Below, piece by piece: positions 1 through 64,000 of a DNA stretch of 64,000 nt. Numbering within the stretch: position 1 is the stretch's first letter; each line of letters starts with the position of its first letter. This stretch comes from an uncultured Algibacter sp. (GTDB lineage: Bacteria; Bacteroidota; Bacteroidia; Flavobacteriales; Flavobacteriaceae). A model generated the notes under the pieces. The model saw only the letters and a program-made list of their open reading frames with translations, did not search any database and was not told the origin of the DNA. A program made the translations under genes and the position numbers. The DNA is taken from assembly GCF_947495925.1 (NCBI RefSeq), contig NZ_CANMAU010000006.1:191001-255000 (forward strand). Direction: 5' to 3'.

Positions 1-219
1 GAGGTTGAAACTTTTGAAGAGTTTAAAAACGTTTTAGAAACTAAAACAGGGTTTATTTCTGCACATTGGGACGGTACAAATGAGACTGAAGACAAGATAA
101 AAGAGTTAACCAAAGCTACTATACGTTGTATTCCTTTGGAAGCCAAGGAAGAAGAAGGGGTTTGTGTGTATTCTGGAAAACCGTCGAAACGTAGAGTATT
201 GTTCGCAAAAGCATATTAA
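1..219 (+). CDS. proS: Prolyl-tRNA synthetase, C-terminal end (partial)
   Basis: The window opens inside an open frame that ends at the TAA at 217-219, giving 72 residues. The tail includes the segment [18 protein letters not shown], which matches the zinc-binding-like C-terminal domain of the archaeal/eukaryote-type ProRS used by Bacteroidota. The enzyme charges tRNA-Pro with proline in the cytosol. The start and catalytic core lie outside the window, so the call rests only on this tail. An AT-rich hairpin follows directly, and the next unit (tRNA-Glu, rpsT) has its own promoters. Confidence 0.8.
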
Positions 220-236
220 TTTCAAAAATAAAAAAG

Positions 237-271
237 GCAATATAAATTTTTTTAAAAAAAATTTATATTGC
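237..271 (+). terminator. AT-rich hairpin after proS
   Basis: A near-perfect inverted repeat has arms GCAATATAAATTTTT and AAAAATTTATATTGC. The stem is long but AT-rich and is not followed by a clean T run, so it may be a weak terminator or an mRNA 3'-end stabiliser. Confidence 0.55.
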
Positions 272-273
272 TC

Positions 274-303
274 TTGCAACATTTAAAAATAGTTGTATTT
301 TTG
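274..303 (+). promoter_or_regulatory. Bacteroidota-type promoter, upstream copy
   Basis: TTG (274-276), 19 bases, then TATTTTTG (296-303) matches the Bacteroidota sigma-ABfr pattern TTG-N19-TAnnTTTG. It lies upstream of tRNA-Glu and rpsT and would give a transcript with a leader of about 100 bases. Confidence 0.5.
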
Positions 304-364
304 CATCCGCAATGGAAAACATTGTAAGTTATTTGAAACAGTGAAGTAATTATTAAATTTTAAG

Positions 365-394
365 TTGCAGGTTTGTAAATTAAAATTATATTTG
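365..394 (+). promoter_or_regulatory. Bacteroidota-type promoter for tRNA-Glu/rpsT
   Basis: TTG (365-367), 19 bases, then TATATTTG (387-394) fits the TTG-N19-TAnnTTTG consensus exactly. Transcription should start around 400, just before the tRNA at 412. Confidence 0.65.
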
Positions 395-411
395 CGCACT
401 CTAAAACAAAT

Positions 412-483
412 GGCCCGTTCGTCTATCGGCTAGGACGCCAGGTTTTCATCCTGGTAAGAGGGGTTCGATTCCCCTACGGGCTA
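412..483 (+). tRNA. tRNA-Glu (TTC)
   Basis: A full cloverleaf can be drawn. The acceptor stem GGCCCGT pairs with ACGGGCT, the anticodon stem CCAGG with CCTGG, the anticodon in loop TTTTCAT is TTC, and the T arm is GGGGTTCGATTCCCC. No CCA is encoded. The gene sits 23 bases before rpsT, so a shared transcript is likely. Confidence 0.96.
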
Positions 484-506
484 CAATATTTAATAAGAAG
501 AATAAA

Positions 507-758
507 ATGGCAAATCATAAGTCAGCATTAAAAAGAATTAGAAGTAACGAAGCTAAACGCTTAACTAATAAATATCAGCATAAAACAACACGTAATGCTA
601 TCAAGAAGTTACGTGAATTAACTGATAAGAAAGAGGCTGAAGCTTTATTCCCTTCAATAGTTTCTATGTTAGATAAGTTAGCTAAGAAAAATGTAATTCA
701 TGCTAATAAAGCTGCAAACCTTAAATCCGGTTTGGCTGCACATGTTGCTGCACTTTAA
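507..758 (+). CDS. rpsT: 30S ribosomal protein S20
   Basis: This 83-residue basic protein begins [18 protein letters not shown], the classic S20 N terminus, and ends in the Ala-rich helix typical of S20. It binds 16S rRNA early in small-subunit assembly. Length matches the family (about 85 residues). It follows tRNA-Glu closely and is followed by a strong terminator, so tRNA-Glu and rpsT probably form one unit. Confidence 0.97.
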
Positions 759-780
759 GATTCGTTAAAGAAATATATTT

Positions 781-813
781 AAAAGCTTCTCATTATGAGG
801 AGCTTTTTTTTTG
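781..813 (+). terminator. Rho-independent terminator of rpsT
   Basis: The stem AAAAGCTTCTC / GAGGAGCTTTT with loop ATTAT is followed by a run of T residues. Confidence 0.88.
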
Positions 814-903
814 ATTTTCTTTTAATGTTTTAGTTTTAAACCAATAAATAAAACTATAAATTTGCAATAGCAACAAGTAGTAAACTTAACAAATTACAAT
901 CCC

Positions 904-1266
904 TTGGAAAATAAAGAAGCAATAAAACTTATAGATAAGACTCTTAAGAAAATCGATGAAGATGGTGTTAATAGTGAAGGCGTAATAAGTAATGTTAAAG
1001 CATTACGCGTTTTTGCTTTAGAAGAGCAAATACCTTTAGTGGTTAAGGTTTTAAGACTTACTTATGAGCATATTGAAGCAAATGATTCATTTTTAATACC
1101 AATTCTGGATGATGAACCGCTAGAAGAGAATGGAGAAATTGTGGCAAATGATATGACTGCACCTGAAGAAAGTCTTAAATATTTATTATCTCTTATTAAA
1201 AATTTGAATAATAAGATGAATGTTTTGGACTTAAAAGAATACAGAGATCTTTTAACTGACTATTGA
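904..1266 (+). CDS. Conserved hypothetical protein, 120 residues
   Basis: The ORF has no in-frame ATG near its 5' end, so the start is taken as TTG at 904; a TAnnTTTG element (TAAATTTG, 857-864) lies upstream. The protein is acidic and helical, with no signal peptide or membrane segment, so it should be cytosolic. I do not recognise a named domain. It is a single-gene unit between two terminators, downstream of rpsT. Coding character is good (clean frame, helical amphipathic pattern) but function is unknown. Confidence 0.72.
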   Translation: MENKEAIKLIDKTLKKIDEDGVNSEGVISNVKALRVFALEEQIPLVVKVLRLTYEHIEANDSFLIPILDDEPLEENGEIVANDMTAPEESLKYLLSLIKNLNNKMNVLDLKEYRDLLTDY

Positions 1267-1288
1267 ATAGAAAAATAGATTATAATTT

Positions 1289-1319
1289 AAAAGCCTTTCA
1301 AATTCGAGAGGCTTTTTTT
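1289..1319 (+). terminator. Rho-independent terminator
   Basis: The stem AAAAGCCTTTC / GAGAGGCTTTTT with a short loop and T tail ends the 120-residue gene. Confidence 0.85.
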
Positions 1320-1445
1320 ATAAAGTATCCTTTGTAAAATATTATAAACATTTACAAGCTATTTTGAGGTTTCTGTTATTTTGAAAAGAACAACTTATTT
1401 TTACTATTTTAGTGAGTGAATGATTTTCATTTAAACCATACAGTT

Positions 1446-2621
1446 ATGTCTCAAAAAAGAAGTTTTTTTTTCTTGTTTTTATTCTTTTGTTTAATCTCTA
1501 CAAGACTTTTTGCACAATATGATTGGGATGGTATAGATATACCAGTTGATCCTGTTGTTGGCCAATGGGAGCTCATAGACGAGACTTCAGATGATTTTAA
1601 TTACGAAGCTCCAGCAGATAATAAGGGAGCTATTTTTAATAGTAAGTGGAAAGATGGTTTTATTAACGGTTGGAAAGGTCCGGGAAATACAGAATGGATT
1701 CCAGATAACGCAAGAGTAACGAATGGTAATCTGGAAATAAAAGCCACACGAGTGCCTGGTACAACTGATAAAGTCCATTTTCAGGCCATTTCAACTAAAA
1801 CAGCAATTAAGTATCCTGTTTTTGTTGAAACTCGAATGAAAGTGATGAATTCGGTAATGGCTAATGCAGTTTGGATGCTAAGTTCAGATAGTGCTGAGGA
1901 GATCGATATTGTTGAAGCCTATGGTTCTAGCTATTCCGAAAGTGCTAGTTCTTCAAAAGAATGGTTTGCAAAGCGAATGCATTTGAGTCATCATACTTTT
2001 GACAGGAGTGTTACGCCAGCGTTAGATTATCAACCTACGGATAATGGTAGTTGGTATACAGATGGTTCTTATTGGCGCGATGGTTTTAGAAGAGTAGGAG
2101 TGTATTGGAGAGATCCTTTTCATTTAGAGTACTATATTGATGGAGTTTTGGTAAGAACAGTTTCTGGAGCAGCGATTATTGATCCTAATGAGTATTTAAA
2201 CGGTAACGGATTATCCAGTGAGGAAAAAATTATTATTTCTGGTGCTGCCCAAGGCTGGCAAGTAAATAATGGTGTATGGCCAACTGATTGGGAATTAGCC
2301 GATACCGATGGGCATACATTCAAAGTGGATTGGATTCGGACGTATAAAGATAAAGGTGAAACGGCCTCTGCATCGGAGTTTAATCTTTCACGAAGCTTAG
2401 CCTATTCAAATCCTGTTCTAGATTTTATTACCATTAAGTCTAATTCTAATTTAAAACAATTAAATGTTTACAATGTAAATGGATTTTTAGTTAAAACAGT
2501 AAAGAATATTCCAAGTAAAAGCAGTAAAGTTTATTTTGAACACTTGGCTAGTGGGTTATATTTTATAAAACTTGAAGGAATTAATGGGAGGTTTGATGTT
2601 ATGAAAATTATTAAAAATTAG
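1446..2621 (+). CDS. GH16 beta-agarase-like glycoside hydrolase, T9SS-secreted
   Basis: The tracked ORF begins at a GTG (1416), but the ATG at 1446 starts a good signal peptide (hydrophobic stretch ending LFA, residues 1-23), so I place the start there. The GH16 domain spans about residues 35-305. The catalytic signature EIDIVE is at 152-157: Glu152 nucleophile, Asp154 helper, Glu157 acid/base. The segment RMHLSHHTF...DYQPTDNGSWY resembles beta-agarases, so agarose or a related red-algal galactan is the likely substrate; porphyran or carrageenan cannot be excluded. The last ~75 residues form a type IX secretion C-terminal domain (SNPVLDFITI, ASGLYFIKL, MKIIKN). The enzyme should be secreted or surface-bound. 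It stands alone, not beside the SusC/D locus. Confidence 0.88.
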   Translation: MSQKRSFFFLFLFFCLISTRLFAQYDWDGIDIPVDPVVGQWELIDETSDDFNYEAPADNKGAIFNSKWKDGFINGWKGPGNTEWIPDNARVTNGNLEIKATRVPGTTDKVHFQAISTKTAIKYPVFVETRMKVMNSVMANAVWMLSSDSAEEIDIVEAYGSSYSESASSSKEWFAKRMHLSHHTFDRSVTPALDYQPTDNGSWYTDGSYWRDGFRRVGVYWRDPFHLEYYIDGVLVRTVSGAAIIDPNEYLNGNGLSSEEKIIISGAAQGWQVNNGVWPTDWELADTDGHTFKVDWIRTYKDKGETASASEFNLSRSLAYSNPVLDFITIKSNSNLKQLNVYNVNGFLVKTVKNIPSKSSKVYFEHLASGLYFIKLEGINGRFDVMKIIKN

Positions 2622-2696
2622 GTTGTCAACTTATAAAGGTTATCTGCTTTAAGGAAGTGCTTTTTACGTTTTGTAGTCTTTTTTTACTGTTTGTTG

Positions 2697-3368
2697 TTAT
2701 TTTAATCCATAGGTAAAGAGTCCGCTCATGGACATAGGAATTCCATCAAAGTCAATGTCTGGTTCCGAAATTACCTCTGTTGCTATTTGTTTGAATCCCG
2801 TTTTATCTAATAATTTTTCTATCTCTTCTTTAGTATATTTATTAAAGTTGTATTGTGTTAATTCTATTTTATCCATCAGTTCTTTTGATCGATATCCAAT
2901 TAAAGCTTTACCAGTAGGCTTTAATACTCTATACATTTCTTTAGCACTATCTATTAAATTCGGCCAAAAATATATTGTGTTAGTCGTGGTTATATAATCA
3001 AAACTATTATTATCAAATGGCAGTTTTTCAATCGAACCTTTAATAAAAGACACCTTTTTAGTATTTATCAATTTCTTATTTAATAGCATAGCTTCATCAA
3101 CCATAGTTTGGGAAAAATCTAATCCAGTACATTCTAAATTAGGATTCATTGACAAAATATTTTTGGTGAAGTAACCATTGCCCATTCCAATTTCTAGGAT
3201 CAAGCTATTTGATTTAGGGTTTAATACATTGTAGGAGTTTAGGCAGATATGTTTATTACCTTTATTCATTTGCCTACCAACTTCTTTTCCATCTTCTCCA
3301 GTAGGTTTTTTTAAATGACTTGCCAGCTCTTGTTTAGAAAGTTTGCTGGTGTTAAATTTTTTGGACAT
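2697..3368 (-). CDS. Class I SAM-dependent methyltransferase (UbiE-like)
   Basis: This 223-residue soluble protein has motif I LEIGMGNGYF (about 58-67), an acidic motif II (CTGLDFS) and the post-motif segment LPFDNNSFDYITTTNTIYFW, followed by EMYRVLKPTGKAL. These are hallmarks of the Methyltransf_11 / UbiE-type fold that transfers methyl from S-adenosylmethionine. The substrate cannot be read from sequence, and the genome neighbours (an agarase and a ThuA-like protein) give no help. It is a stand-alone gene in antisense orientation to its left neighbour. Confidence 0.85.
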   Translation of the reverse strand: MSKKFNTSKLSKQELASHLKKPTGEDGKEVGRQMNKGNKHICLNSYNVLNPKSNSLILEIGMGNGYFTKNILSMNPNLECTGLDFSQTMVDEAMLLNKKLINTKKVSFIKGSIEKLPFDNNSFDYITTTNTIYFWPNLIDSAKEMYRVLKPTGKALIGYRSKELMDKIELTQYNFNKYTKEEIEKLLDKTGFKQIATEVISEPDIDFDGIPMSMSGLFTYGLK

Positions 3369-3433
3369 GTGTGTTATTTGAATATTCGTTGATTTGTATT
3401 TTGCTTTGGTGGAAATTTAAAAAGAACTTTGTC

Positions 3434-4354
3434 TTATTTCGGGGTATTAGTAGTTATGCTAATTAATTCCATTTTATTTTGGGTTGGGAAATTGTCAGGT
3501 ATTTCATAAGAAGTATTTCCAGTAGCTAACCATTCTGTAGCTCTAATTAAAGTGGTTTGAAAACCAACACATCTATAACTTATCGGGTAGGATTCCCCTT
3601 CCCAGAGATGCCCCATAGAAGAATTATAAACTCTTCCTTTCCCATAGGAAACCACCCATTCTACCGGCCAGTTTATATTGGTGTTATCATCTATCGCGTA
3701 TGAAAGTACGGTAAGGTTTTTGGCTGGCCCTCTAGCAAACTTATAAAGTTCCAAGTCTGGTGTCTTCCAAACTTGAGGAAAACCTCTATTAATAGGATGG
3801 TTGTTTAAAATATAAATAGCTTCGTCGTTTCTTGGCCCATGAAATGTGGGCTTACCCTTTCCTACAGGAATTTCAACTATTTTTTTATTTTCACTTATTT
3901 GCAGTGCAATACCTTCGGTTTCCGATCTCCAGCCTAATCCTATCATAAGGTTATACTCGTCCCACTTTGAGAAAGCATTGTTTGCTGAATGGAGTATGTA
4001 TAGGCCCCCTCCTGATCTTACGTAGTTTTCCAAATCTTTTTGAACTTCTTGAGGCCAATGGATTTTTTTATTCTGAATATTGTTCGTGTTCTGAATAACA
4101 ACATCAAAATTTTCAAATTTCGGTCGCCAATTTTGCCATGCACTACCCTTAAGTGTAGAAGGAGCTGTTGATATAGTTATATTAAATAAATTGCTTTCTT
4201 CAAGAATCGATTTAACAAGTAAAGAAGTTTGTTTCCAATTGTGATTACTAAAACCATCTAAGATTAAAACATTTAATTTGTTAGAATGTGATTGAGAACA
4301 TACAAACTGTCCCAAAAAAAGAATGAAAAGAAAATTGAATAATAATTTAGCCAT
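3434..4354 (-). CDS. Exported ThuA-like domain protein
   Basis: The 306-residue protein starts with a signal peptide (hydrophobic to about residue 20, FVCSQS). The rest matches the ThuA family, a glutamine-amidotransferase-like fold: NVLILDGFSNHNW at the N terminus, a segment VRSGGGLYILHSANNAF, and late GKGRVYNSSMGHLWEG. ThuA-like proteins are often linked to sugar utilisation and are common as exported proteins in Bacteroidota; catalytic activity is not established. A polysaccharide-related role here is only inferred. The gene is preceded (on its strand) by a decayed small lipoprotein gene. Confidence 0.85.
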   Translation of the reverse strand: MAKLLFNFLFILFLGQFVCSQSHSNKLNVLILDGFSNHNWKQTSLLVKSILEESNLFNITISTAPSTLKGSAWQNWRPKFENFDVVIQNTNNIQNKKIHWPQEVQKDLENYVRSGGGLYILHSANNAFSKWDEYNLMIGLGWRSETEGIALQISENKKIVEIPVGKGKPTFHGPRNDEAIYILNNHPINRGFPQVWKTPDLELYKFARGPAKNLTVLSYAIDDNTNINWPVEWVVSYGKGRVYNSSMGHLWEGESYPISYRCVGFQTTLIRATEWLATGNTSYEIPDNFPTQNKMELISITTNTPK

Positions 4355-4535
4355 AATTGTTTTAAAAACTATACTTTAAAATGATTGTCGACTTCCTTAA
4401 CTGTTATCAAAAACGGACTAAAAGTAGTTAATTTGATTGAATTAGAGTATCGTAGAATAAACTATAGTTGATATGGCTATTAATTTTGAACAATTAATGT
4501 TTTAAATGAAAGATTTTGTTTCATCATATAGTCTC

Positions 4536-4878
4536 TCATTCAATTAGCTCAAGAGATTCAATTATTATCCTCTGTCCGCAATAATCAAGCGATTCAGACC
4601 AATTTAAATTAACAGAAATAGATGATTTTATGGTTTCTAAATTTATATCAGAATTTGGAGGTAATTCAGAAAAACAATTCTCAGATTCATCTCCATCAAT
4701 AATAATAATAATAATAATAATAATCCAACAACCTCCACAGCAGGAACATAAGGTCAGGTCGAAACCTGAAAGTATTGCGGTTGATTCAAATGTTGATTTA
4801 TTATAGTCATCACTATTACGGCTCGTAAAAAAATTTGAACACTATAACTATTAGTAATCCTATTTTTTCAATTTTCAT
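4536..4878 (-). pseudogene. Decayed small lipoprotein gene with frameshift and ATT expansion
   Basis: This is not in the ORF track. On the minus strand an ATG at 4878-4876 opens a hydrophobic leader (MKIEKIGLLIVIVFKFF). It hits a stop after a run of seven T; with one T fewer the frame continues without a stop for about 96 codons to the TGA at 4536. The continued frame reads TSRNSDDYNKSTFES, LTLCSCCGGCW, nine Ile, DGDESENCFSELPPNSDI, and LNWSESLDYCGQRIIIES. This looks like a small Cys-rich exported protein whose lipobox Cys is now Arg (TSRNSDD for an expected TSCNSDD). Lipobox loss, homopolymer frameshift and a triplet expansion together argue for decay. A sequencing error at the T run could explain only the frameshift. 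Confidence 0.68.
4698..4724. repeat. (AAT)9 microsatellite
   Basis: Nine tandem AAT triplets on the plus strand read as nine ATT (Ile) codons inside the decayed minus-strand gene. Such a pure triplet run is exceptional in this window. Confidence 0.95.
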
Positions 4879-5164
4879 AATTCTTTCTTTGTACTTTACT
4901 TTTAGATGCTGAAATTATCAAATGGTTGTGTTAAATTATTGAAAGTTTACTGTTTATTGAATGAGTAATAGCATAACGAACTAATTTGGCAGAGTAATGG
5001 TGGCTTAGTGTATTTTTAATATTCGTATCTACTTTTGAAAGGAATCAAAACTTATTTGTCTCCAATGTTTAACGTCCTTTAATGTGATTTTGAAGTATAT
5101 TTATGACTACAAAATTATAGAATAAAGCAATGTGCCTAATATGAGGTTTTTAAATTATTATAAA
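4879..5164. other. Intergenic stretch between decayed gene and rho terminator
   Basis: AT-rich DNA with stops in all frames. I see no gene or RNA here; it may hold the promoter of the decayed gene (minus strand). Confidence 0.5.
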
Positions 5165-5166
5165 TC

Positions 5167-5201
5167 AAAAAAAGCCTTAACATGAGGTTAAGACTTTTTT
5201 T
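5167..5201 (-). terminator. Terminator of rho
   Basis: The stem AAAAAAGCCTTAAC / GGTTAAGACTTTTTT with one internal mismatch lies 31 bases past the rho stop. It has A and T runs on both sides, so it can work on either strand. Confidence 0.8.
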
Positions 5202-5231
5202 AGTTTAGTTGTTAGTAAAGTTTATAATTTA

Positions 5232-6866
5232 TTATCCATTCATAGATATTAAAAACTCTTCGTTGTTTCTCGTTTGTTTGAAACGGTCATTAATGAATTC
5301 CATAGCTTCAACAGGATTCATGTCTGCTAAGTATTTGCGCATTACCCACATACGCTGAATAGTGTTGTCATCTAATAAGATATCATCACGACGCGTACTT
5401 GAAGATGTTAAATCGATAGCAGGGAAAATTCTACGGTTAGATATTTTTCTATCCAACTGAAGTTCCATGTTACCAGTTCCTTTAAACTCTTCAAAAATGA
5501 CCTCGTCCATTTTAGAACCTGTTTCAGTAAGCGCTGTTGCAATAATGGTAAGAGAACCACCGTTTTCGATGTTTCGAGCTGCTCCAAAAAAGCGTTTTGG
5601 CTTGTGTAAGGCGTTGGCATCAACACCACCACTTAATATTTTACCAGAAGCGGGCTGTACCGTATTATATGCTCTTGCTAAACGTGTAATAGAATCTAAT
5701 AATATCACGACATCATGGCCACATTCTACGAGTCGTTTTGCTTTTTCAAGAACAATATTGGCAATTTTTACGTGCTCATGAGCTTCTTTATCAAAAGTGG
5801 AAGCAATAACTTCTCCTTGAACATTACGTTGCATATCTGTTACCTCTTCAGGACGTTCATCAATTAATAAAATCATTTGGTAAACCTCGGGGTGGTTTGC
5901 TGCAATAGCATTTGCAACATCCTTAAGTAACATAGTTTTACCCGTTTTTGGTTGCGATACAATCATTCCACGTTGTCCTTTTCCAATAGGCGAAAATAAG
6001 TCCATAATTCTAGTAGAAATCGTACTTTGACGTTCTGCTAAATTGAATTTTTCTTGAGGGAATAAAGGTGTTAAATGCTCAAAAGACACACGATCTCTTA
6101 CCACATTAGGGTTTTGACCATTAATTTTGCTTACTTTAATTAAAGGGAAATATTTTTCTCCTTCTTTTGGCGGACGTACATGACCCAAAACAGTGTCTCC
6201 AGTTTTTAAACCAAACAATCTAATTTGAGATTGTGACACATAAATATCATCAGGAGAAGACAGGTAGTTGTAATCTGAAGATCTTAAAAAACCATATCCA
6301 TCTTGCATAATGTCTAAAACACCTTCACTTTCAATAATGGCGTCAAACTCAAAATCGGGCTCGCGGTAACGATTTCTGTTATCTTTGTTGCCTTTGTCAA
6401 CATTACCATTTTTTTGGTTTCTGTGTTGATTTTTATTTTGGCTGTGATTTCTTTGATTCGACTTCTGCTGATTGTCGTTTTGGTTATTTCTATGCCTAGG
6501 ATTGTTATCTTTTCTTTGTTCTTCCTTTTGTTGTTTTTGAGGAGCCTCTGCTTTTTTTGCAGTATCTGCTTTTGGTTCAGTTTTGCTTTCAGTTGCTTTA
6601 GCTTCTGGCTTAGCTGGTGTACTGTCTTTAGCTGGCTTCTGTACCCGTTGTCTTGGTTTTCTAGCAGGTTTAGGTTCTGCGTTTTCAGTAGTTTCAGCAG
6701 GGGCTACAACAGCTTTTACAGCTTTAGGATCAGCAGCTTGTTGATCTAGGATTTGGTATACTAAATCAAGTTTTTTTAATGAACGATATTTAGGAACGCT
6801 CAGTTTTTTTGCAATCTCCTGTAAATCAGCGAGCTTTTTTTCTTTTAATTGTGAAATTTCAAACAT
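5232..6866 (-). CDS. rho: Transcription termination factor Rho
   Basis: Rho is a hexameric RNA-dependent ATPase that ends transcription. Domains in order: Rho N-terminal helical domain (about 1-45), a long basic Lys/Asn/Gln-rich low-complexity insert (about 50-168), the RNA-binding cold-shock fold (about 175-250; GYGFLRS, DIYVS), then the RecA-like motor. Walker A is SQPKTGKT (about 304-311), Walker B is [10 protein letters not shown], and the arginine-rich segment [13 protein letters not shown] is intact. At 544 residues it is about 125 longer than E. coli Rho, all of it from the insert, as is usual in Bacteroidota. It is a single-gene unit, divergent from the DUF4293 gene. Confidence 0.97.
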
Positions 6867-7020
6867 TGATGTTTAATTGAATATTTTGTATTGAATACGA
6901 TCTTGAGTAATTCTGAAAAAAATGATTTTATTCTGAAGAATTAACCGCTTGTTATTGCGATTGTTGAGAATTATTACTGCAATTATACAACTTTATTTTA
7001 TTTTTTTGTATTTATTCTTC

Positions 7021-7028
7021 TATTTTTG
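7021..7028 (+). promoter_or_regulatory. -7 element (TATTTTTG) before the DUF4293 gene
   Basis: A TAnnTTTG match lies 22 bases before the ATG at 7051. No well-spaced TTG was found upstream. Confidence 0.4.
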
Positions 7029-7050
7029 CGGTCTAGTTTTATAAAATTAT

Positions 7051-7461
7051 ATGTTACAACGTATTCAATCTATTTATTTATTATGCGCTGCTGGTATTTC
7101 GGCAGGGTTAATATTTGTGTTCCATTTATGGATTACTAATGATGGTTTAAGTGTGTTTGCAAAAGACGATATACTATACTTGGGTTTATTCTTAGGTTCG
7201 GCCATACTGTCTTTAATATCTATATTTATGTATAAAAATAGGAAGTCTCAATTTATGCTGGGGCGACTTAACATCATATTAAACTTTATTTTACTAGGAT
7301 TTTTCGTGTATCAATCACTAAATATATCTGGAGAAACGGCGGTTTCTGAGAAAGGTATTGGGATGCTTCTCCCTATTGTTTCTATCGTGTTTTTGGCTTT
7401 AGCCAATAAGGCCATCAAGAAGGATGAAGATCTCGTAAAATCTGTTGATAGGTTACGTTAA
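7051..7461 (+). CDS. DUF4293 inner-membrane protein
   Basis: The 136-residue protein has four predicted membrane helices (about 5-25, 42-60, 72-90, 103-122). The opening MLQRIQSIYLLCAA is characteristic of DUF4293 proteins of Bacteroidota. The gene lying beside rho is, as I recall, a common arrangement in Flavobacteriia. Its function is not known. The last residues are charged and cytosolic. It ends in its own terminator. Confidence 0.88.
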   Translation: MLQRIQSIYLLCAAGISAGLIFVFHLWITNDGLSVFAKDDILYLGLFLGSAILSLISIFMYKNRKSQFMLGRLNIILNFILLGFFVYQSLNISGETAVSEKGIGMLLPIVSIVFLALANKAIKKDEDLVKSVDRLR

Positions 7462-7491
7462 AAACCTTATATCTTAGTAGTATTAGTGCGT

Positions 7492-7524
7492 AAGCCCAGG
7501 ATGAAGATCTTGGGCTTTTTTTTT
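7492..7524 (+). terminator. Terminator after the DUF4293 gene
   Basis: The stem AAGCCCAGG / CTTGGGCTT is followed by a run of nine T. Confidence 0.87.
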
Positions 7525-7536
7525 CAAGGTTTTAGG

Positions 7537-7570
7537 CAAAAAAAAAGTCTAAAATAAAATTCCAGACTTT
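7537..7570 (-). terminator. Terminator of the SlyD-like gene
   Basis: Read on the minus strand, AAAGTCT / AGACTTT closes a loop and leads into a T run. It faces the DUF4293 terminator, so the convergent pair is separated by two stacked hairpins. Confidence 0.75.
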
Positions 7571-7596
7571 AAATTGTATTATAGATTTAGAAATAA

Positions 7597-8025
7597 TTAT
7601 TTTATTTCGATAAGCTCTAAATCGAAAGTTAGATCTTGTCCAGCCAATGGATGGTTGGCATCAACAATGATATGGTCGTCATTAACAGCAGCGACGCGAA
7701 ATTGTACTTCTCTACCGTTTTCGTCTTTCGAGGCTAACCCCATACCAACTTCAGGGGCCATATCTGGTGGTAATTGTTCTTTCTTAACTTCGTACATTAG
7801 TTCTTTTTGCACATCGCCATAAGCTTCAGCAACGGGAATATTGATCGTTTTCTTTTCATTTAATTTCATATCAATAATCCCTTTTTCAAACCCAGGAATA
7901 AGCATGCCTTTACCTAGTTCAACTTCTAAAGGTTCTCTTTCTAACGAGCTGTCAAAAACTTGACCATTACTTAATTTTCCCGTGTAATGTACTTTTATCG
8001 TATCATTTTCTTTTACTTGACTCAT
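7597..8025 (-). CDS. FKBP-type peptidyl-prolyl isomerase, SlyD-like
   Basis: The 142-residue soluble protein speeds cis-trans isomerisation of X-Pro bonds and probably acts as a chaperone. It has the SlyD layout: a split FKBP domain (DTIKVHYTGKLSNGQVFDSS at the N terminus, ANHPLAGQDLTFDLELIEI at the C terminus) around an insert-in-flap chaperone domain (about 70-120). The His-rich metal-binding tail of E. coli SlyD is absent, as in many Bacteroidota homologues. No signal peptide is seen, so it is cytosolic. Confidence 0.92.
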   Translation of the reverse strand: MSQVKENDTIKVHYTGKLSNGQVFDSSLEREPLEVELGKGMLIPGFEKGIIDMKLNEKKTINIPVAEAYGDVQKELMYEVKKEQLPPDMAPEVGMGLASKDENGREVQFRVAAVNDDHIIVDANHPLAGQDLTFDLELIEIK

Positions 8026-8130
8026 AACAAATTATGTTTAATTTTTAAAACGGCTGCAAAAATACAACTTATCAAGTAATTTATCAGGTTTTGTTTATTC
8101 AAGTATGAGGTTAAAAGGGTGTCGTAATAT

Positions 8131-8234
8131 GTTGGGCGTTAACATAATCCTGAATTTAGTTCAGGATCAGGTCGGGCTTTACGTAGCAAGTCCGCGCTCG
8201 TACCTCGCTGTGGGCTTTTTACTGCAATCCCTAA
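8131..8234 (-). repeat. Dispersed bipartite repeat, copy A
   Basis: On the minus strand this stretch reads TTAGGGATTG (8234-8225), a variable middle, then AAAGCCCGACCTGATCCTGA and CTAAATTCAGGAT (ending near 8147). The same two boxes occur in the same order at 11836-11988 on the plus strand with an unrelated, longer middle. The inner box holds a hairpin ATCCTGAA / TTCAGGAT. No ORF lies here. It appears to be a non-coding flavobacterial repeat; boundaries are approximate. Confidence 0.7.
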
Positions 8235-8299
8235 GCACGTACTCGCCAAATTCAAGTACCCACGATGGATGGTCTACTTTTTAAGGTTATCACAATGGA

Positions 8300-8812
8300 C
8301 TATAAGTTTGATTTTGGGTGCCTAACAGGAAATTCAATAACCTCCAGATTATCAATTTTTTTGCCATCAATAGTAAACCTTAGCATAGTTCTGGATTTAT
8401 GAAACCCATGTTTACCAGCAGCTCCAGGATTCATATGTATAAGGTTTAGTTTTTTATCGGGCATCACTTTTAAAATATGCGAATGGCCACAAATAAAAAT
8501 TCGGGGAGGGTTTTCTTTAATACCAGAGAGAACTCTCGGGTTATATTTAGGGGGATAACCTCCAATATGCGTCATCCAAACATCAACATCTTCACAGGTA
8601 AATCTATTGTGTTCAGGAAACTCTACTCTAACACTGGCGTCATCAATATTTCCATAAACACCTTTTAATGGTTTAAGGGCTTTAATAGCATCAGTAACCT
8701 TTAAACTACCAATATCGCCAGCGTGCCACACTTCATCAGCTTGTTTTACATATTTTAATATATCGGTATCTATGTAGCCATGGGTGTCAGAAAGTAGTAA
8801 TATTTTAGTCAT
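8300..8812 (-). CDS. YfcE/MJ0936-type metallophosphoesterase
   Basis: The 170-residue protein carries the full calcineurin-like metal-binding set of this small phosphodiesterase family: SDTHG (8-12), AGDIG (about 31-35), GNIDD (about 54-58), and GHSH (about 109-112), followed by MNPGAA. These coordinate a two-metal centre for phosphodiester cleavage. The natural substrate is unknown. It is cytosolic (no signal) and stands alone. A dispersed repeat lies just downstream of its stop. Confidence 0.92.
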   Translation of the reverse strand: MTKILLLSDTHGYIDTDILKYVKQADEVWHAGDIGSLKVTDAIKALKPLKGVYGNIDDASVRVEFPEHNRFTCEDVDVWMTHIGGYPPKYNPRVLSGIKENPPRIFICGHSHILKVMPDKKLNLIHMNPGAAGKHGFHKSRTMLRFTIDGKKIDNLEVIEFPVRHPKSNL

Positions 8813-8941
8813 TATAGGTCTAGCAAAATAAGAATGTAAAGTTATTGATTATTGTTTTAATTAGCTGGTGATGATGACCTGTTATTTGGAGAGTGGTTTG
8901 CTTGATTTTGTTAGAAAAATTATCGAACTTCGTTTAACGTA

Positions 8942-8972
8942 GGATATGAAACATTGAAACGATTTCATATCC
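8942..8972. promoter_or_regulatory. Inverted repeat upstream of AraC-type regulator
   Basis: GGATATGAAA (8942-8951) and TTTCATATCC (8963-8972) form a perfect 10-base inverted repeat with an 11-base spacer, about 100 bases before the AraC gene. There is no T run, so an operator is more likely than a terminator. Confidence 0.5.
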
Positions 8973-9074
8973 CAAAAGTTGTACTTAATATTTTTGACCC
9001 GAATAGACAAATTAATGAATCAACCGTATAACCAATCAGAACAATTATCTTTATAATATTGCGATAAAAATGAG

Positions 9075-9932
9075 ATGATATTAGACTATAAGACGATTGA
9101 TTTATTTGGCAAAATGATTTTTGAGACGATTGTTCTAAAACCTCCTTTTAAAAAGCCAAACCCCATGCCGAATGCGGCATGTTTCCTGTATATCATGAAG
9201 GGGGAATATGAATCGGTTTCTGAAGTGGAAAAAGTAAAAATTGAAGCTGAAGAGTCGCTTTTAATGAAGTGTGGTAACTATACGAGTAGGATGCTGCCTT
9301 CAAAATCCTCAGAGACATATCAAGCTTTAGCTGTTCATTTTTACCCTGAAGTCCTTTTAAAAATTTATGAAAATAAACTTCCTGATTTTCTAAAAGTAAA
9401 GAATAATTCAGATTTAAGAATGACGAAATTGAACAGTGATGCTTTAATTCATAAGTACATAGAAGACATTCTGTTTTACTTTAATAACCCTAATCTATTT
9501 AATGAGGAAATTTTGATTTTAAAGTTAAAAGAAATCATCTTGTTACTGAATCAAACTCAAAATGCCCCTGCAATTAGACAAGTTCTTTCTAACCTATTTA
9601 ATCCAAACTCTTATTCTTTTCGAGAGATCATAGAAGCACATTATTATTCTAATACCACCCTTGACGAATTGGCTCAGCTTAATAATCAAAGTCTATCTAC
9701 ATTCAAGCGAGAATTCAAAAAACTATACAGCGTTTCTCCTGCAAGCTACTTAAGGGATAAGAAACTTGAAAGATCGATAGAGCTATTGACATCTACAGAC
9801 TTAAGAGCAACAGATATTGCTTATGAATGTGGGTTCGCTAACGTGTCGCATTTTTCTAAAACATTTAAACAAAAATACGGTGTCTCACCTTCTAACTACA
9901 AGATGACCCATTTGGGAAATTCATTGAACTAA
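9075..9932 (+). CDS. AraC-family transcriptional regulator
   Basis: The 285-residue cytosolic protein has an N-terminal ligand-sensing half (cupin-like, about 1-170) and a C-terminal pair of AraC helix-turn-helix motifs (about 195-280: STTLDELAQLNNQSLSTFKREF and ATDIAYECGFANVSHFSKTFKQKYGVSPSNYK). This is a standard single-effector activator layout. It sits 67 bases before the SDR gene and on the same strand, so it probably controls the SDR-lipoprotein pair. The effector is unknown. The start is the ATG at 9075, the first in frame. Confidence 0.92.
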   Translation: MILDYKTIDLFGKMIFETIVLKPPFKKPNPMPNAACFLYIMKGEYESVSEVEKVKIEAEESLLMKCGNYTSRMLPSKSSETYQALAVHFYPEVLLKIYENKLPDFLKVKNNSDLRMTKLNSDALIHKYIEDILFYFNNPNLFNEEILILKLKEIILLLNQTQNAPAIRQVLSNLFNPNSYSFREIIEAHYYSNTTLDELAQLNNQSLSTFKREFKKLYSVSPASYLRDKKLERSIELLTSTDLRATDIAYECGFANVSHFSKTFKQKYGVSPSNYKMTHLGNSLN

Positions 9933-9999
9933 CAGTAAAACATTTTCCTTTTTGCTATGCTGACCTTTGTATTATTAATTAATACTAAAAAGCAAAAAG

Positions 10000-10869
10000 A
10001 TGAAAAAAGTACTTATTACAGGTTCAAGTAGCGGGTTTGGTTATCTGACCACTCTCACCCTTGCTCGAAAAGGATACAAAGTTTGGGCAACCATGAGAGA
10101 TCCCAATGGTAAAAACTATGAGAAAAGAAAAGAATTTGAAGTATTAGCTAAAGATGAAAACTTAGCCATTACTGTCGCTGAACTTGATGTTACGAGTGAT
10201 GTTTCTGTAAAAGAATTAACTACAAAAATCACACGAGAAGATGGAAGCCTTGATGCGCTGATAAACAATGCCGGTGTTATGTATGTAGGCATAACAGAAG
10301 CATATAGTTTAGAACAAGTTCAAGAGCAATTTGACACCAATTTCTTTGGAGTTCTAAGAACAACTAAGGCTTTCCTTCCTTTAATTAAGAAATCAATGGA
10401 TGGGGTTATTATCAATATTTCCTCTTTAGCAGGTCGTTTGGTATTCCCTTACTTTGGAGTTTACTGCGCTAGTAAATTTGCCTTAGAAGCATACACCGAA
10501 TCCCTCCGATATGAGCTAAAACCATTAAGTGTGGATGTGTCTATTTTGGAGCCCGGTCCATTTCCTACCAGCTTATTGCATAGCGGACCTAAAGAAGATG
10601 ATGAAACGGCTCTTGATACTTATGGGGAGATGCGTATGGTTCCTTCAGCAATGCTTCAAAGCTTTGGAGAACTTTTCAAAAGTGATGACGCACCTAACCC
10701 TCAAGAAATAGCAGATTCTGTATTAGAGGTTCTTCAAACCGAGAAAGGAAAAAGACCAATCAGAAAAGTTACAGGGATTGATTACGGGACAAATGAATTG
10801 AATAATAGCATTGGTCGAATTCAAGAGAACCATGTTAAAAACAACCTCCAGATGGGGCATTTAATTTAA
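10000..10869 (+). CDS. Short-chain dehydrogenase/reductase (SDR)
   Basis: A classical SDR of 289 residues. The nucleotide-binding motif TGSSSGFG is at 7-14, NNAG at 89-92, catalytic Ser at about 142 (NISSLAG), and YxxxK at 155-159 (YCASK). It should oxidise or reduce an alcohol/carbonyl substrate using NAD(P)(H). The region around residues 31-45 (ATMRDPNGKNYEK) suggests NADP preference, which is weak evidence. The stop lies 4 bases before the next ATG, so the SDR and the lipoprotein are co-transcribed, likely under the AraC regulator upstream. Confidence 0.92.
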   Translation: MKKVLITGSSSGFGYLTTLTLARKGYKVWATMRDPNGKNYEKRKEFEVLAKDENLAITVAELDVTSDVSVKELTTKITREDGSLDALINNAGVMYVGITEAYSLEQVQEQFDTNFFGVLRTTKAFLPLIKKSMDGVIINISSLAGRLVFPYFGVYCASKFALEAYTESLRYELKPLSVDVSILEPGPFPTSLLHSGPKEDDETALDTYGEMRMVPSAMLQSFGELFKSDDAPNPQEIADSVLEVLQTEKGKRPIRKVTGIDYGTNELNNSIGRIQENHVKNNLQMGHLI

Positions 10870-10873
10870 AAAA

Positions 10874-11620
10874 ATGAAAAGGATAACAACAATTATAATG
10901 GGGACTTTGATGATGTTCTCATGTAGTTCAATAAAAGAAAGATCTAACACTCAAAACACAAATAATATGGAGAAGAAGAAGGAAGAAATCGTAAACGTCG
11001 CATTGATGTATATCAAAGATGGTGAAGAGCAACGCTTTGACGAGTATAAAAAGAAAGGTGGAACAATTCTAGAAAGTTATGGCGGAAAAATAGAGCGGGT
11101 AATTAAACCAACTATGTTAGCGGAAGGTGAACTAGATATACCTGATGAAATTCACTTCGCATCTTATCCTAGTATTGAAGTATTTAATAAATTCAACGAA
11201 GATCCTGAGTTTATTAAAATTAGAGAAGAGTATGCAATACCAGCATTAGAGGATATTTCTATATTCACTAGCCGTAATACTGATTTTGAATTCGAGAAAG
11301 AATCAGGTGATACATCAAAAACATATGGGGTAGCACTTATCTATTTTGATGAGAGAGAAGCGGCTGTGAAGGAGTTTGAGGAATATCATGATGAAGTTTG
11401 TGAAATCATGCCTGAATTTGGAACACACTTTGAACGATTCGTTGCCCCATTTCAATCTAAAGGAACAGTAGAAAAACCTGATGAAATACATCGTTTCTAC
11501 TTCGACTCCATGGAAGGACTCCAACAAATGGGAACAGATGAGAGAATGAAGGCACTTTTCCCAAAAAGAGATGCTTCACTTAAAAATCTATACTTTTTCA
11601 TCGGTGAGGCTACATTGTAG
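10874..11620 (+). CDS. Lipoprotein with two tandem dimeric alpha-beta barrel-like domains
   Basis: The signal ends in a lipobox (MMFSC, Cys17), so this should be a lipid-anchored periplasmic or surface protein. After a polar linker two related halves follow: about 40-140 (VNVALMYIKDGEEQRFDEYKK, then IPDEIHFASYPSIEVFNKF) and about 148-248 (YGVALIYFDEREAAVKEFEEYHDE, then KPDEIHRFYFDSMEGLQQM). Each looks like a DUF1330/EthD-type ferredoxin-like domain, so the protein is an internal duplication that may fold as a pseudo-dimer. Such domains are usually cytosolic, which makes the lipid anchor odd. Function is unknown; the pairing with an SDR hints at small-molecule chemistry. Confidence 0.8.
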   Translation: MKRITTIIMGTLMMFSCSSIKERSNTQNTNNMEKKKEEIVNVALMYIKDGEEQRFDEYKKKGGTILESYGGKIERVIKPTMLAEGELDIPDEIHFASYPSIEVFNKFNEDPEFIKIREEYAIPALEDISIFTSRNTDFEFEKESGDTSKTYGVALIYFDEREAAVKEFEEYHDEVCEIMPEFGTHFERFVAPFQSKGTVEKPDEIHRFYFDSMEGLQQMGTDERMKALFPKRDASLKNLYFFIGEATL

Positions 11621-11670
11621 AACCTAAAAAATAATTAAAAACTACGTACAGCAAAGTGTATAAGTAACAG

Positions 11671-11702
11671 CGGTTTGGGAGTGGTCCCGAACCGTTTTTT
11701 CG
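11671..11702 (+). terminator. Terminator of the AraC-SDR-lipoprotein unit
   Basis: The stem CGGTTTGGG / CCCGAACCG around a short loop is followed by TTTTTTCG. It is the most GC-rich terminator in the window. Confidence 0.88.
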
Positions 11703-11835
11703 TTTAATTCAATATCTTGCAGCTCAATATAAAAGTGTATTTTACCCGCTACTATTCATACACAGAACGTTAACCGAGCCATCCTTAAAAAGGAAAGCAG
11801 ATCCATGTATTTCCTGTAGTCTGCAAATAGTTGCG
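11703..11835. other. Non-coding stretch before repeat copy B
   Basis: No ORF is seen. A short inverted pair (GCAGA / TCTGC near 11807-11825) is present. The tone of the sequence suggests it belongs to the flank of the dispersed repeat. Confidence 0.4.
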
Positions 11836-11995
11836 TTAGGGATTGTATAGGAAATCCTTTTTGTGCTCATCTATCATTTTAATTAAGCACAATTATGAAG
11901 TAAACAAAACCTGTTGTGGTATGCAGAAACAAGGTTAGCATAAAAAGATTGCAACGAAAAGCCCGACCTGATCCTGAGCTAAATTCAGGATCGGG
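11836..11995 (+). repeat. Dispersed bipartite repeat, copy B
   Basis: TTAGGGATTG (11836-11845) is followed by about 110 bases of unique sequence, then AAAGCCCGACCTGATCCTGA and CTAAATTCAGGAT. The end box is shared with copy A over about 34 bases with a single difference, in the opposite orientation. The inner box carries a hairpin (GATCCTGA / TCAGGATC). No coding frame crosses it. Confidence 0.7.
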
Positions 11996-12058
11996 TAACC
12001 CCCATATTTTTTAATATTTAATTAAGATTATTGATGTATGGGTAATCGCAAATCTCGC

Positions 12059-12066
12059 TATCTTTG
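12059..12066 (+). promoter_or_regulatory. -7 element (TATCTTTG) before truA
   Basis: A TAnnTTTG match lies 26 bases before the TTG start of truA. A TTG at 12031 is further than the usual spacing. Confidence 0.45.
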
Positions 12067-12092
12067 TGTTCTTATAAAACGGTACAAATAGG

Positions 12093-12836
12093 TTGCGATA
12101 TTTTATAGAATTGGCTTATAACGGGAAATTATACCATGGGTGGCAGAACCAACCTAATGCTATTTCTGTTCAGGAAGTTATTGAAAACGCATTGTCTACC
12201 ATACTTAATGAAACTGTTAGTGTAATGGGAGCTGGCAGAACAGATGCTGGAGTACATGCCTCTCAAATGTTTGCTCATTTTGATACCGATATTAATTTAA
12301 GTCAGTCTAATCTAGTTTTTAAGTTGAACTCGTTTTTACCTTCAGATATTGCTATACAAGAAATATTTAATGTAAAACCAGAAGCGCATACGCGTTTTGA
12401 TGCTTTAAGCAGAACTTATGTTTACCGAATAGGCTTAGTGAAAAATGTTTTTAATTTTGAAAACACTTATTTTGTGAAACAGAATTTGGACGTTAACAAA
12501 ATGAATGAGGCTGCCAAGATATTATTTGAGTATAAAGATTTTCAATGTTTTTCAAAAAGTAATACCGACGTAAAAACGTATTATTGTGATATCATGAAGG
12601 CGGAATGGTTTTTTAAAGCAGATGAGCTTCATTTTGAAATTAAAGCCAATCGTTTTTTGAGAAATATGGTTCGAGCCATTGTAGGTACCATGATTAATAT
12701 TGGTCTTGGTAAAATTAAAGTTGAGGAGTTGCATCAAATTATTCAATCTAAAAGTAGAAGTGAAGCAGGGTTTTCTGTGCCAGCGCATGGGTTGTACTTA
12801 ACAAAAATTGAATACCCAGAAGAGATAAGACTATAG
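12093..12836 (+). CDS. truA: tRNA pseudouridine(38-40) synthase TruA
   Basis: TruA turns uridines 38-40 of many tRNAs into pseudouridine. The start is a TTG at 12093, chosen because the product then begins MRYFIELAYNGKLYHGWQ, the conserved N terminus of the family, and no ATG is nearby. The catalytic Asp51 lies in GAGRTDAGVHA. The second half carries FLRNMVRAIVGTMINIGLGK, also conserved. Length 247 is normal. Its TAG stop directly abuts the ATG of the ABC exporter, so translation is likely coupled. Confidence 0.96.
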   Translation: MRYFIELAYNGKLYHGWQNQPNAISVQEVIENALSTILNETVSVMGAGRTDAGVHASQMFAHFDTDINLSQSNLVFKLNSFLPSDIAIQEIFNVKPEAHTRFDALSRTYVYRIGLVKNVFNFENTYFVKQNLDVNKMNEAAKILFEYKDFQCFSKSNTDVKTYYCDIMKAEWFFKADELHFEIKANRFLRNMVRAIVGTMINIGLGKIKVEELHQIIQSKSRSEAGFSVPAHGLYLTKIEYPEEIRL

Positions 12837-14603
12837 ATGAGTAAAGGAAAAGAAAGTATTTTTGATTTTAAGCTTTTTAGGCGCCTATTTGAATATATAA
12901 AGCCTTATAAGTTTGTGTTTTTTGGCTTAATCGTTCTTGTGGTTATACTTGCGGTATTCAGTGTGGCTACACCCAAAATCACACAATTTGCCATTGACGA
13001 CAGTATTGCCAAACAAGAAGCTAAAGACTTTTTGTTTTATATCATGCTTATGCTTGGTGTTTTAATTTTGCAAACTTTTTTTCAGTTACTCTTTATTTAT
13101 TACGCTACATGGCTAGGTCAAAATTTGGTCATGGATGTTAGAGTAAAACTTTTCGATCATTTGCTTAAGTTTAAAATGAAGTATTATGATAATTCATCAG
13201 TGGGTGTACTCATCACTAGGGCAGTAACCGATATGGAACGTATTGCTGATATTTTTGGACAAGGTTTGTTTATGATTGTTCGAGATTTGTTAACCATGTC
13301 TGTCGTATTTGGAGTCATGGTTTATACCAATGTGAAGTTGAGCTTAATTGTGTTTTTAATGCTTCCAGTATTGCTTTATGCTACGCGTGTTTTTCAAAAA
13401 TATATGAAAAAAGCTTTTGAAGAGGTGCGTACAGAAGTTTCCAATTTAAACTCGTTTGTACAAGAGCGATTAACGGGTATGAAGATATTACAGTTGTTTA
13501 CACGCGAATCTGTTGAATCAAACAACTTTAAAACTATTAATGAGCGCCATAAAAAAGGTTGGTTAAAAACGGTTTGGTATAATTCTATTTTCTTTCCATT
13601 GGCCGATTTGTCCTCATCGATTACTATTGGTTTAGTCGCTTGGTATGGTGGTTTAAATGTAGTTTTAGAAGGGAGTGTTACGCAAGGAGTGCTTGTATCT
13701 TTTATTATGTTTATCCCAATGCTATTTAGACCACTACGACAAATTGCAGATAAGTTTAATACCCTACAAATGGGAATGGTGGCAGCTAATAGAGTGTTTA
13801 AAGTGATTGATACAACATCGCAAATTGATGATCATGGTAAATATGTTGCTGAGCACTTTAAAGGCGATATTTCATTTGAAAACGTGTATTTTAATTATGT
13901 AGATGATGAACCTGTGCTAAAAGGGATTTCTTTTGATGTGAAAGCAGGAGAAACCGTTGCCATTGTTGGAGCCACCGGAGCTGGGAAATCTACAATTATT
14001 AATTTATTGAATCGTTTTTATGAAATTAATGATGGTACGATTTCTGTTGATGGTGTTAATATTAAAGATGTTACTCTAGGATCATTACGAACCCAAATTG
14101 CTGTTGTATTGCAAGATGTATTCTTATTTGCAGATACTATTTTAAATAATATAACGCTTAATCATCCCGAAATAACAGAAGAACAGGTTCAAGAAGCCGC
14201 GAAAGATATTGGTATTCATGATTTTATTATGACTTTGCCTAATGGGTATCATTATAATGTAAAAGAGCGAGGCGTTATGTTGTCTTCGGGTCAGCGTCAA
14301 CTCATTTCTTTTTTGAGGGCATATGTAACGAATCCTAGTATTTTGGTGCTAGATGAAGCTACGTCTTCTGTAGATTCGTATTCTGAACAGCTTATTCAAA
14401 ATGCCACTGATAAGATTACTAAAGGCAGGACTTCAATTGTTATTGCGCATCGTTTGGCTACTATTAAAAAAGCGGATAAAATTATAGTTATGGATGCTGG
14501 TGAAATAGTAGAACAAGGTACCCACAATGAGTTACTCAAAAAGGCTGATGGCTATTATAAAAACTTATACGAAGTTCAGTTTTTACAAGAGGAAGTGGCT
14601 TAG
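12837..14603 (+). CDS. MsbA-like ABC exporter (fused permease and ATPase)
   Basis: A 588-residue half-transporter that should dimerise. Six membrane helices occupy about 1-320. The ATPase follows: Walker A GATGAGKST (about 378-386), a signature variant LSSGQRQL (about 481-488), Walker B ILVLDEATSSVD (about 501-512) and the switch His in IAHRLATI. It belongs to the lipid/multidrug exporter group (MsbA, LmrA, YheI types); the cargo cannot be told. It starts the base after truA and overlaps the convergent cdaA gene by four bases at its 3' end. Confidence 0.93.
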   Translation: MSKGKESIFDFKLFRRLFEYIKPYKFVFFGLIVLVVILAVFSVATPKITQFAIDDSIAKQEAKDFLFYIMLMLGVLILQTFFQLLFIYYATWLGQNLVMDVRVKLFDHLLKFKMKYYDNSSVGVLITRAVTDMERIADIFGQGLFMIVRDLLTMSVVFGVMVYTNVKLSLIVFLMLPVLLYATRVFQKYMKKAFEEVRTEVSNLNSFVQERLTGMKILQLFTRESVESNNFKTINERHKKGWLKTVWYNSIFFPLADLSSSITIGLVAWYGGLNVVLEGSVTQGVLVSFIMFIPMLFRPLRQIADKFNTLQMGMVAANRVFKVIDTTSQIDDHGKYVAEHFKGDISFENVYFNYVDDEPVLKGISFDVKAGETVAIVGATGAGKSTIINLLNRFYEINDGTISVDGVNIKDVTLGSLRTQIAVVLQDVFLFADTILNNITLNHPEITEEQVQEAAKDIGIHDFIMTLPNGYHYNVKERGVMLSSGQRQLISFLRAYVTNPSILVLDEATSSVDSYSEQLIQNATDKITKGRTSIVIAHRLATIKKADKIIVMDAGEIVEQGTHNELLKKADGYYKNLYEVQFLQEEVA

Positions 14604-15385
14604 GCTAAATCTTTTTTAATTATTGTACTTAGCTCATTAGTGTCTTCAAAAACAACAAACTCACCGTCCTTAAAGTAAGAAATATGTCCAGTTTCTTCGC
14701 TTACTACTAAAGCTAAGGCATCTGTTTTTTCTGTAACCCCTATAGCTGCTCTATGCCTTAAACCAAAACGTTGAGGAATACTCTTTTCATTATTTACAGG
14801 CAGAATAACACGTGTTGCCTTAACAATGTTGTTGCTAACAATTATAGCACCATCATGAAGGGGACTATTTTTAAAAAAGATACTTTCTATAATGGGTTGA
14901 GTGACTTTAATATTCATTTCATCACCTGAATCTGATAAAAAATCGAGGTTGTTGTTTCGTTCAAAAACAATTAGTGCACCAGTTTTGGACATAGACATTT
15001 TATTGCAGGCAGAAATCACGGCATCAACATCGGTTTCGTCAGCAGATTCTGTTTTTAAGAAATTAATTTGTTGCAAAAATTTACGACGTCGGCCAAAATT
15101 TGTTGACCCTACCATGAGTAAAAATTTTCGAATTTCCGGCTGAAAAACAACTATTAAAGCAATAATACCAACTTTCATAAATCCGCCAAAAATACCAGTG
15201 AGCAGCTCCATGTTAAGAAAGTCTGTTAATCTCCAAGCGCCATAAATAATTATTATACCAATAAAAATATTTATGGCTACAGTACCTTTAATCAGCCTGT
15301 AAACATAATAAAGCAGCAGGGCTACTAAAATGACATCAATTATATCTACAACGGTAAATTTTAAAAGGTCTTGAAAAATATCCAA
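14600..15385 (-). CDS. cdaA: Diadenylate cyclase CdaA (c-di-AMP synthase)
   Basis: CdaA makes the second messenger c-di-AMP from two ATP. Three membrane helices occupy about 10-30, 36-56 and 62-82. The DAC domain follows with DGA at 178-180 (SPLHDGAIIV) and GLRHRAAIGVTE at 208-219, both intact, so it should be active. It is the last gene of a minus-strand unit folP - lipoprotein - cdaA. Linkage to folP, rather than to glmM as in Firmicutes, is as I recall the Bacteroidota arrangement. c-di-AMP usually controls osmolyte and potassium balance; targets are not in this window. Confidence 0.95.
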   Translation of the reverse strand: MDIFQDLLKFTVVDIIDVILVALLLYYVYRLIKGTVAINIFIGIIIIYGAWRLTDFLNMELLTGIFGGFMKVGIIALIVVFQPEIRKFLLMVGSTNFGRRRKFLQQINFLKTESADETDVDAVISACNKMSMSKTGALIVFERNNNLDFLSDSGDEMNIKVTQPIIESIFFKNSPLHDGAIIVSNNIVKATRVILPVNNEKSIPQRFGLRHRAAIGVTEKTDALALVVSEETGHISYFKDGEFVVFEDTNELSTIIKKDLA

Positions 15386-15420
15386 TGGAAGTGGGTTTTT
15401 GTAAATTTAAGAAAATAAGC

Positions 15421-16107
15421 TTAATCTGAAATAAATTCTATATCCGTAATAGATAGTTTTTCTGATGGCAGGTCTGCGACAAGCGATTTCATGCTAATAT
15501 AGTTTTGAAAGGTAATGCCGGAATTAAAACTTAGCGAGATATTTAAATCATTATTTAATCTTTTTGTCAAAGTAATTAAATCGTTTTTAATGTTTTTAAT
15601 ATTAGAATGTATTGGATCTTCATTATCTGGAAATGATTTAATTTGAATGTCATTTTCAGTATTAAAATAAATAATGAAATTGTGTTTTTTATTGAAAATT
15701 TCATCTCCAACTAAAGGGATAATACTTGCATTTTTATAGACTGAATTTGTAAATTCAAAAAAACCTAGGTTTTGCTTACTGGTATCGTTACAGGTAAAAT
15801 AGTTTTTAGCATTTTCGTTTTTATGACTAGAATTACCTTTTTTCTCTTGCAAATACTGAATATGTGGAATCACTTGTTTTAGCGTTAATCGTTTATCAAC
15901 GTTTATTAACCAATTGGTTGTGCTAATTAGGTTTCTTCTATTAAGCTCTACACTATCCCTTAAGGTTTCATCATAAAACAGATAAGCTGCAGAAACATCA
16001 TTTATTTCTGTAACCTTAGAATTACTAATTTCGGGCAACTGAACAGCTTTATCTTCTCCGCAGGAAATAAGGCAAATAAAGATAATGGATAAAAAGAGGT
16101 TTTTCAT
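15421..16107 (-). CDS. Lipoprotein of unknown function between folP and cdaA
   Basis: The tracked ORF starts at 16155 inside folP, but the ATG at 16107 gives a proper lipoprotein signal (MKNLFLSIIFICLISC, Cys16), so I use it. The 228-residue protein then shows a mixed alpha/beta pattern with no domain I recognise. It contains an internal DSVELNRRNLISTTNWLINVDKR segment and a C-terminal ELSITDIEFISD-like tail. It lies 16 bases after folP and 35 bases before cdaA on the same strand, so it is co-transcribed with both. A link to the CdaA membrane complex is possible but only by position. Confidence 0.72.
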   Translation of the reverse strand: MKNLFLSIIFICLISCGEDKAVQLPEISNSKVTEINDVSAAYLFYDETLRDSVELNRRNLISTTNWLINVDKRLTLKQVIPHIQYLQEKKGNSSHKNENAKNYFTCNDTSKQNLGFFEFTNSVYKNASIIPLVGDEIFNKKHNFIIYFNTENDIQIKSFPDNEDPIHSNIKNIKNDLITLTKRLNNDLNISLSFNSGITFQNYISMKSLVADLPSEKLSITDIEFISD

Positions 16108-16123
16108 AATATTTAAGCAACAA

Positions 16124-16948
16124 CTAACTTTTGAGAGATTCAACAAGTTTAACACATTCCACAGCTTCTTTTACATCATGAACACGTAAAATAGAGGCTC
16201 CTTTTTGTAGGGCGATAGTATTTAATACCGAGGTGCCATTTAATGCTTCTTGCGCTGTAGTTTTTAATGTTTTGTATATCATTGATTTTCTGGAAACTCC
16301 AATTAGCAAGGGTTTTTCAATCATTTTAAAAAGCTCTAATTTATTTAAGAGTTCATAATTCTGATCTAAAGTTTTTGCAAACCCAAATCCAGGGTCAATG
16401 AGCATATCAATGACTCCCAAAGCTTTGGCAGCTGCTATGCGTTCCGAAAAATAGTATAATACATCTTTTACTAAATCATCATATGTAGTTTGTTGCTGCA
16501 TGTTTTGAGGTGTTCCTCTCATGTGCATCATAATATACGGGACTTGCAACTTTGCAATAGTTGGCAGCATATTGTCATCAAGTAAACCGGCCGAAATATC
16601 ATTTATCATCGCTGCTCCAGCTTCTATACATTGCTTAGCAACTTCACTTCTAAACGTATCAATAGAGAGAATCGTTTCAGGGAATTCTTTTAGAACTAAG
16701 TCTACAATTGGAAGTATTCGTTTCAGTTCGTCATTTTCACTAACATGATCTGCATTAGGCCGGGAACTATAAGCACCTACATCAATAAAAGTAGCCCCTT
16801 TTGTTAGCATATTTTCAACGTGATGCAGAACTTCTTTTTCATTTTTATAGGTACCAACATCATAAAAGGAATCTGGGGTGATATTTAAAATCCCCATAAT
16901 CTTAGGAAATGCTAAATCAATGAGTTTGCCTTTACAATTTATAGTCAT
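16124..16948 (-). CDS. folP: Dihydropteroate synthase
   Basis: FolP joins p-aminobenzoate to dihydropterin pyrophosphate in folate synthesis and is the sulfonamide target. The pterin-binding signature IMGILNITPDSFYDVG is at about 18-33, followed by GATFIDVGAYSSRP, SIDTFRSEVA, MINDISAG, and IDPGFGFAKT. Length 274 is normal for the TIM-barrel family. It is the first gene of the folP-lipoprotein-cdaA unit and is divergent from the DUF1599 gene. Confidence 0.96.
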   Translation of the reverse strand: MTINCKGKLIDLAFPKIMGILNITPDSFYDVGTYKNEKEVLHHVENMLTKGATFIDVGAYSSRPNADHVSENDELKRILPIVDLVLKEFPETILSIDTFRSEVAKQCIEAGAAMINDISAGLLDDNMLPTIAKLQVPYIMMHMRGTPQNMQQQTTYDDLVKDVLYYFSERIAAAKALGVIDMLIDPGFGFAKTLDQNYELLNKLELFKMIEKPLLIGVSRKSMIYKTLKTTAQEALNGTSVLNTIALQKGASILRVHDVKEAVECVKLVESLKS

Positions 16949-17040
16949 TTACACAGTTTTCTAAGGTGTTGGTACATAGTTTAAAACTTTAAACCATAAA
17001 CCTTGAAGGTTTTGATTATTTATGCGAAATTTACGCAAAA

Positions 17041-17598
17041 ATGAATTTATTTATGCAAGATACTTCAAAACAATATGATGCCGTAATAGATACCTGTAAA
17101 AGTTTGTTTGAAAAGAAAATGAGCGATTATGGTAGTGCATGGAGAATATTAAGATTGCCATCACTTACAGATCAGATTTTTATTAAAGCGCAGCGTATTA
17201 GAAGTTTGCAACAAAATGATGTGAGAAAGGTAGACGAAGGTCAAGAAAGTGAGTTCATAGGGATTATTAACTATTGCATTATGGCCTTGATTCAGTTAGA
17301 AAAGGGCGTTGTTGAACAACCCGATATGTCTACTACAGAGGCGACTAAATTATATGTTGAAAAGGCTGCTGTAACCAAACAGCTTATGGAGGATAAAAAT
17401 CACGATTATGGTGAAGCTTGGCGCGATATGAGGGTAAGTAGTTTGACTGATTTAATTTTACAAAAATTACTACGGGTTAAGCAAATTGAAGACAATAAAG
17501 GGAAGACATTGGTAAGTGAAGGTATTGATGCCAATTATCAAGATATGATTAACTATGCTATTTTTGCTATGATTCATTTAAACAATGAGAAAGTATGA
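17041..17598 (+). CDS. DUF1599 protein with two tandem repeats
   Basis: The 185-residue protein is built of two related halves. Half one has KMSDYGSAWRILRLPSLTDQIFIKAQRIRSLQ (split here as KMSDYGSAWRILR and LPSLTDQIFIKAQR), half two has KNHDYGEAWRDMR and VSSLTDLILQKLLR. This is the DUF1599 layout known from Bacteroidota. No biochemical role is established as far as I know. A second ATG at 17053 (MQDTSKQYDAV) may be the true start. It overlaps the next gene by four bases (ATGA), so translation is coupled. Confidence 0.88.
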   Translation: MNLFMQDTSKQYDAVIDTCKSLFEKKMSDYGSAWRILRLPSLTDQIFIKAQRIRSLQQNDVRKVDEGQESEFIGIINYCIMALIQLEKGVVEQPDMSTTEATKLYVEKAAVTKQLMEDKNHDYGEAWRDMRVSSLTDLILQKLLRVKQIEDNKGKTLVSEGIDANYQDMINYAIFAMIHLNNEKV

Positions 17599-18905
17599 AA
17601 GCATTAGTCGCTTTATCCAGAATTTTTGTTGGGGTTTTGTTTATTATATCGGGGTTTATAAAACTAAATGACCCACTTGGGTTTTCTTATAAGCTTCAAG
17701 AGTACTTTAGTCCAGATGTTTTGAACATACCTTTTCTAGAGCCCTATGCATTAGGAATATCTGTTTTAGTGGTGGTTTTCGAAGTTGTATTGGGAGCGTT
17801 TCTACTTGTAGGGTATAAACCCAAATTTACAGTTTGGAGCTTGCTTTTAATGATTCTGTTCTTTACATTTTTAACTTTTTATTCGGCATATTTTGATAAA
17901 GTTAAAGATTGCGGATGCTTTGGAGATGCCTTAAAACTTACGCCTTGGGAAAGTTTTACGAAAGATGTTGTTTTACTTATTTTTATTTTAGTATTGTTTG
18001 TTGGATTAAAATACATTCAACCTGTATTTGGTAAATTACAGACAACTGTTTTAGCATTAATGAGTTTTATTGTGAGTTTATGGTTTGGTTTTCATGTGTT
18101 AGAACATTTGCCTTCAATAGATTTTAGAGCATACGCTATTGGTAAAAATATTCGAGAGGGTATGATTATTCCTGAGGATGCACCAAAACCTATTTTAAAA
18201 TATAGCTGGAAGTTTAACATTAAAGGTGAAGAAAAAATAATTGTTACTGATGGTTCTTATCCTTCGGTAGAAGGTGATTTTGTTTCAGTGGAAACTGAGG
18301 TACTTCAAGAAGGATATACGCCTTCGGTAGTCGATTTTTCTATAGAAACAGAAGATGAGGATCTAACCGAACAGTTTTTAAATGAAGAAAACCTGATTGT
18401 TATTATATCGTATAGTTTAGAAAAAATTGAAAGAGGAGGAGCACTCAAGTTGAAAGCATTGCAAGATGATGCCAGAAAAAACGGTTATAAAATTATTGGA
18501 TTAACAGCCTCTGGAAATGATACGAAGCAACGTATTAACGAGGCTTATAACGTGGATTTTAAATGGTATTTATGTGATGAGAAAGCTTTGAAAACTATAG
18601 TGCGATCAAACCCTGGTGTTTTAGAACTAGATAATGGGACTATAAAGCAAAAAGTTCATTGGAATGATATTGAGAGTTTGGAGTTGCCAATAGTTGAAAG
18701 AAAACCAAAATCTGAAGAAGTTGAAGATATTATTGCTTATTTCATTAATCATACACCTTCAACAAAAGAAGAGGTTGAAGCTTTAGATTCATCTAAAATA
18801 GAAAGTGTAAATGTTATTAAGGATTCAATTCAACTTAAAGAATTAAATGCTAAAAACAGTACATTTTACACGGGTCAAATTGAAGTCAAACTTAAAGAAG
18901 AATAA
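17595..18905 (+). CDS. BT_3928-type DoxX family membrane protein
   Basis: The N-terminal half (about 1-175) has four to five membrane helices of the DoxX type, with SRIFVGVLFIISGFIKL at the start and a conserved Cys pair in KDCGCFGDALKLTPWESF. The C-terminal half (about 190-436) is soluble and contains a thioredoxin-fold-like stretch (LNEENLIVIISYSLEK) without a CxxC. The architecture matches the BT_3928 family of Bacteroidota. The CGCFGD motif is typical of MauE/DoxX proteins linked to disulfide or redox work. It overlaps the DUF1599 gene by four bases. Confidence 0.85.
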   Translation: MKALVALSRIFVGVLFIISGFIKLNDPLGFSYKLQEYFSPDVLNIPFLEPYALGISVLVVVFEVVLGAFLLVGYKPKFTVWSLLLMILFFTFLTFYSAYFDKVKDCGCFGDALKLTPWESFTKDVVLLIFILVLFVGLKYIQPVFGKLQTTVLALMSFIVSLWFGFHVLEHLPSIDFRAYAIGKNIREGMIIPEDAPKPILKYSWKFNIKGEEKIIVTDGSYPSVEGDFVSVETEVLQEGYTPSVVDFSIETEDEDLTEQFLNEENLIVIISYSLEKIERGGALKLKALQDDARKNGYKIIGLTASGNDTKQRINEAYNVDFKWYLCDEKALKTIVRSNPGVLELDNGTIKQKVHWNDIESLELPIVERKPKSEEVEDIIAYFINHTPSTKEEVEALDSSKIESVNVIKDSIQLKELNAKNSTFYTGQIEVKLKEE

Positions 18906-18930
18906 TATTCAACTAACAAATAACTAACAA

Positions 18931-20007
18931 CTGATAAGTTACCTATTAAATAAAATTCTATATGCTATTCTAACTCTGTTTGGGGTAGTTACTGTTATTT
19001 TCTTTTTGTTCAATATTCTTCCTGGAGACCCTGCTCAAATGATGCTTGGTCAAAATGAAGATAGTGAGCAATTGGCTTTAGTAAAGCAGAAATATGGCTT
19101 TGATAAATCAATCGGTACACAGTATTTGTATTATTTAAATGATTTGTCTCCCGTTTCATTTCATTCCAACCAATCCACTGACTATACGTATTTGCGATCA
19201 GGGAAGTATAATGAAGCAAAGGTGGTTTCCCTAGGCAATACAACTATTGTATTAAAGTGGCCTTATTTAAGAGAGTCGTTTACAAAGCAAGGAAAAAAGG
19301 TAAGCCAAGTTTTATCTGAAACATTACCTAATACATTTGTATTGGCAGTATCTGCTATTTGTATTGCTATTGTTTTAGGCGTGTTTTTAGGCGTTGTTTC
19401 TGCCCTTTATAAAGATACCTGGTTAGATAAAACCATTATGGTTTTGAGTACATTTGGGATGAGTATTCCCTCGTTTTTTAGTGCTATTTTATTTGCCTGG
19501 TTTTTTGGATATATTTTACATGAGTACACACATTTGGAAATGACAGGAAGCTTATTTGAGTTAGACGATTTCGGTGAAGCGATACATATCAAATGGAAAA
19601 ACTTAATTTTACCTGCTATTGTATTAGGTATTCGCCCTCTAGCTGTGGTTATTCAGTTAATGAGAAATTCCTTGCTAGAAGTTTTTAATCAAGATTATAT
19701 AAGAACTGCGAGGGCGAAAGGTTTAAGTGAATTTCAAATCATTAAAAAGCATGCTATTAAAAATGCTTTGAATCCTGTAGTAACGGCTATTTCAGGTTGG
19801 TTTGCATCAATGTTAGCAGGAGCCGTTTTTGTAGAATATATTTTTGGCTGGAATGGACTAGGAAAAGAAATAGTAAATGCCTTAAACACCTTAGATTTGC
19901 CAGTAATAATGGGGTCGGTGTTAATTATTGCTTTGTTATTTATAATTATCAATGTTTTTGTAGATTTAATTTATGTATGGTTAGATCCAAAAGTTAAGTT
20001 AGAATAA
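18931..20007 (+). CDS. ABC transporter permease, DppB/OppB type, non-standard start
   Basis: The tracked ORF begins at an internal TTG (19006), which cuts the first membrane helix. The open frame runs back to a stop at 18925-18927 and encodes ISYLLNKILYAILTLFGVVT before FFLFNILPGDPAQM, which is the usual N terminus of this family. No ATG, GTG or TTG lies there, so the start must be CTG (18931), ATA (18934) or another rare codon. The rest is typical: long periplasmic loop, five further helices, and the EAA loop ARAKGLSEFQIIKKHAIKNAL. It would import peptides or similar with a partner permease and ATPase, neither of which is nearby. Confidence 0.82.
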   Translation: MISYLLNKILYAILTLFGVVTVIFFLFNILPGDPAQMMLGQNEDSEQLALVKQKYGFDKSIGTQYLYYLNDLSPVSFHSNQSTDYTYLRSGKYNEAKVVSLGNTTIVLKWPYLRESFTKQGKKVSQVLSETLPNTFVLAVSAICIAIVLGVFLGVVSALYKDTWLDKTIMVLSTFGMSIPSFFSAILFAWFFGYILHEYTHLEMTGSLFELDDFGEAIHIKWKNLILPAIVLGIRPLAVVIQLMRNSLLEVFNQDYIRTARAKGLSEFQIIKKHAIKNALNPVVTAISGWFASMLAGAVFVEYIFGWNGLGKEIVNALNTLDLPVIMGSVLIIALLFIIINVFVDLIYVWLDPKVKLE

Positions 20008-20071
20008 TATACTGCTTTTGTTAGTTTGGTTTAAAAATAGAGACTGTTTAACCTAATAAAGTGTTTTAAAA

Positions 20072-20560
20072 ATGAAAAAAACGAAATATTTATTGGTTCT
20101 ACTTATTGGGTTTTTGAGTTGTATTAAAGATGTACCTACTAAGTTTAATGAGGCTGCTTTAAACGATACATTTATTTCTTTAGATGGAGAATCTGTATTG
20201 TTTAAGGATATATTGGAAACCCATGAGGGAAAAATGATTGTAATCGATATATGGGCATCCTGGTGTGGCGATTGTATTAAAGGTATGCCAAAAGTAAAAG
20301 CATTACAAAAGGCCAATCCAGAAGCTGCTTATATATTTTTATCTTTAGATAGAGGTCAAGATGCTTGGAAACGTGGTATTAAAAAATATGATGTTCAAGG
20401 TGAACATTATTACTTGCCAAATGGAAAGGATAGCGCTTTTGGAAACTTTGTAAATATCGATTGGATACCCAGATATATGGTGGTCGATTCAAAAGGAAAC
20501 ATAAAATTATTTAAAGCTGTAGAAGCTGATAATAATCAGATAACCGAAGCTTTAGAATAA
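20072..20560 (+). CDS. TlpA-like thioredoxin-fold lipoprotein
   Basis: A lipoprotein signal ends GFLSC (Cys17). The mature part is a TlpA/ResA-type thioredoxin fold with the active site WASWCGDC (Cys65 and Cys68), a Pro in the conserved cis-Pro position (VDSKG follows IPRYMVV) and the usual central insert. It should reduce or exchange disulfides on the outer face of the inner membrane. CGDC rather than CxPC is a known variant. It stands between the permease and tpiA on the same strand; the neighbours are not functionally related in an obvious way. Confidence 0.88.
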   Translation: MKKTKYLLVLLIGFLSCIKDVPTKFNEAALNDTFISLDGESVLFKDILETHEGKMIVIDIWASWCGDCIKGMPKVKALQKANPEAAYIFLSLDRGQDAWKRGIKKYDVQGEHYYLPNGKDSAFGNFVNIDWIPRYMVVDSKGNIKLFKAVEADNNQITEALE

Positions 20561-20561
20561 T

Positions 20562-20569
20562 TATATTTG
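20562..20569 (+). promoter_or_regulatory. -7 element (TATATTTG) before tpiA
   Basis: A TAnnTTTG match starts two bases after the TlpA-like gene stop, about 70 bases before the tpiA start. No good TTG partner was found. Confidence 0.45.
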
Positions 20570-20640
20570 CGTCGTCTTAGTACAGAATAATATTAATAAT
20601 AAAATAAAACCCTTCTAGTTGTGAAGGTGAAGTAAGAATT

Positions 20641-21390
20641 ATGAGAAAACAAATTGTAGCAGGAAACTGGAAAATGAATAACGATGTAGCGCAAACAGAA
20701 GCGTTAATCGCAAGTTTAAAAGCTCAAAATAAAACAACTAATGCAGAGGTTATGATTGCGCCAACTGCTGTAAATTTATCTCAGGCTAGTAATAGCGTAA
20801 AAGGCTCAACTATTGAAGTAGTTGCTCAAAATATGCATTTTGCTGAAAGTGGTGCTTATACAGGTGAAATTAGTGCAGGAATGCTAAAAAGTATTGGTGT
20901 AAATACTGTAATATTAGGGCATAGTGAACGTCGTGAGTATTTTAATGAAACCGATGAGTTGTTGGCTAAAAAAGTAGATGCAGCTTTAGCTAATGGTATG
21001 CGCGTTATTTTTTGTTTTGGAGAAGAACTTGCTGATAGAAAAGCAGGAAATGAAGAAGCTGTTGTAGGGAGTCAAATTAAAAACGCATTATTTCATTTAG
21101 GTGCAGATGCGTTTCAAAATATCGTCTTAGCTTACGAACCTGTTTGGGCAATTGGAACAGGAGAAACAGCTAGTCCAGAGCAAGCGCAGGATATGCATGC
21201 CTTTATTAGAAAAACACTAGCAGATAAATACGGTAATGATGTTGCCAATAGTCTATCTATCCTTTATGGAGGTAGTGTGAAACCTGCTAACGCTGAGGAG
21301 ATTTTCTCTAAGCCAGATGTAGATGGCGGTTTAATTGGAGGGGCTTCACTTAAAGCAGAAGATTTCTTTGCAATTGTAAATGCTTTTTAA
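20641..21390 (+). CDS. tpiA: Triosephosphate isomerase
   Basis: TpiA interconverts dihydroxyacetone phosphate and glyceraldehyde 3-phosphate in glycolysis. Active-site residues are all present: Lys in GNWKMN (about 8-13), His in LGHSERRE (about 97), Glu in AYEPVWAIGTG (about 170), and the phosphate loop LYGGSVKP. Length 249 is normal. It has its own promoter element and ends in a strong terminator. Confidence 0.98.
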   Translation: MRKQIVAGNWKMNNDVAQTEALIASLKAQNKTTNAEVMIAPTAVNLSQASNSVKGSTIEVVAQNMHFAESGAYTGEISAGMLKSIGVNTVILGHSERREYFNETDELLAKKVDAALANGMRVIFCFGEELADRKAGNEEAVVGSQIKNALFHLGADAFQNIVLAYEPVWAIGTGETASPEQAQDMHAFIRKTLADKYGNDVANSLSILYGGSVKPANAEEIFSKPDVDGGLIGGASLKAEDFFAIVNAF

Positions 21391-21418
21391 ATAAAATAGA
21401 AGTATAAAATTCATGATT

Positions 21419-21456
21419 AAGACCTGTTGAACTTTTAAGTTTAACAGGTCTTTTTT
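21419..21456 (+). terminator. Terminator of tpiA
   Basis: The stem AAGACCTGTTGAAC / GTTTAACAGGTCTT with a TTTTAA loop and a T run. Confidence 0.92.
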
Positions 21457-21471
21457 GTTTCAAACATTTTT

Positions 21472-21520
21472 AAGGGTATTCCCTGATTTTTTACAAATCA
21501 AGGAATGCCCTTACTTTTTT
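21472..21520 (+). terminator. Second hairpin between tpiA and the surface operon
   Basis: AAGGGTATTCCCTGATTT pairs with AAATCAAGGAATGCCCTT, then T residues follow. It is either a backup terminator or a leader structure for the operon at 21575. Confidence 0.7.
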
Positions 21521-21574
21521 TTATAGACCTCAAAGTAACTTGCAATCAGTTATTAATCAAACAATTTTAGCCTT

Positions 21575-22957
21575 ATGAAAATTTTAAAACTTCTTTTTGT
21601 ATTTGCAATATCAATACTGTTAGTTGCTTGTAAAACAGAACCTTTAGAGGGTGATGACGAAGCGCCTTTAATAGAGATTATTAAACCAAATGATAACTCT
21701 ATTTTCTATACAAGTGATAGTGGTTTTTCGCCCAATTCTATAGAAATACATGCCAGAGCAACAGATAATAATGCGGTTGTTTTTGGAATTTTCACAATTA
21801 CCGATGCCGATGGTAACTTAGTAGATGCCGATGTAGAAAGTAACTTTAGTGAAAATAATACCATATTAGATTTAACAGCGAATTTTTCAATAGACACTCC
21901 TGGTTTCTATACAATTAAATTCCTTTTTAGAGATGCAAATGATAATAACGCATCTACTACAAGAACAATCCAATGTGTTGTGGGAGAGTCTGAAGAAGAA
22001 GAGGAAGAGGAAGAACTAGCTATAGTTTTTCAATTATTTTTCTCAGATAGGCAGTATGCAAGTATAAACAGATTAGATATTTATAATGATGGTACAAGCA
22101 AAGAAACCATATTATCAAAAGATGTAACCAAAGGAAAATCATTAATGGTCTATCCTGAGTTTAACGAATTGCTTGTTGGTTCTACAGAATCTGGTTTAGA
22201 TGCTAATATTACTTCTGTAAATCCTTCAGAGGGAGGACGTGAAATAATGAGTGTATCTACGTCAAATTACCTGTTTAGTGCACTAGCCAAAAACCAAACA
22301 GAACAAGAAATATATTATTTCTTAGAAGGTGCAGATTTAACTAAAGTAGGTAGGCATGGGCTTTATAAAATGAATGCAGATGGAACCAATAAAACCTTAT
22401 TGGCTCAAATAGAGAACGCGACCAGAGCAAATGCGATTAAGAAAATTTGGGTGCAGGAAACTGAAAATCCGCTATTAATCATGCATGATAGACATGCTCT
22501 ATATACCTACAATCCAGTTAGTAGTTCTAGCTTGCAAGGTAGTACCATTTTCACTACTGATGGTCATGAAATACATGATATAGCCGTAGATCTACCTAAT
22601 AAAACAATCTACATGATTCTTTCTTACAACCGGGGTAGCCAAAGATATTATACTGTAGGGACTAGTAATTTGGAAGGAACAGAAACAAATTTAAATGTTG
22701 TTGAAATAGCAGGGAATCACCCAACCACTTCAGATATCTTACCTCATAGAATGAAATTAGATCTAAAAAACCAAATGGTGTATTGGTTTGCGCAAAGTGA
22801 TGATTTGCAGAAATCTATTTTAAAACGTGCAAGTTTTAACGATACAAGTATTCAAACTGTTTGGGAAACAAATACTTGTATTTGTGTTGGAGAAGTGGAA
22901 GATATAAGAGTAGAAGATTATTACATAATTACAGAATCCATTATAGTAACCAATTAA
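21575..22957 (+). CDS. Surface lipoprotein with Ig-like and beta-propeller-like domains
   Basis: The signal ends LLVAC (Cys19). An Ig-like beta domain follows (about 25-135; PLIEIIKPNDNSIFYTSDSG, then FYTIKFLFRDANDNNASTTR). A run of acidic residues (EEEEEEEE, about 140-148) links it to a C-terminal domain (about 150-460) whose repeats resemble YWTD-like propeller blades: LYKMNADGTNKTLLAQ, IHDIAVDLPNKTIYMI, MKLDLKNQMVYWFAQ. It is probably displayed on the outer membrane and may bind a sugar or protein. It leads a five-gene operon; the next ATG is 14 bases away. Family name not known to me. Confidence 0.82.
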   Translation: MKILKLLFVFAISILLVACKTEPLEGDDEAPLIEIIKPNDNSIFYTSDSGFSPNSIEIHARATDNNAVVFGIFTITDADGNLVDADVESNFSENNTILDLTANFSIDTPGFYTIKFLFRDANDNNASTTRTIQCVVGESEEEEEEEELAIVFQLFFSDRQYASINRLDIYNDGTSKETILSKDVTKGKSLMVYPEFNELLVGSTESGLDANITSVNPSEGGREIMSVSTSNYLFSALAKNQTEQEIYYFLEGADLTKVGRHGLYKMNADGTNKTLLAQIENATRANAIKKIWVQETENPLLIMHDRHALYTYNPVSSSSLQGSTIFTTDGHEIHDIAVDLPNKTIYMILSYNRGSQRYYTVGTSNLEGTETNLNVVEIAGNHPTTSDILPHRMKLDLKNQMVYWFAQSDDLQKSILKRASFNDTSIQTVWETNTCICVGEVEDIRVEDYYIITESIIVTN

Positions 22958-22971
22958 AAACTAAAATAATC

Positions 22972-23622
22972 ATGAAAATATTAATCAGAATATCAGTGTT
23001 AATGTGCTTTATAACCACATTCACTTACGGGCAAAAAATAAAAGTAACAGGAGGTGTTAATTTTATGGATATTAACTATGCGGTTTCTAACCCAAATACG
23101 GAACCTCCAATGGATAATACACCATTACCAGATACTGATATAACCACCAAGATTTCGGTTTCAAAAGCATCTACCAGTTTAAACAGGGCATCGCTATCAT
23201 CTTTTAGTTATAGTGAGTCTTCTAATAAAACAGGTTTCTATATAGGATTGGCGTTAGCAGATATTAATTTATCAAACAAATTTGAGCTACAGCCAGAAAT
23301 AAGATTCGTTGGAGTGAAAGGTTTTAACCAAATACAGGTGCCTGTTTTAGTGTCGTATCATATTTCAGAACAGTTTAAAGCCCAAGCGGGACCCAGTTTA
23401 GGGTTTCTTTTAGATACGGGCGAAAGGGTGAAAACAACAAATTTTGCGATAGATTTTGGTTTGTCATATAATATTTCAGAAACAATTGCTGTAGGTGCTC
23501 GATATGATTGGGGACAAACCAATTTATTAAAAGGTGGAAATAGTGATAACTATTTAAAGATAAATAACATTCAGGTGGGGGTTTCATATCAGTTCGGAAA
23601 TGAAAAGGGTCATTCAAAATAA
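22972..23622 (+). CDS. Outer membrane beta-barrel protein (OmpW/PorT-like)
   Basis: The tracked ORF starts at 22861 inside the previous gene; the ATG at 22972 starts a clear signal peptide (MKILIRISVLMCFITTFTYGQ), so I use it. The mature 195 residues carry alternating hydrophobic strands and a terminal aromatic strand (NIQVGVSYQFG), as in PorT/OMP_b-brl families of Bacteroidota. It probably sits in the outer membrane as an eight-strand barrel. The next gene starts seven bases after its stop. Its role in the operon may be to anchor the surface proteins encoded beside it, which is an inference. Confidence 0.82.
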   Translation: MKILIRISVLMCFITTFTYGQKIKVTGGVNFMDINYAVSNPNTEPPMDNTPLPDTDITTKISVSKASTSLNRASLSSFSYSESSNKTGFYIGLALADINLSNKFELQPEIRFVGVKGFNQIQVPVLVSYHISEQFKAQAGPSLGFLLDTGERVKTTNFAIDFGLSYNISETIAVGARYDWGQTNLLKGGNSDNYLKINNIQVGVSYQFGNEKGHSK

Positions 23623-23629
23623 ACTAATT

Positions 23630-25597
23630 ATGAAAAGGTTTTATATTTTATGTCTACTGCTCTCAACAATGGGTTTTAGCCAGCAAGGAATTAATTACAA
23701 GGCTGTTATTCAAGATGGCGATCAAATTGTAGCTAATACTCCAGTAACCATATATTTCACAATTAAAGAAAACGGGACTATAGATATTTATAAAGAAACA
23801 CGCCTTATAACTACCAATAAAAATGGTATAGTTGTTACGAATATAGGTGAAGGTAGTCCAACTTTAGGTGTTTTTGAAACAATAGATTGGACCAAAGAAC
23901 AATTTCTAAATGTTGCCATAGATATTGGCAATGGTTTGGTAGATTTAGGAACAACCGCCTTTAAGCAGGTACCTTACGCGTTGCATGCTAAAACAGCCGA
24001 AACGTTTACTGGTACCATCACCAATATGGGAAATTTAGTAAAGGTTACAGAAAATGGTAATGAAGGGTATCGTTTAGCCGATGCGGTAATTGCTAATCAT
24101 GGTGATATTGGAGAAGAAGCCATAGACTTATCGTTTCAAAGTTCTGAATCTGAAACCAGAGGAGCTACCCAAGAAGGGGCCTTTGCATCTGGTTATAATA
24201 CAGAAGCCTCGGCCGAATATTCAGTTGCATTTGGTTATAACACCCAAGCAGCTGATACCTATGCAACCTCTTTTGGAGCCTACACCGAAGCTTTGGGTCA
24301 TAGCTCATCTGCCTTTGGTAGTAGTACAAAAGCTTCTGGTTATTATAGTACAGTATTTGGTAGAGAAACTATAGCAGCATCTTATAATCAAACCACTATA
24401 GGAAGCTATAATACGAATGTTTCTAGTTCATCTAAATCTTTTGTAGAAACAGACCCATTATTTGTCATTGGTAATGGTACTAATATTAATGATAGAAGTG
24501 ATGCACTTGTGATGTTAAAAAATGGGAATACAGAAATTAATGGGGTTTTAACGGTTGATGCAAATAATGATGATTCTGGATATACCTTACCTATAAGTAA
24601 AGGAGAAGCCGGGGAAGTATTGGTAATGAATACTAGTGATTCTGGAACACATTGGGAAGCTGCCAATAGCTTTGGTAGTTTAGAAAGCGTTCCCAGAGGT
24701 TTTGATTTCGGCTATCGTTTGTTGGGTAGAGACCCTGATAAATATGGTAACGTAGGGCAAAATGCATTAGACTTGAGTATTAGTAAGGGTACAGGAAATT
24801 ATGGTGCAACTGGCTATTATTCTGTAGCGATGGGGAGCACTACAAAAGCATCTGGTCGATACGCTATTGCTATGGGAGAAAGCACCATCGCATCTGGTTT
24901 AAATTCTATAGCTATTGGGAAAAATACACGTGCTACTGGAATAAGTACTCTTGCAATAGGTAGTAATACAATAGCTTCGGGTGATTATGCAGTTACTTTT
25001 AATAGCGGAACGCTGGCGTCAGGAAATCATTCAACAGCCATGGGGCAAGGAACAACGGCTATTGGAAATAGATCTATAGCCATGGGAAGCCTAACCACTT
25101 CAGAAAGTTTTGCACAAACCACAATTGGTCAATATAATACAAACTCTGGAGGGTCAATAACCTCATTTGTAGCTACAGATCCCTTATTTGTTATAGGTAA
25201 TGGAACAGGGTCCGCTAATGTCAGTGATGCCATGGTAGTACTTAAAAATGGAAATACTACCATTAACGGAGCCTTAGACGTAGAGGAAGTTCAAGGAAAA
25301 GACTCGGGCGATGCCGATATGAAAGCGTATATCTACGGTTTGATAACAAGTGTAGGCGAGGTTACTTCCGCTTCATCGGCTGGTTTTACCATCTCAAAAA
25401 CAGGAACAGGAGCTTACAGAGTCGTTTTTAATAATCCACCTTCTAATTATAGAGATTATATGGTGGTGTCCTCGCTTCATGGGGATATAGGTTTTATTAA
25501 AACGGTTAGAAATACAAGCTATATAGCTGTGAATACTTATAGTACATCTGGCTCGCTTTCAGACGAGTCTTTCAATTTTGTGGTCTTTAAAAAATAA
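23630..25597 (+). CDS. YadA-head repeat surface protein with duplicated module
   Basis: The start is the ATG at 23630, which gives a signal peptide ending GFSQQ. An N-terminal beta domain (about 18-130) precedes two YadA-like head modules made of 14-residue left-handed repeats (AxGxxSxAxGxxxxA): about 180-260 and 390-500. Each is followed by the same cap (FVETDPLFVIGNGTN... / FVATDPLFVIGNGTG..., then LKNGNTEINGVLTV / LKNGNTTINGALDV), so the module was duplicated. A C-terminal beta domain (about 570-655) ends the protein. There is no T9SS domain and no autotransporter barrel. It likely forms a trimeric stalk or fibre. Five-gene operon context as above. Confidence 0.87.
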   Translation: MKRFYILCLLLSTMGFSQQGINYKAVIQDGDQIVANTPVTIYFTIKENGTIDIYKETRLITTNKNGIVVTNIGEGSPTLGVFETIDWTKEQFLNVAIDIGNGLVDLGTTAFKQVPYALHAKTAETFTGTITNMGNLVKVTENGNEGYRLADAVIANHGDIGEEAIDLSFQSSESETRGATQEGAFASGYNTEASAEYSVAFGYNTQAADTYATSFGAYTEALGHSSSAFGSSTKASGYYSTVFGRETIAASYNQTTIGSYNTNVSSSSKSFVETDPLFVIGNGTNINDRSDALVMLKNGNTEINGVLTVDANNDDSGYTLPISKGEAGEVLVMNTSDSGTHWEAANSFGSLESVPRGFDFGYRLLGRDPDKYGNVGQNALDLSISKGTGNYGATGYYSVAMGSTTKASGRYAIAMGESTIASGLNSIAIGKNTRATGISTLAIGSNTIASGDYAVTFNSGTLASGNHSTAMGQGTTAIGNRSIAMGSLTTSESFAQTTIGQYNTNSGGSITSFVATDPLFVIGNGTGSANVSDAMVVLKNGNTTINGALDVEEVQGKDSGDADMKAYIYGLITSVGEVTSASSAGFTISKTGTGAYRVVFNNPPSNYRDYMVVSSLHGDIGFIKTVRNTSYIAVNTYSTSGSLSDESFNFVVFKK

Positions 25598-25603
25598 AAC
25601 ATT

Positions 25604-26755
25604 ATGAAAAAAATTACAACACTGTTATTAATTATCGGGCAATTGGGATATTCTCAATTCAATATTAAAATAACTAGTTTAGATAATGGAGGTGGAACCG
25701 CTAAGTCAGGACCTATATCGGTCGTTTCAACAATTGGAGAAGTTTCAATTAATGAATATTCAGCCAATACAATTGAAGTTTCCGAAGGATTTATAGGTAA
25801 ACATCAGCTAAACAATCAAGCCTCTCAAAACTTGGACTGTGTAACACCTCCACATAACTTGATAAGTTGGTGGGCGGCTGAAGATAATGCCAATGACTTG
25901 GTGGGCGGTAACCATGGAACATCTAATGGGGCGACTTATGCAACAGGATCAGTTAACAAAGCCTTTTTGTTTGATGGCGTAGATGATGTTGTAGTTATAC
26001 CGGCTAGTGAAAGTTTAGATATTACAGGAGATATTACGGTTGAATTATGGGCAGTACAAACCGTATTTAATTCTGAAAACACAGTGGTCTGCAAAGGTGC
26101 TCAAGAAGAACCAACTGTTTTTTCTATGCGTTTTTCTGGAGCGACATTAAATTGCGCTTTTCAAGATACTGCAGGAGCCAATATTGATTTAGGAGGACCT
26201 TCTTTTGAAGATTTTCAATGGCATCATTATGTGTATGTGCGTAAGGGTAATCAACATACTATTTATGCCGATGGGTTTAATTTTGGATGGGTTCCATTTA
26301 CAAACCCACCTGCAAGTAGTGCAGGGTTGCCGTTAACTATCGGGGCGCAATATGATAACCAAAATAAAGACTATGTAAACTATTTTGGTGGTCAAATCGA
26401 TGAGGTTTCAGTTTACAACCGTGCACTATCAGAAACAGAAATTCAAAGTATTTATAACGCAGGAGCTAACGGAAAATGTGAGGCTCCGCTAAATATAGAA
26501 GACGATAGTTTCGTAGAAAATACGATTAAGTTCTACCCTAACCCTGTTATTGATACGTTAATCATTAACTTTAACAAGCTAGGTAGTTTTAATGTATCAC
26601 TTTATGATGTGAGTGGTAAAATATTAAATAGTATTAATAATAGTTCCAATAAAGCCCAGATACAAATGAGTAATCAAGCTCCTGGGTTATATTTTGTAGC
26701 AGTGCAAAATCAAGAGAATCAACAGACTAAGGTGTTTAAAATCTTAAAAAAATGA
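25604..26755 (+). CDS. LamG-domain protein with T9SS C-terminal domain
   Basis: A signal peptide (to about residue 18, YSQF) leads into a short N-terminal region, then a LamG/concanavalin A-like jelly roll (about 85-285; ISWWAAEDNANDLVGGNHG, FDGVDDVVVIPAS, IDEVSVYNRALSETEIQSIY). The C-terminal 80 residues are a type IX secretion signal (FYPNPVIDTLIINF, APGLYFVAVQ, KVFKILKK). It should be secreted through T9SS and attached to the surface, and may bind a glycan. Its stop overlaps the next ATG by four bases, and it starts seven bases after the YadA-head gene. Confidence 0.9.
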   Translation: MKKITTLLLIIGQLGYSQFNIKITSLDNGGGTAKSGPISVVSTIGEVSINEYSANTIEVSEGFIGKHQLNNQASQNLDCVTPPHNLISWWAAEDNANDLVGGNHGTSNGATYATGSVNKAFLFDGVDDVVVIPASESLDITGDITVELWAVQTVFNSENTVVCKGAQEEPTVFSMRFSGATLNCAFQDTAGANIDLGGPSFEDFQWHHYVYVRKGNQHTIYADGFNFGWVPFTNPPASSAGLPLTIGAQYDNQNKDYVNYFGGQIDEVSVYNRALSETEIQSIYNAGANGKCEAPLNIEDDSFVENTIKFYPNPVIDTLIINFNKLGSFNVSLYDVSGKILNSINNSSNKAQIQMSNQAPGLYFVAVQNQENQQTKVFKILKK

Positions 26756-27612
26756 GACTTATCTTTTTATTATTTATAACCATGACAACGGTTGCACAAA
26801 CGCGTTTTACAGGTATCGCTATGCAAGCTAATTTGCCAAGTGGTTGGGAGGTGCAAGAAGAAAACTATGGACAAATTATGTGCAGCAATCCTAATGTACA
26901 AGCAGGTTTATTATTTATAGAACACGGCTGGACATCAGAAGACATGATTTTACAAAATATGCAACAAAACATGGATGAGGAGGGGTGGCAAGCTGCATTG
27001 GCTACAGATATTATGGAACTTGAAAATGGCGATTTCATAGCGTTATATCAAGGCAGTAGTAATGACCAGGAAATTGTGGTTGTAACCGTAGTTTCTAGAA
27101 GTAAGCTCTGGGGAAGAGGCGGAGTAACGACGGTTGTTATTGCCTCAAAATCGAACTTTACAGATGATTTACAAGACTTAGCTGTTGTGGTTTCAAAATC
27201 TATAAAATATAGAACCTTTATGAATTCGCAAGCACAGCAAAATGCCAGAATGTTTAAGGGCAGAAAGCTTATTAATTATAGTTCCTATTACACATCGGAT
27301 TATGATAATACGGTAAGTGTTGGGTCTAGTAGCAAGACGACTATTCATTTTTGTTCAAACGGCAGGTTTGTTATAGATGGTTACTCCGATTTAAGTGCAG
27401 GTGGTCCCGCTATGGATGGTGAGACTTGGTCTAGCACCAGTGCAGGTGAAGGGCTTTGGAGTTTAATGGATATTAATAATTATATGGTGTTACGTCTTAC
27501 ATCCAATGCCGGAGAGGTTAGTTATATGCCCATAGAGCGTTATACCGAGGATGGTGCCTATTATATTAATGGTGATAAATGGGTTATTGGAGGTAGTGAT
27601 CTGTGTAACTAA
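26752..27612 (+). CDS. Exported protein of unknown function
   Basis: The 286-residue protein has a signal peptide (MRLIFLLFITMTTVAQT). Its first half (about 20-160) resembles the effector-like fold seen in bacterial proteins that begin with MQANLPSGWEV; the second half (about 165-286) is beta-rich (GRFVIDGYSDLSAGG, GLWSLMDINNYMVLRLTS) and looks like a small lipocalin-like or beta-sandwich domain with a terminal Cys. No family recognised. It overlaps the LamG gene by four bases, so it is translated with it. It is the last gene of the surface operon. Confidence 0.72.
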   Translation: MRLIFLLFITMTTVAQTRFTGIAMQANLPSGWEVQEENYGQIMCSNPNVQAGLLFIEHGWTSEDMILQNMQQNMDEEGWQAALATDIMELENGDFIALYQGSSNDQEIVVVTVVSRSKLWGRGGVTTVVIASKSNFTDDLQDLAVVVSKSIKYRTFMNSQAQQNARMFKGRKLINYSSYYTSDYDNTVSVGSSSKTTIHFCSNGRFVIDGYSDLSAGGPAMDGETWSSTSAGEGLWSLMDINNYMVLRLTSNAGEVSYMPIERYTEDGAYYINGDKWVIGGSDLCN

Positions 27613-27669
27613 ATCTAAAAGTAATTTATAATTTTCTTACATTTAAGAAACTTTTATATAGTGTGTATT

Positions 27670-29604
27670 TTGAAAAATATATTTAGTGTTTGTTTATTGT
27701 TTACGTCGTTTTTTTTGGGGGGCCAAACCCCGGGAATGGATAGTTTGAAATTAGAGCTAAAAAAAACGAAAGTTGATACAGTTTTAACAAATCTCTATTT
27801 GACCCTGTCAGCTGAAGCTATGGATTATGAATTTGATAAAGCAAAGTTTTATGCGGATAGTGCATTGTTTTATTCTCTAAAGTCTGACAATTATCAATTG
27901 GCTGAAATTTATAATAATTTAGGGTTGATTGAGTCTGAGAATGGAAATCAAGAGTTTGCACGATCTTATTATGATAAAGCACTTACCGCTTTAGATATTA
28001 GTGATAATAAAACTGTAAGGGGTATTCTTTACGGTAATTATTCTAGAACTTATGAGAATTCAAATAATATAGAAAAAGAATTAGAGTATAGTTTAAAAGC
28101 TATTGAATTAAACAAAGATGATGATTATGAACTTTGTTTTTTGTACTACAATCATTCTGTAATTTATGAAAATGCTGGTTTTTTTGAGGAGGCTAAATAT
28201 TATTTAGAACTGACAAGAGAAATGGCTAATAGATCAAAAGAAATTAGGGTTGAGTCTTATGCTTCAATGAATTTAGCATTCCATGCAATGCGAGAAAAAA
28301 AATATAAAGAAGCAGAACCTTATTTAGAAAGAGTTGAAGAAATTTGTAATAAAATTGATTTACCTGAAGTATCCCACTACCTATATCTGACCCTAGGAAG
28401 ACTTCAAACTGAATTAAAGAATTACGAAGAGGCAGAAGTGTCAATAACAAAATCTAAAGACTATGCCATACGAAGAAAATTAGAACGAACTATTATTGAA
28501 AGTGATCTGTTAATGGGGAATTTAGAGTATGAAAGAGGTAATTTTAATAAAGCGGCGCATATTTATAATACTAAAAACATAGACTCTTTTGAGGTGAAAA
28601 GTTTGTGGTATGCAGATATGGCATACAGGAAGCGTTCTTTAATAGAAGGAAAGTTAGGGAATTATAAAAGGTCTAATGAATTATTAAATACCTATGTAAC
28701 ATATATTGATTCTGTATATAAGTCTGAAAATAAAATGTTATTGACCAATGCGGATAGAAAATACCAAACCGAAAAAAAAGACAAGGAAATAGCAACACAA
28801 CAATTAGAACTTAAAGAAAAAGAATCAGAGATTCAGAAAAAGAAAGCCCAGAACAATTATATGTTGGGAGGAATTATCTTTTTGGTGGTATCGACCATCT
28901 TATTAGTGTTTTTGCTTAAACAGCGCCAAAAAAGAAAAAACCAGGAAATATTAACACTAAAACGGGAGTTTCAAATAAAAACGCTTGAATCACTTATTGA
29001 AGGCGAGGAAAAAGAACGGCTCAGGATTGCTAAAGAATTGCATGATGGCGTTAATGGGGATTTATCGGCCATAAAATACAAACTATCGTCTTTACTAGAA
29101 ATGAATAATAAAGTAATTAAAGAGGCCATAACCATGATAGATGACTCTTGTAAACAGGTAAGGGCTATTTCGCATAATTTGGTGCCTCCAACCTTAGAAA
29201 AATTTAGCCTTGTGGAGGCAACCGAGGCCTATTGCAATAATTTAAATAGTTTAAACTCTAATTTAGAGATTACGTTTCAACAACTAGGAGAGGTTATTAA
29301 TATCCCTAAACAAGCCGAAGTGAATATCTTTAGAATCATTCAGGAATTAATTACTAATGGTGTAAAGCATGCCAAAGCCTCTAACATTAATGTTCAAATT
29401 AGTCATCGGAATAATATGATTCAGGTAACCGTTGAGGATGACGGAACAGGCTTTGATAAAAATAATATTGAAAGTCCTGGTATAGGTTTAAGTAACGTAC
29501 AATCTAGAGTTGATTATTTACAAGCTGATGTCGATTTAATTTCGAACAACAAAGGAACCTCGTATGCCATAGATATAGATAAAGATAAACTTAATGGTGA
29601 TTAA
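27670..29604 (+). CDS. TPR-containing sensor histidine kinase (NarL-type partner)
   Basis: The track starts at GTG 27661; the in-frame TTG at 27670 gives the more usual MKNIFSVCLLF signal and I prefer it. After the signal a periplasmic TPR array covers about 30-340 (repeats such as YNNLGLIESENGNQEFARSY). A coiled-coil and one membrane helix (about 396-417) lead to a HisKA_3 box with phospho-acceptor His at about 458 (RIAKELHDGVNGDLS) and an HATPase domain with NGVKHA, DDGTGF and GIGLSNVQSRV. It probably senses an envelope signal and phosphorylates the next gene product, which it overlaps by 11 bases. Confidence 0.93.
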   Translation: MKNIFSVCLLFTSFFLGGQTPGMDSLKLELKKTKVDTVLTNLYLTLSAEAMDYEFDKAKFYADSALFYSLKSDNYQLAEIYNNLGLIESENGNQEFARSYYDKALTALDISDNKTVRGILYGNYSRTYENSNNIEKELEYSLKAIELNKDDDYELCFLYYNHSVIYENAGFFEEAKYYLELTREMANRSKEIRVESYASMNLAFHAMREKKYKEAEPYLERVEEICNKIDLPEVSHYLYLTLGRLQTELKNYEEAEVSITKSKDYAIRRKLERTIIESDLLMGNLEYERGNFNKAAHIYNTKNIDSFEVKSLWYADMAYRKRSLIEGKLGNYKRSNELLNTYVTYIDSVYKSENKMLLTNADRKYQTEKKDKEIATQQLELKEKESEIQKKKAQNNYMLGGIIFLVVSTILLVFLLKQRQKRKNQEILTLKREFQIKTLESLIEGEEKERLRIAKELHDGVNGDLSAIKYKLSSLLEMNNKVIKEAITMIDDSCKQVRAISHNLVPPTLEKFSLVEATEAYCNNLNSLNSNLEITFQQLGEVINIPKQAEVNIFRIIQELITNGVKHAKASNINVQISHRNNMIQVTVEDDGTGFDKNNIESPGIGLSNVQSRVDYLQADVDLISNNKGTSYAIDIDKDKLNGD

Positions 29605-30229
29605 AGTAGCGATAACAGACGACCATAAAATGGTTTTAAAGGGCATTGCGGCGATGCTTCAGGGTACACCAGAATTACAGGTAGTGGGTATGTATGAACA
29701 TGCACAAGACACCCTTGATAATATTGAAAAAGATGCGCCAGATGTGTTGTTTTTAGATATTAATTTACCAGATATAAATGGTATCGATTTAAGTAAAATG
29801 CTTCTAAAAACAAACCCAGAATTAAAGATTATTGCCTTAACTAATTTTGAAGATATATCATTTGTAAAACGCATGCTTAAAAATGGGGTTCATGGTTATT
29901 TATTAAAAAATACAGATAAACTCGAGTTGGTTACCGCCATGAAAACGGTATTATCTGGTGAGTTATTTTTGCAAAAAGACATTCAGGCTAGTTTACTAAA
30001 CCAAGGCTCTAAAAAAACAACTGATAATGGTTTAAAACCCAAGCTTACTAGAAGAGAACAGGATGTTTTAGTGGCTATTTCAGAGGAGTTAACCACCCAA
30101 GAAATTTCAGAAAAACTCTTTATTAGTCCAAAAACCGTGGAAACCCACCGTATGAATATTATGAGTAAACTTGGTGCTAAAAATAGTGTGGGGATTATTA
30201 AAATAGCGATTGAGAAAGAATTGTTATAG
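29594..30229 (+). CDS. LuxR/NarL-type response regulator
   Basis: A receiver domain (1-125) has DD at 9-10, the phosphorylated Asp55 in VLFLDINLPD, a Thr in IALTNF and Lys in GYLLKN. The LuxR-type helix-turn-helix (about 148-205) reads LTRREQDVLVAISEELTTQE and FISPKTVETHRMNIMSKL. It should bind DNA when phosphorylated by the kinase just upstream, with which it overlaps by 11 bases. Targets are unknown; the surface operon immediately upstream is the obvious candidate. Confidence 0.95.
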   Translation: MVIKVAITDDHKMVLKGIAAMLQGTPELQVVGMYEHAQDTLDNIEKDAPDVLFLDINLPDINGIDLSKMLLKTNPELKIIALTNFEDISFVKRMLKNGVHGYLLKNTDKLELVTAMKTVLSGELFLQKDIQASLLNQGSKKTTDNGLKPKLTRREQDVLVAISEELTTQEISEKLFISPKTVETHRMNIMSKLGAKNSVGIIKIAIEKELL

Positions 30230-30249
30230 CCCGTAAGTTCATATCTTTG
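30221..30249 (+). promoter_or_regulatory. Promoter of prmA
   Basis: TTG (30221-30223), 18 bases, then TATCTTTG (30242-30249) fits the Bacteroidota pattern. It overlaps the end of the response regulator gene. Confidence 0.6.
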
Positions 30250-30268
30250 TAGTCGCAAAAAAACGACT

Positions 30269-31105
30269 ATGTCTAACATCATTTATATTGGTTACGAATT
30301 TAAGGTAGATCCTTTACAACCAGGAGTTGAAATTCTTATTGCAGAGCTAGGATATGCCGGTTTTGAGAGTTTTGTTGAAACTGAAAAAGGTGTAACTGCC
30401 TATATTCAAAAAGAAGAATGGCACGGGAATATTTTAGATGATATACAAATTTTAAAATCAGAGGAATTTAAAATTACTTTCGAGTTCGATGAAATAGAAC
30501 AAACCAATTGGAATGCAGAGTGGGAGAAAAATTTCAACCCTATTGTGGTTGATAGTGCGTGTGCTGTAAGAGCTCCTTTTCATGATAAGTTTGATACACA
30601 ATATGATATTATTATAGAGCCCAAAATGAGTTTTGGTACAGGGCATCATGAAACCACACATATGATGATTCAGCATATTTTAAAAAATGATTTTGAAGGT
30701 AAATCGGTTTTAGATATGGGTTGCGGAACTGGAGTTTTGGCTATTTTAACAGAACTAAAAGGCGCTAAACCCATTGATGCTGTAGATTATGATAATTGGT
30801 GCTATTTAAATAGTATTGAAAATGTAGAGCGAAATAATTGTAAACATATAACCGTTATTGAAGGAGATGCTTCTGTTCTTGTAGAAAAAAAGTATGATGT
30901 TATTATCGCTAATATAAATCGCAATATTTTAATGCAAGACATGGGAACCTACATATCTTGTTTGAATAAGGGCGGTATGTTGTTTTTAAGTGGATTTTAT
31001 AATGATGACATCCCTATGATTAAAGCAGAATGTGAAAATCATTTGTTAAAATTTGAAGAAAAATTTGAAAGAAACAATTGGGTTGCTTTAAAATTTTTAA
31101 ATTAG
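30269..31105 (+). CDS. prmA: Ribosomal protein L11 methyltransferase
   Basis: PrmA trimethylates ribosomal protein L11. The N-terminal substrate-recognition part has the conserved NWNAEWEKNFNPI (about 86-98), followed by EPKMSFGTGHHETT and the SAM motif LDMGCGTGVLAI (about 148-159). NRNILMQD marks motif IV. The protein is 278 residues, normal for the family. It is followed closely by clpS, with which it is probably co-transcribed. Confidence 0.95.
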   Translation: MSNIIYIGYEFKVDPLQPGVEILIAELGYAGFESFVETEKGVTAYIQKEEWHGNILDDIQILKSEEFKITFEFDEIEQTNWNAEWEKNFNPIVVDSACAVRAPFHDKFDTQYDIIIEPKMSFGTGHHETTHMMIQHILKNDFEGKSVLDMGCGTGVLAILTELKGAKPIDAVDYDNWCYLNSIENVERNNCKHITVIEGDASVLVEKKYDVIIANINRNILMQDMGTYISCLNKGGMLFLSGFYNDDIPMIKAECENHLLKFEEKFERNNWVALKFLN

Positions 31106-31137
31106 TGCAAGTTTTTCAAAAAAACATAATTAAAGAC

Positions 31138-31413
31138 ATGGGTACTAAAGAAAAAATATCCGAAGAATTACTACTTGAGGAGGAAGTCTTAACTCAAAAT
31201 GAAATAGTCTTGTTTAATGATGATGTTAATACTTTTGACCACGTTATTGAAACACTAATTTATGCCTGCGAGCATACTGCAGAACAAGCAGAACAGTGTG
31301 CCTTACTTGTGCATTACAAAGGTAAATGTACGGTTAAAACAGGTGTGTTTGATGACTTGAAACCACGTTGTACCATGCTTTTAGAGGCAGGATTAAGTGC
31401 AGAGATAGTTTAG
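31138..31413 (+). CDS. clpS: ATP-dependent Clp protease adaptor ClpS
   Basis: The tracked ORF starts inside prmA; the ATG at 31138 gives the natural 91-residue protein. The ClpS core has LFNDDVNTFDHVIETLIYAC, whose NDD/Asn-Asp region reads N-end degrons, and EQAEQCALLVHYKGKCTVKTG, which contacts ClpA. It feeds N-degron proteins to ClpAP-type protease. Its stop is directly followed by the stop of the convergent LexA-like gene, with no spacer and no terminator between. Confidence 0.94.
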   Translation: MGTKEKISEELLLEEEVLTQNEIVLFNDDVNTFDHVIETLIYACEHTAEQAEQCALLVHYKGKCTVKTGVFDDLKPRCTMLLEAGLSAEIV

Positions 31414-32013
31414 TTAGCTATACTTTAGTACATTTTTAACAACACCCTCAATTTTAAAGTAGTCATCCACAATTATAGGGGGATGCCCCTCACTATTTAA
31501 AGACGTTAGAGAAATAGTTTCATTCTGTTTAAAAAACTTTTTAATAAGAACTTTTTCTCCATAAACACATATAATTTTATCTCCGTTTAGAGCTTCATTT
31601 TTCTTTTGGGCAATTACTAAATCACCTTCCTTTATAAAAGGTTCCATAGAATTACCACGAGCAGTAACAATAAATCCTTCATGAGCAGGGAATTTAAGTA
31701 AACGAGAGGCGATGGGAATTTTATCAATAGGGTTGCCATCCAATATCGTTCCATTTTTACCACATTGTGCATGTCCATAAAGGTTTAAATAGATAATTGG
31801 GCGTTCAGGATTAAGGAAAACTTGATAATCTCTTGGGTTGTGTGGATTACGTTTTAAATATCCTTTTTGTTCTAGTTTTTGAATATGATGTGCAACTACA
31901 CTTGAAGAAGATAACTTTAAATTTTCTTGAATTTGTCGTATGGTTAGTGGGTTGTCAACTTGCTCGTTGAGTAGTTTTAAAAGGGCTATTTGGTTGTTGT
32001 GTAAATCCTTCAT
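31414..32013 (-). CDS. LexA/UmuD-like self-cleaving repressor
   Basis: The 199-residue protein has an N-terminal winged helix DNA-binding domain (about 1-65; TIRQIQENLKLSSSSVVAHH) and a C-terminal S24 peptidase domain. The probable self-cleavage site is Cys84-Gly85 (HAQCGKNG), the pair used by UmuD, where LexA has Ala-Gly. The Ser/Lys dyad is Ser122 (GNSMEPFI) and Lys158 (KVLIKKF). It should repress genes until RecA-stimulated cleavage after DNA damage. It is divergent from dinB-dnaE2, with palindromes over both promoters. Whether this is the only LexA of the organism cannot be told. Confidence 0.88.
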   Translation of the reverse strand: MKDLHNNQIALLKLLNEQVDNPLTIRQIQENLKLSSSSVVAHHIQKLEQKGYLKRNPHNPRDYQVFLNPERPIIYLNLYGHAQCGKNGTILDGNPIDKIPIASRLLKFPAHEGFIVTARGNSMEPFIKEGDLVIAQKKNEALNGDKIICVYGEKVLIKKFFKQNETISLTSLNSEGHPPIIVDDYFKIEGVVKNVLKYS

Positions 32014-32041
32014 CTACAGAGGTTTTTAAATAGATGTTTTA

Positions 32042-32110
32042 ATTTGTTAATAACAAATATATGTATAAATATAGAATATTTGTTTTTGTTCTATATTTTT
32101 GTAGAACAAA
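32042..32110. promoter_or_regulatory. Divergent operator-promoter of the LexA-like gene and dinB-dnaE2
   Basis: Two inverted repeats are visible. Site 1 is ATTTGTTA-A-TAACAAAT (32042-32058). Site 2 has arms TTTGTTCTA (32085-32093) and TAGAACAAA (32102-32110). The spacer of site 2 is exactly TATTTTTG (32094-32101), a TAnnTTTG promoter element for dinB. On the minus strand TATATTTG (32061-32054) overlaps site 1 and would serve the LexA-like gene. A repressor on these sites would cover both promoters. Confidence 0.72.
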
Positions 32111-32117
32111 TATTTTT

Positions 32118-33338
32118 ATGAAACGCACTATTTTACATTTGGACTTGGACACTTTTTTTGTTTCCTGCGAACGACTCTTAGATAGTAGGTTAAATAATAA
32201 ACCTGTGATAGTTGGTGGTACAGGAGGGCGTGGTGTAGTAAGTGCAGCTAGTTATGAGACACGAGCCTATGGTGTGCATTCTGGAATGCCCGCAAAAATG
32301 GCAAGGCAACTATGCCCGCAGGCTATTTTTATTAGAGGTAATGCAGGCACATACACCAAATATTCAAAACTTGTTACAGAAATAATACAAAGCGACGTGC
32401 CAGTTTTAGAGAAGGCTAGTGTTGATGAGTTTTATGCAGATCTCTCAGGGATGGATCGTTTTTTTGGATGCTATAAATATGCTACTGAATTGCGTAAAAA
32501 AATAATGAGAGAGTCTGGTTTACCCATATCCTTTGGACTTTCAGGGAATAAAACCGTTTCTAAGGTTGCTACAAATGAAGCAAAACCTAATAACCAATTA
32601 AAAATAGGTTTTGGTTCTGAAAAGAATTTTTTGGCGCCGCTTTCTATTAAAAAAATTCCCATGGTGGGCGAAAAAACATTTAGAGCATTTTGTAATATGG
32701 GGATGAAGACTGTACATACTGTACAACAAATGCCTGTAGAAATGATGACTTCGGTTTTTGGTAAAAACGGACGAGTTATTTGGCAGCGTTCTAATGGTAT
32801 AGATAATACACCAATTATAGAATATCATGAGCGTAAATCTATTTCAAGTGAGCGTACTTATGGTCAGGATACTATTGATATTTTAAAAATAAGAACCACA
32901 CTTGCGGCTATGGCTGAAGACCTTGCGTTTCAATTACGACGTGGAGGAAAATTAACTTCGGTAGTGACTGTGAAAATTCGGTATTCAGATTTTCAAACTT
33001 GCTCTAAACAATTAAAAATACCATATACATCGGCAGATCATCATTTAATTCCGTTGGTACAGGAGTTGTTCGATAAATTGTATGATAGGCGTGTGCTTAT
33101 TCGTTTGGTAGGTGTTAGGTTTGGAGGTATTACCTCAGGGACCTATCAAATTAATTTGTTTGATGATGAGAAAAGAACGGTTAATCTATATAGTGCTATG
33201 GATAAAATTCGCTTACGGTATGGATCACGCAGTGTGTTTCGCGCAGCGGCATTAGGAGAAGGGGCGAGGTCTGTAGGTAATTTTACTAACCCTTTTAATG
33301 GAGAGCCTCCCATTGTATTAGCGCATCGTACACAATAG
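32118..33338 (+). CDS. dinB: DNA polymerase IV (Y-family)
   Basis: The tracked ORF begins at 32061 inside the operator; the ATG at 32118 starts MKRTILHLDLDTFFVSCERL, the conserved palm motif of Y-family polymerases, so I use it. Catalytic acids lie in HLDLDTFF and SVDEFYADL; the thumb HhH region is KIPMVGEKTFRAF, and the little finger follows (about 235-345). It copies past damaged bases with low fidelity. The last ~60 residues are an added tail with LFDDEKRT, which may hold a clamp-binding motif (QINLFDD). It is 10 bases before dnaE2 and under the LexA-like operator. Confidence 0.94.
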   Translation: MKRTILHLDLDTFFVSCERLLDSRLNNKPVIVGGTGGRGVVSAASYETRAYGVHSGMPAKMARQLCPQAIFIRGNAGTYTKYSKLVTEIIQSDVPVLEKASVDEFYADLSGMDRFFGCYKYATELRKKIMRESGLPISFGLSGNKTVSKVATNEAKPNNQLKIGFGSEKNFLAPLSIKKIPMVGEKTFRAFCNMGMKTVHTVQQMPVEMMTSVFGKNGRVIWQRSNGIDNTPIIEYHERKSISSERTYGQDTIDILKIRTTLAAMAEDLAFQLRRGGKLTSVVTVKIRYSDFQTCSKQLKIPYTSADHHLIPLVQELFDKLYDRRVLIRLVGVRFGGITSGTYQINLFDDEKRTVNLYSAMDKIRLRYGSRSVFRAAALGEGARSVGNFTNPFNGEPPIVLAHRTQ

Positions 33339-33348
33339 TTTTAGTATT

Positions 33349-36300
33349 ATGTTTTTAAATAATCATTCACATTATAGTCTGCGTTATGGTACGATACCTG
33401 AAAAAGAACTTCTAGCATTGGCTCAAAAAAATGGTTGTAGCATATTTCCGCTTACCGATATTAATAATACTTCTGGATGCTTAAACTTTATTAAGTATGC
33501 ACCAAAATATGAGGTTAGCCCTGTAGTTGGGATAGATTTCAGAAATAAAAATCATCAGTGTTATGTGTGTTTAGCAATTAATAACGAAGGTTTTTTAGAA
33601 CTCAATAATTTCCTTTCAAACCACTTACATAATGATAAACGGTTCCCTGATGTAGCTCCTAGTTTTAAGAAAGCTATCACAATCTATCCGTTTAAGAAGT
33701 TATTAGAATTAAAAAAACAGGACTTTACTAAAAATGAATTTATAGGAATATCAATTAGCGATATCAATAAACTTCAATTTTCAAATTTGAATCAATTTAA
33801 GGATAAATTGGTAGTGTTGCATACAGTAAGTTTTAGACATAAACGAGATTTCAATATACACAGGTTATTAAGAGCTATTGATAATAATGTGCTTTTAAGT
33901 AAGTTGCCTAAATTACAGCAAGGATTATTAGAACATAAATTAGTACCAATTTATGAGCTAGAAAAAGCCTTTGAAAATTTTCCTCATATTTTGAGAAATA
34001 CGACACGGCTATTGGAGCGTTGTAGTATTGAGTTTGATTTTTCTAAGAATAAAAAGAGTCAAAATTTATCAACCCTAACTAGAAATAAAGTACAGGATTA
34101 TCAAAAGTTAGTAGCGCTTTGTTATGAAGGTTTACCTAAGCGATACGATGAGATTTCAAAAACCATCAAACAACGTTTGAAAAAAGAATTACGTCTTATT
34201 AAACATCAAAATTATGTAAGCTTTTTTTTGATTAATTGGAGGATCATTCAATATGCAAAATCAAAAGGATATTATTACGTAGGTAGAGGGAGCGGGGCTA
34301 ATAGTATTGTTGCTTATTTATTGGAAATTACAGATGTAGATCCTATAGAATTGGATTTGTATTTTGAGCGGTTTATGAATTTATACCGTACTACCCCACC
34401 AGATTTTGATATTGATTTTTCAACATGGGATAGAGAAGATGTTACGCGTTTTATTTTTGAAGAATTTGGAGCTAATGGACAAGTTGCGCTTCTAGGCGCT
34501 TATGTAACTTTTCAATACCGTGGGGCAGTACGTGAACTAGGAAAAGTATTTGGATTACCTAAGTATGAAATAGATAAATTATGCTCAGGGAAATTTAGTT
34601 ATAACCAGTTAGATGAGTTGTCTATATTAGTTTTGCGTTATGCTAAGTATTTTGAAGGACGTCCAAATTATATTAGTATTCATGCTGCAGGCATATTAAT
34701 TTCAGAAAAACCCATCCACTATTTTTCTGCTACTAATATGCCTCCAAAAGGATTTCCAACGGTTCAGTTTGATATGCATATTGCAGAAGATGTAGGCTTA
34801 TATAAGTTTGATATTTTAGGGCAACGTGGGTTAGGAAAAATAAAAGATGCCATTGCTATAATTAAAGTAAATAAGCCAGAGGTTAAATTACCCAACATTC
34901 ATAATGCAAAATCATTTTTTGTTGATGAGTATATTAATACCATGATAGAAAAAGCAGAATGTATAGGCTGTTTTTATGTAGAATCTCCAGCCATGCGTAT
35001 GCTTCTTAAAAAACTTGGTGTTAGAGATTATTTAACGCTGGTAGCAGCAAGTTCTATTATTCGTCCTGGTGTTGCTAAAAGTGGTATGATGCGTGAGTAT
35101 ATTCTACGTCATAAAAACCCAGAGCGTAGAAAAAAAGCACATCCAGTGTTATGGAATATTATGCCCGATACTTATGGAATCATGGTTTATCAAGAAGATG
35201 TGATTAAAGTAGCGCATCATTATGCAGGTTTGGATTTGGGAGAAGCCGATGTGTTGCGTAGAGGAATGAGTGGAAAATACCGCTCTAGGGAAGAGTTTTT
35301 AGCAGTTAAAGAAAAGTTTATTTCTAACTGTAGAAAAAAGGGAGAGCAAGATGCCGTAATATTTGAAGTTTGGCGGCAAATTGAAAGTTTTGCTGGTTAT
35401 GCTTTTGCTAAGGGACATTCTGCATCGTATGCTGTAGAATCTTATCAAAGTTTATTTTTAAAATGTTACTACCCTTTGGAATATATGGTGGCTACTGTAA
35501 ATAACGGAGGAGGGTTTTATAGAACAGAACTCTATTTGCATGAAGCCAAAAAACAAGGCGGGTTTATTCATCCGCCTTGTATTAATAAAAGCACTATTGA
35601 AACACTCATTCAAGGTATTGATATTTATTTAGGGTTTCAGCATTTACAAGGATTTGAAAAACGTAATATGATTAATTTACTGAAGGCAAGAGTAAACGGA
35701 TATTTTTTGTCATTAGATGATTTTATAGAACGTGTGCCAATGTCTATAGAACAATTAGATATTCTTATTAGAGTTGATGCATTTAGAAGTTTAGGAAAGG
35801 ACAAGCGTACGTTGCTATGGGAAGCTTATTATAAATGTAATCATTTGTCTATTGATGAGTTACAACCTCAGTTGTTTAGAATTGGAGCCAAAGCATTTGC
35901 GCTACCAGAATTTACAATAACAGATTTAGAGAATGCTTTTGACCAATTAGAATTGTTGGGTTTTACTATGTATAATGTGTTTTCACTTCTAGAAAAACGA
36001 CCAAATAATAAGATTTTAGCAGCAGATTTAAAGGCTTATAAAAATAGGGTGATAACTATTTATGGATATTTGATTACGGCTAAAAATACAAGCACACACA
36101 AAGGAGATCGTATGCATTTTGGCACATTCTTAGATCAAGATGGTCAATGGTTAGATACGGTACATTTTCCGCCTGTAGCCAAACAATATCCTTTTAAAGG
36201 TAAAGGGGTGTATTGTATTATTGGAAAAGTTGTTGAAGAATTTAATTTTTTAAGCATTGAAGTTATAAAGCAAGAAAGAATGCCTTATATATCAGACCCT

Positions 36301-36360
36301 AGATTTGATATGACCTATAACCGAAAAGCATTTCCGAAATCAGTTACAGTTAATAGTTAG
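33349..36360 (+). CDS. dnaE2: Error-prone DNA polymerase III alpha subunit, DnaE2-like
   Basis: The 1003-residue protein has a PHP domain (about 1-210; FLNNHSHYSLRYGTI), the polymerase III palm with PDFDIDF (about 351-357) and GRGSGANSIVAYLLEITDVDPIELDLYFERF just before it, a finger region with GMSGKYRSREEF, an HhH stretch (about 735-790; FQHLQGFEKRNM) and an OB fold (about 895-975). Length and absence of the tau-binding tail point to the DnaE2 group of translesion polymerases rather than replicative DnaE. It follows dinB by 10 bases, so both are one LexA-controlled unit. No imuA gene is next to it. Confidence 0.9.
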   Translation: MFLNNHSHYSLRYGTIPEKELLALAQKNGCSIFPLTDINNTSGCLNFIKYAPKYEVSPVVGIDFRNKNHQCYVCLAINNEGFLELNNFLSNHLHNDKRFPDVAPSFKKAITIYPFKKLLELKKQDFTKNEFIGISISDINKLQFSNLNQFKDKLVVLHTVSFRHKRDFNIHRLLRAIDNNVLLSKLPKLQQGLLEHKLVPIYELEKAFENFPHILRNTTRLLERCSIEFDFSKNKKSQNLSTLTRNKVQDYQKLVALCYEGLPKRYDEISKTIKQRLKKELRLIKHQNYVSFFLINWRIIQYAKSKGYYYVGRGSGANSIVAYLLEITDVDPIELDLYFERFMNLYRTTPPDFDIDFSTWDREDVTRFIFEEFGANGQVALLGAYVTFQYRGAVRELGKVFGLPKYEIDKLCSGKFSYNQLDELSILVLRYAKYFEGRPNYISIHAAGILISEKPIHYFSATNMPPKGFPTVQFDMHIAEDVGLYKFDILGQRGLGKIKDAIAIIKVNKPEVKLPNIHNAKSFFVDEYINTMIEKAECIGCFYVESPAMRMLLKKLGVRDYLTLVAASSIIRPGVAKSGMMREYILRHKNPERRKKAHPVLWNIMPDTYGIMVYQEDVIKVAHHYAGLDLGEADVLRRGMSGKYRSREEFLAVKEKFISNCRKKGEQDAVIFEVWRQIESFAGYAFAKGHSASYAVESYQSLFLKCYYPLEYMVATVNNGGGFYRTELYLHEAKKQGGFIHPPCINKSTIETLIQGIDIYLGFQHLQGFEKRNMINLLKARVNGYFLSLDDFIERVPMSIEQLDILIRVDAFRSLGKDKRTLLWEAYYKCNHLSIDELQPQLFRIGAKAFALPEFTITDLENAFDQLELLGFTMYNVFSLLEKRPNNKILAADLKAYKNRVITIYGYLITAKNTSTHKGDRMHFGTFLDQDGQWLDTVHFPPVAKQYPFKGKGVYCIIGKVVEEFNFLSIEVIKQERMPYISDPRFDMTYNRKAFPKSVTVNS

Positions 36361-36371
36361 GTAAATAGAAT

Positions 36372-37784
36372 TTATAAAGTTGATGGACACACAAAAGCAG
36401 TAATTGGCAAATCTGAATTCTTTATGGCTGCAAACCCTCCAGCTATATCCTTTAACTTATTAAATCCTCTTGCTTTTAAAATTGAAGCTGCTATAACAGA
36501 TCTGTAGCCACCAGCACAATGCACATAATAGGGTTTACTTTGGTCTATAGAACTCATATTATCATTAATATAATCTAAGGCAAAGTGCAGAACGTGATCT
36601 CCCTGAAGGCGTTCTGATTTGTATTCACCATCTTTTCTAACGTCTAAAACAGTAATCTTTTTGTTATTAAAATCTTTAGCAAACTCTTCAACAGTTACAG
36701 AGGTTATAGTTTCAATGTCTTTGTTTGCAGATTTCCAAGCATTGATGCCGCCTTTAAGATACCCTAAAGTATTGTCATAACCCACACGCGATAATCGAGT
36801 TACAGTTTCTTGTGCTTTGCCCTCTGGAGCAACTAATAAAATTGGCTGTTTTAAGTCTGTAATTAAAGCCCCAACCCATGGCGCAAAACCACCATTTAAC
36901 CCAATAAATATAGAATTAGGAATATGGGCCTTTACAAATTCTTGTTCTGTTCTAACATCTAAAACTAAGGCGTCCTGATTGTTTGCAATAGCTTCAAATA
37001 CTTCAGGACTCAAAGCAGTATTTCCTTTCTGTAATACAGTTTCAAAATTATCATAGCCAGACTTATTCATCATGGCATTCTTTGCAAAATATTGAGGAGG
37101 AGGTGCAATACCGTTTAATACTTCTTTAACAAATTCATCCTTAGTCATGTCTGCTCTTAAAGCATAGTTCGTTTTTTTTTGTTCACCAAGAATACCTACA
37201 GTTTCTTTACTTAAATTTTTACCACAGGCAGACCCTGCTCCGTGAGCTGGATAAACAATAATGTCATCTGCCAAAGGCATAATCTTACGACGCAAAGAAT
37301 CAAAAAGCATACCTGCCAAATCTTCTTTAGTTAGATTTGATTTTATCGCGAGATCTGGACGACCAACGTCACCTAGAAATAAAGTATCCCCAGAGAAAAT
37401 GGCATGATCTTTACCGTTTTCATCAATTAAAAGAAAAGTTGAAGATTCTAAAGTGTGTCCAGGCGTATGAAGTACCTTAAAAGTAACATCGCCTAACATG
37501 AATGTTTCATTATCTTTTGCGGTATGAATGTCATAAGAAGTTTCTGCTCCAGGACCAAAAATAATGGTAGCCCCTGTTTTTTTAGCTAAATCAATATGAC
37601 CTGAAACAAAATCAGCATGAAAATGAGTTTCAAAAATATATTTGATTTTAGCACCCTCAGCATTTGCTTTATCAACATATTGTTGTGTTTCACGTAATGG
37701 ATCAATTATAGCAACTTCACCTTGCGATTCTACATAATATGTCCCTTGTGCTAAACATCCCGTATAAATCTGTTCTATTTTCAT
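36372..37784 (-). CDS. Persulfide dioxygenase-rhodanese fusion (CstB/ETHE1-like)
   Basis: The 470-residue protein joins three domains. A metallo-beta-lactamase-fold domain (1-245) has the metal ligands THFHADFVSGH (53-63), HTPGHT and SGDTLFLGDVGRPDL, as in ETHE1-type persulfide dioxygenases. A first rhodanese-like domain (about 260-355) lacks the active Cys (LLVAPEGKAQE in its place). A second rhodanese domain (about 370-465) has it (YYVHCAGGYRS, Cys about 423). The likely job is oxidation of glutathione or low-molecular persulfide and sulfane-sulfur transfer. It follows the sulfur transport genes on the same strand. Confidence 0.9.
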   Translation of the reverse strand: MKIEQIYTGCLAQGTYYVESQGEVAIIDPLRETQQYVDKANAEGAKIKYIFETHFHADFVSGHIDLAKKTGATIIFGPGAETSYDIHTAKDNETFMLGDVTFKVLHTPGHTLESSTFLLIDENGKDHAIFSGDTLFLGDVGRPDLAIKSNLTKEDLAGMLFDSLRRKIMPLADDIIVYPAHGAGSACGKNLSKETVGILGEQKKTNYALRADMTKDEFVKEVLNGIAPPPQYFAKNAMMNKSGYDNFETVLQKGNTALSPEVFEAIANNQDALVLDVRTEQEFVKAHIPNSIFIGLNGGFAPWVGALITDLKQPILLVAPEGKAQETVTRLSRVGYDNTLGYLKGGINAWKSANKDIETITSVTVEEFAKDFNNKKITVLDVRKDGEYKSERLQGDHVLHFALDYINDNMSSIDQSKPYYVHCAGGYRSVIAASILKARGFNKLKDIAGGFAAIKNSDLPITAFVCPSTL

Positions 37785-37892
37785 ATCTTAATATTTTATC
37801 ACTTTCTCTAGATTAGAAAAAAATGTTGTTTTTTTAATTATTCAAAATTACTAAACCCCTAGCAATCAATTTGTAACTTATATTACACTAGA

Positions 37893-38684
37893 CTAATTGA
37901 GTTCCATATATATAATATAAATAGCCATTAGAAGAACAAAAACACCAAAACTCTTTTTTAGTTTGCTGCTACTTACAAATTTTGAGAGAAACACGCCTAG
38001 CATGATGCCCAAAATTGAAACTCCTGTAAAAAATAAAAGGAAAATCCATTCAATATCTAAAGTTTGAACATCTCCAATAAAACCAATAAGTGAGTTAATA
38101 GTAATGATAACTAATGATGTGCCCACTGCTTTTTTCATGGGAATATTAGCCCAAAGTACAAGGGCAGGAACATAAAGAAATCCACCACCAGCACCAATAA
38201 TTCCAGTTATGGTACCAATGGCGAGTCCCTGAACAAAAGTCTTGAAATAAGGCTGATTTGTGGAAGAGTAGTCTTCATTTTTTCTATTTTTAATCATGGA
38301 AAAGGCAGCAAGTAGCATGATGATTGCAAAGAAAATCATGATTCCCATGTCTTTAGTCAACGTATAATTCTTAATAGAAAAAAGAGTATCTGGAATACTA
38401 GGAACTAAATAGCGCCTTGATAAATAAACTGCTATAAAAGAAGGGAAAGAAAAGGCTAAGCCTATTTTAAAATTTACTAGGCCTTTTTTATACTTTTGGT
38501 ATGTGCCTACCATAGATGAGGTGCCAACAACAAAAAGCGAGTAAGCGGTGGCTATAATTGGGTTGTACCCTAAAAGGTAAACCAGCAGGGGCACTGTAAG
38601 TATGGAGCCACCACCACCAATTAGGCCTAAAACCAAACCTACAATTAAGGCACCAAAAAAACCTAATATTTGGATGTTATCCAT
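37893..38684 (-). CDS. TauE/SafE-type sulfite exporter family protein
   Basis: The tracked ORF starts inside the neighbouring gene; the ATG at 38684 (MDNIQILGFFGALIVGLVLG) is the natural start, giving 263 residues. Eight membrane helices are visible in two halves, each with a Gly-rich loop: LIGGGGSILTVPLLVYLLG and IIGAGGGFLYVPALVLW, typical of the TauE/SafE family. It probably exports sulfite or another sulfur oxyanion. It lies two bases after the YeeE-type gene and 108 bases before the persulfide dioxygenase gene. Confidence 0.9.
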   Translation of the reverse strand: MDNIQILGFFGALIVGLVLGLIGGGGSILTVPLLVYLLGYNPIIATAYSLFVVGTSSMVGTYQKYKKGLVNFKIGLAFSFPSFIAVYLSRRYLVPSIPDTLFSIKNYTLTKDMGIMIFFAIIMLLAAFSMIKNRKNEDYSSTNQPYFKTFVQGLAIGTITGIIGAGGGFLYVPALVLWANIPMKKAVGTSLVIITINSLIGFIGDVQTLDIEWIFLLFFTGVSILGIMLGVFLSKFVSSSKLKKSFGVFVLLMAIYIIYMELN

Positions 38685-38686
38685 AC

Positions 38687-39100
38687 TTAATGAGGTAATT
38701 TGTTTCTTAGCATGCCGTAAATCAATGTGCCTATTGCAGCAGCTAGGATAACAAGAATCATACTCCAAACACCAGTTCCTAAAAGTATGTACATAGGACC
38801 AGGACATGCGCCAATTAGTGCCCAACCAAATCCAAAAATGATTCCCCCAATAATATATCTAGTGAATCCTTTATCTTTTTTGGGAACAAAAATATCTTCG
38901 CCTTTTATACTCTTTATATAACCTTTTTTTGAGATTTGTAGAAATAGTATTCCAGAAGCAATGGCTGTTCCTATAATACCATACATATGGAAGGACTGAA
39001 AGCGGAACATTTCATAAATACGAAACCATGATACAGCTTCAGATTTCACTAAAACAACACCAAAGAATATACCTACCAGTAAGAATTTTATAAATTTCAT
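38687..39100 (-). CDS. YeeE/YedE-type half transporter (DUF6691-like)
   Basis: A 137-residue membrane protein with four helices and the conserved motif GFGWALIGACPGPMYILLG, in which a Cys lies in the helical hairpin as in thiosulfate channel YeeE. It pairs with the other half-sized protein encoded upstream; together they match one full YeeE (two homologous halves). Spacing is two bases on each side, so the three membrane genes form one operon. Thiosulfate or sulfane sulfur uptake is the likely role. Confidence 0.88.
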   Translation of the reverse strand: MKFIKFLLVGIFFGVVLVKSEAVSWFRIYEMFRFQSFHMYGIIGTAIASGILFLQISKKGYIKSIKGEDIFVPKKDKGFTRYIIGGIIFGFGWALIGACPGPMYILLGTGVWSMILVILAAAIGTLIYGMLRNKLPH

Positions 39101-39102
39101 AT

Positions 39103-39660
39103 TTAAAAGATTAAAGGGAGAATAAAATTAGTCATGATTAAACCACCAATGAAAAAACCTATTACGGCAATTAAAGAGGGTTTTTGTAAACTACTTAGTC
39201 CTGTTATGGAATGACCAGAAGTACAACCACCAGCATATCTAGTACCAAAACCTACTAGTAAGCCTCCAACAATTAATAGTAGCATGCCTTTCGGTGTTGC
39301 TAGTACATCCAAGCTATACATTTCGTCCGGAACTAAAGTGGCTCCCGGGGTTTTAAAGCCCATATTTTGAAGCTCTACGGTGGTGGCAGGATTTAAATTG
39401 GTGACGCTATCATTTGATAAATATTGCGTTGCAATAAACCCGCCAATAATGGCTCCAGCGACTACAGTAAGGTTCCATATTTGGTCTTTCCATTTAAAGT
39501 TAAAGAAATCGGCAATTTTACCAGCACCACCAATAGCGCATAGTGTTCTTAGATTTGACGACATACCAAATGTTTTTCCGAAATAGAGTAGCAGTGCCAT
39601 TACTATTGCTATTAATGGTCCAGAGATATACCAAGGCCAAGGGTTTAAAATATATTGCAT
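39103..39660 (-). CDS. YeeE/YedE-type half transporter
   Basis: The start is moved to the ATG at 39660 (MQYILNPWPWYISGPLIA), seen in the family, from the tracked 39678. The 185-residue protein has about five helices and the motif GFGTRYAGGCTSGHSITGLS, containing the conserved Cys of YeeE proteins. It is the first structural gene of the sulfur operon, 178 bases downstream of the Crp/Fnr-type regulator on the same strand. It likely forms a channel for thiosulfate or related ions with the partner half protein. Confidence 0.9.
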   Translation of the reverse strand: MQYILNPWPWYISGPLIAIVMALLLYFGKTFGMSSNLRTLCAIGGAGKIADFFNFKWKDQIWNLTVVAGAIIGGFIATQYLSNDSVTNLNPATTVELQNMGFKTPGATLVPDEMYSLDVLATPKGMLLLIVGGLLVGFGTRYAGGCTSGHSITGLSSLQKPSLIAVIGFFIGGLIMTNFILPLIF

Positions 39661-39838
39661 GTTTCGTGTTTTGTGCAAATTTAGAGGTAAGACTGTTTTA
39701 AGTTTGTAATAATTGTTACTTAAAACACCTAATTTGCTCGTTATTTAGATGCGTGAGAGATTGTGTAATTATTGGAATTCCTTAAAGAGGGCGACTTGTA
39801 AAAGCCCATACCTGGACGTAACGCTTAAATTATTTAAA

Positions 39839-40468
39839 TTAGAAAACTTCTATTTTATTTCGACTTAATTTTATTTTGTTCTCTTTTTCCAATTGTTTTA
39901 AAAGTCTTGATATCACTACACGAGAAGTATGTAAATCTTCGGCAATATCTTGATGCTTTACAATAATAGTTTTTGAGGTGTGAAGTTTGGTTTTATTGAT
40001 AAGGTATTTAAGTAGACGCTTATCCATTTTCATGAAAGCAAGATTATCAATGGTTTCAAGCATTTCATCAAAACGGGTTTGATAACTTTCTAGAATGAAA
40101 CTTCGCCAACTCTCATTGTTATGAAACCAGATTTGCATATTCTCAACAGGAATCATGACAAGAGAGGTGTCTTTTTCTGCTACGGCTCTTATTTTGCTTT
40201 TGGTGGTACCCATACAGCAGGTTAGCGACATAGTGCAGGTTTCGCCAGCTTCTAAAAAATAAATAAGTAATTCATTGCCTTCATCATCCTCTCTGAGGAT
40301 TTTAATATCGCCACTTAAAAGAAGTGGGATAAACTTTAAGGGTTGACCAATGTCAATGATAATATCGTTTTGTTTGAACGAGGCAAATTGACCAATTTCA
40401 AAAATCTCTTCAATGAGTTTTTCATCTAGAGTATTGGAAAATTTTTGTTTAAGTAATTCAAAAGTCAT
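39839..40468 (-). CDS. Crp/Fnr-family transcriptional regulator
   Basis: The ATG at 40468 (MTFELLKQKFSNTLDEKLIEEIF) is preferred over the tracked 40531. The 209-residue protein has a cyclic-nucleotide-binding-like beta roll (about 20-120) and a winged helix (about 150-205; ILVKHQDIAEDLHTSRVVISRLLKQLEKE in part). A CC pair (SLTCCMGTT, about 80-83) replaces the usual effector region, which could be a thiol sensor. It heads the sulfur gene set and is the probable regulator of it. Confidence 0.9.
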   Translation of the reverse strand: MTFELLKQKFSNTLDEKLIEEIFEIGQFASFKQNDIIIDIGQPLKFIPLLLSGDIKILREDDEGNELLIYFLEAGETCTMSLTCCMGTTKSKIRAVAEKDTSLVMIPVENMQIWFHNNESWRSFILESYQTRFDEMLETIDNLAFMKMDKRLLKYLINKTKLHTSKTIIVKHQDIAEDLHTSRVVISRLLKQLEKENKIKLSRNKIEVF

Positions 40469-41018
40469 TATCAAAAATAACAATTTAAATATTGAATTAA
40501 TTGTTTGGATAGATTTATCCAATAAAATCATTTATGCTATTCAATAAAAACCTACACATAAAATCAAAAGATAATTTGTTTTTTAATTCTATGAGACCTT
40601 TTTTAGGCGGTTTTATATGCCCGGTTACAGTGTGTTTTTACAATTGGAGTATTGACGCTAGACGTTATCGTTTGGTGTTTAAAGGTTTTATTAACAGTGT
40701 TTTATGAAAAATATTGAACGAAATTTCTCATGAACATTTAAATCAAAATGTAGCTTTTTACTGTTATTAATAAACAGTTGAGATTTGAGATAGTATTGCC
40801 CCTTTTTGTTAATACAAGATCTTTCATGTAAAACATATGTTATCGTTTTAAACACATATGTAAAACTATTTTTTTAGTAATCTAGATAGGTTTGTATGCT
40901 TTACAATTATTTAGGTTGAGAAGAAACTATTTATTTTCTATTCGGTAATAACTTTTAGTTAATTATTATCAATTTTTTTAAAAGAGCTACTAACAATTAA
41001 AACTAAAACTAATTAAGT
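40469..41018. other. 550-base leader region before susC-like gene
   Basis: No ORF of note lies here. It separates the divergent Crp/Fnr-type gene and the SusC-like gene and should hold both promoters. I found no clear palindrome, riboswitch or TTG-N19-TAnnTTTG match. Confidence 0.5.
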
Positions 41019-44000
41019 ATGAAATTTGATTTACTTGAAAAATGGTCATTTAAGAAATGGCGATTCAAGATTTGTCTAATTGCATTGTTTGTTTCAAGCA
41101 TCAATGCAATAAATGCACAGTCTATTCCAATAAGTGGAACCGTAACATCTCAAAATGAACCTTTAGCAGGAGTTACGGTAATTGTAAAAGGGACTAATAC
41201 TGGTGCGATTACCGATTTTGATGGGAATTATTCGTTAAATGCCAGTTCTAGTGGCGTTTTAGAATTTAGTTATCTAGGATACGTTACAGAAACGGTTTCC
41301 ATATCTGGAAAAAGCGTTGTAAATGTGGTCTTGGTAGAAGACCTCTCCGAATTGGACGAAGTAGTAGTAGTTGGGTATGGTACCCAAAAGAAGAAAGAGG
41401 TTACGGGAGCCGTAGCACAAGTGGGAGCAGAAGTGTTGACACAAACAGCAACTTCTGATATTGGAGCAGCACTCCAGGGACAAGTAGCAGGGGTAAATGT
41501 AACTGCCAGTTCTGGTGCTCCGGGCTCTGAAGCGAATATTCAAATTCGTGGTTTAACGTCTATTAACGGATCCAATACACCGCTTTATGTGGTTGATGGG
41601 ATACCTTTTGAGGGTGACCCAAGGTTATCTGTAAACGAAATTGAAACTATTGATATTTTAAAGGATGCCGCTTCAACCGCTATATATGGTACACGTGGCG
41701 CTAGTGGGGTTATACTAATTACTACTAAATCTGGTAAAGAAGGTCAAATGAAAATACAGGCTGAAGGCTATTATGGTATTCAAAATATCACTTCAGGAAC
41801 ACCTACGCTATCTGTTGAAGATAACTTTTATACACAATTCCTGCAATCGCAGGCGTTAAATGATAGAACCTTTGGAAACACCTGGACTGGTGTTGAAAGA
41901 AATCCATTTAGTTTAACTAACAATACAGATTTAGTAGACACTATTACAAACGATCAAGCACCTATTCAAAATTATAATATACGTATCTCTGGTGGTAGTA
42001 ACGGTTTAACATATAGTGTAAATGGTAATTTCTTCGATCAAGAAGGTGTTATTATCAAATCAAGACTTAAGCGATTCAATGTGAGATCTAATACCCAATA
42101 CAAAAAGGGGAAATGGAAAATATCTACGGGTTTATCTTTTAGAGTAGACGATCAAACCAGAGCACCCTGGCAGCTTTTGTTAGATGCCATTAGATATCCG
42201 GCGTATCAAGTAGCTATTGATCCGAATCAAGAAGCAATTGATAATGCAGATGAGGGGAGTGCCGCAGATAATATTTCAAATTTAGGATATAAATTTCTGC
42301 AACAAGATAATGCAGAAACTCAATATTTTGATGGAAGTATAATTGCTGAATATAGTATTCTTGATAATTTAAAATATACAGTTAGAGCCTCTGCAGCCTA
42401 TGAAAATTCAACAAGAAGGATTATCAATCCAAAGTTTGTAGCCGTTGATATTAATGGTGATGAAGTCTCAACACAGCGTTCACGAGTAAGAAATGAAAGC
42501 TATTTAAGAAAAAGACAGACTTTAGAAAATATATTGAATTTTAGTGAATCTTTTGGTGATCATAATATTAATATCACTGCAGCTTATACATCCGAAAAAT
42601 TTAATTATTCTCAATTCTTTGGGCAACGTTTTGATCTTATAGATAATAGCATTACCGTACTAAATGGAGGAACTGCTGATCAAGGTTCAGGATCTGGAAC
42701 GGGACAATGGCAACAAGATTCTGAGCGAACATTAATTGGTATGTTGGGGAGAGTTCAATATAATTATAAAGGGAAGTATTTGTTTAGTGCGAGTGTGCGT
42801 AGAGATGGATCTTCTGCTTTTGGTGAAAATAAGCGATGGGGAGTCTTTCCAGGAGCATCAGCCGCATGGAATGTTTCTGATGAGAAATTATGGGATCCTG
42901 TAAGACATGTTGCTAATTCACTTAAAATGAGAGCTAGTATAGGTTCAATAGGTAACCAGGGTATTGATCCTTATGCACAATTTGGAACAATTACGCTTGA
43001 TAATGATTATGCCTTGGGAATTGGCGCTAATGAAAATTTAAAAATAGGGGCCGTTCAAACAGAATATGCGAATCCAAATTTGCAGTGGGAAACTTCAATA
43101 GCTTCAAACTTTGGTTTTGATTTAGGTATGTTTAAAAATAAGCTAACTATTTCTGGGGATTATTACAGAACCAATAAAAAAGATATGTTGTTTCCAGTCT
43201 TACTTCCGCAATCAGTTGGAACCGGTTCAAATGGGGAGGTAACGCTTAATGTTGGTGATATGACGAATCAAGGTATTGAGTATGCAGTAAATTATAAACA
43301 TGGTGGCAAGTTTAGTTGGAGTGCGGGTTTAACTTTTACACAAAACGATAATAAAATTACCAAAATGTCTGGATCAACCGAAATTATTCCTTTTGATGAT
43401 AGTAGTATTTCTGGTCATGATAACGATCAAGATCTTACATCTTTTCTAGCATTAGGTCGTGAGGCCGGCGCTTTTCTTTTGATAAAAACGGATGGCATTA
43501 TAGAGACTGAAGAAGAGTTAATAGAATACCAGAAGCTTGATACTAATGCTAAACTTGGAGATTTAAGATATGTGGATGCCTTAACTGTTGATACTAATGG
43601 TGATGGTATTCCTGACGCTGGCGATGGGGTTTTAGATGTTAACGACAGACAATATGTGGGTAGTGGTATTCCAGATTTTGAAATGGGCTTTAATTTTTCG
43701 GCCAATTATAAGAATTTTGATTTTGGTATGATGTGGTACGCGTCATCAGGAGCCGAAATTATTAATGGAAATAAGGCATTGGCCTATAAAAGTAGAAACC
43801 ACAGGGACCTTGCTTATGCCTGGGCACCTCAAAACAATAATTCGCCAATACCAGTAAATAGAGGAGCAAATCATAATAATTATAGAGGGTTTACAGATTA
43901 CTGGGTAGAAGATGGCTCGTTTATTAGGTTACGTAATATTTCTTTAGGGTATACCATACCAAAGAGAATCACCGAAAAGATTAATGTGTCTAGATTTAGA

Positions 44001-44153
44001 GTTTACGCCGCTGGCCAAAACTTATTAACATTTACTGAATATGATGGATATGATCCAGAAGTTGGAAATAACGGAGTTAGTACAAGAGGTATTGACAAAG
44101 GCACATATCCTGTAAGCAATCAATTTAGACTAGGCGTACAAGTCGATTTTTAA
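41019..44153 (+). CDS. SusC/RagA-type TonB-dependent receptor
   Basis: The 1044-residue outer membrane protein imports oligosaccharides (or peptides) with TonB energy. Signal peptide to about residue 34 (INAINAQS); carboxypeptidase-regulatory-like domain (about 36-110; LAGVTVIVKGTNTGAITDFDG); TonB box region (ELDEVVVVGYGTQKKKEVTG); plug domain (about 125-240; LYVVDGIPF, YGTRGASGVILITTKSG); then the 22-strand barrel ending FRLGVQVDF. It is followed by a SusD partner 77 bases downstream. Substrate is not readable. Confidence 0.96.
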   Translation: MKFDLLEKWSFKKWRFKICLIALFVSSINAINAQSIPISGTVTSQNEPLAGVTVIVKGTNTGAITDFDGNYSLNASSSGVLEFSYLGYVTETVSISGKSVVNVVLVEDLSELDEVVVVGYGTQKKKEVTGAVAQVGAEVLTQTATSDIGAALQGQVAGVNVTASSGAPGSEANIQIRGLTSINGSNTPLYVVDGIPFEGDPRLSVNEIETIDILKDAASTAIYGTRGASGVILITTKSGKEGQMKIQAEGYYGIQNITSGTPTLSVEDNFYTQFLQSQALNDRTFGNTWTGVERNPFSLTNNTDLVDTITNDQAPIQNYNIRISGGSNGLTYSVNGNFFDQEGVIIKSRLKRFNVRSNTQYKKGKWKISTGLSFRVDDQTRAPWQLLLDAIRYPAYQVAIDPNQEAIDNADEGSAADNISNLGYKFLQQDNAETQYFDGSIIAEYSILDNLKYTVRASAAYENSTRRIINPKFVAVDINGDEVSTQRSRVRNESYLRKRQTLENILNFSESFGDHNINITAAYTSEKFNYSQFFGQRFDLIDNSITVLNGGTADQGSGSGTGQWQQDSERTLIGMLGRVQYNYKGKYLFSASVRRDGSSAFGENKRWGVFPGASAAWNVSDEKLWDPVRHVANSLKMRASIGSIGNQGIDPYAQFGTITLDNDYALGIGANENLKIGAVQTEYANPNLQWETSIASNFGFDLGMFKNKLTISGDYYRTNKKDMLFPVLLPQSVGTGSNGEVTLNVGDMTNQGIEYAVNYKHGGKFSWSAGLTFTQNDNKITKMSGSTEIIPFDDSSISGHDNDQDLTSFLALGREAGAFLLIKTDGIIETEEELIEYQKLDTNAKLGDLRYVDALTVDTNGDGIPDAGDGVLDVNDRQYVGSGIPDFEMGFNFSANYKNFDFGMMWYASSGAEIINGNKALAYKSRNHRDLAYAWAPQNNNSPIPVNRGANHNNYRGFTDYWVEDGSFIRLRNISLGYTIPKRITEKINVSRFRVYAAGQNLLTFTEYDGYDPEVGNNGVSTRGIDKGTYPVSNQFRLGVQVDF

Positions 44154-44230
44154 TTTATTGTTATGGAAAAAATAGTTAAATTTAAAGATGTAATTCGTTT
44201 CATATCATTACATTACATAAAAACAAGAAA

Positions 44231-46024
44231 ATGAAAAAATATATTAAAACACAATGTGCCAAATTAACAACTTTGTTTGTTTTGTCTATGTCTTTAGCTT
44301 TTTTTGGCTGTAAGGATGAATTTCTTGAACAAACAAATCCTAATGAGATTTCCACTGCTACATTTTGGAGTAACTTGGATGATTTAGATAAAGGCCTTAC
44401 TGCAACCTATAAAGGCTTGGCAGGAGGAAGTAATTTTCGACTGGTTGATGAGATGCTAAGGTCTGATATAGCATGGGGTACGGGTTATCAAAGACCTAAT
44501 AATGTAAACCCATATTACCTGCAAATATTTAATGAAGCCGATCAGGCTCCCAATGGTAAATGGTCAGCTCTATATACTACGATTTTTAGAGCCAACCAAG
44601 TGATTAGAGGCGCAGAGGGTTTGTTAGGTACGTTTGAAACTGAAGACGATGAGGAAGAAGCTATCGTAATGTATGCTCAAGCTCGATTTATTAGAGGCTT
44701 CGCTTACTTTATGTTGCATAATTCGTTTAACAACGGCTCAGTACCATTACTTGATTTTGTGCCCGAGACTGAGTCTGAATTTTATAATGCCCTTCAACCA
44801 GCCGAAACTGTAAGAGATTTTTATTTAGAGGATTTAGATTTTGCACAAAATAACTTACCAACGTCTTGGGAAGATCCGAGAGATTTGGGTAGAGTGACTG
44901 CTGGAGCCGCTGTAGCGGTAATTGGTCAGTCCTATTTATTTGCTGGAAACTTCTCAGAAGCAGCGATTCATTTTAAAAGGCTTATCGATGATTTTGATTA
45001 TGCCTTAGCGCCGAATATTGGCAGTAATTTTACCACTATGGATGAATTTAATCAAGAATCTATATTGGAGATCAATTACACTATGAATTTTAAGAACGAG
45101 TTAGGCCCATGGGATGGTAGAGATACGGCTAATACAGCCTCATTACAAAAGCTTTTAACTGGAGGTCCAGGAGCTTGGTGGGGTGGTGTACTTGCTAATT
45201 GGCTTATTTTAGAGTATCGGAATGAAAAGATCGATTTTACAGATGCAAGAAATATAGTTGTTGATGAAGATGGAAATGAAAGTTTTAGAAAATTTAGTTT
45301 AAGAACCTCTTGGTCTGTGGCTTTAGTTGATGACGAAGATATGCCATATTATGGTGGAGATATTACTGGTCAAGGATCTAATTTTAATGTTAGAATGTCA
45401 GCCTTTTGGAGAAAGCATACAAATTGGGACTTAGGAGAAAAGGATGAAGATGCCATCTCACCAGGAAAAGTAAGATCTGCTATAAATGAAAGATTAATTC
45501 GTCTTGCTCAAATTTATTTACAATATGCCGAGTGTATGATAGAACAAGGAAATATAGATGAGGCCTTGTTATATATTAACAAAGTAAGAAGGCGTTCGGC
45601 AGTTCAATTGCTTGGACCTAATGGCTCTGGTGAGTTTCCTACTAATGATCATGATAATATTACTTATAATGCACAAACCCTAATGGAACATTTAAGATAT
45701 AAGGAGTACCCATTAGAGTTGTCTTGCGAAGGATATGGTGGTGTTAGGAATATTGACTTAAGAAGATGGGGTGTTAAAAAACAACGTTTTCAAGAGTTAG
45801 CGCAGAAAAGATATCATGGTTTACATCACTCTCTTGTTTTGCAGGATGGAAAGCGAGTAACACGATGGGAATCTATTGTGGAAGAATTACCACCAGATGA
45901 TCCTAAGGTAAATGAAGGATGGAATGAATTTATTGAGGCTAGTCAAAACTATAATGATGCATCACATGCTTATTGGCCGATTCCAAATGGTGAAATTATA
46001 GCTAATCCTAAATTGTATGATTAA
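44231..46024 (+). CDS. SusD/RagB-type nutrient-binding lipoprotein
   Basis: Lipoprotein signal ending FFGC (Cys27). The 597-residue protein has the SusD TPR-like helical frame: NEISTATFWSNLDDLDKGLTATYKGL near the N terminus, RFIRGFAYFMLHNSFNNGSVPL and the C-terminal RLAQIYLQYAECMIEQGN and LRYKEYPLELSCEGYGGVRNIDLRRW. SusD proteins cap the SusC barrel and bind the substrate. The signature EQTNPNEIS after the lipid Cys is typical. Co-transcribed with susC-like and the following lipoprotein gene. Confidence 0.95.
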   Translation: MKKYIKTQCAKLTTLFVLSMSLAFFGCKDEFLEQTNPNEISTATFWSNLDDLDKGLTATYKGLAGGSNFRLVDEMLRSDIAWGTGYQRPNNVNPYYLQIFNEADQAPNGKWSALYTTIFRANQVIRGAEGLLGTFETEDDEEEAIVMYAQARFIRGFAYFMLHNSFNNGSVPLLDFVPETESEFYNALQPAETVRDFYLEDLDFAQNNLPTSWEDPRDLGRVTAGAAVAVIGQSYLFAGNFSEAAIHFKRLIDDFDYALAPNIGSNFTTMDEFNQESILEINYTMNFKNELGPWDGRDTANTASLQKLLTGGPGAWWGGVLANWLILEYRNEKIDFTDARNIVVDEDGNESFRKFSLRTSWSVALVDDEDMPYYGGDITGQGSNFNVRMSAFWRKHTNWDLGEKDEDAISPGKVRSAINERLIRLAQIYLQYAECMIEQGNIDEALLYINKVRRRSAVQLLGPNGSGEFPTNDHDNITYNAQTLMEHLRYKEYPLELSCEGYGGVRNIDLRRWGVKKQRFQELAQKRYHGLHHSLVLQDGKRVTRWESIVEELPPDDPKVNEGWNEFIEASQNYNDASHAYWPIPNGEIIANPKLYD

Positions 46025-46071
46025 TAAGTAGTATTAATCTATAATTTTATAAACTAATAAAAACAAACAAA

Positions 46072-47697
46072 ATGAAAAATAAATTAATATATATGATGTT
46101 TCTGGCGGTAAGCGTCTTAATAGGATGTCAAGATGATGACTATGAGCCGCCTACTGACTTAACAGATATTGGATTCTATTTGAGTACAGGACAGTCCAGA
46201 GATTTGAATGTTGCCCTTCAAAATTACATTTCATTTTCTGATTTGTCGTTTGGTACGGTGGAGCATACCTGGACTTTAGAATCAACGGGATTATCTTTTT
46301 TAAAGGGGCCTATTTCAAGACATGACTCTATTTTAGATGATTTTATTATTGAACCAAGAGCTACAATTTCTTCTGAAAAAACAGTTCATGTTTATTTTCA
46401 AGAAGCTGGAATGAAGGAAGTAAGGCTTTATAACACGTTTAACGATTCGGTTACTTTTAGAGGAAATAATGGTGTTGAAGACTATTTTTTAGGGTCTGAA
46501 AGAGTTGGAGATAAATGGGTAATTGATACGACGTTTACAGTAAAAGTATTTGATTCATTAGTACCAATAATAGAGGTAAGACAAAATGAAATGGTACTTG
46601 ATCATGAAAGTACAGATACTATTTATGTAGAAGCTGGCGATTTTTTAGAGTTTGTTGACCTAAGCACACAAGGAGAGCCTACCGAACGTAACTGGGTAAT
46701 TACGCGTACTCCAAAAGAGGGCGTGCCACCCCCTGTTGAACTAGAGGTAGTTGCTACGAGTCCAGATTCTTTAGCTCAGATTGTTTTGAAGAAGTTAGGT
46801 GTTTTTAACGGGCAAATAAACCTTATTAGAGGTGGTCAATTTATACCAGGTGGTTTTAAGACCTATGTAATGCCTGCGCCTATTAAGGTGATACCATCAT
46901 CACAACCCTTTGTGCTCACTGGAGATATCGTAGAGTTAGAAGATGAGACCATAATAGTGCCTTTTAATGGAGAATTTGCACCGTTTGTTGGACAAGAAGA
47001 ATTTTTTACGGTTAAAGTAAACGACGTAGAATTTTCCATTGCAGAAGTCTCTTTAAATCCTAATGATGCGACGTTATTAAATATAAAGATGCAAGATCCT
47101 ATTTATAGATCAGATGTTATTACGGTGTCTTATGATGGTAATGGTTCTTTAGAATCAACAGATACCAGAAGCCCTGAAGCTTTTGAAGATGCGCCGGTAA
47201 TAATGCACGATGTTAACATGTTACCGCCTAATATTGCTAGTTTTGAAGATGGAGGTAATGCATGGGGGCCATTTACACCAGAATGGGGAGCTAATCAAGG
47301 CGATATAGAGTTTACAACAGATATCGCTTTAGATGGAGACTATAGCATGAAGTTAACAATGGAAGAAGGTAAAAGATGTGCGGTTACTGCACCACTAGGA
47401 AGTGATGCTATTACTTTTGAAGATGGAAAAACATATGTGATGCGATTCTCGATGTTTTTAGAATCTTCAACTATAAATCCATCCGAAATTAGTTTATGGA
47501 GGTTGCAAGAGTGGTCGCAGTTGTGGGTTAGTCCTAACCAGGCAGTAGGTGAATGGGTTACTTTGGAGTTAGAGTTTACCTCTGTAGCAGTATTGTCAGA
47601 ACTTTATTTCAGGATATTGCCTAATGGGGCTGGGACGTCAGATTATGTAGCCTATTTTGATAATTTTTATGTTAATGATGTAGAAACTCGACCATAA
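46072..47697 (+). CDS. Surface glycan-binding-like lipoprotein
   Basis: Lipobox LIGC (Cys19). The 541-residue protein has beta-rich Ig/PKD-like regions (about 25-375) and a C-terminal jelly-roll domain (about 385-535; IASFEDGGNAWGPFTPEWGA, YSMKLTMEEGKRCAVTAPLG, YVAYFDNFYVNDV), which looks like a CBM4/9-type carbohydrate-binding module. In SusC/D loci a protein of this layout in third place is usually a surface glycan-binding protein (SGBP/SusE-like). It starts 47 bases after the SusD-like gene. No enzyme domain is seen. Confidence 0.85.
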   Translation: MKNKLIYMMFLAVSVLIGCQDDDYEPPTDLTDIGFYLSTGQSRDLNVALQNYISFSDLSFGTVEHTWTLESTGLSFLKGPISRHDSILDDFIIEPRATISSEKTVHVYFQEAGMKEVRLYNTFNDSVTFRGNNGVEDYFLGSERVGDKWVIDTTFTVKVFDSLVPIIEVRQNEMVLDHESTDTIYVEAGDFLEFVDLSTQGEPTERNWVITRTPKEGVPPPVELEVVATSPDSLAQIVLKKLGVFNGQINLIRGGQFIPGGFKTYVMPAPIKVIPSSQPFVLTGDIVELEDETIIVPFNGEFAPFVGQEEFFTVKVNDVEFSIAEVSLNPNDATLLNIKMQDPIYRSDVITVSYDGNGSLESTDTRSPEAFEDAPVIMHDVNMLPPNIASFEDGGNAWGPFTPEWGANQGDIEFTTDIALDGDYSMKLTMEEGKRCAVTAPLGSDAITFEDGKTYVMRFSMFLESSTINPSEISLWRLQEWSQLWVSPNQAVGEWVTLELEFTSVAVLSELYFRILPNGAGTSDYVAYFDNFYVNDVETRP

Positions 47698-47726
47698 TTA
47701 GTAGAGTTTTAAAAATATAGTTTTGT

Positions 47727-47761
47727 AAAAGCCCGTTTGTTAAAATATAAATGGGCTTTTA
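47727..47761 (+). terminator. Terminator of the susC-susD-lipoprotein unit
   Basis: The stem AAAAGCCCGTTT / AAATGGGCTTTT with a ten-base loop ends the operon. Confidence 0.85.
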
Positions 47762-47973
47762 CTATTTGCAGCAAAGACATGACAGAAATACCGAGCTCGT
47801 TAAATCGCCTGTTCTTTCATTTAATTTATAATATAAAATAGAGAGTATTTGAGCATGTATGCGAAAGGGAATATAACTCGTTAAGTATTCGGTAATTTTT
47901 ATTGAAAAGAATTCCCCATATGCTCATTGAGGTAGTTTCAAGAAATTCTTTATTTTTAGAATTAAAAATTTAG

Positions 47974-48001
47974 TTGTTTTTTAATAAAAAATGTATATTT
48001 G
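47974..48001 (+). promoter_or_regulatory. Promoter of tRNA-Arg
   Basis: TTG (47974-47976), 17 bases, then TATATTTG (47994-48001) lies just before the tRNA at 48015. Confidence 0.55.
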
Positions 48002-48014
48002 CAGCCACAAAAAA

Positions 48015-48088
48015 GGCCATGTGGCGCAACTGAATAGCGCACTTGATTACGGCTCAAGAGGTTGCAGGTTTGAATCCTGCCATGGTCA
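48015..48088 (+). tRNA. tRNA-Arg (ACG)
   Basis: A clean cloverleaf: acceptor GGCCATG / CATGGTC, D arm GCGC..GCGC, anticodon stem CTTGA / TCAAG with loop TTACGGC (anticodon ACG), T arm GCAGGTTTGAATCCTGC. ACG needs adenosine-to-inosine editing at position 34 to read all CGN codons it serves. It is flanked by its own promoter and terminator. Confidence 0.95.
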
Positions 48089-48127
48089 CAAAAAAATCCT
48101 TAGCATCTTTAATGTTAAGGATTTTTT
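48089..48127 (+). terminator. Terminator of tRNA-Arg
   Basis: AAAAAATCCTTA / TAAGGATTTTTT with a 13-base loop, directly after the tRNA. Confidence 0.85.
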
Positions 48128-48158
48128 ACGTTAAAAGGGTTCTTAAAAATTTTTGGTT

Positions 48159-48311
48159 TTAATCTAAAGCATTTTTTGTTATGTACCATTTCCAACCAAT
48201 AATGGCTATTTGTAGTTTATTTGCTTTTGCTAAATCCAATTGCTTCTTAGAAAAACTGGGTAAAATAGCCTTATTAAGCTTGGCTATAATTCTAAATAAT
48301 TGTTTTTTCAT
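48159..48311 (-). CDS. Small conserved flavobacterial protein, 50 residues (often mislabelled SsrA-binding)
   Basis: This gene is too short for the ORF track. On the minus strand the ATG at 48311 opens 50 codons ending in TAA at 48159: MKKQLFRIIAKLNKAILPSF, then SKKQLDLAKANKLQIAIIGW and KWYITKNALD. I recall near-identical short proteins in many Flavobacteriaceae, often labelled SsrA-binding protein, though real SmpB is about 150 residues. The protein is basic, with one amphipathic or weakly hydrophobic helix near residues 33-44. It lies 13 bases after the DUF5060 gene stop on the same strand. Function unknown. Confidence 0.85.
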   Translation of the reverse strand: MKKQLFRIIAKLNKAILPSFSKKQLDLAKANKLQIAIIGWKWYITKNALD

Positions 48312-48324
48312 ATGTTAGCTTTCA

Positions 48325-50139
48325 TTAATTTTTGACTATGTAAACGACCCAATCTTTGTTTTCTTCATTTGGGGCATGACCTAGAGATTGTTTACCGCTG
48401 TTTTTTATAATTTTTTTGGAACCTTTTTGAAGTTTGCTTCCAGTTCGAGGGTTATACCATGAAATTTTAAATTCCCCATTGTAATTTCCTAGATCTAAAA
48501 AAGATTCGCCTCCACTTTTCAGAAATACGACATAACTCTTTCCTGGATTTGCTAATACAAAATCCCCTTCTGAAGAAATTAAGGAATCATCAGAATTCAT
48601 TTTCCAATATTCTATATTATTTTTTTTAAAAAAATCAAGACATATTTTTCCCTGATCCCAAAATAAGTCACGAGACCTGTAATCCTGACAGGTTAAATCT
48701 GAATGCGCATGTTTATACCCAAAATACCATTCTGTACCCCATGCCCCAGCCATCATGGCTCCCCATAGTCCATTTTTACGTGCATGATCATGTTTAGGGT
48801 TTTCAGAATCTGGTACTAATGAGTGCTGAGCATCGCCAGGTTCATCACAGGCCACGGCCCATGTTTTCCCTTCTGCCTCGGCTTCTTTGAATATTTTTAA
48901 TACCTGCTTATGTACATTGCCAAAATCGGCTCTATTGGTCTGTAATGAAGCACCAGTAAATTTACTTTCCTTACCATAAAGTCCAGTATACCAGTTTCCA
49001 TTATGAATAACAATATGGTGTTTGTAAGCATCAATTGAAGATACATAATTGGCAAGAGTTAAACGCCCTTGAACATCAACGGGGAAAGTTCTAGGTGGAT
49101 TTTGCCAATCACCTGTTTCTTCGCAAAGATTCCAATTGAGAGCTAAATGGTGTCCAAAGCGAGCAATTAGTTCTCGATAATATAGCTTTGTATAAAGGCC
49201 AGTTCCGCCATGGTCAAGTAACCCTTGGTTTTCGGCCTCTAGAGTTTTGAAATGAAGAAACATTCCAAGTTTATCTGCATGTTCAAATATAATTTCCCAT
49301 TGATCTAGTTTGGAGGTGTCAAATCGGTCATAAGTGTTATAGTCTACGTATGGAAAAACATTTTTATCATCTCCCTCTATATTCATGGTTATAAAAGAGA
49401 AGGCATTCATGCCTTTTGAGGCCAAATAATTTACGGCACCAATTATAGCTTTTCCTTTGCCATTTTGCCAGCTTGGGTCATTTTCATTCCAATCTTGCAA
49501 GTGCGCTTCCCAAGTTTTAATTAAGTCGTCTTTGTGACCATCATTGTTTTGTGTTCCATCAAAATCCGAATAAGCTAGGAAATTTTCAGGTGCATCAGAA
49601 CCACACTTAAGAAAGTATTCGCCATTTTCTGCAAACTTTAAATAGCGTTCGCCTACATATTGTAAACGTCCTTTTCCTCTAAAATCTCGACCGGTTTTAT
49701 CTGACTCGGCAATATTAAAAGACCCTTTAAGTTTGTCCATATAATCAGCCGATTTTAATTTATTGGAAACCCTTACAGCCGCCCATTTACCTTTTACAAA
49801 TCTTACTGAGTAGTCCCAGTTGCCAATTTCATCAGGACAAAAATGAACCTTCCAAATTTTCCCTGAGTCAGAGCCTGTATGAGCAGCATTTCCATCCGTA
49901 GCATAATACCCAGGTATGGTATAGGTTTTTCCCGACATGCTGTTGGTAAAAGTGACGTCTAGTTTATAATTAAGAAATGGATTGTTTTCAGCATTTTCAG
50001 AAGTTTCTGGACCTTCAAATTCAAGGGTTACTTTATGCCATTTCTTTAGTTCACCTGTTATATTTTGTGCGTTTAACGTTTTTGCTAAACCAATTATTAG
50101 AAATACAGTGAAAACAATTCTTGAGGTTTTTGAGTGCAT
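48325..50139 (-). CDS. Exported DUF5060 glycosidase-like protein
   Basis: Signal peptide to about residue 25 (AKTLNAQ). An N-terminal DUF5060 beta domain follows (about 30-125; KWHKVTLEFEGPETSEN, IPGYYATDGNAAHTGSDSGKIW). A TIM-barrel-like part (about 150-500) has GKGRLQYVGERYLKFAENGEYFLKCG, candidate catalytic acids in NWNLCEETGDW and AVACDEPGDA, and WGTEWYFGY. A C-terminal beta domain (about 515-604; WYNPRTGSKLQKG) is the putative collagen-binding-like domain usual in these proteins. Probably a periplasmic or surface glycosidase acting with the SusC/D pair, but it is across tRNA-Arg and on the other strand. Confidence 0.85.
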   Translation of the reverse strand: MHSKTSRIVFTVFLIIGLAKTLNAQNITGELKKWHKVTLEFEGPETSENAENNPFLNYKLDVTFTNSMSGKTYTIPGYYATDGNAAHTGSDSGKIWKVHFCPDEIGNWDYSVRFVKGKWAAVRVSNKLKSADYMDKLKGSFNIAESDKTGRDFRGKGRLQYVGERYLKFAENGEYFLKCGSDAPENFLAYSDFDGTQNNDGHKDDLIKTWEAHLQDWNENDPSWQNGKGKAIIGAVNYLASKGMNAFSFITMNIEGDDKNVFPYVDYNTYDRFDTSKLDQWEIIFEHADKLGMFLHFKTLEAENQGLLDHGGTGLYTKLYYRELIARFGHHLALNWNLCEETGDWQNPPRTFPVDVQGRLTLANYVSSIDAYKHHIVIHNGNWYTGLYGKESKFTGASLQTNRADFGNVHKQVLKIFKEAEAEGKTWAVACDEPGDAQHSLVPDSENPKHDHARKNGLWGAMMAGAWGTEWYFGYKHAHSDLTCQDYRSRDLFWDQGKICLDFFKKNNIEYWKMNSDDSLISSEGDFVLANPGKSYVVFLKSGGESFLDLGNYNGEFKISWYNPRTGSKLQKGSKKIIKNSGKQSLGHAPNEENKDWVVYIVKN

Positions 50140-50378
50140 AAAGTGTAATGGTGTTAGACGTTTATTGAAAATTTATTTACAAATATCTTAAAAATTCAAG
50201 ACATATAAAGTTTAGATTATAACTGGTTAATTGACTTTAAAAGAAAAGAGAAACGAAAAAAAATTCAACTTAGATTAAAAGATTATCATAATCTATTATT
50301 TTCATGGAAACGATTGATTAACGTAACTTTGAAAAATTATTAATTTCTTTTCCTTAGTTTTAATTTCAAAATCTAATT

Positions 50379-50909
50379 ATGAATTTAAATATTAAATTGT
50401 TATTTATCACTGCGTTTTTGGTTTTATCTGGAAACCTTTTTTCTCAGGAAACTTTGGGAGAAGAATCAGAATTAAAGAATTCGTTTCTTTTAAATTTTGG
50501 ATATACCCATGTTCCTGGTGGAGAGGAACTTGAAGGGGGTGGTAATTCTGGTGTTTTTGTTCCGGCTATAGGATTAGACTATGCGAGAGAAATTAATGAA
50601 CGCTGGGAGCTTCTTTTAATGCTTGATTTAGAGCTTGGCAAGTACTTAGTTCGCAGCAAGGAGCTTAACAGAGAAAATGCATTTATGGTGTTAGGAGGGG
50701 CTTCATATAGAGTGTTAGAATCTATTCACTTACTTGGAGGCTTAGGCGTTGAGTTTGAAAAGAACGAGAACCTTTTTGTAACACGATTAGGCGGGGAATA
50801 CATCCATGAATTGAAAGGACCTTGGGGATTAATGACTGGTGTATATTGGGATTATAAACAAGAGTACTCTACCTATTCTTTAGTTGTTGGAGTTGGTTAT
50901 AGGTTTTAA
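50379..50909 (+). CDS. Outer membrane beta-barrel-like protein
   Basis: A 176-residue protein with a signal peptide (to about 22, GNLFSQE) and about eight amphipathic strands ending in YSLVVGVGYRF, the aromatic last strand needed for BAM insertion. It resembles small OmpA/OmpW-like barrels. It has no close neighbour on its strand and ends in its own terminator. Substrate or role unknown. Confidence 0.8.
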   Translation: MNLNIKLLFITAFLVLSGNLFSQETLGEESELKNSFLLNFGYTHVPGGEELEGGGNSGVFVPAIGLDYAREINERWELLLMLDLELGKYLVRSKELNRENAFMVLGGASYRVLESIHLLGGLGVEFEKNENLFVTRLGGEYIHELKGPWGLMTGVYWDYKQEYSTYSLVVGVGYRF

Positions 50910-50996
50910 ATTTTGGTTGAGAATTATTGATAGGTCTTGCATTGGTTATGTTTTAAGCATACCACTTTAAAAGTCAATAATTACTACTTCAACTTT

Positions 50997-51027
50997 AAAA
51001 CCAGAGTCTAGTTGACTCTGGCTTTTT
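50997..51027 (+). terminator. Terminator after the small barrel gene
   Basis: AAAACCAGAGTC / GACTCTGGCTTTTT with a five-base loop. Confidence 0.85.
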
Positions 51028-51075
51028 AATGGTACCAGTATTGAATTAAAGGAATATGTTACGAACTGTCTGTCA

Positions 51076-52416
51076 TTATTCTTTTACGTCATTATTCATC
51101 ATTTTCTTCGCTAAATCTGCGCCAATTAAGGATTGTAGTAAATTATTATTATTTCCTTTGCTGCCTTCAATATAGGTTTGAGGTAAACTTAAATCTTTAA
51201 GTTGTTTAGCTACGCCCACAGCAGTTTTATAATTCCATTCTGCTTTTTCTTGAGGTGTCAACCCTGCGCTAACCAGTTTAGCATTTTCATAATATTGAGC
51301 ATCTGCCGCTATTTTTTTACTTTTAGCTTTAAACTGCTCGACTTCAAATTGCTTTTTCTCTTTAATTAAGTTAAATCCAGCAACTTTAGCTTCTGTTTCA
51401 GCTTCAATAGTTTGTTGAATTTGAATTTTTTCTAAACGTGCTCTTTCTTTCGCTTTTTCAGATTCACCTTTGGCAACCTCTTTTTTAGCCCTGTAATATT
51501 CGCGCTCTGCTTGTTGCTTTTCTAATTGAGTTTGAGCAACCTCATTTTTTTGAAGATCTAGTCTTTTATCAAACGACTCTTCCCAATCAATACCTGTTAC
51601 CTGGGCTTGATATATTTTTAATCCATATTGTTTTAATGTATTAGAGTTGTCTCTAATAATTTCACCATGAACGTCTCTTTTAATACGAAACTTTTTTTGT
51701 TTACTAGATTTACCAATCTTAATTTGTCGAACAGTGGTTGTATCTCCAACAATTTCGTTGTTATTTTCAGCTTCATAATATAATTCTACTTGGTACATGC
51801 CGTTTTCGAGTTGGTCTCTAAAGTATCTATCAAAATCCGAGGCTTGACCTGAGATATAATCTTGGGCATCCATGAGTTTGCAGGTGTTTTTTATAGCAGC
51901 ATCTATATTGGGTAAAACTCTTCCAAAAATTAGTTTAGCCTCACTACGGTTTCTGTCTGCCATGTTTAAAAAAACATCTTTATCATTAATGTTTACTCCT
52001 ACGATTACAGAGGTACTAATTTCTGCTTTAATAGCATCGCTAAACTCCCATTTTTGAGCTTTTCTGTTATAGATGCCTTGAGCATTTTTTGGAAGTTCTT
52101 CTTCCGTTTTTGTAATAATGTCTTTAATAGAAGTTTCGTATGATAACGGGATTATTCGTCCCCACCATTTTAATTTTATACCCTGTGTTGTTATCATTTT
52201 GTCTCCACCAGATACATATTGAACGGCATAGGCCGTACAGGCATCTGCATAGAAGAACATACCCGTTAGTACACTCATAATAAGACCTAATAAAGATATC
52301 TGTAAACTGCGCTTTTTGTTAAACCAGTTAATAAGTTTATTTGGTTTAAGAAGGGGTTTTAATATAAGTGAAAGTAATCCAATACTAATTAATAAAATTC
52401 CGAGAATAGTTAGCAT
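51076..52416 (-). CDS. SPFH/band 7-like membrane protein
   Basis: The 446-residue protein has two N-terminal membrane helices (about 2-22 and 38-58), an SPFH-like domain (about 62-275; VSGGDKMITTQGIKLKWWGR, YGLKIYQAQVTGIDWEESFD) and a long charged coiled coil (about 275-375; EKQQAEREYYRAKKEVAKGE). The C terminus is helical (TYIEGSKGNNNNLLQSLIGA). Such proteins form membrane-associated oligomers of the stomatin/flotillin type and may organise lipid domains or proteases. No NfeD gene accompanies it. Confidence 0.82.
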   Translation of the reverse strand: MLTILGILLISIGLLSLILKPLLKPNKLINWFNKKRSLQISLLGLIMSVLTGMFFYADACTAYAVQYVSGGDKMITTQGIKLKWWGRIIPLSYETSIKDIITKTEEELPKNAQGIYNRKAQKWEFSDAIKAEISTSVIVGVNINDKDVFLNMADRNRSEAKLIFGRVLPNIDAAIKNTCKLMDAQDYISGQASDFDRYFRDQLENGMYQVELYYEAENNNEIVGDTTTVRQIKIGKSSKQKKFRIKRDVHGEIIRDNSNTLKQYGLKIYQAQVTGIDWEESFDKRLDLQKNEVAQTQLEKQQAEREYYRAKKEVAKGESEKAKERARLEKIQIQQTIEAETEAKVAGFNLIKEKKQFEVEQFKAKSKKIAADAQYYENAKLVSAGLTPQEKAEWNYKTAVGVAKQLKDLSLPQTYIEGSKGNNNNLLQSLIGADLAKKMMNNDVKE

Positions 52417-52986
52417 AGTTATTTATGTTTTAGGTTTATACTTTTTTTTAAAATGTATTGAGAATCGCTTTTTGTTTGAATTTTAGCCACTGAGTTTTAC
52501 TTAAAGCCAAAGACTTTAGTTGTTTTTTGCGTCAATATGAAAGGTGGTTTTTTAAAAAGTAAAAATTTATTCTAGACTAAATTTTACTATTTTTTGGTGG
52601 TTAAATAAGAGATATAATAAAGAGTATTAAATCAATGGCAAGTTTAGCAAGTGTTATCATATTTTTCAGGTTTTAAGGTTAATAATTAGGCTATTTGTAT
52701 CAATGTTTTTTTAAGATATATATTTAGCCATATGTTAACCAAACGATTTAGAATAAATCGATAAAATTGAATACGTATTTGTGAGTTAAAAAACGATTTT
52801 GATTTCGGAATTAAAGTGACTTGCTTGGAAAGTGTTTTAATTTGAAGTTGTATTGTGTGTATTGTGTTTTAAATCAAAATAATTGAAGGGGGTTTTGAGA
52901 CTCATTTTTAAATCTCTAGGGGAATAATATCTAAAAAAAGTAAAGTTTTGCTTAATTCATCTTTTTTGTAATGAAGAAAGTAAAAA
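52417..52986. other. 570-base intergenic region
   Basis: AT-rich, without a convincing ORF, RNA or terminator. It separates two divergently read genes and should hold their promoters. Confidence 0.5.
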
Positions 52987-53020
52987 ACTTTTCACTTTTC
53001 ACTTTTCACTTTTCACTTTC
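52987..53020 (+). repeat. Tandem heptamer repeat (ACTTTTC)n
   Basis: Four perfect tandem copies of ACTTTTC (52987-53014) and a partial fifth copy end 27 bases before the antiporter start codon. It lies in the promoter or leader, where copy number could change expression. Confidence 0.9.
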
Positions 53021-53046
53021 ATTTATCTTCGCTAAAAAATTTATTT

Positions 53047-53997
53047 ATGAGTATAGCCTTAGTTGTTATAGGTTTTATTTTATTAGTTGTGGGAGGTGAG
53101 TATTTGGTAAGATCGTCTGTAGCCTTATCATTTAAATTCAATATTTCTAAAATGGTTATTGGTATGACGGTAGTATCATTTGCGACTTCTGCTCCAGAGT
53201 TACTAGTAAGTCTTCAGGCAGCCTTGTCAGGTTCACCAGCTATTGCAATTAATAATGTGATTGGGTCAAATATTGCCAATATAGGTTTAGTGTTAGGTAT
53301 AACTGCTATGGTAGGTTCTATTCTAGTCGATAAATCGTTTTATAAACTTAATTGGCCAGTAATGATGTTGTTTTCTATGCTGTTATATTATTTCCTGAAA
53401 AACGATAATATATTATCTACTATAGAAGGTTTAGTTTTGTTTATTGGACTTATTGCTTTTCTTTATATACTCATTAAAAAAGCCAAAAAAGACGTGATTA
53501 TTGAGGAAGTTGATGATGCCCTAGCAGTTGTTTCAAATTTTAAAATAGGATTGTGGTTACTTATTGGAGCAGCCGCCCTTTATTTTGGAAGTGATTGGTT
53601 GGTGGAAGGTTCAAAAGAAATTGCACGTTCTGTAGGCGTAAGTGAGGCTGTAATAGGAGTGTCTTTAATTGCTATTGGTACTAGTGTGCCTGAATTGGCG
53701 GCATCGGTTATTGCTGCTGCTAAGCAAGAAAAAGCCATTTCTTTGGGGAACTTAATTGGCTCCAATATTTTTAATATTGGTTCTGTGTTAGGGTTAACTG
53801 CCTTGGTAAAACCTATTCCTGTTACGGAAACTGAAATATTGTCAAATGATATTTTTTGGATGCTTGGGTTTGCTGCAATTTTAGTCCCACTTATTCTTTT
53901 GCCTAAGAAATTACAAATAAGTAGATGGAAAGGCTTTGTTTTAGTTATTGGATACGGTGCCTTTATGTTTTTATTGTTTACCAAAGGGAAATTTTAG
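53047..53997 (+). CDS. Calcium/sodium antiporter (CaCA family)
   Basis: The 316-residue protein has about ten membrane helices and two inverted alpha repeats: GMTVVSFATSAPELLVSLQA with NNVIGSNIANIGLVLG in the first half, and GVSLIAIGTSVPELAASVIA with GNLIGSNIFNIGSVLG in the second. The acidic residues in both SAPE/SVPE motifs bind cations. It exchanges Na+ (or H+) for Ca2+ across the inner membrane (YrbG type). A tandem heptamer repeat sits in its leader. Confidence 0.95.
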   Translation: MSIALVVIGFILLVVGGEYLVRSSVALSFKFNISKMVIGMTVVSFATSAPELLVSLQAALSGSPAIAINNVIGSNIANIGLVLGITAMVGSILVDKSFYKLNWPVMMLFSMLLYYFLKNDNILSTIEGLVLFIGLIAFLYILIKKAKKDVIIEEVDDALAVVSNFKIGLWLLIGAAALYFGSDWLVEGSKEIARSVGVSEAVIGVSLIAIGTSVPELAASVIAAAKQEKAISLGNLIGSNIFNIGSVLGLTALVKPIPVTETEILSNDIFWMLGFAAILVPLILLPKKLQISRWKGFVLVIGYGAFMFLLFTKGKF

Positions 53998-54224
53998 CTT
54001 GGACTAAATTTGTTGTGGTTTTATATGATATCAAATGTTTTACAATAGTATTGTGAGTTTTTTTGATGTTAATTATATCTTATCTTCTAATTGCCTTCGT
54101 TATAGAATTTGGCTAATTTCGTTTAACTTATACTATTAAAGCATTTGTGTCTTAATTTTTTTAATATTCAAACGTTATTATATTCTAGGTTTAAAATATT
54201 TAAATAGCTTTATCTGTTAAATTT

Positions 54225-55238
54225 ATGTTGACAAATAATATCATTATATCTCTTGCTCACTTAGGGTTATTTCAGGGTTTTTTCCTTTTTATTTATCTTT
54301 TTACACTTAAAAAGGGTAATAAGACACTAAATGTATATTTAAGTTTAATTCTGTTAGGTTTAACAATAAGAATTGGGAAATCTATACTTGGTTATTATAC
54401 GCCATTAGAAGCTTGGCAGAAAAATATTGGTATATCAGGAAGCCTTATAGTTGGTCCTTTTTTATGGTTTTATGGCATTATCTTATTTCAAAAAAGCGCA
54501 ACTCTACCGAAAAAATATTATCTACATTTATTACCATTTTTACTTTTTGCTTTAATGTTAGCATATGTTCCTAGCAATGGTGATTCTGAGACGTTTTGGA
54601 ACTATGGCTTAGTCGTTTTGCATTTGGCTATTTATCTAATAATTTCTTGGCAATTATTAATAAAAAATAACTCGAAAACTAACTTAAAAGGATCTATATG
54701 GTATAAGAACATTCTCATTGGGGTAACTTTAATATGGATATACTATTTAAGTAATTTTTTGAATTTAAAACGTCATTACATATGGGGACCTATTTTTTAT
54801 TCATTTCTAATTTATGCTTTTACATATCTTTTTCTAAAACGTAAAAATTTTAATTTAGAGAGGTATGAAAACTCAAATTTAGACACAAAAAACTCTGCAG
54901 CATTATTTAAAAAGATTAAACATGTATTTGAAAAAGAACACCTCTTTTTAGAACCAACTGTTTCATTAAACACTTTATCTGAAAAACTATCAAAGAACTC
55001 AAAAGAAATTTCTCAATCAATAAATGAGAATGCACAACAAAATTTTAGAGAATTTGTAAATAATTATAGAATAGAAAAAGCAAAAACACAACTTCTTGAC
55101 ATTGAACATAAGCACAAAAAAATGGCTACTGTAGCATACGATTCTGGGTTTGGTACTGTTACGGCTTTTAATGTTGCTTTTAAAAAAAAAACTGGACTTA
55201 CACCTTCTGCATATCAAAAACAAAACTCTTTAGATTAA
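54225..55238 (+). CDS. Membrane-anchored AraC-family regulator
   Basis: The N-terminal half has seven membrane helices (about 1-210; LFQGFFLFIYLFTLKK, LNVYLSLILLGLTIRIGKSI), followed by a C-terminal AraC DNA-binding domain (about 235-335; VSLNTLSEKLSKNSKEISQSI, KMATVAYDSGFGTVTAFNVAFKKKTGLTPSAYQK). This layout is widespread in Flavobacteriia. It senses something at the membrane and acts locally. It is 83 bases before the ankyrin-type gene, the probable target. Confidence 0.92.
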   Translation: MLTNNIIISLAHLGLFQGFFLFIYLFTLKKGNKTLNVYLSLILLGLTIRIGKSILGYYTPLEAWQKNIGISGSLIVGPFLWFYGIILFQKSATLPKKYYLHLLPFLLFALMLAYVPSNGDSETFWNYGLVVLHLAIYLIISWQLLIKNNSKTNLKGSIWYKNILIGVTLIWIYYLSNFLNLKRHYIWGPIFYSFLIYAFTYLFLKRKNFNLERYENSNLDTKNSAALFKKIKHVFEKEHLFLEPTVSLNTLSEKLSKNSKEISQSINENAQQNFREFVNNYRIEKAKTQLLDIEHKHKKMATVAYDSGFGTVTAFNVAFKKKTGLTPSAYQKQNSLD

Positions 55239-55321
55239 CTTTTTCATTTTAAGATTCATGTTTATTAAAGAGTTTTGGTTTTAAAAGATTGATTTTAGCT
55301 CAAATAATTAAAACTAATATT

Positions 55322-55828
55322 ATGAATAGAAAATCATTTATTAAAAACTCATTAGGAGGTATTGTATTAGCCGGAACTGCTATTTCCCCAGTCTTATCAT
55401 TAGCTCAAACACTTCAAGAGCCAGAGCCTATTAATTTAAAATTAGTAAAAGAGTTTGTAGTTGCTGGGCATAAAAACTTAAATCTTGTAAAAGAAATGCT
55501 TCATGACCAACCTAACTTAATCTATGCACGATATGATTGGGGAAACTCAGATTTTGAAGAAGCTATTGAAGGGGCAGGACATATAGGAAATAAGGAAATT
55601 GCTAACTATTTGATTTCGCAGGGAGCACGAGTTAACTTATTTGTATTAACAATGTTGGGGAAAACAGATTTGGTTATACCAACTTTAGAGACTTATCCAG
55701 AATTAGTTTTTGCTAAGGGGCCACATGGTTTTACATTGCTTCATCATGCAAATGTTGGAGAGGCAAGTGATTTAAGTGATTATTTAAAAGAAAAAGGTCT
55801 AAAAGAAACTTTCGTTAAAATCAAATGA
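55322..55828 (+). CDS. Exported ankyrin-repeat-like protein
   Basis: The ATG at 55322 (MNRKSFIKNSLGGIVLAGTA) is preferred to the tracked start, as it begins a signal peptide of Tat-like style, though only one Arg precedes the hydrophobic part. The mature region (about 35-168) has ankyrin-like helix pairs: NLNLVKEMLHDQPNLIYARY, GNKEIANYLISQGARVNLFV, GFTLLHHANVGEASDLSDYL. It likely binds a partner protein in the envelope. It follows a membrane AraC-type regulator and overlaps a 40-codon ORF by four bases. Confidence 0.82.
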   Translation: MNRKSFIKNSLGGIVLAGTAISPVLSLAQTLQEPEPINLKLVKEFVVAGHKNLNLVKEMLHDQPNLIYARYDWGNSDFEEAIEGAGHIGNKEIANYLISQGARVNLFVLTMLGKTDLVIPTLETYPELVFAKGPHGFTLLHHANVGEASDLSDYLKEKGLKETFVKIK

Positions 55829-55947
55829 ACACATGTAGCGAAAAACATAGGGAGAAAACGTTAGATTTTAACGAAATATCAATTGCTAAATGGCTTAATA
55901 AATTGAAAGATAAAAGCTTAGGTGTTTTCTATGTTTCTTCATTGTAA
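55825..55947 (+). CDS. Possible small protein, 40 residues
   Basis: An ATG overlapping the ankyrin gene stop (ATGA) opens 40 codons to a TAA at 55945-55947: MNTCSEKHREKTLDFNEIS, then IAKWLNKLKDKSLGVFYVSSL. The overlap favours translational coupling, but length alone would also allow chance. It may be a remnant of a longer gene; nothing after it stays open. No family recognised. Confidence 0.35.
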   Translation: MNTCSEKHREKTLDFNEISIAKWLNKLKDKSLGVFYVSSL

Positions 55948-56094
55948 TTTAGTTTAATAATGTAACCAGCAAATATCTACTTAAAGATTGAGTTCGTCGA
56001 CTCAGGAGTAAGGGAGTAGTAAGCGCCCGAACCAATATACCGAACTTAATTTAGGGTAATAGTAACACCTAAATTTTAAAACTAATAGAGAGCT

Positions 56095-56133
56095 AAAAAA
56101 AAACGCCAACAAATACATGTTAGCGTTTTTTTT
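56095..56133 (-). terminator. Terminator of the glutamine synthetase II gene
   Basis: AAAAAAAACGCCAACA / TGTTAGCGTTTTTTTT with one mismatch. It lies 27 bases past the stop of the minus-strand gene and can work on both strands. Confidence 0.85.
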
Positions 56134-56159
56134 ATGAACAAAACTTTATGCTGTAATTA

Positions 56160-57182
56160 TTAAATCTTAGCCGATTTAACAGTTTTAATAATACGTCCAG
56201 CAATTTTATATGGATCTCCGTTAGAAGCAGGTCTTCTGTCTTCTAACCAACCTTTCCAACCTTTCTCTACTGTAATAATTGGAATACGTATTGAAGCACC
56301 TCTATCTGAAACACCCCAAGAGAAATCTGTAATAGCTGCAGTTTCGTGTAACCCTGTTAAACGTTGGTCGTTAAACTCACCGTAAACAGCAATATGTTCG
56401 TCTACAACATCACGGAAAGCTTCACATATTTTCCCATAAGTTTCTTCAGAACCACAAGTTCTTAAAGTGGTGTTAGAGAAGTTTGCGTGCATACCAGAAC
56501 CATTCCAATCCATATCTTTACCTAATGGTTTTGGATGGTAATCAATATAGTAACCATACTTTTCAGTTAAACGGTCTAGTAAATATCTAGCAATCCAGAT
56601 TTCATCTCCAGCTTTTTTAGCACCTTTTGCAAACAATTGGAATTCCCATTGTCCAGAAGCAACCTCTTGGTTAATTCCTTCAAAGTTTAACCCAGCATCA
56701 ATACATAAATCAGCATGTTCTTCAACTAGATCTCTACCGTGTGTGTTTTTACCGCCAACTGAACAGTAGTACATTCCTTGTGGTGCAGGATATCCTCCTA
56801 CAGGGAAACCTAATGGCAATTGAGTTGCAGTATCCATGATAAAATACTCTTGCTCAAAACCAAACCAGAAATCATTATCATCATCATCAATAGTTGCTCT
56901 ACCATTAGAAACGTGAGGTGTACCATCTGCATTCATTACCTCAGTCATTACTAAATAACCGTTGATTCTGTCTGGGTCTGGGTAAATTGCAACAGGAACT
57001 AATAAACAGTCAGAAGATCCGCCTTCTGCTTGTCTTGTTGATGATCCGTCAAAAGACCAGTTTCCTAGTTCTTCTAAAGTACCTTGAAAGTTTTCATGCT
57101 CTTCAACCTTAGTTTTACTTCTCAAGTTTTGAGTTGGAAAATACCCGTCTAACCAAAGGTATTCTAATTTAATTTTTGCCAT
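56160..57182 (-). CDS. Glutamine synthetase, type II (beta-grasp)
   Basis: Makes glutamine from glutamate, ammonia and ATP. The 340-residue length and motifs fit the eukaryote-type GSII: NWSFDGSSTRQAEGGSSDCLL (about 42-62), WFGFEQEYFIMD (catalytic Glu), INQEVASGQWEFQ, GKDMDWNGSGMHANFS (ATP loop), GLHETAAITDFSWGVSDRGASIRIP. It is divergent from the type III enzyme at 57448, 265 bases away. Having both forms side by side suggests shared nitrogen control; no adenylylation site is expected in either. Confidence 0.94.
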   Translation of the reverse strand: MAKIKLEYLWLDGYFPTQNLRSKTKVEEHENFQGTLEELGNWSFDGSSTRQAEGGSSDCLLVPVAIYPDPDRINGYLVMTEVMNADGTPHVSNGRATIDDDDNDFWFGFEQEYFIMDTATQLPLGFPVGGYPAPQGMYYCSVGGKNTHGRDLVEEHADLCIDAGLNFEGINQEVASGQWEFQLFAKGAKKAGDEIWIARYLLDRLTEKYGYYIDYHPKPLGKDMDWNGSGMHANFSNTTLRTCGSEETYGKICEAFRDVVDEHIAVYGEFNDQRLTGLHETAAITDFSWGVSDRGASIRIPIITVEKGWKGWLEDRRPASNGDPYKIAGRIIKTVKSAKI

Positions 57183-57447
57183 AATAAATATATTATAATT
57201 GAAATATTGAAAATAATATCACAAATATAAATTTTTATGTATTTACTTTAAATTTAATGGGGGTATTTTAATAAATGGTTAACTTATTTTTATTTATACC
57301 CTATTATTTTAGGGTTTATTTTAAAAAAAGACGATTATTTTATATAAATACTGAAAAAATGTTAACAAGAAATTTTTGAGTTGTAGGGTTTTATCCTTTG
57401 AGCTGATTACTTTTGTGATATAATTCATTTTCAAAACATTTTAAGAA

Positions 57448-59634
57448 ATGTCGATACTAAGATTTCACGCCATAAAAGAGTCGTTAGCTTTCAAGCCTGT
57501 TGTTATAGAAGAACATGAACGTCGCTCTGATTTGTTTGGGAAAAACGTGTTTAACGAAAATACGATGCGTCAATATTTAACAAAAGATGCATTTGTAGGG
57601 GTTAGAAACGCTGTTCAATTTGGAAAGAAAATAGATAGAAGTATTGCTGATCAGGTCGCATCCTCTATGAAAGATTGGGCCTTATCAAAAGGCGTGACAC
57701 ACTATACGCATTGGTTCCAGCCGCTTACGGGGTCAACGGCCGAAAAGCATGATGCTTTTTTTGAAACCCTTGGAGATGGTATGTCTATCGAGAAGTTTGG
57801 TGGGACGCAATTGGTACAGCAAGAGCCTGATGCCTCAAGCTTTCCTAGTGGTGGTATTAGAAACACCTTTGAAGCTAGGGGGTACACAGCTTGGGACCCT
57901 ACGTCGCCAGCATTTATTTATGGAACTACCTTGTGCATTCCAACAATATTTGTGGCCTATACAGGGGAGGCTTTAGATTATAAAACACCACTTTTACGAG
58001 CATTGCATGCTGTAGATGATGCAGCAACGGCGGTTTGTAGGTACTTTGATAAAAATGTAAAAAAGGTAACCTCTTCATTGGGTTGGGAGCAGGAATATTT
58101 TTTGGTTGATAAAATGTTGGCCGCTAGTCGACCAGATATCACATTAACGGGAAGGACTTTGTTAGGTCATTCTTCGGCTAAAGGGCAGCAGTTAGATGAT
58201 CATTATTTTGGTTCTATTCCAAATAGGGCGTTGAATTTTATGCGGGAGTTAGAGACTGAATGTATGTTTTTAGGGATTCCAGTAAAGACAAGACATAATG
58301 AAGTGGCTCCTAATCAATTTGAGCTGGCACCTATTTTTGAGGAAGCCAATTTGGCTGTAGATCATAATTCCTTATTAATGGATGTTATGGGGCGTGTGGC
58401 GTCACGTCACAATTTTAAAGTGCTTTTGCATGAAAAACCTTTTGCAGGGGTGAATGGTTCGGGAAAGCATAATAATTGGTCGCTTTCTACAGATACAGGG
58501 GTTAATTTATTAGCGCCTGGTAAAACACCTATGAGTAACCTGCAGTTTTTAACCTTTTTTGTTAATACAATAAAGGCAGTACATGGAAATGAAGCTTTGC
58601 TTAGAGCTGCCATAGCTTCGGCTAGTAATGATCATAGATTAGGGGCAAACGAAGCGCCACCGGCTATAATTTCGGTGTTTATTGGTGAACAGTTAACTAA
58701 AGTTTTAGAGGAGTTAGAAGGTGTAACTAAAGGAAAATTATCGCCTAAAGAAAAAACAGAACTTAAACTTAACGTAGTTGGTAAAATACCAGACGTATTA
58801 TTAGATAATACCGATAGGAATAGAACCTCTCCCTTTGCGTTCACAGGTAATAAATTTGAGTTTAGGGCGGTTGGTTCTACTGCAAATTGTGGTAATCCTA
58901 TGACGGTTTTAAATACCATTGTAGCTAAGCAATTAAAGGATTTTAAGAAAGAAGTGGATACTTTAATTAATAAGAAAGACTTAAAGAAAGATGAAGCTGT
59001 TTTTAATGTTTTAAGAGAGTATATAAAATCTACTAAAGATATTTTGTTTGAAGGAAATGGCTATGGTGAGGAATGGGAAAAAGAAGCCAAAAAACGTGGA
59101 TTAAGTAATAATAAAACAACGCCCGAAGCTTTAAAAGCACGAGTATCAAAAGCTAGTATTGATTTGTTTCAAGAAATGCAAGTGATGAGTGAAATTGAAA
59201 CGAAGGCCCGTTATGAAATTGAGATTGAGGCTTATATAAAGCATATTCAGATTGAAAGCAGGGTACTCGGTGATATTGCAAGAAATCATATTGTCCCAAC
59301 TGCTGTTAAATATCAGAATATTTTAATTGAAAATGTAAGAGGGTTAAAGGAGATTTTTGAAGAAAAGTACCATAACGTATCGAAAGAACAAGTTAATTTA
59401 ATTGAGGATATTTCAAATCACATTGCAGGGATAAATGCTAATGTTACAAAAATGATTGATGCGCGTAAAAAGGCTAATGGAGTGGAAGATGTTGAGAAAA
59501 GAGCTGAAGCCTATTGTAAAAATGTTAGAGTTTTGTTTGATGAGATTAGGTATCACTGCGATAAATTGGAGCTTTTAGTGGATGATGAAATATGGCCATT
59601 AACTAAATACAGAGAATTGTTGTTTACACGCTAG
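57448..59634 (+). CDS. glnN: Glutamine synthetase, type III
   Basis: A 728-residue GSIII, the dodecameric form common in Bacteroidota. The N-terminal part begins MSILRFHAIKESLAFKP; conserved GSIII stretches are FGKNVFNENTMRQYL, KDWALSKGVTHYTHWFQPLT, SLGWEQEYFLVD (catalytic Glu), KTRHNEVAPNQFELAPIFEE, NGSGKHNNWSLST and FRAVGSTANCGNPMTVLN. A TAnnTTTG element (TACTTTTG, 57408-57415) lies 33 bases before the start. It is divergent from GSII and followed by a terminator. Confidence 0.96.
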   Translation: MSILRFHAIKESLAFKPVVIEEHERRSDLFGKNVFNENTMRQYLTKDAFVGVRNAVQFGKKIDRSIADQVASSMKDWALSKGVTHYTHWFQPLTGSTAEKHDAFFETLGDGMSIEKFGGTQLVQQEPDASSFPSGGIRNTFEARGYTAWDPTSPAFIYGTTLCIPTIFVAYTGEALDYKTPLLRALHAVDDAATAVCRYFDKNVKKVTSSLGWEQEYFLVDKMLAASRPDITLTGRTLLGHSSAKGQQLDDHYFGSIPNRALNFMRELETECMFLGIPVKTRHNEVAPNQFELAPIFEEANLAVDHNSLLMDVMGRVASRHNFKVLLHEKPFAGVNGSGKHNNWSLSTDTGVNLLAPGKTPMSNLQFLTFFVNTIKAVHGNEALLRAAIASASNDHRLGANEAPPAIISVFIGEQLTKVLEELEGVTKGKLSPKEKTELKLNVVGKIPDVLLDNTDRNRTSPFAFTGNKFEFRAVGSTANCGNPMTVLNTIVAKQLKDFKKEVDTLINKKDLKKDEAVFNVLREYIKSTKDILFEGNGYGEEWEKEAKKRGLSNNKTTPEALKARVSKASIDLFQEMQVMSEIETKARYEIEIEAYIKHIQIESRVLGDIARNHIVPTAVKYQNILIENVRGLKEIFEEKYHNVSKEQVNLIEDISNHIAGINANVTKMIDARKKANGVEDVEKRAEAYCKNVRVLFDEIRYHCDKLELLVDDEIWPLTKYRELLFTR

Positions 59635-59648
59635 TGTTTAAAACTTCT

Positions 59649-59679
59649 AAAATCCTGTTTTAAAAAACAGGATTTTTTC
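59649..59679 (+). terminator. Terminator of glnN
   Basis: AATCCTGTTTT / AAAACAGGATT with a T tail, 15 bases after the stop. Confidence 0.88.
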
Positions 59680-59690
59680 ATTCAAAAAAT

Positions 59691-59698
59691 TACCTTTG
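59691..59698 (+). promoter_or_regulatory. -7 element (TACCTTTG) before purM
   Basis: A TAnnTTTG match 17 bases before the ATG, directly after the glnN terminator. Confidence 0.5.
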
Positions 59699-59715
59699 CA
59701 GCACAATATAATATT

Positions 59716-60894
59716 ATGAGTCAAGAAGTTTCAAAACGATACGCGCAACGTGGTGTTTCAGCATCAAAAGAAGATGTTCACAATGCTATAAAGAATATAG
59801 ATAAAGGTTTGTTTCCTAAAGCATTTTGCAAAATTGTTCCTGATTACTTGACTAATGATGATGATTATTGCCTGATTATGCATGCCGATGGTGCAGGAAC
59901 AAAATCATCATTGGCTTATATGTATTGGAAAGAAACGGGTGATGTTTCTGTTTGGAAAGGGATTGCGCAAGATGCGCTAATTATGAATATTGATGATTTG
60001 TTATGTGTTGGTGCTACCGATAATATTATGTTGTCTTCAACCATAGGGCGTAATAAAAACTTAATTCCGGGCGAGGTGCTTTCTGTTATTATAAATGGAA
60101 CAGAAGAATTGCTAGAGGATTTAAAATCGTTTGGTGTAACCATTCATTCTACTGGAGGTGAAACCGCTGATGTTGGAGATTTGGTAAGAACCATTATTGT
60201 TGATTCTACGGTAACAGCTAGAATGAAACGTGCTGATGTTATTGATAATGCTAATATTCAGGCTGGAGATGTTATTGTTGGTTTAGAGAGTTTTGGTCAA
60301 GCGTCTTATGAAAAAGATTATAATGGAGGTATGGGAAGTAATGGTTTAACTTCTGCCCGTCATGATGTGTTTAATAAGTATTTAGCCAAGAAATATCCCG
60401 AAAGTTTTGATGCTTCAGTTCCAGAGAATTTAGTGTATTCCGGTGGAGTTAAACTAACCGATGCGGTTGAAAATGCTCCAATTGATGCAGGTAAATTAGT
60501 ACTATCACCAACGCGCACTTACGCTCCAATTATTAAAAAGATTCTATCAAAGTATAATAGTGAAACTATTCACGGAATGGTGCATTGTTCTGGTGGTGCG
60601 CAAACTAAAATTCTTCATTTTGTGGATCAATTTCATATTATAAAAGATAATATGTTTGCCATTCCACCTTTATTTAAATTGATACAAGAGCAATCTAAAA
60701 CAGATTGGAAGGAAATGTATCAGGTATTTAATTGTGGACACAGAATGGAGTTGTATGTATCTCCTGATATAGCCGAAGAAATTATTGAAATTTCTAAATC
60801 TTTCAATGTTGATGCTCAAGTAATTGGGAGAGTTGAAAATTCAGAATCAAAAAGACTTACAATAAAATCTGAGTTTGGGGAGTTTACTTATTAA
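59716..60894 (+). CDS. purM: AIR synthase, PurM-type
   Basis: Phosphoribosylformylglycinamidine cyclo-ligase closes the imidazole ring in purine synthesis. The 392-residue protein has the AIRS N-terminal fold (ADGAGTKSSLAYMYW, DALIMNIDDLLCVGATDN) and HSTGGETADVGDLVRTIIVD, then the C-terminal domain with GLESFGQASYEKDYNGGMGSNGLTSARHD and HCSGGAQTKILHF. It is longer than E. coli PurM (345) and of the Bacteroidota subtype. It stands as a single-gene unit. Confidence 0.93.
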   Translation: MSQEVSKRYAQRGVSASKEDVHNAIKNIDKGLFPKAFCKIVPDYLTNDDDYCLIMHADGAGTKSSLAYMYWKETGDVSVWKGIAQDALIMNIDDLLCVGATDNIMLSSTIGRNKNLIPGEVLSVIINGTEELLEDLKSFGVTIHSTGGETADVGDLVRTIIVDSTVTARMKRADVIDNANIQAGDVIVGLESFGQASYEKDYNGGMGSNGLTSARHDVFNKYLAKKYPESFDASVPENLVYSGGVKLTDAVENAPIDAGKLVLSPTRTYAPIIKKILSKYNSETIHGMVHCSGGAQTKILHFVDQFHIIKDNMFAIPPLFKLIQEQSKTDWKEMYQVFNCGHRMELYVSPDIAEEIIEISKSFNVDAQVIGRVENSESKRLTIKSEFGEFTY

Positions 60895-60968
60895 TTTATT
60901 TGCTCTTTTTATTGGAATGGAATAGTTCTTGATAGTAAGGAGATTTGAAAAATTATTATAATCCAACC

Positions 60969-61928
60969 ATGAGAACCCTCGCAATACTAGTTTTTTCTCT
61001 CTTCTGTGTGTCTTCTTTTGGGCAACCTAACTGGCTTTTTATAAAAGAAAAAAAAGAGGAGTATACGGGTCCGCAATGGACAAGTAAGAGTAAAGCTGCA
61101 TTTGATATTAATGAAGCGGTTTTTGTGAATTGGAATGCTGGTGGTACAAATTCAATTTCAGGTTTACTAGATTTAAAAACGAAATTGAATTACAAGGATA
61201 AGTTTTTTGTATGGAATAATGATGCGCATTTACGCTATGGAATTAATGCTCAAGAAGAAAGGGAGGCAAGAAAAACTGATGATTTATTTGAAATAAATTC
61301 AAATTTAGGGTATCATGCTGATGATAAATCGAATTGGTATTATATGGCTCGTTTTAATTTTAGAACGCAATTAACTAATGGGTATAAGTATCCAAATACA
61401 GACGATCCCATTTCTAAATTTATGGCACCAGGCTACATTTTTTTTGGTGGAGGAATTGAATATGGAAGGAATATTGAAGAGTTGTCTTTTTATTTTTCAC
61501 CGCTAACTTTAAAAGGAACGTTTGTTTTGGATCAAGAATTGGCTGATGCGGGATCGTTTGGGGTTAAACCAGCGGAGTATGATGATGAAGGAAACTTGTT
61601 GGTTCCTGGTGAACAATTTAGAAAAGAGTTTGGTGTGTTATTAACAAATAGTTATGAGCTCGCTATAGCTAAGAATATAAACATGAAAAACCTTTTAAGT
61701 TTATATTCTGACTATTTAAATAGATTTGGGAATGTTGATGTGGATTGGCGACTAGATTTTGATTTTAAAGTAAACAGTTTTGTTAGAGCAACTTTGGGAT
61801 CGCATCTGAGGTATGATGACGACGTAAAAACAAAAGTACCTTCTGAAATTGAGGGAGAGTTTGATGAAGCTGGTGCTAAGGTGCAATGGAAGCAGTTTTT
61901 AGGCATTGGTGTGGCTTTCGATTTTTAA
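60969..61928 (+). CDS. DUF3078 outer-membrane-like protein
   Basis: The ATG at 60969 (MRTLAILVFSLFCVSSFGQ) gives a signal peptide; the tracked TTG at 60945 would put extra polar residues in front and is less likely, although AAGGAG lies just before it. The mature 300 residues carry the DUF3078 features: WTSKSKAAFDINEAVFVNWNAGGTNSI in parts, then beta strands ending WKQFLGIGVAFDF. It is probably an outer membrane barrel of unknown role. It follows purM by 74 bases on the same strand. Confidence 0.88.
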   Translation: MRTLAILVFSLFCVSSFGQPNWLFIKEKKEEYTGPQWTSKSKAAFDINEAVFVNWNAGGTNSISGLLDLKTKLNYKDKFFVWNNDAHLRYGINAQEEREARKTDDLFEINSNLGYHADDKSNWYYMARFNFRTQLTNGYKYPNTDDPISKFMAPGYIFFGGGIEYGRNIEELSFYFSPLTLKGTFVLDQELADAGSFGVKPAEYDDEGNLLVPGEQFRKEFGVLLTNSYELAIAKNINMKNLLSLYSDYLNRFGNVDVDWRLDFDFKVNSFVRATLGSHLRYDDDVKTKVPSEIEGEFDEAGAKVQWKQFLGIGVAFDF

Positions 61929-62120
61929 TTTTATATTTATTTCATCCTTAAATTATTTGTTAACTTTTAGATGTTGATAAATATTTACTCTGCTTAAAAT
62001 CAAGTAATTAACAATTAGTTGTTGTAAACTTTATGATTTTTATCATGTTTTAAGTTGTACATTTATGTTTAATTTATACTTTGTTTAAATCATTATTCCC
62101 TTTAAAACTTCTAACTATCA

Positions 62121-64000
62121 ATGAAAGTAAAATTGACTCAGAAACCATCTAAAACGTATTCTCAAGATGAAGCCTTCGAAGCTTCTTTAAAATATTTTAA
62201 AAACGATGACCTAGCAGCCCGTGTATGGCTTAATAAATATGCCTTAAAAGATTCCGAAGGAAACATTTATGAACTAACTCCTAATGATATGCATAAGCGT
62301 ATAGCTAAAGAGATAGCCAGTGTAGAGGCAAAATATGCTAATCCTTTTACAGAAAATGAGATTTTTGATTTAATTAAGGACTTTAAATATATTGTTCCTC
62401 AAGGAAGTCCAATGGCAGGAATTGGTAACCCTTTTCAGATAGGTTCGTTATCAAACTGTTTTGTAATTGGTAATTCTGGGGAGTCTGATTCTTATGGTGG
62501 CATTATGAAGATTGATCAGGAGCAAGTACAACTTATGAAACGCCGCGGAGGTGTTGGGCATGATCTGTCGCATGTTCGTCCAAAAGGTTCTGCTGTAAAA
62601 AACTCTGCTTTAACGTCAACAGGTCTTGTGCCATTTATGGAGCGCTATTCTAATTCTACAAGAGAAGTTGCTCAGGATGGGAGGAGAGGAGCGCTCATGC
62701 TGTCTGTTTCCATTAATCACCCAGATTCAGAAGATTTTATCAATGCTAAATTAGAGCAAGGCAAAGTTACGGGTGCCAATGTATCTGTAAGAATTGATGA
62801 TAGTTTTATGAAAGCCGTGAAAAACGGGGATAGCTACACTCAAAAATATCCTGTATTTAGTACCGAACCTAAAGTGTCAAAATCTATCGATGCGAATGCG
62901 CTATGGAAAAAAATAGTACATAATGCATGGAAGTCTGCAGAGCCAGGAATTTTATTTTGGGATACGATTATTAATGAATCCGTTCCAGATTGTTACGCCG
63001 ATCTTGGATACAAAACAGTATCTACAAATCCCTGCGGAGAAATCCCATTATGTCCTTATGATTCATGTAGGTTACTAGCCATTAATTTGTTTTCATACGT
63101 TCAGGACCCGTTTACTGAAAAGGCAAAATTTGATTTTGATTTATTTAAAAAGCACGTGGCTATAGCTCAAAGAATAATGGATGATATTATTGATTTAGAG
63201 TTAGATAAAATTGATAATATTTTAAAGAAGATTGATTCAGATCCAGAATTGGACGAAGTGAAAGCTACAGAGCACAATTTATGGTTAAATATTAGAAAAA
63301 AAGCCCAAGAAGGAAGAAGAACGGGAGTTGGAATTACAGCCGAAGGAGATATGCTTGCAGCCTTAGGTATTCAATATGGAAGTGAAGCTGGGAATGCATT
63401 TTCAATAGAAGTTCATAAAACAATTGCAATTGAAGCCTATCGTGCATCTGTACATTTAGCTAAGGACCGTGGTGCATTTTCAATATTTGATGCTGATCGT
63501 GAAAAGGATAATCCTTTTATTCAAAGATTAAAAGACGCTGATAGTAAATTGTATTATGAAATGTTGGAATATGGTAGAAGAAATATTGCATTGTTAACTA
63601 TTGCCCCAACAGGTACAACGAGTTTAATGACGCAAACAACATCTGGTATTGAGCCCGTATTTATGCCCGTATATAAGCGCAGAAGAAAGGTAAATCCTAA
63701 TGATAAAGAAGTTCGTGTTGATTTTGTTGATGAGGTTGGTGATTCTTGGGAAGAATATGTAGTGTTTCATCATAGATTTAAACAATGGATGGAAGTAAAT
63801 GGGATTGATAGTTCTAAAAATTTCTCGCAAGATGAAATAGATGCCCTTATTAAACAGTCTCCTTATTTTGGAGCCACCTCAAATGATGTAGATTGGTTGA
63901 GTAAAGTAAGCATGCAAGGTGCTATTCAAAAATGGGTAGATCATTCCATAAGTGTAACTATTAATTTACCAAACAATGTATCTGAAGATTTGGTTGGTGA
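62121..64000 (+). CDS. Class II-like ribonucleotide reductase, large subunit (5' part)
   Basis: The open frame starts at ATG 62121 and runs off the window after 626 codons, so the track omits it. Conserved reductase motifs are present: PQGSPMAGIGNPFQIGSLSNCFVI, MKRRGGVGHDLSHVRP, NPCGEIPLCPYDSC (Cys in the active site loop), GVGITAEGDMLAALG, and IAPTGTTSLMTQTTSGIEPVF. The sequence is closest to the adenosylcobalamin-dependent (NrdJ) type, although class I cannot be fully excluded without the C terminus. No cobalamin riboswitch is seen in the 190-base leader. It makes deoxyribonucleotides. Confidence 0.85.
   Translation, partial: MKVKLTQKPSKTYSQDEAFEASLKYFKNDDLAARVWLNKYALKDSEGNIYELTPNDMHKRIAKEIASVEAKYANPFTENEIFDLIKDFKYIVPQGSPMAGIGNPFQIGSLSNCFVIGNSGESDSYGGIMKIDQEQVQLMKRRGGVGHDLSHVRPKGSAVKNSALTSTGLVPFMERYSNSTREVAQDGRRGALMLSVSINHPDSEDFINAKLEQGKVTGANVSVRIDDSFMKAVKNGDSYTQKYPVFSTEPKVSKSIDANALWKKIVHNAWKSAEPGILFWDTIINESVPDCYADLGYKTVSTNPCGEIPLCPYDSCRLLAINLFSYVQDPFTEKAKFDFDLFKKHVAIAQRIMDDIIDLELDKIDNILKKIDSDPELDEVKATEHNLWLNIRKKAQEGRRTGVGITAEGDMLAALGIQYGSEAGNAFSIEVHKTIAIEAYRASVHLAKDRGAFSIFDADREKDNPFIQRLKDADSKLYYEMLEYGRRNIALLTIAPTGTTSLMTQTTSGIEPVFMPVYKRRRKVNPNDKEVRVDFVDEVGDSWEEYVVFHHRFKQWMEVNGIDSSKNFSQDEIDALIKQSPYFGATSNDVDWLSKVSMQGAIQKWVDHSISVTINLPNNVSEDLVG

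Follow-up and report, generated by a model that had tools for sequence, protein, structure and literature searches.

A predicted LexA-type repressor operator, GTTCTA-N8-TAGAAC, confined to the repressor locus in one clade of Bacteroidota

The window, a stretch of 64,000 nucleotides from an uncultured Algibacter sp., carries a repressor gene and a polymerase operon in divergent orientation, separated by an intergenic region of 104 bp. The repressor gene lies on the minus strand (31414-32013) and encodes a LexA-type protein of 199 residues. On the plus strand follow dinB, encoding a Y-family DNA polymerase IV (32118-33338; Pfam IMS and IMS_C), and, 10 bp after it, a gene for a dnaE-type, error-prone-like DNA polymerase III alpha subunit (33349-36360; Pfam and NCBIfam). 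A dnaE-type gene also adjoins dinB at three related loci (L016-L018).

We characterized the repressor by domain searches, alignment and structure modelling. Pfam detected the LexA winged helix PF01726 (47.8 bits against a cut-off of 23.7) and the S24 autoprotease domain PF00717 (71.9 bits), and Cys84, Gly85, Ser122 and Lys158 were invariant in an alignment of 33 sequences, which gives the protein a Ser-Lys dyad. The cleavage pair was thus Cys-Gly in 33 of 33 sequences, where LexA has Ala-Gly; UmuD also uses Cys-Gly at its cleavage site (PMC8565304). Against the NCBIfam lexA model TIGR00498 the repressor scored 96.3 bits, under the cut-off of 110.95, while two relatives exceeded it (L032, 120.2; L035, 111.9); in the control genomes the same model had matches in nine, above the cut-off in only six. 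The AlphaFold2 model (mean pLDDT 86.7) had full-length LexA as its top Foldseek matches, that of T. maritima first (E 4.5e-14) and DNA-bound E. coli LexA next, and the best sequence matches were likewise full-length LexA. Modest whole-chain TM scores of the model probably reflect differing domain placement. The winged helix scored as MarR-like too in Pfam. No match to the CI-type helix-turn-helix PF01381 was found in the repressor, whereas the CI-type protein L010 has one. The only other S24 protein in this genome is UmuD-like (148 aa, L002, outside the window at G000:C1:487238-487573), and by eye its upstream region contains neither GTTCTA nor TAGAAC. A CI-type LexA was not found in the window genome and was rejected as the regulator on that ground.

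Read directly, the intergenic sequence contains TTTGTTCTA at 32085-32093, TATTTTTG at 32094-32101 and TAGAACAAA at 32102-32110. The candidate core operator GTTCTA-N8-TAGAAC occupies 32088-32107, and in the window genome its arms reach out to 32085-32110. The original prediction that a TAnnTTTG element of dinB exactly fills the 8-base spacer was borne out: TATTTTTG (32094-32101, plus strand) has this form, which flavobacterial sigma-A uses as its -7 box (PMC9723704), and it is kept in the four genomes in which dinB is adjacent. Inverted repeats with arms of at least 9 occurred in 4.4% of shuffles, so the palindrome is only mildly unusual for such AT-rich DNA, and we judged it real because of its comparative conservation rather than its composition alone.

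The same prediction had placed a second palindrome, ATTTGTTAATAACAAAT (32042-32058), over the promoter of the repressor gene. The palindrome is present, and it does overlap the minus-strand TATATTTG (32061-32054), as had been stated. However, its right arm is unique to the window genome in the five-species alignment, where the relatives read ATTTGTTAATAATTAAA and similar, and it was rejected as a second operator; it is probably no part of the operator. The proposal that two palindromes enclose both divergent promoter elements therefore stands for the main palindrome over the dinB element and falls for the unconserved one. TTTGTT/AACAAA is indeed found five times in the 104 bp (shuffle mean 0.5; none of 2000 shuffles reached five), yet its role as a half-site was rejected, since only two of five species retain an intact TTTG beyond the GTTCTA arm.

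The alignment revealed a further conserved element that had gone unmentioned, the minus-strand TTCTATATTT at 32076-32067. It keeps a constant N10 spacing from TAGAAC and pairs with 32089-32098 as an inverted repeat with 10-bp arms. It is likely to combine a third half-site with the -7 region of the repressor gene. At this position the relatives have a -7 box of the form TATATTTG and the window genome has TATATTTA; the TATATTTG at 32054-32061 on the minus strand would be an alternative -7 element of the window genome only, unconserved in the alignment. No obvious TTG-type -33 element was found at the predicted promoters of dinB or the repressor gene.

We then compared the site with its counterparts in the closest relatives. 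Orthologs of the repressor in Seonamhaeicola, Hyunsoonleella and Algibacter mikhailovii each have a divergent dinB-dnaE, and another, in a Bacteroidales MAG (L019), has no adjacent dinB. The block GTTCTA-N8-TAGAAC-N10-WTTCTA was kept in all five species. A perfect GTTCTA-N8-TAGAAC occurred exactly once per genome in the five genomes (about 22 Mb in total, 3.84 Mb of it the window genome), always upstream of the orthologous repressor gene and starting 87-105 bp before its start codon. Four genomes, those with an adjacent dinB, have TATTTTTG as the spacer, and L019 has GTTTATTG; on this comparison the predicted operator arms go with the regulator, and the -7 box goes with dinB. As the site accompanies the regulator even in L019, the sequence comparison lends strong support to its assignment as the operator of the LexA-like protein encoded next to it.

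The motif had also been put forward for a genome search for an SOS-type operator. It defines no genome-wide regulon: with up to two mismatches the window genome had 212 near matches against 212 for a reversed-pattern control, and with up to one mismatch 12 against 11. A genome-wide regulon through this motif was rejected because these counts match the control and 10 of 11 one-mismatch sites lie within ORFs. The direct-repeat N6 form described below had three matches in the window genome against two in the control, none of them at the dinB/repressor promoter. Neither GTTCTA nor TAGAAC was found upstream of recA in five genomes, where a scan had been proposed, and recA was rejected as a target accordingly. 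What survives of the SOS-type operator is thus a site for the adjacent LexA-like protein; a general SOS box it is not. From these site counts and recA upstream regions, no multi-gene SOS regulon including recA emerges, and the predicted operator is a cognate, single-locus one, a local switch. The protein is LexA-like at a minimal regulon, and we call it a LexA-type repressor; we do not file it as LexA because it falls under the equivalog cut-off and lacks the Ala-Gly bond and a recA regulon, although it has the domains and the dyad.

Nor is the motif the operator of the whole lineage, as had been supposed. It is conserved before orthologous dinB in the four genomes in which the repressor gene adjoins, and absent from 28 of 28 other Flavobacteriaceae dinB promoters. 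In 19 of these 28 upstream regions we found GGA-N5-TCC, usually paired at a distance of about 19 bp; this is the published CI-type LexA box (PMC8565304). Neither GGA-N5-TCC nor CTAA-N5-TTAG is present in the upstream region of the window dinB. Among the remaining nine loci, at least six have a divergent XRE-S24 gene, in several cases together with a GCTACA-type palindrome; at L160, L164, L167, L173, L176 and L182 the divergent XRE-S24 gene encodes about 256 aa, with a nested intergenic palindrome like GCTACAAATATAAGCAATAATTGCTTTAATATGTAGC. Orthologous polymerase genes therefore have at least three different S24-type control arrangements. Other Flavobacteriaceae have either GGA-N5-TCC boxes or a divergent XRE-S24 gene at dinB, so that the regulator and its operator vary together between orthologs. 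Bacteroidetes have been reported to lack LexA homologs and to rely on CI-type regulators (Sanchez-Osuna et al. 2021, PMC8565304); at the level of predicted domains, the window clade is an exception. More distant exceptions at this level are L007, L009, L014 and L087, with PF01726 above the cut-off. With L088 and L090 they form a second winged-helix S24 group in Bacteroidota, which shares about 25-30% identity with the window protein and in which PF01726 was tested in four members and exceeded the cut-off in all four.

Relatives of the repressor at 37-66% identity were most numerous in Elusimicrobiota; others came from Margulisbacteria, Patescibacteria and individual MAGs assigned to further phyla, and some of these labels may be due to MAG contamination. 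In 68 regions upstream of the family's genes, we found TAGAAC-N6-TAGAAC in 53 and GTTCTA-N8-TAGAAC in five, and none in shuffles, so that a predicted autoregulatory operator is conserved at 58 of 68. In the three named phyla TAGAAC precedes the relative's gene mostly in direct repeats, and in the tree the inverted form appears only in the clade of five to which the window protein belongs (support 99/97). A similar converging third GTTC occurs at N9-N11 in the Margulisbacteria and Patescibacteria regions. Nine genomes from relatives beyond this clade (Elusimicrobia, one Margulisbacterium and one Patescibacterium) had a single direct repeat each, apart from one with two, which suggests autoregulation and a narrow regulon there as well. 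Direct-repeat LexA sites are already known, GTTC-N7-GTTC in Alphaproteobacteria and others in Balneolaeota; by analogy, a dimer could plausibly accept either layout. No relative of the repressor was found in viral contigs, and a phage origin was rejected for that reason.

Several LexA-type relatives lie in defence neighbourhoods. They stand directly upstream of DNA methyltransferase genes, of N6 type in L022, L023 and L025, of Eco57I type in L030 (1037-2890) and of C5 type, together with HNH, in L020 (4743-6804), and genes for BsuBI/PstI-type endonucleases lie downstream in L021, L022 and L026. In a Tenacibaculum MAG (L024:2141-7849) the relative lies between genes for a DncV-like cyclase, a patatin-like phospholipase and a nuclease, a CBASS-like locus, and in the Bacteroidales MAG (L019:833-4858) its neighbours are KilA-N and RhuM genes, with matches to families that PADLOC lists as candidate defence genes. 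Where relatives adjoin methyltransferase genes, the S24 repressor may control restriction-modification. An open-access literature search found nothing relevant on Elusimicrobia LexA or S24-controlled restriction-modification.

We consider it likely, with good confidence, that GTTCTA-N8-TAGAAC is the operator of the LexA-type repressor and serves a local dinB-dnaE/repressor switch through RecA-triggered cleavage. A repressor dimer would bind the two TAGAAC half-sites and cover the -7 box and start point of dinB and, at its own promoter, the upstream (-33) region; a single site would thereby silence dinB-dnaE and limit the repressor itself. DNA damage would lead to RecA filaments and to self-cleavage at Cys84-Gly85 by the Ser122/Lys158 dyad, after which both transcripts would rise. 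The switch would be local to the translesion polymerases and not part of a genome-wide SOS regulon. The geometry of the dimer is uncertain because the half-site orientation, inverted with N8 in the window clade, differs from the direct N6 of most relatives, and the lack of a recA site counts against this reading.

The protein might instead repress from the same site as a MarR-like or defence-type controller that responds to a signal other than RecA-triggered cleavage, its S24 cleavage being vestigial or differently triggered. The MarR-like score of the winged helix, the restriction-modification, CBASS and RhuM genes beside relatives, and a cleavage pair that departs from the Ala-Gly of LexA would fit such a controller. 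We hold it to be improbable, since the residues of the cleavage site and dyad are invariant in all 33 sequences, UmuD has the same Cys-Gly pair, and the target in the window is an operon of translesion polymerases, the most common kind of SOS target. A wider SOS regulon built on degenerate or rearranged half-sites, which exact-spacing scans would miss, is conceivable in a family with at least two arrangements of TAGAAC; it appears equally improbable, given near-match counts equal to the control at up to two mismatches, direct-repeat N6 matches no more frequent than three against two, and the absence of TAGAAC at recA.

Closer to the preferred operator reading, and a refinement of it rather than an exclusive alternative, is a three-half-site array (32072-32107) bound by two dimers, with the N8 palindrome as one part. 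The constant N10 spacing of WTTCTA in five species and the converging third GTTC in Margulisbacteria and Patescibacteria speak for this array. Still, the third element lacks the G of GTTCTA and overlaps the -7 box, which alone could explain its conservation, and we regard the array as possible but rather unlikely. That the palindromes arose by chance in AT-rich promoter DNA gains something from the shuffles, yet for the main palindrome it is contradicted by retention with the regulator in five species and by uniqueness in five genomes, which makes it highly improbable as an account of the operator; for 32042-32058 a chance origin is still likely.

On a broader scale, we tentatively propose that LexA-type autoprotease repressors with a conserved TAGAAC half-site form a mobile family, which would have moved from lineage to lineage and joined both defence cassettes (BsuBI/PstI-type restriction-modification, CBASS, RhuM) and an operon of translesion polymerases. 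In one clade of Bacteroidota it would have replaced the CI-type regulator at dinB-dnaE, its half-sites turning from direct to inverted; we rate this whole scenario as falling a little short of an even chance. If it holds, the restriction and CBASS genes of the relatives would be DNA-damage inducible, and their linkage to such repressors makes DNA-damage control of defence testable. The two layouts of TAGAAC offer a natural test of the tolerance of LexA-type dimers for both. At an operon that CI-type regulators control elsewhere, the window clade would add a LexA-type repressor of the winged-helix kind together with a cognate operator.

The repressor resembles canonical LexA of E. coli, B. subtilis and T. 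maritima in its PF01726 winged helix and S24 domain, its Ser-Lys dyad and its best structural matches, and the TAGAAC of the window includes the GAAC found in the site of B. subtilis, GAAC-N4-GTTC (PMC3323433). Unlike canonical LexA, it scores under the NCBIfam lexA cut-off, has Cys-Gly in place of Ala-Gly, has predicted half-sites that face outward (GTTC-N12-GAAC) and has a predicted single-locus regulon without recA. Like the CI-type LexA of Bacteroidetes (PMC8565304) it has an S24 domain and would regulate both dinB-dnaE, in the same family, and its own gene, whereas that regulator has a phage-type HTH_3, GGA-N5-TCC or CTAA-N5-TTAG motifs and a broad SOS regulon. The CI-type regulator of Elizabethkingia anophelis is also an S24 repressor; its gene lies beside one for an error-prone polymerase, and the promoter region that the two share contains a palindrome (PMC8565304). 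That regulator/polymerase pair is mitomycin-inducible and has the motif TTAC-N5-GTAA (PMC8565304), and it differs from the window system in its CI-type HTH and in motif and spacing. UmuDAb of Moraxellaceae and HdiR of Streptococcaceae are likewise S24 repressors, each of a minimal SOS regulon centred on polymerases (PMC8565304); UmuDAb groups with UmuD, and HdiR with repressors of phages (PMC8565304), whereas the window repressor is of the winged-helix LexA type.
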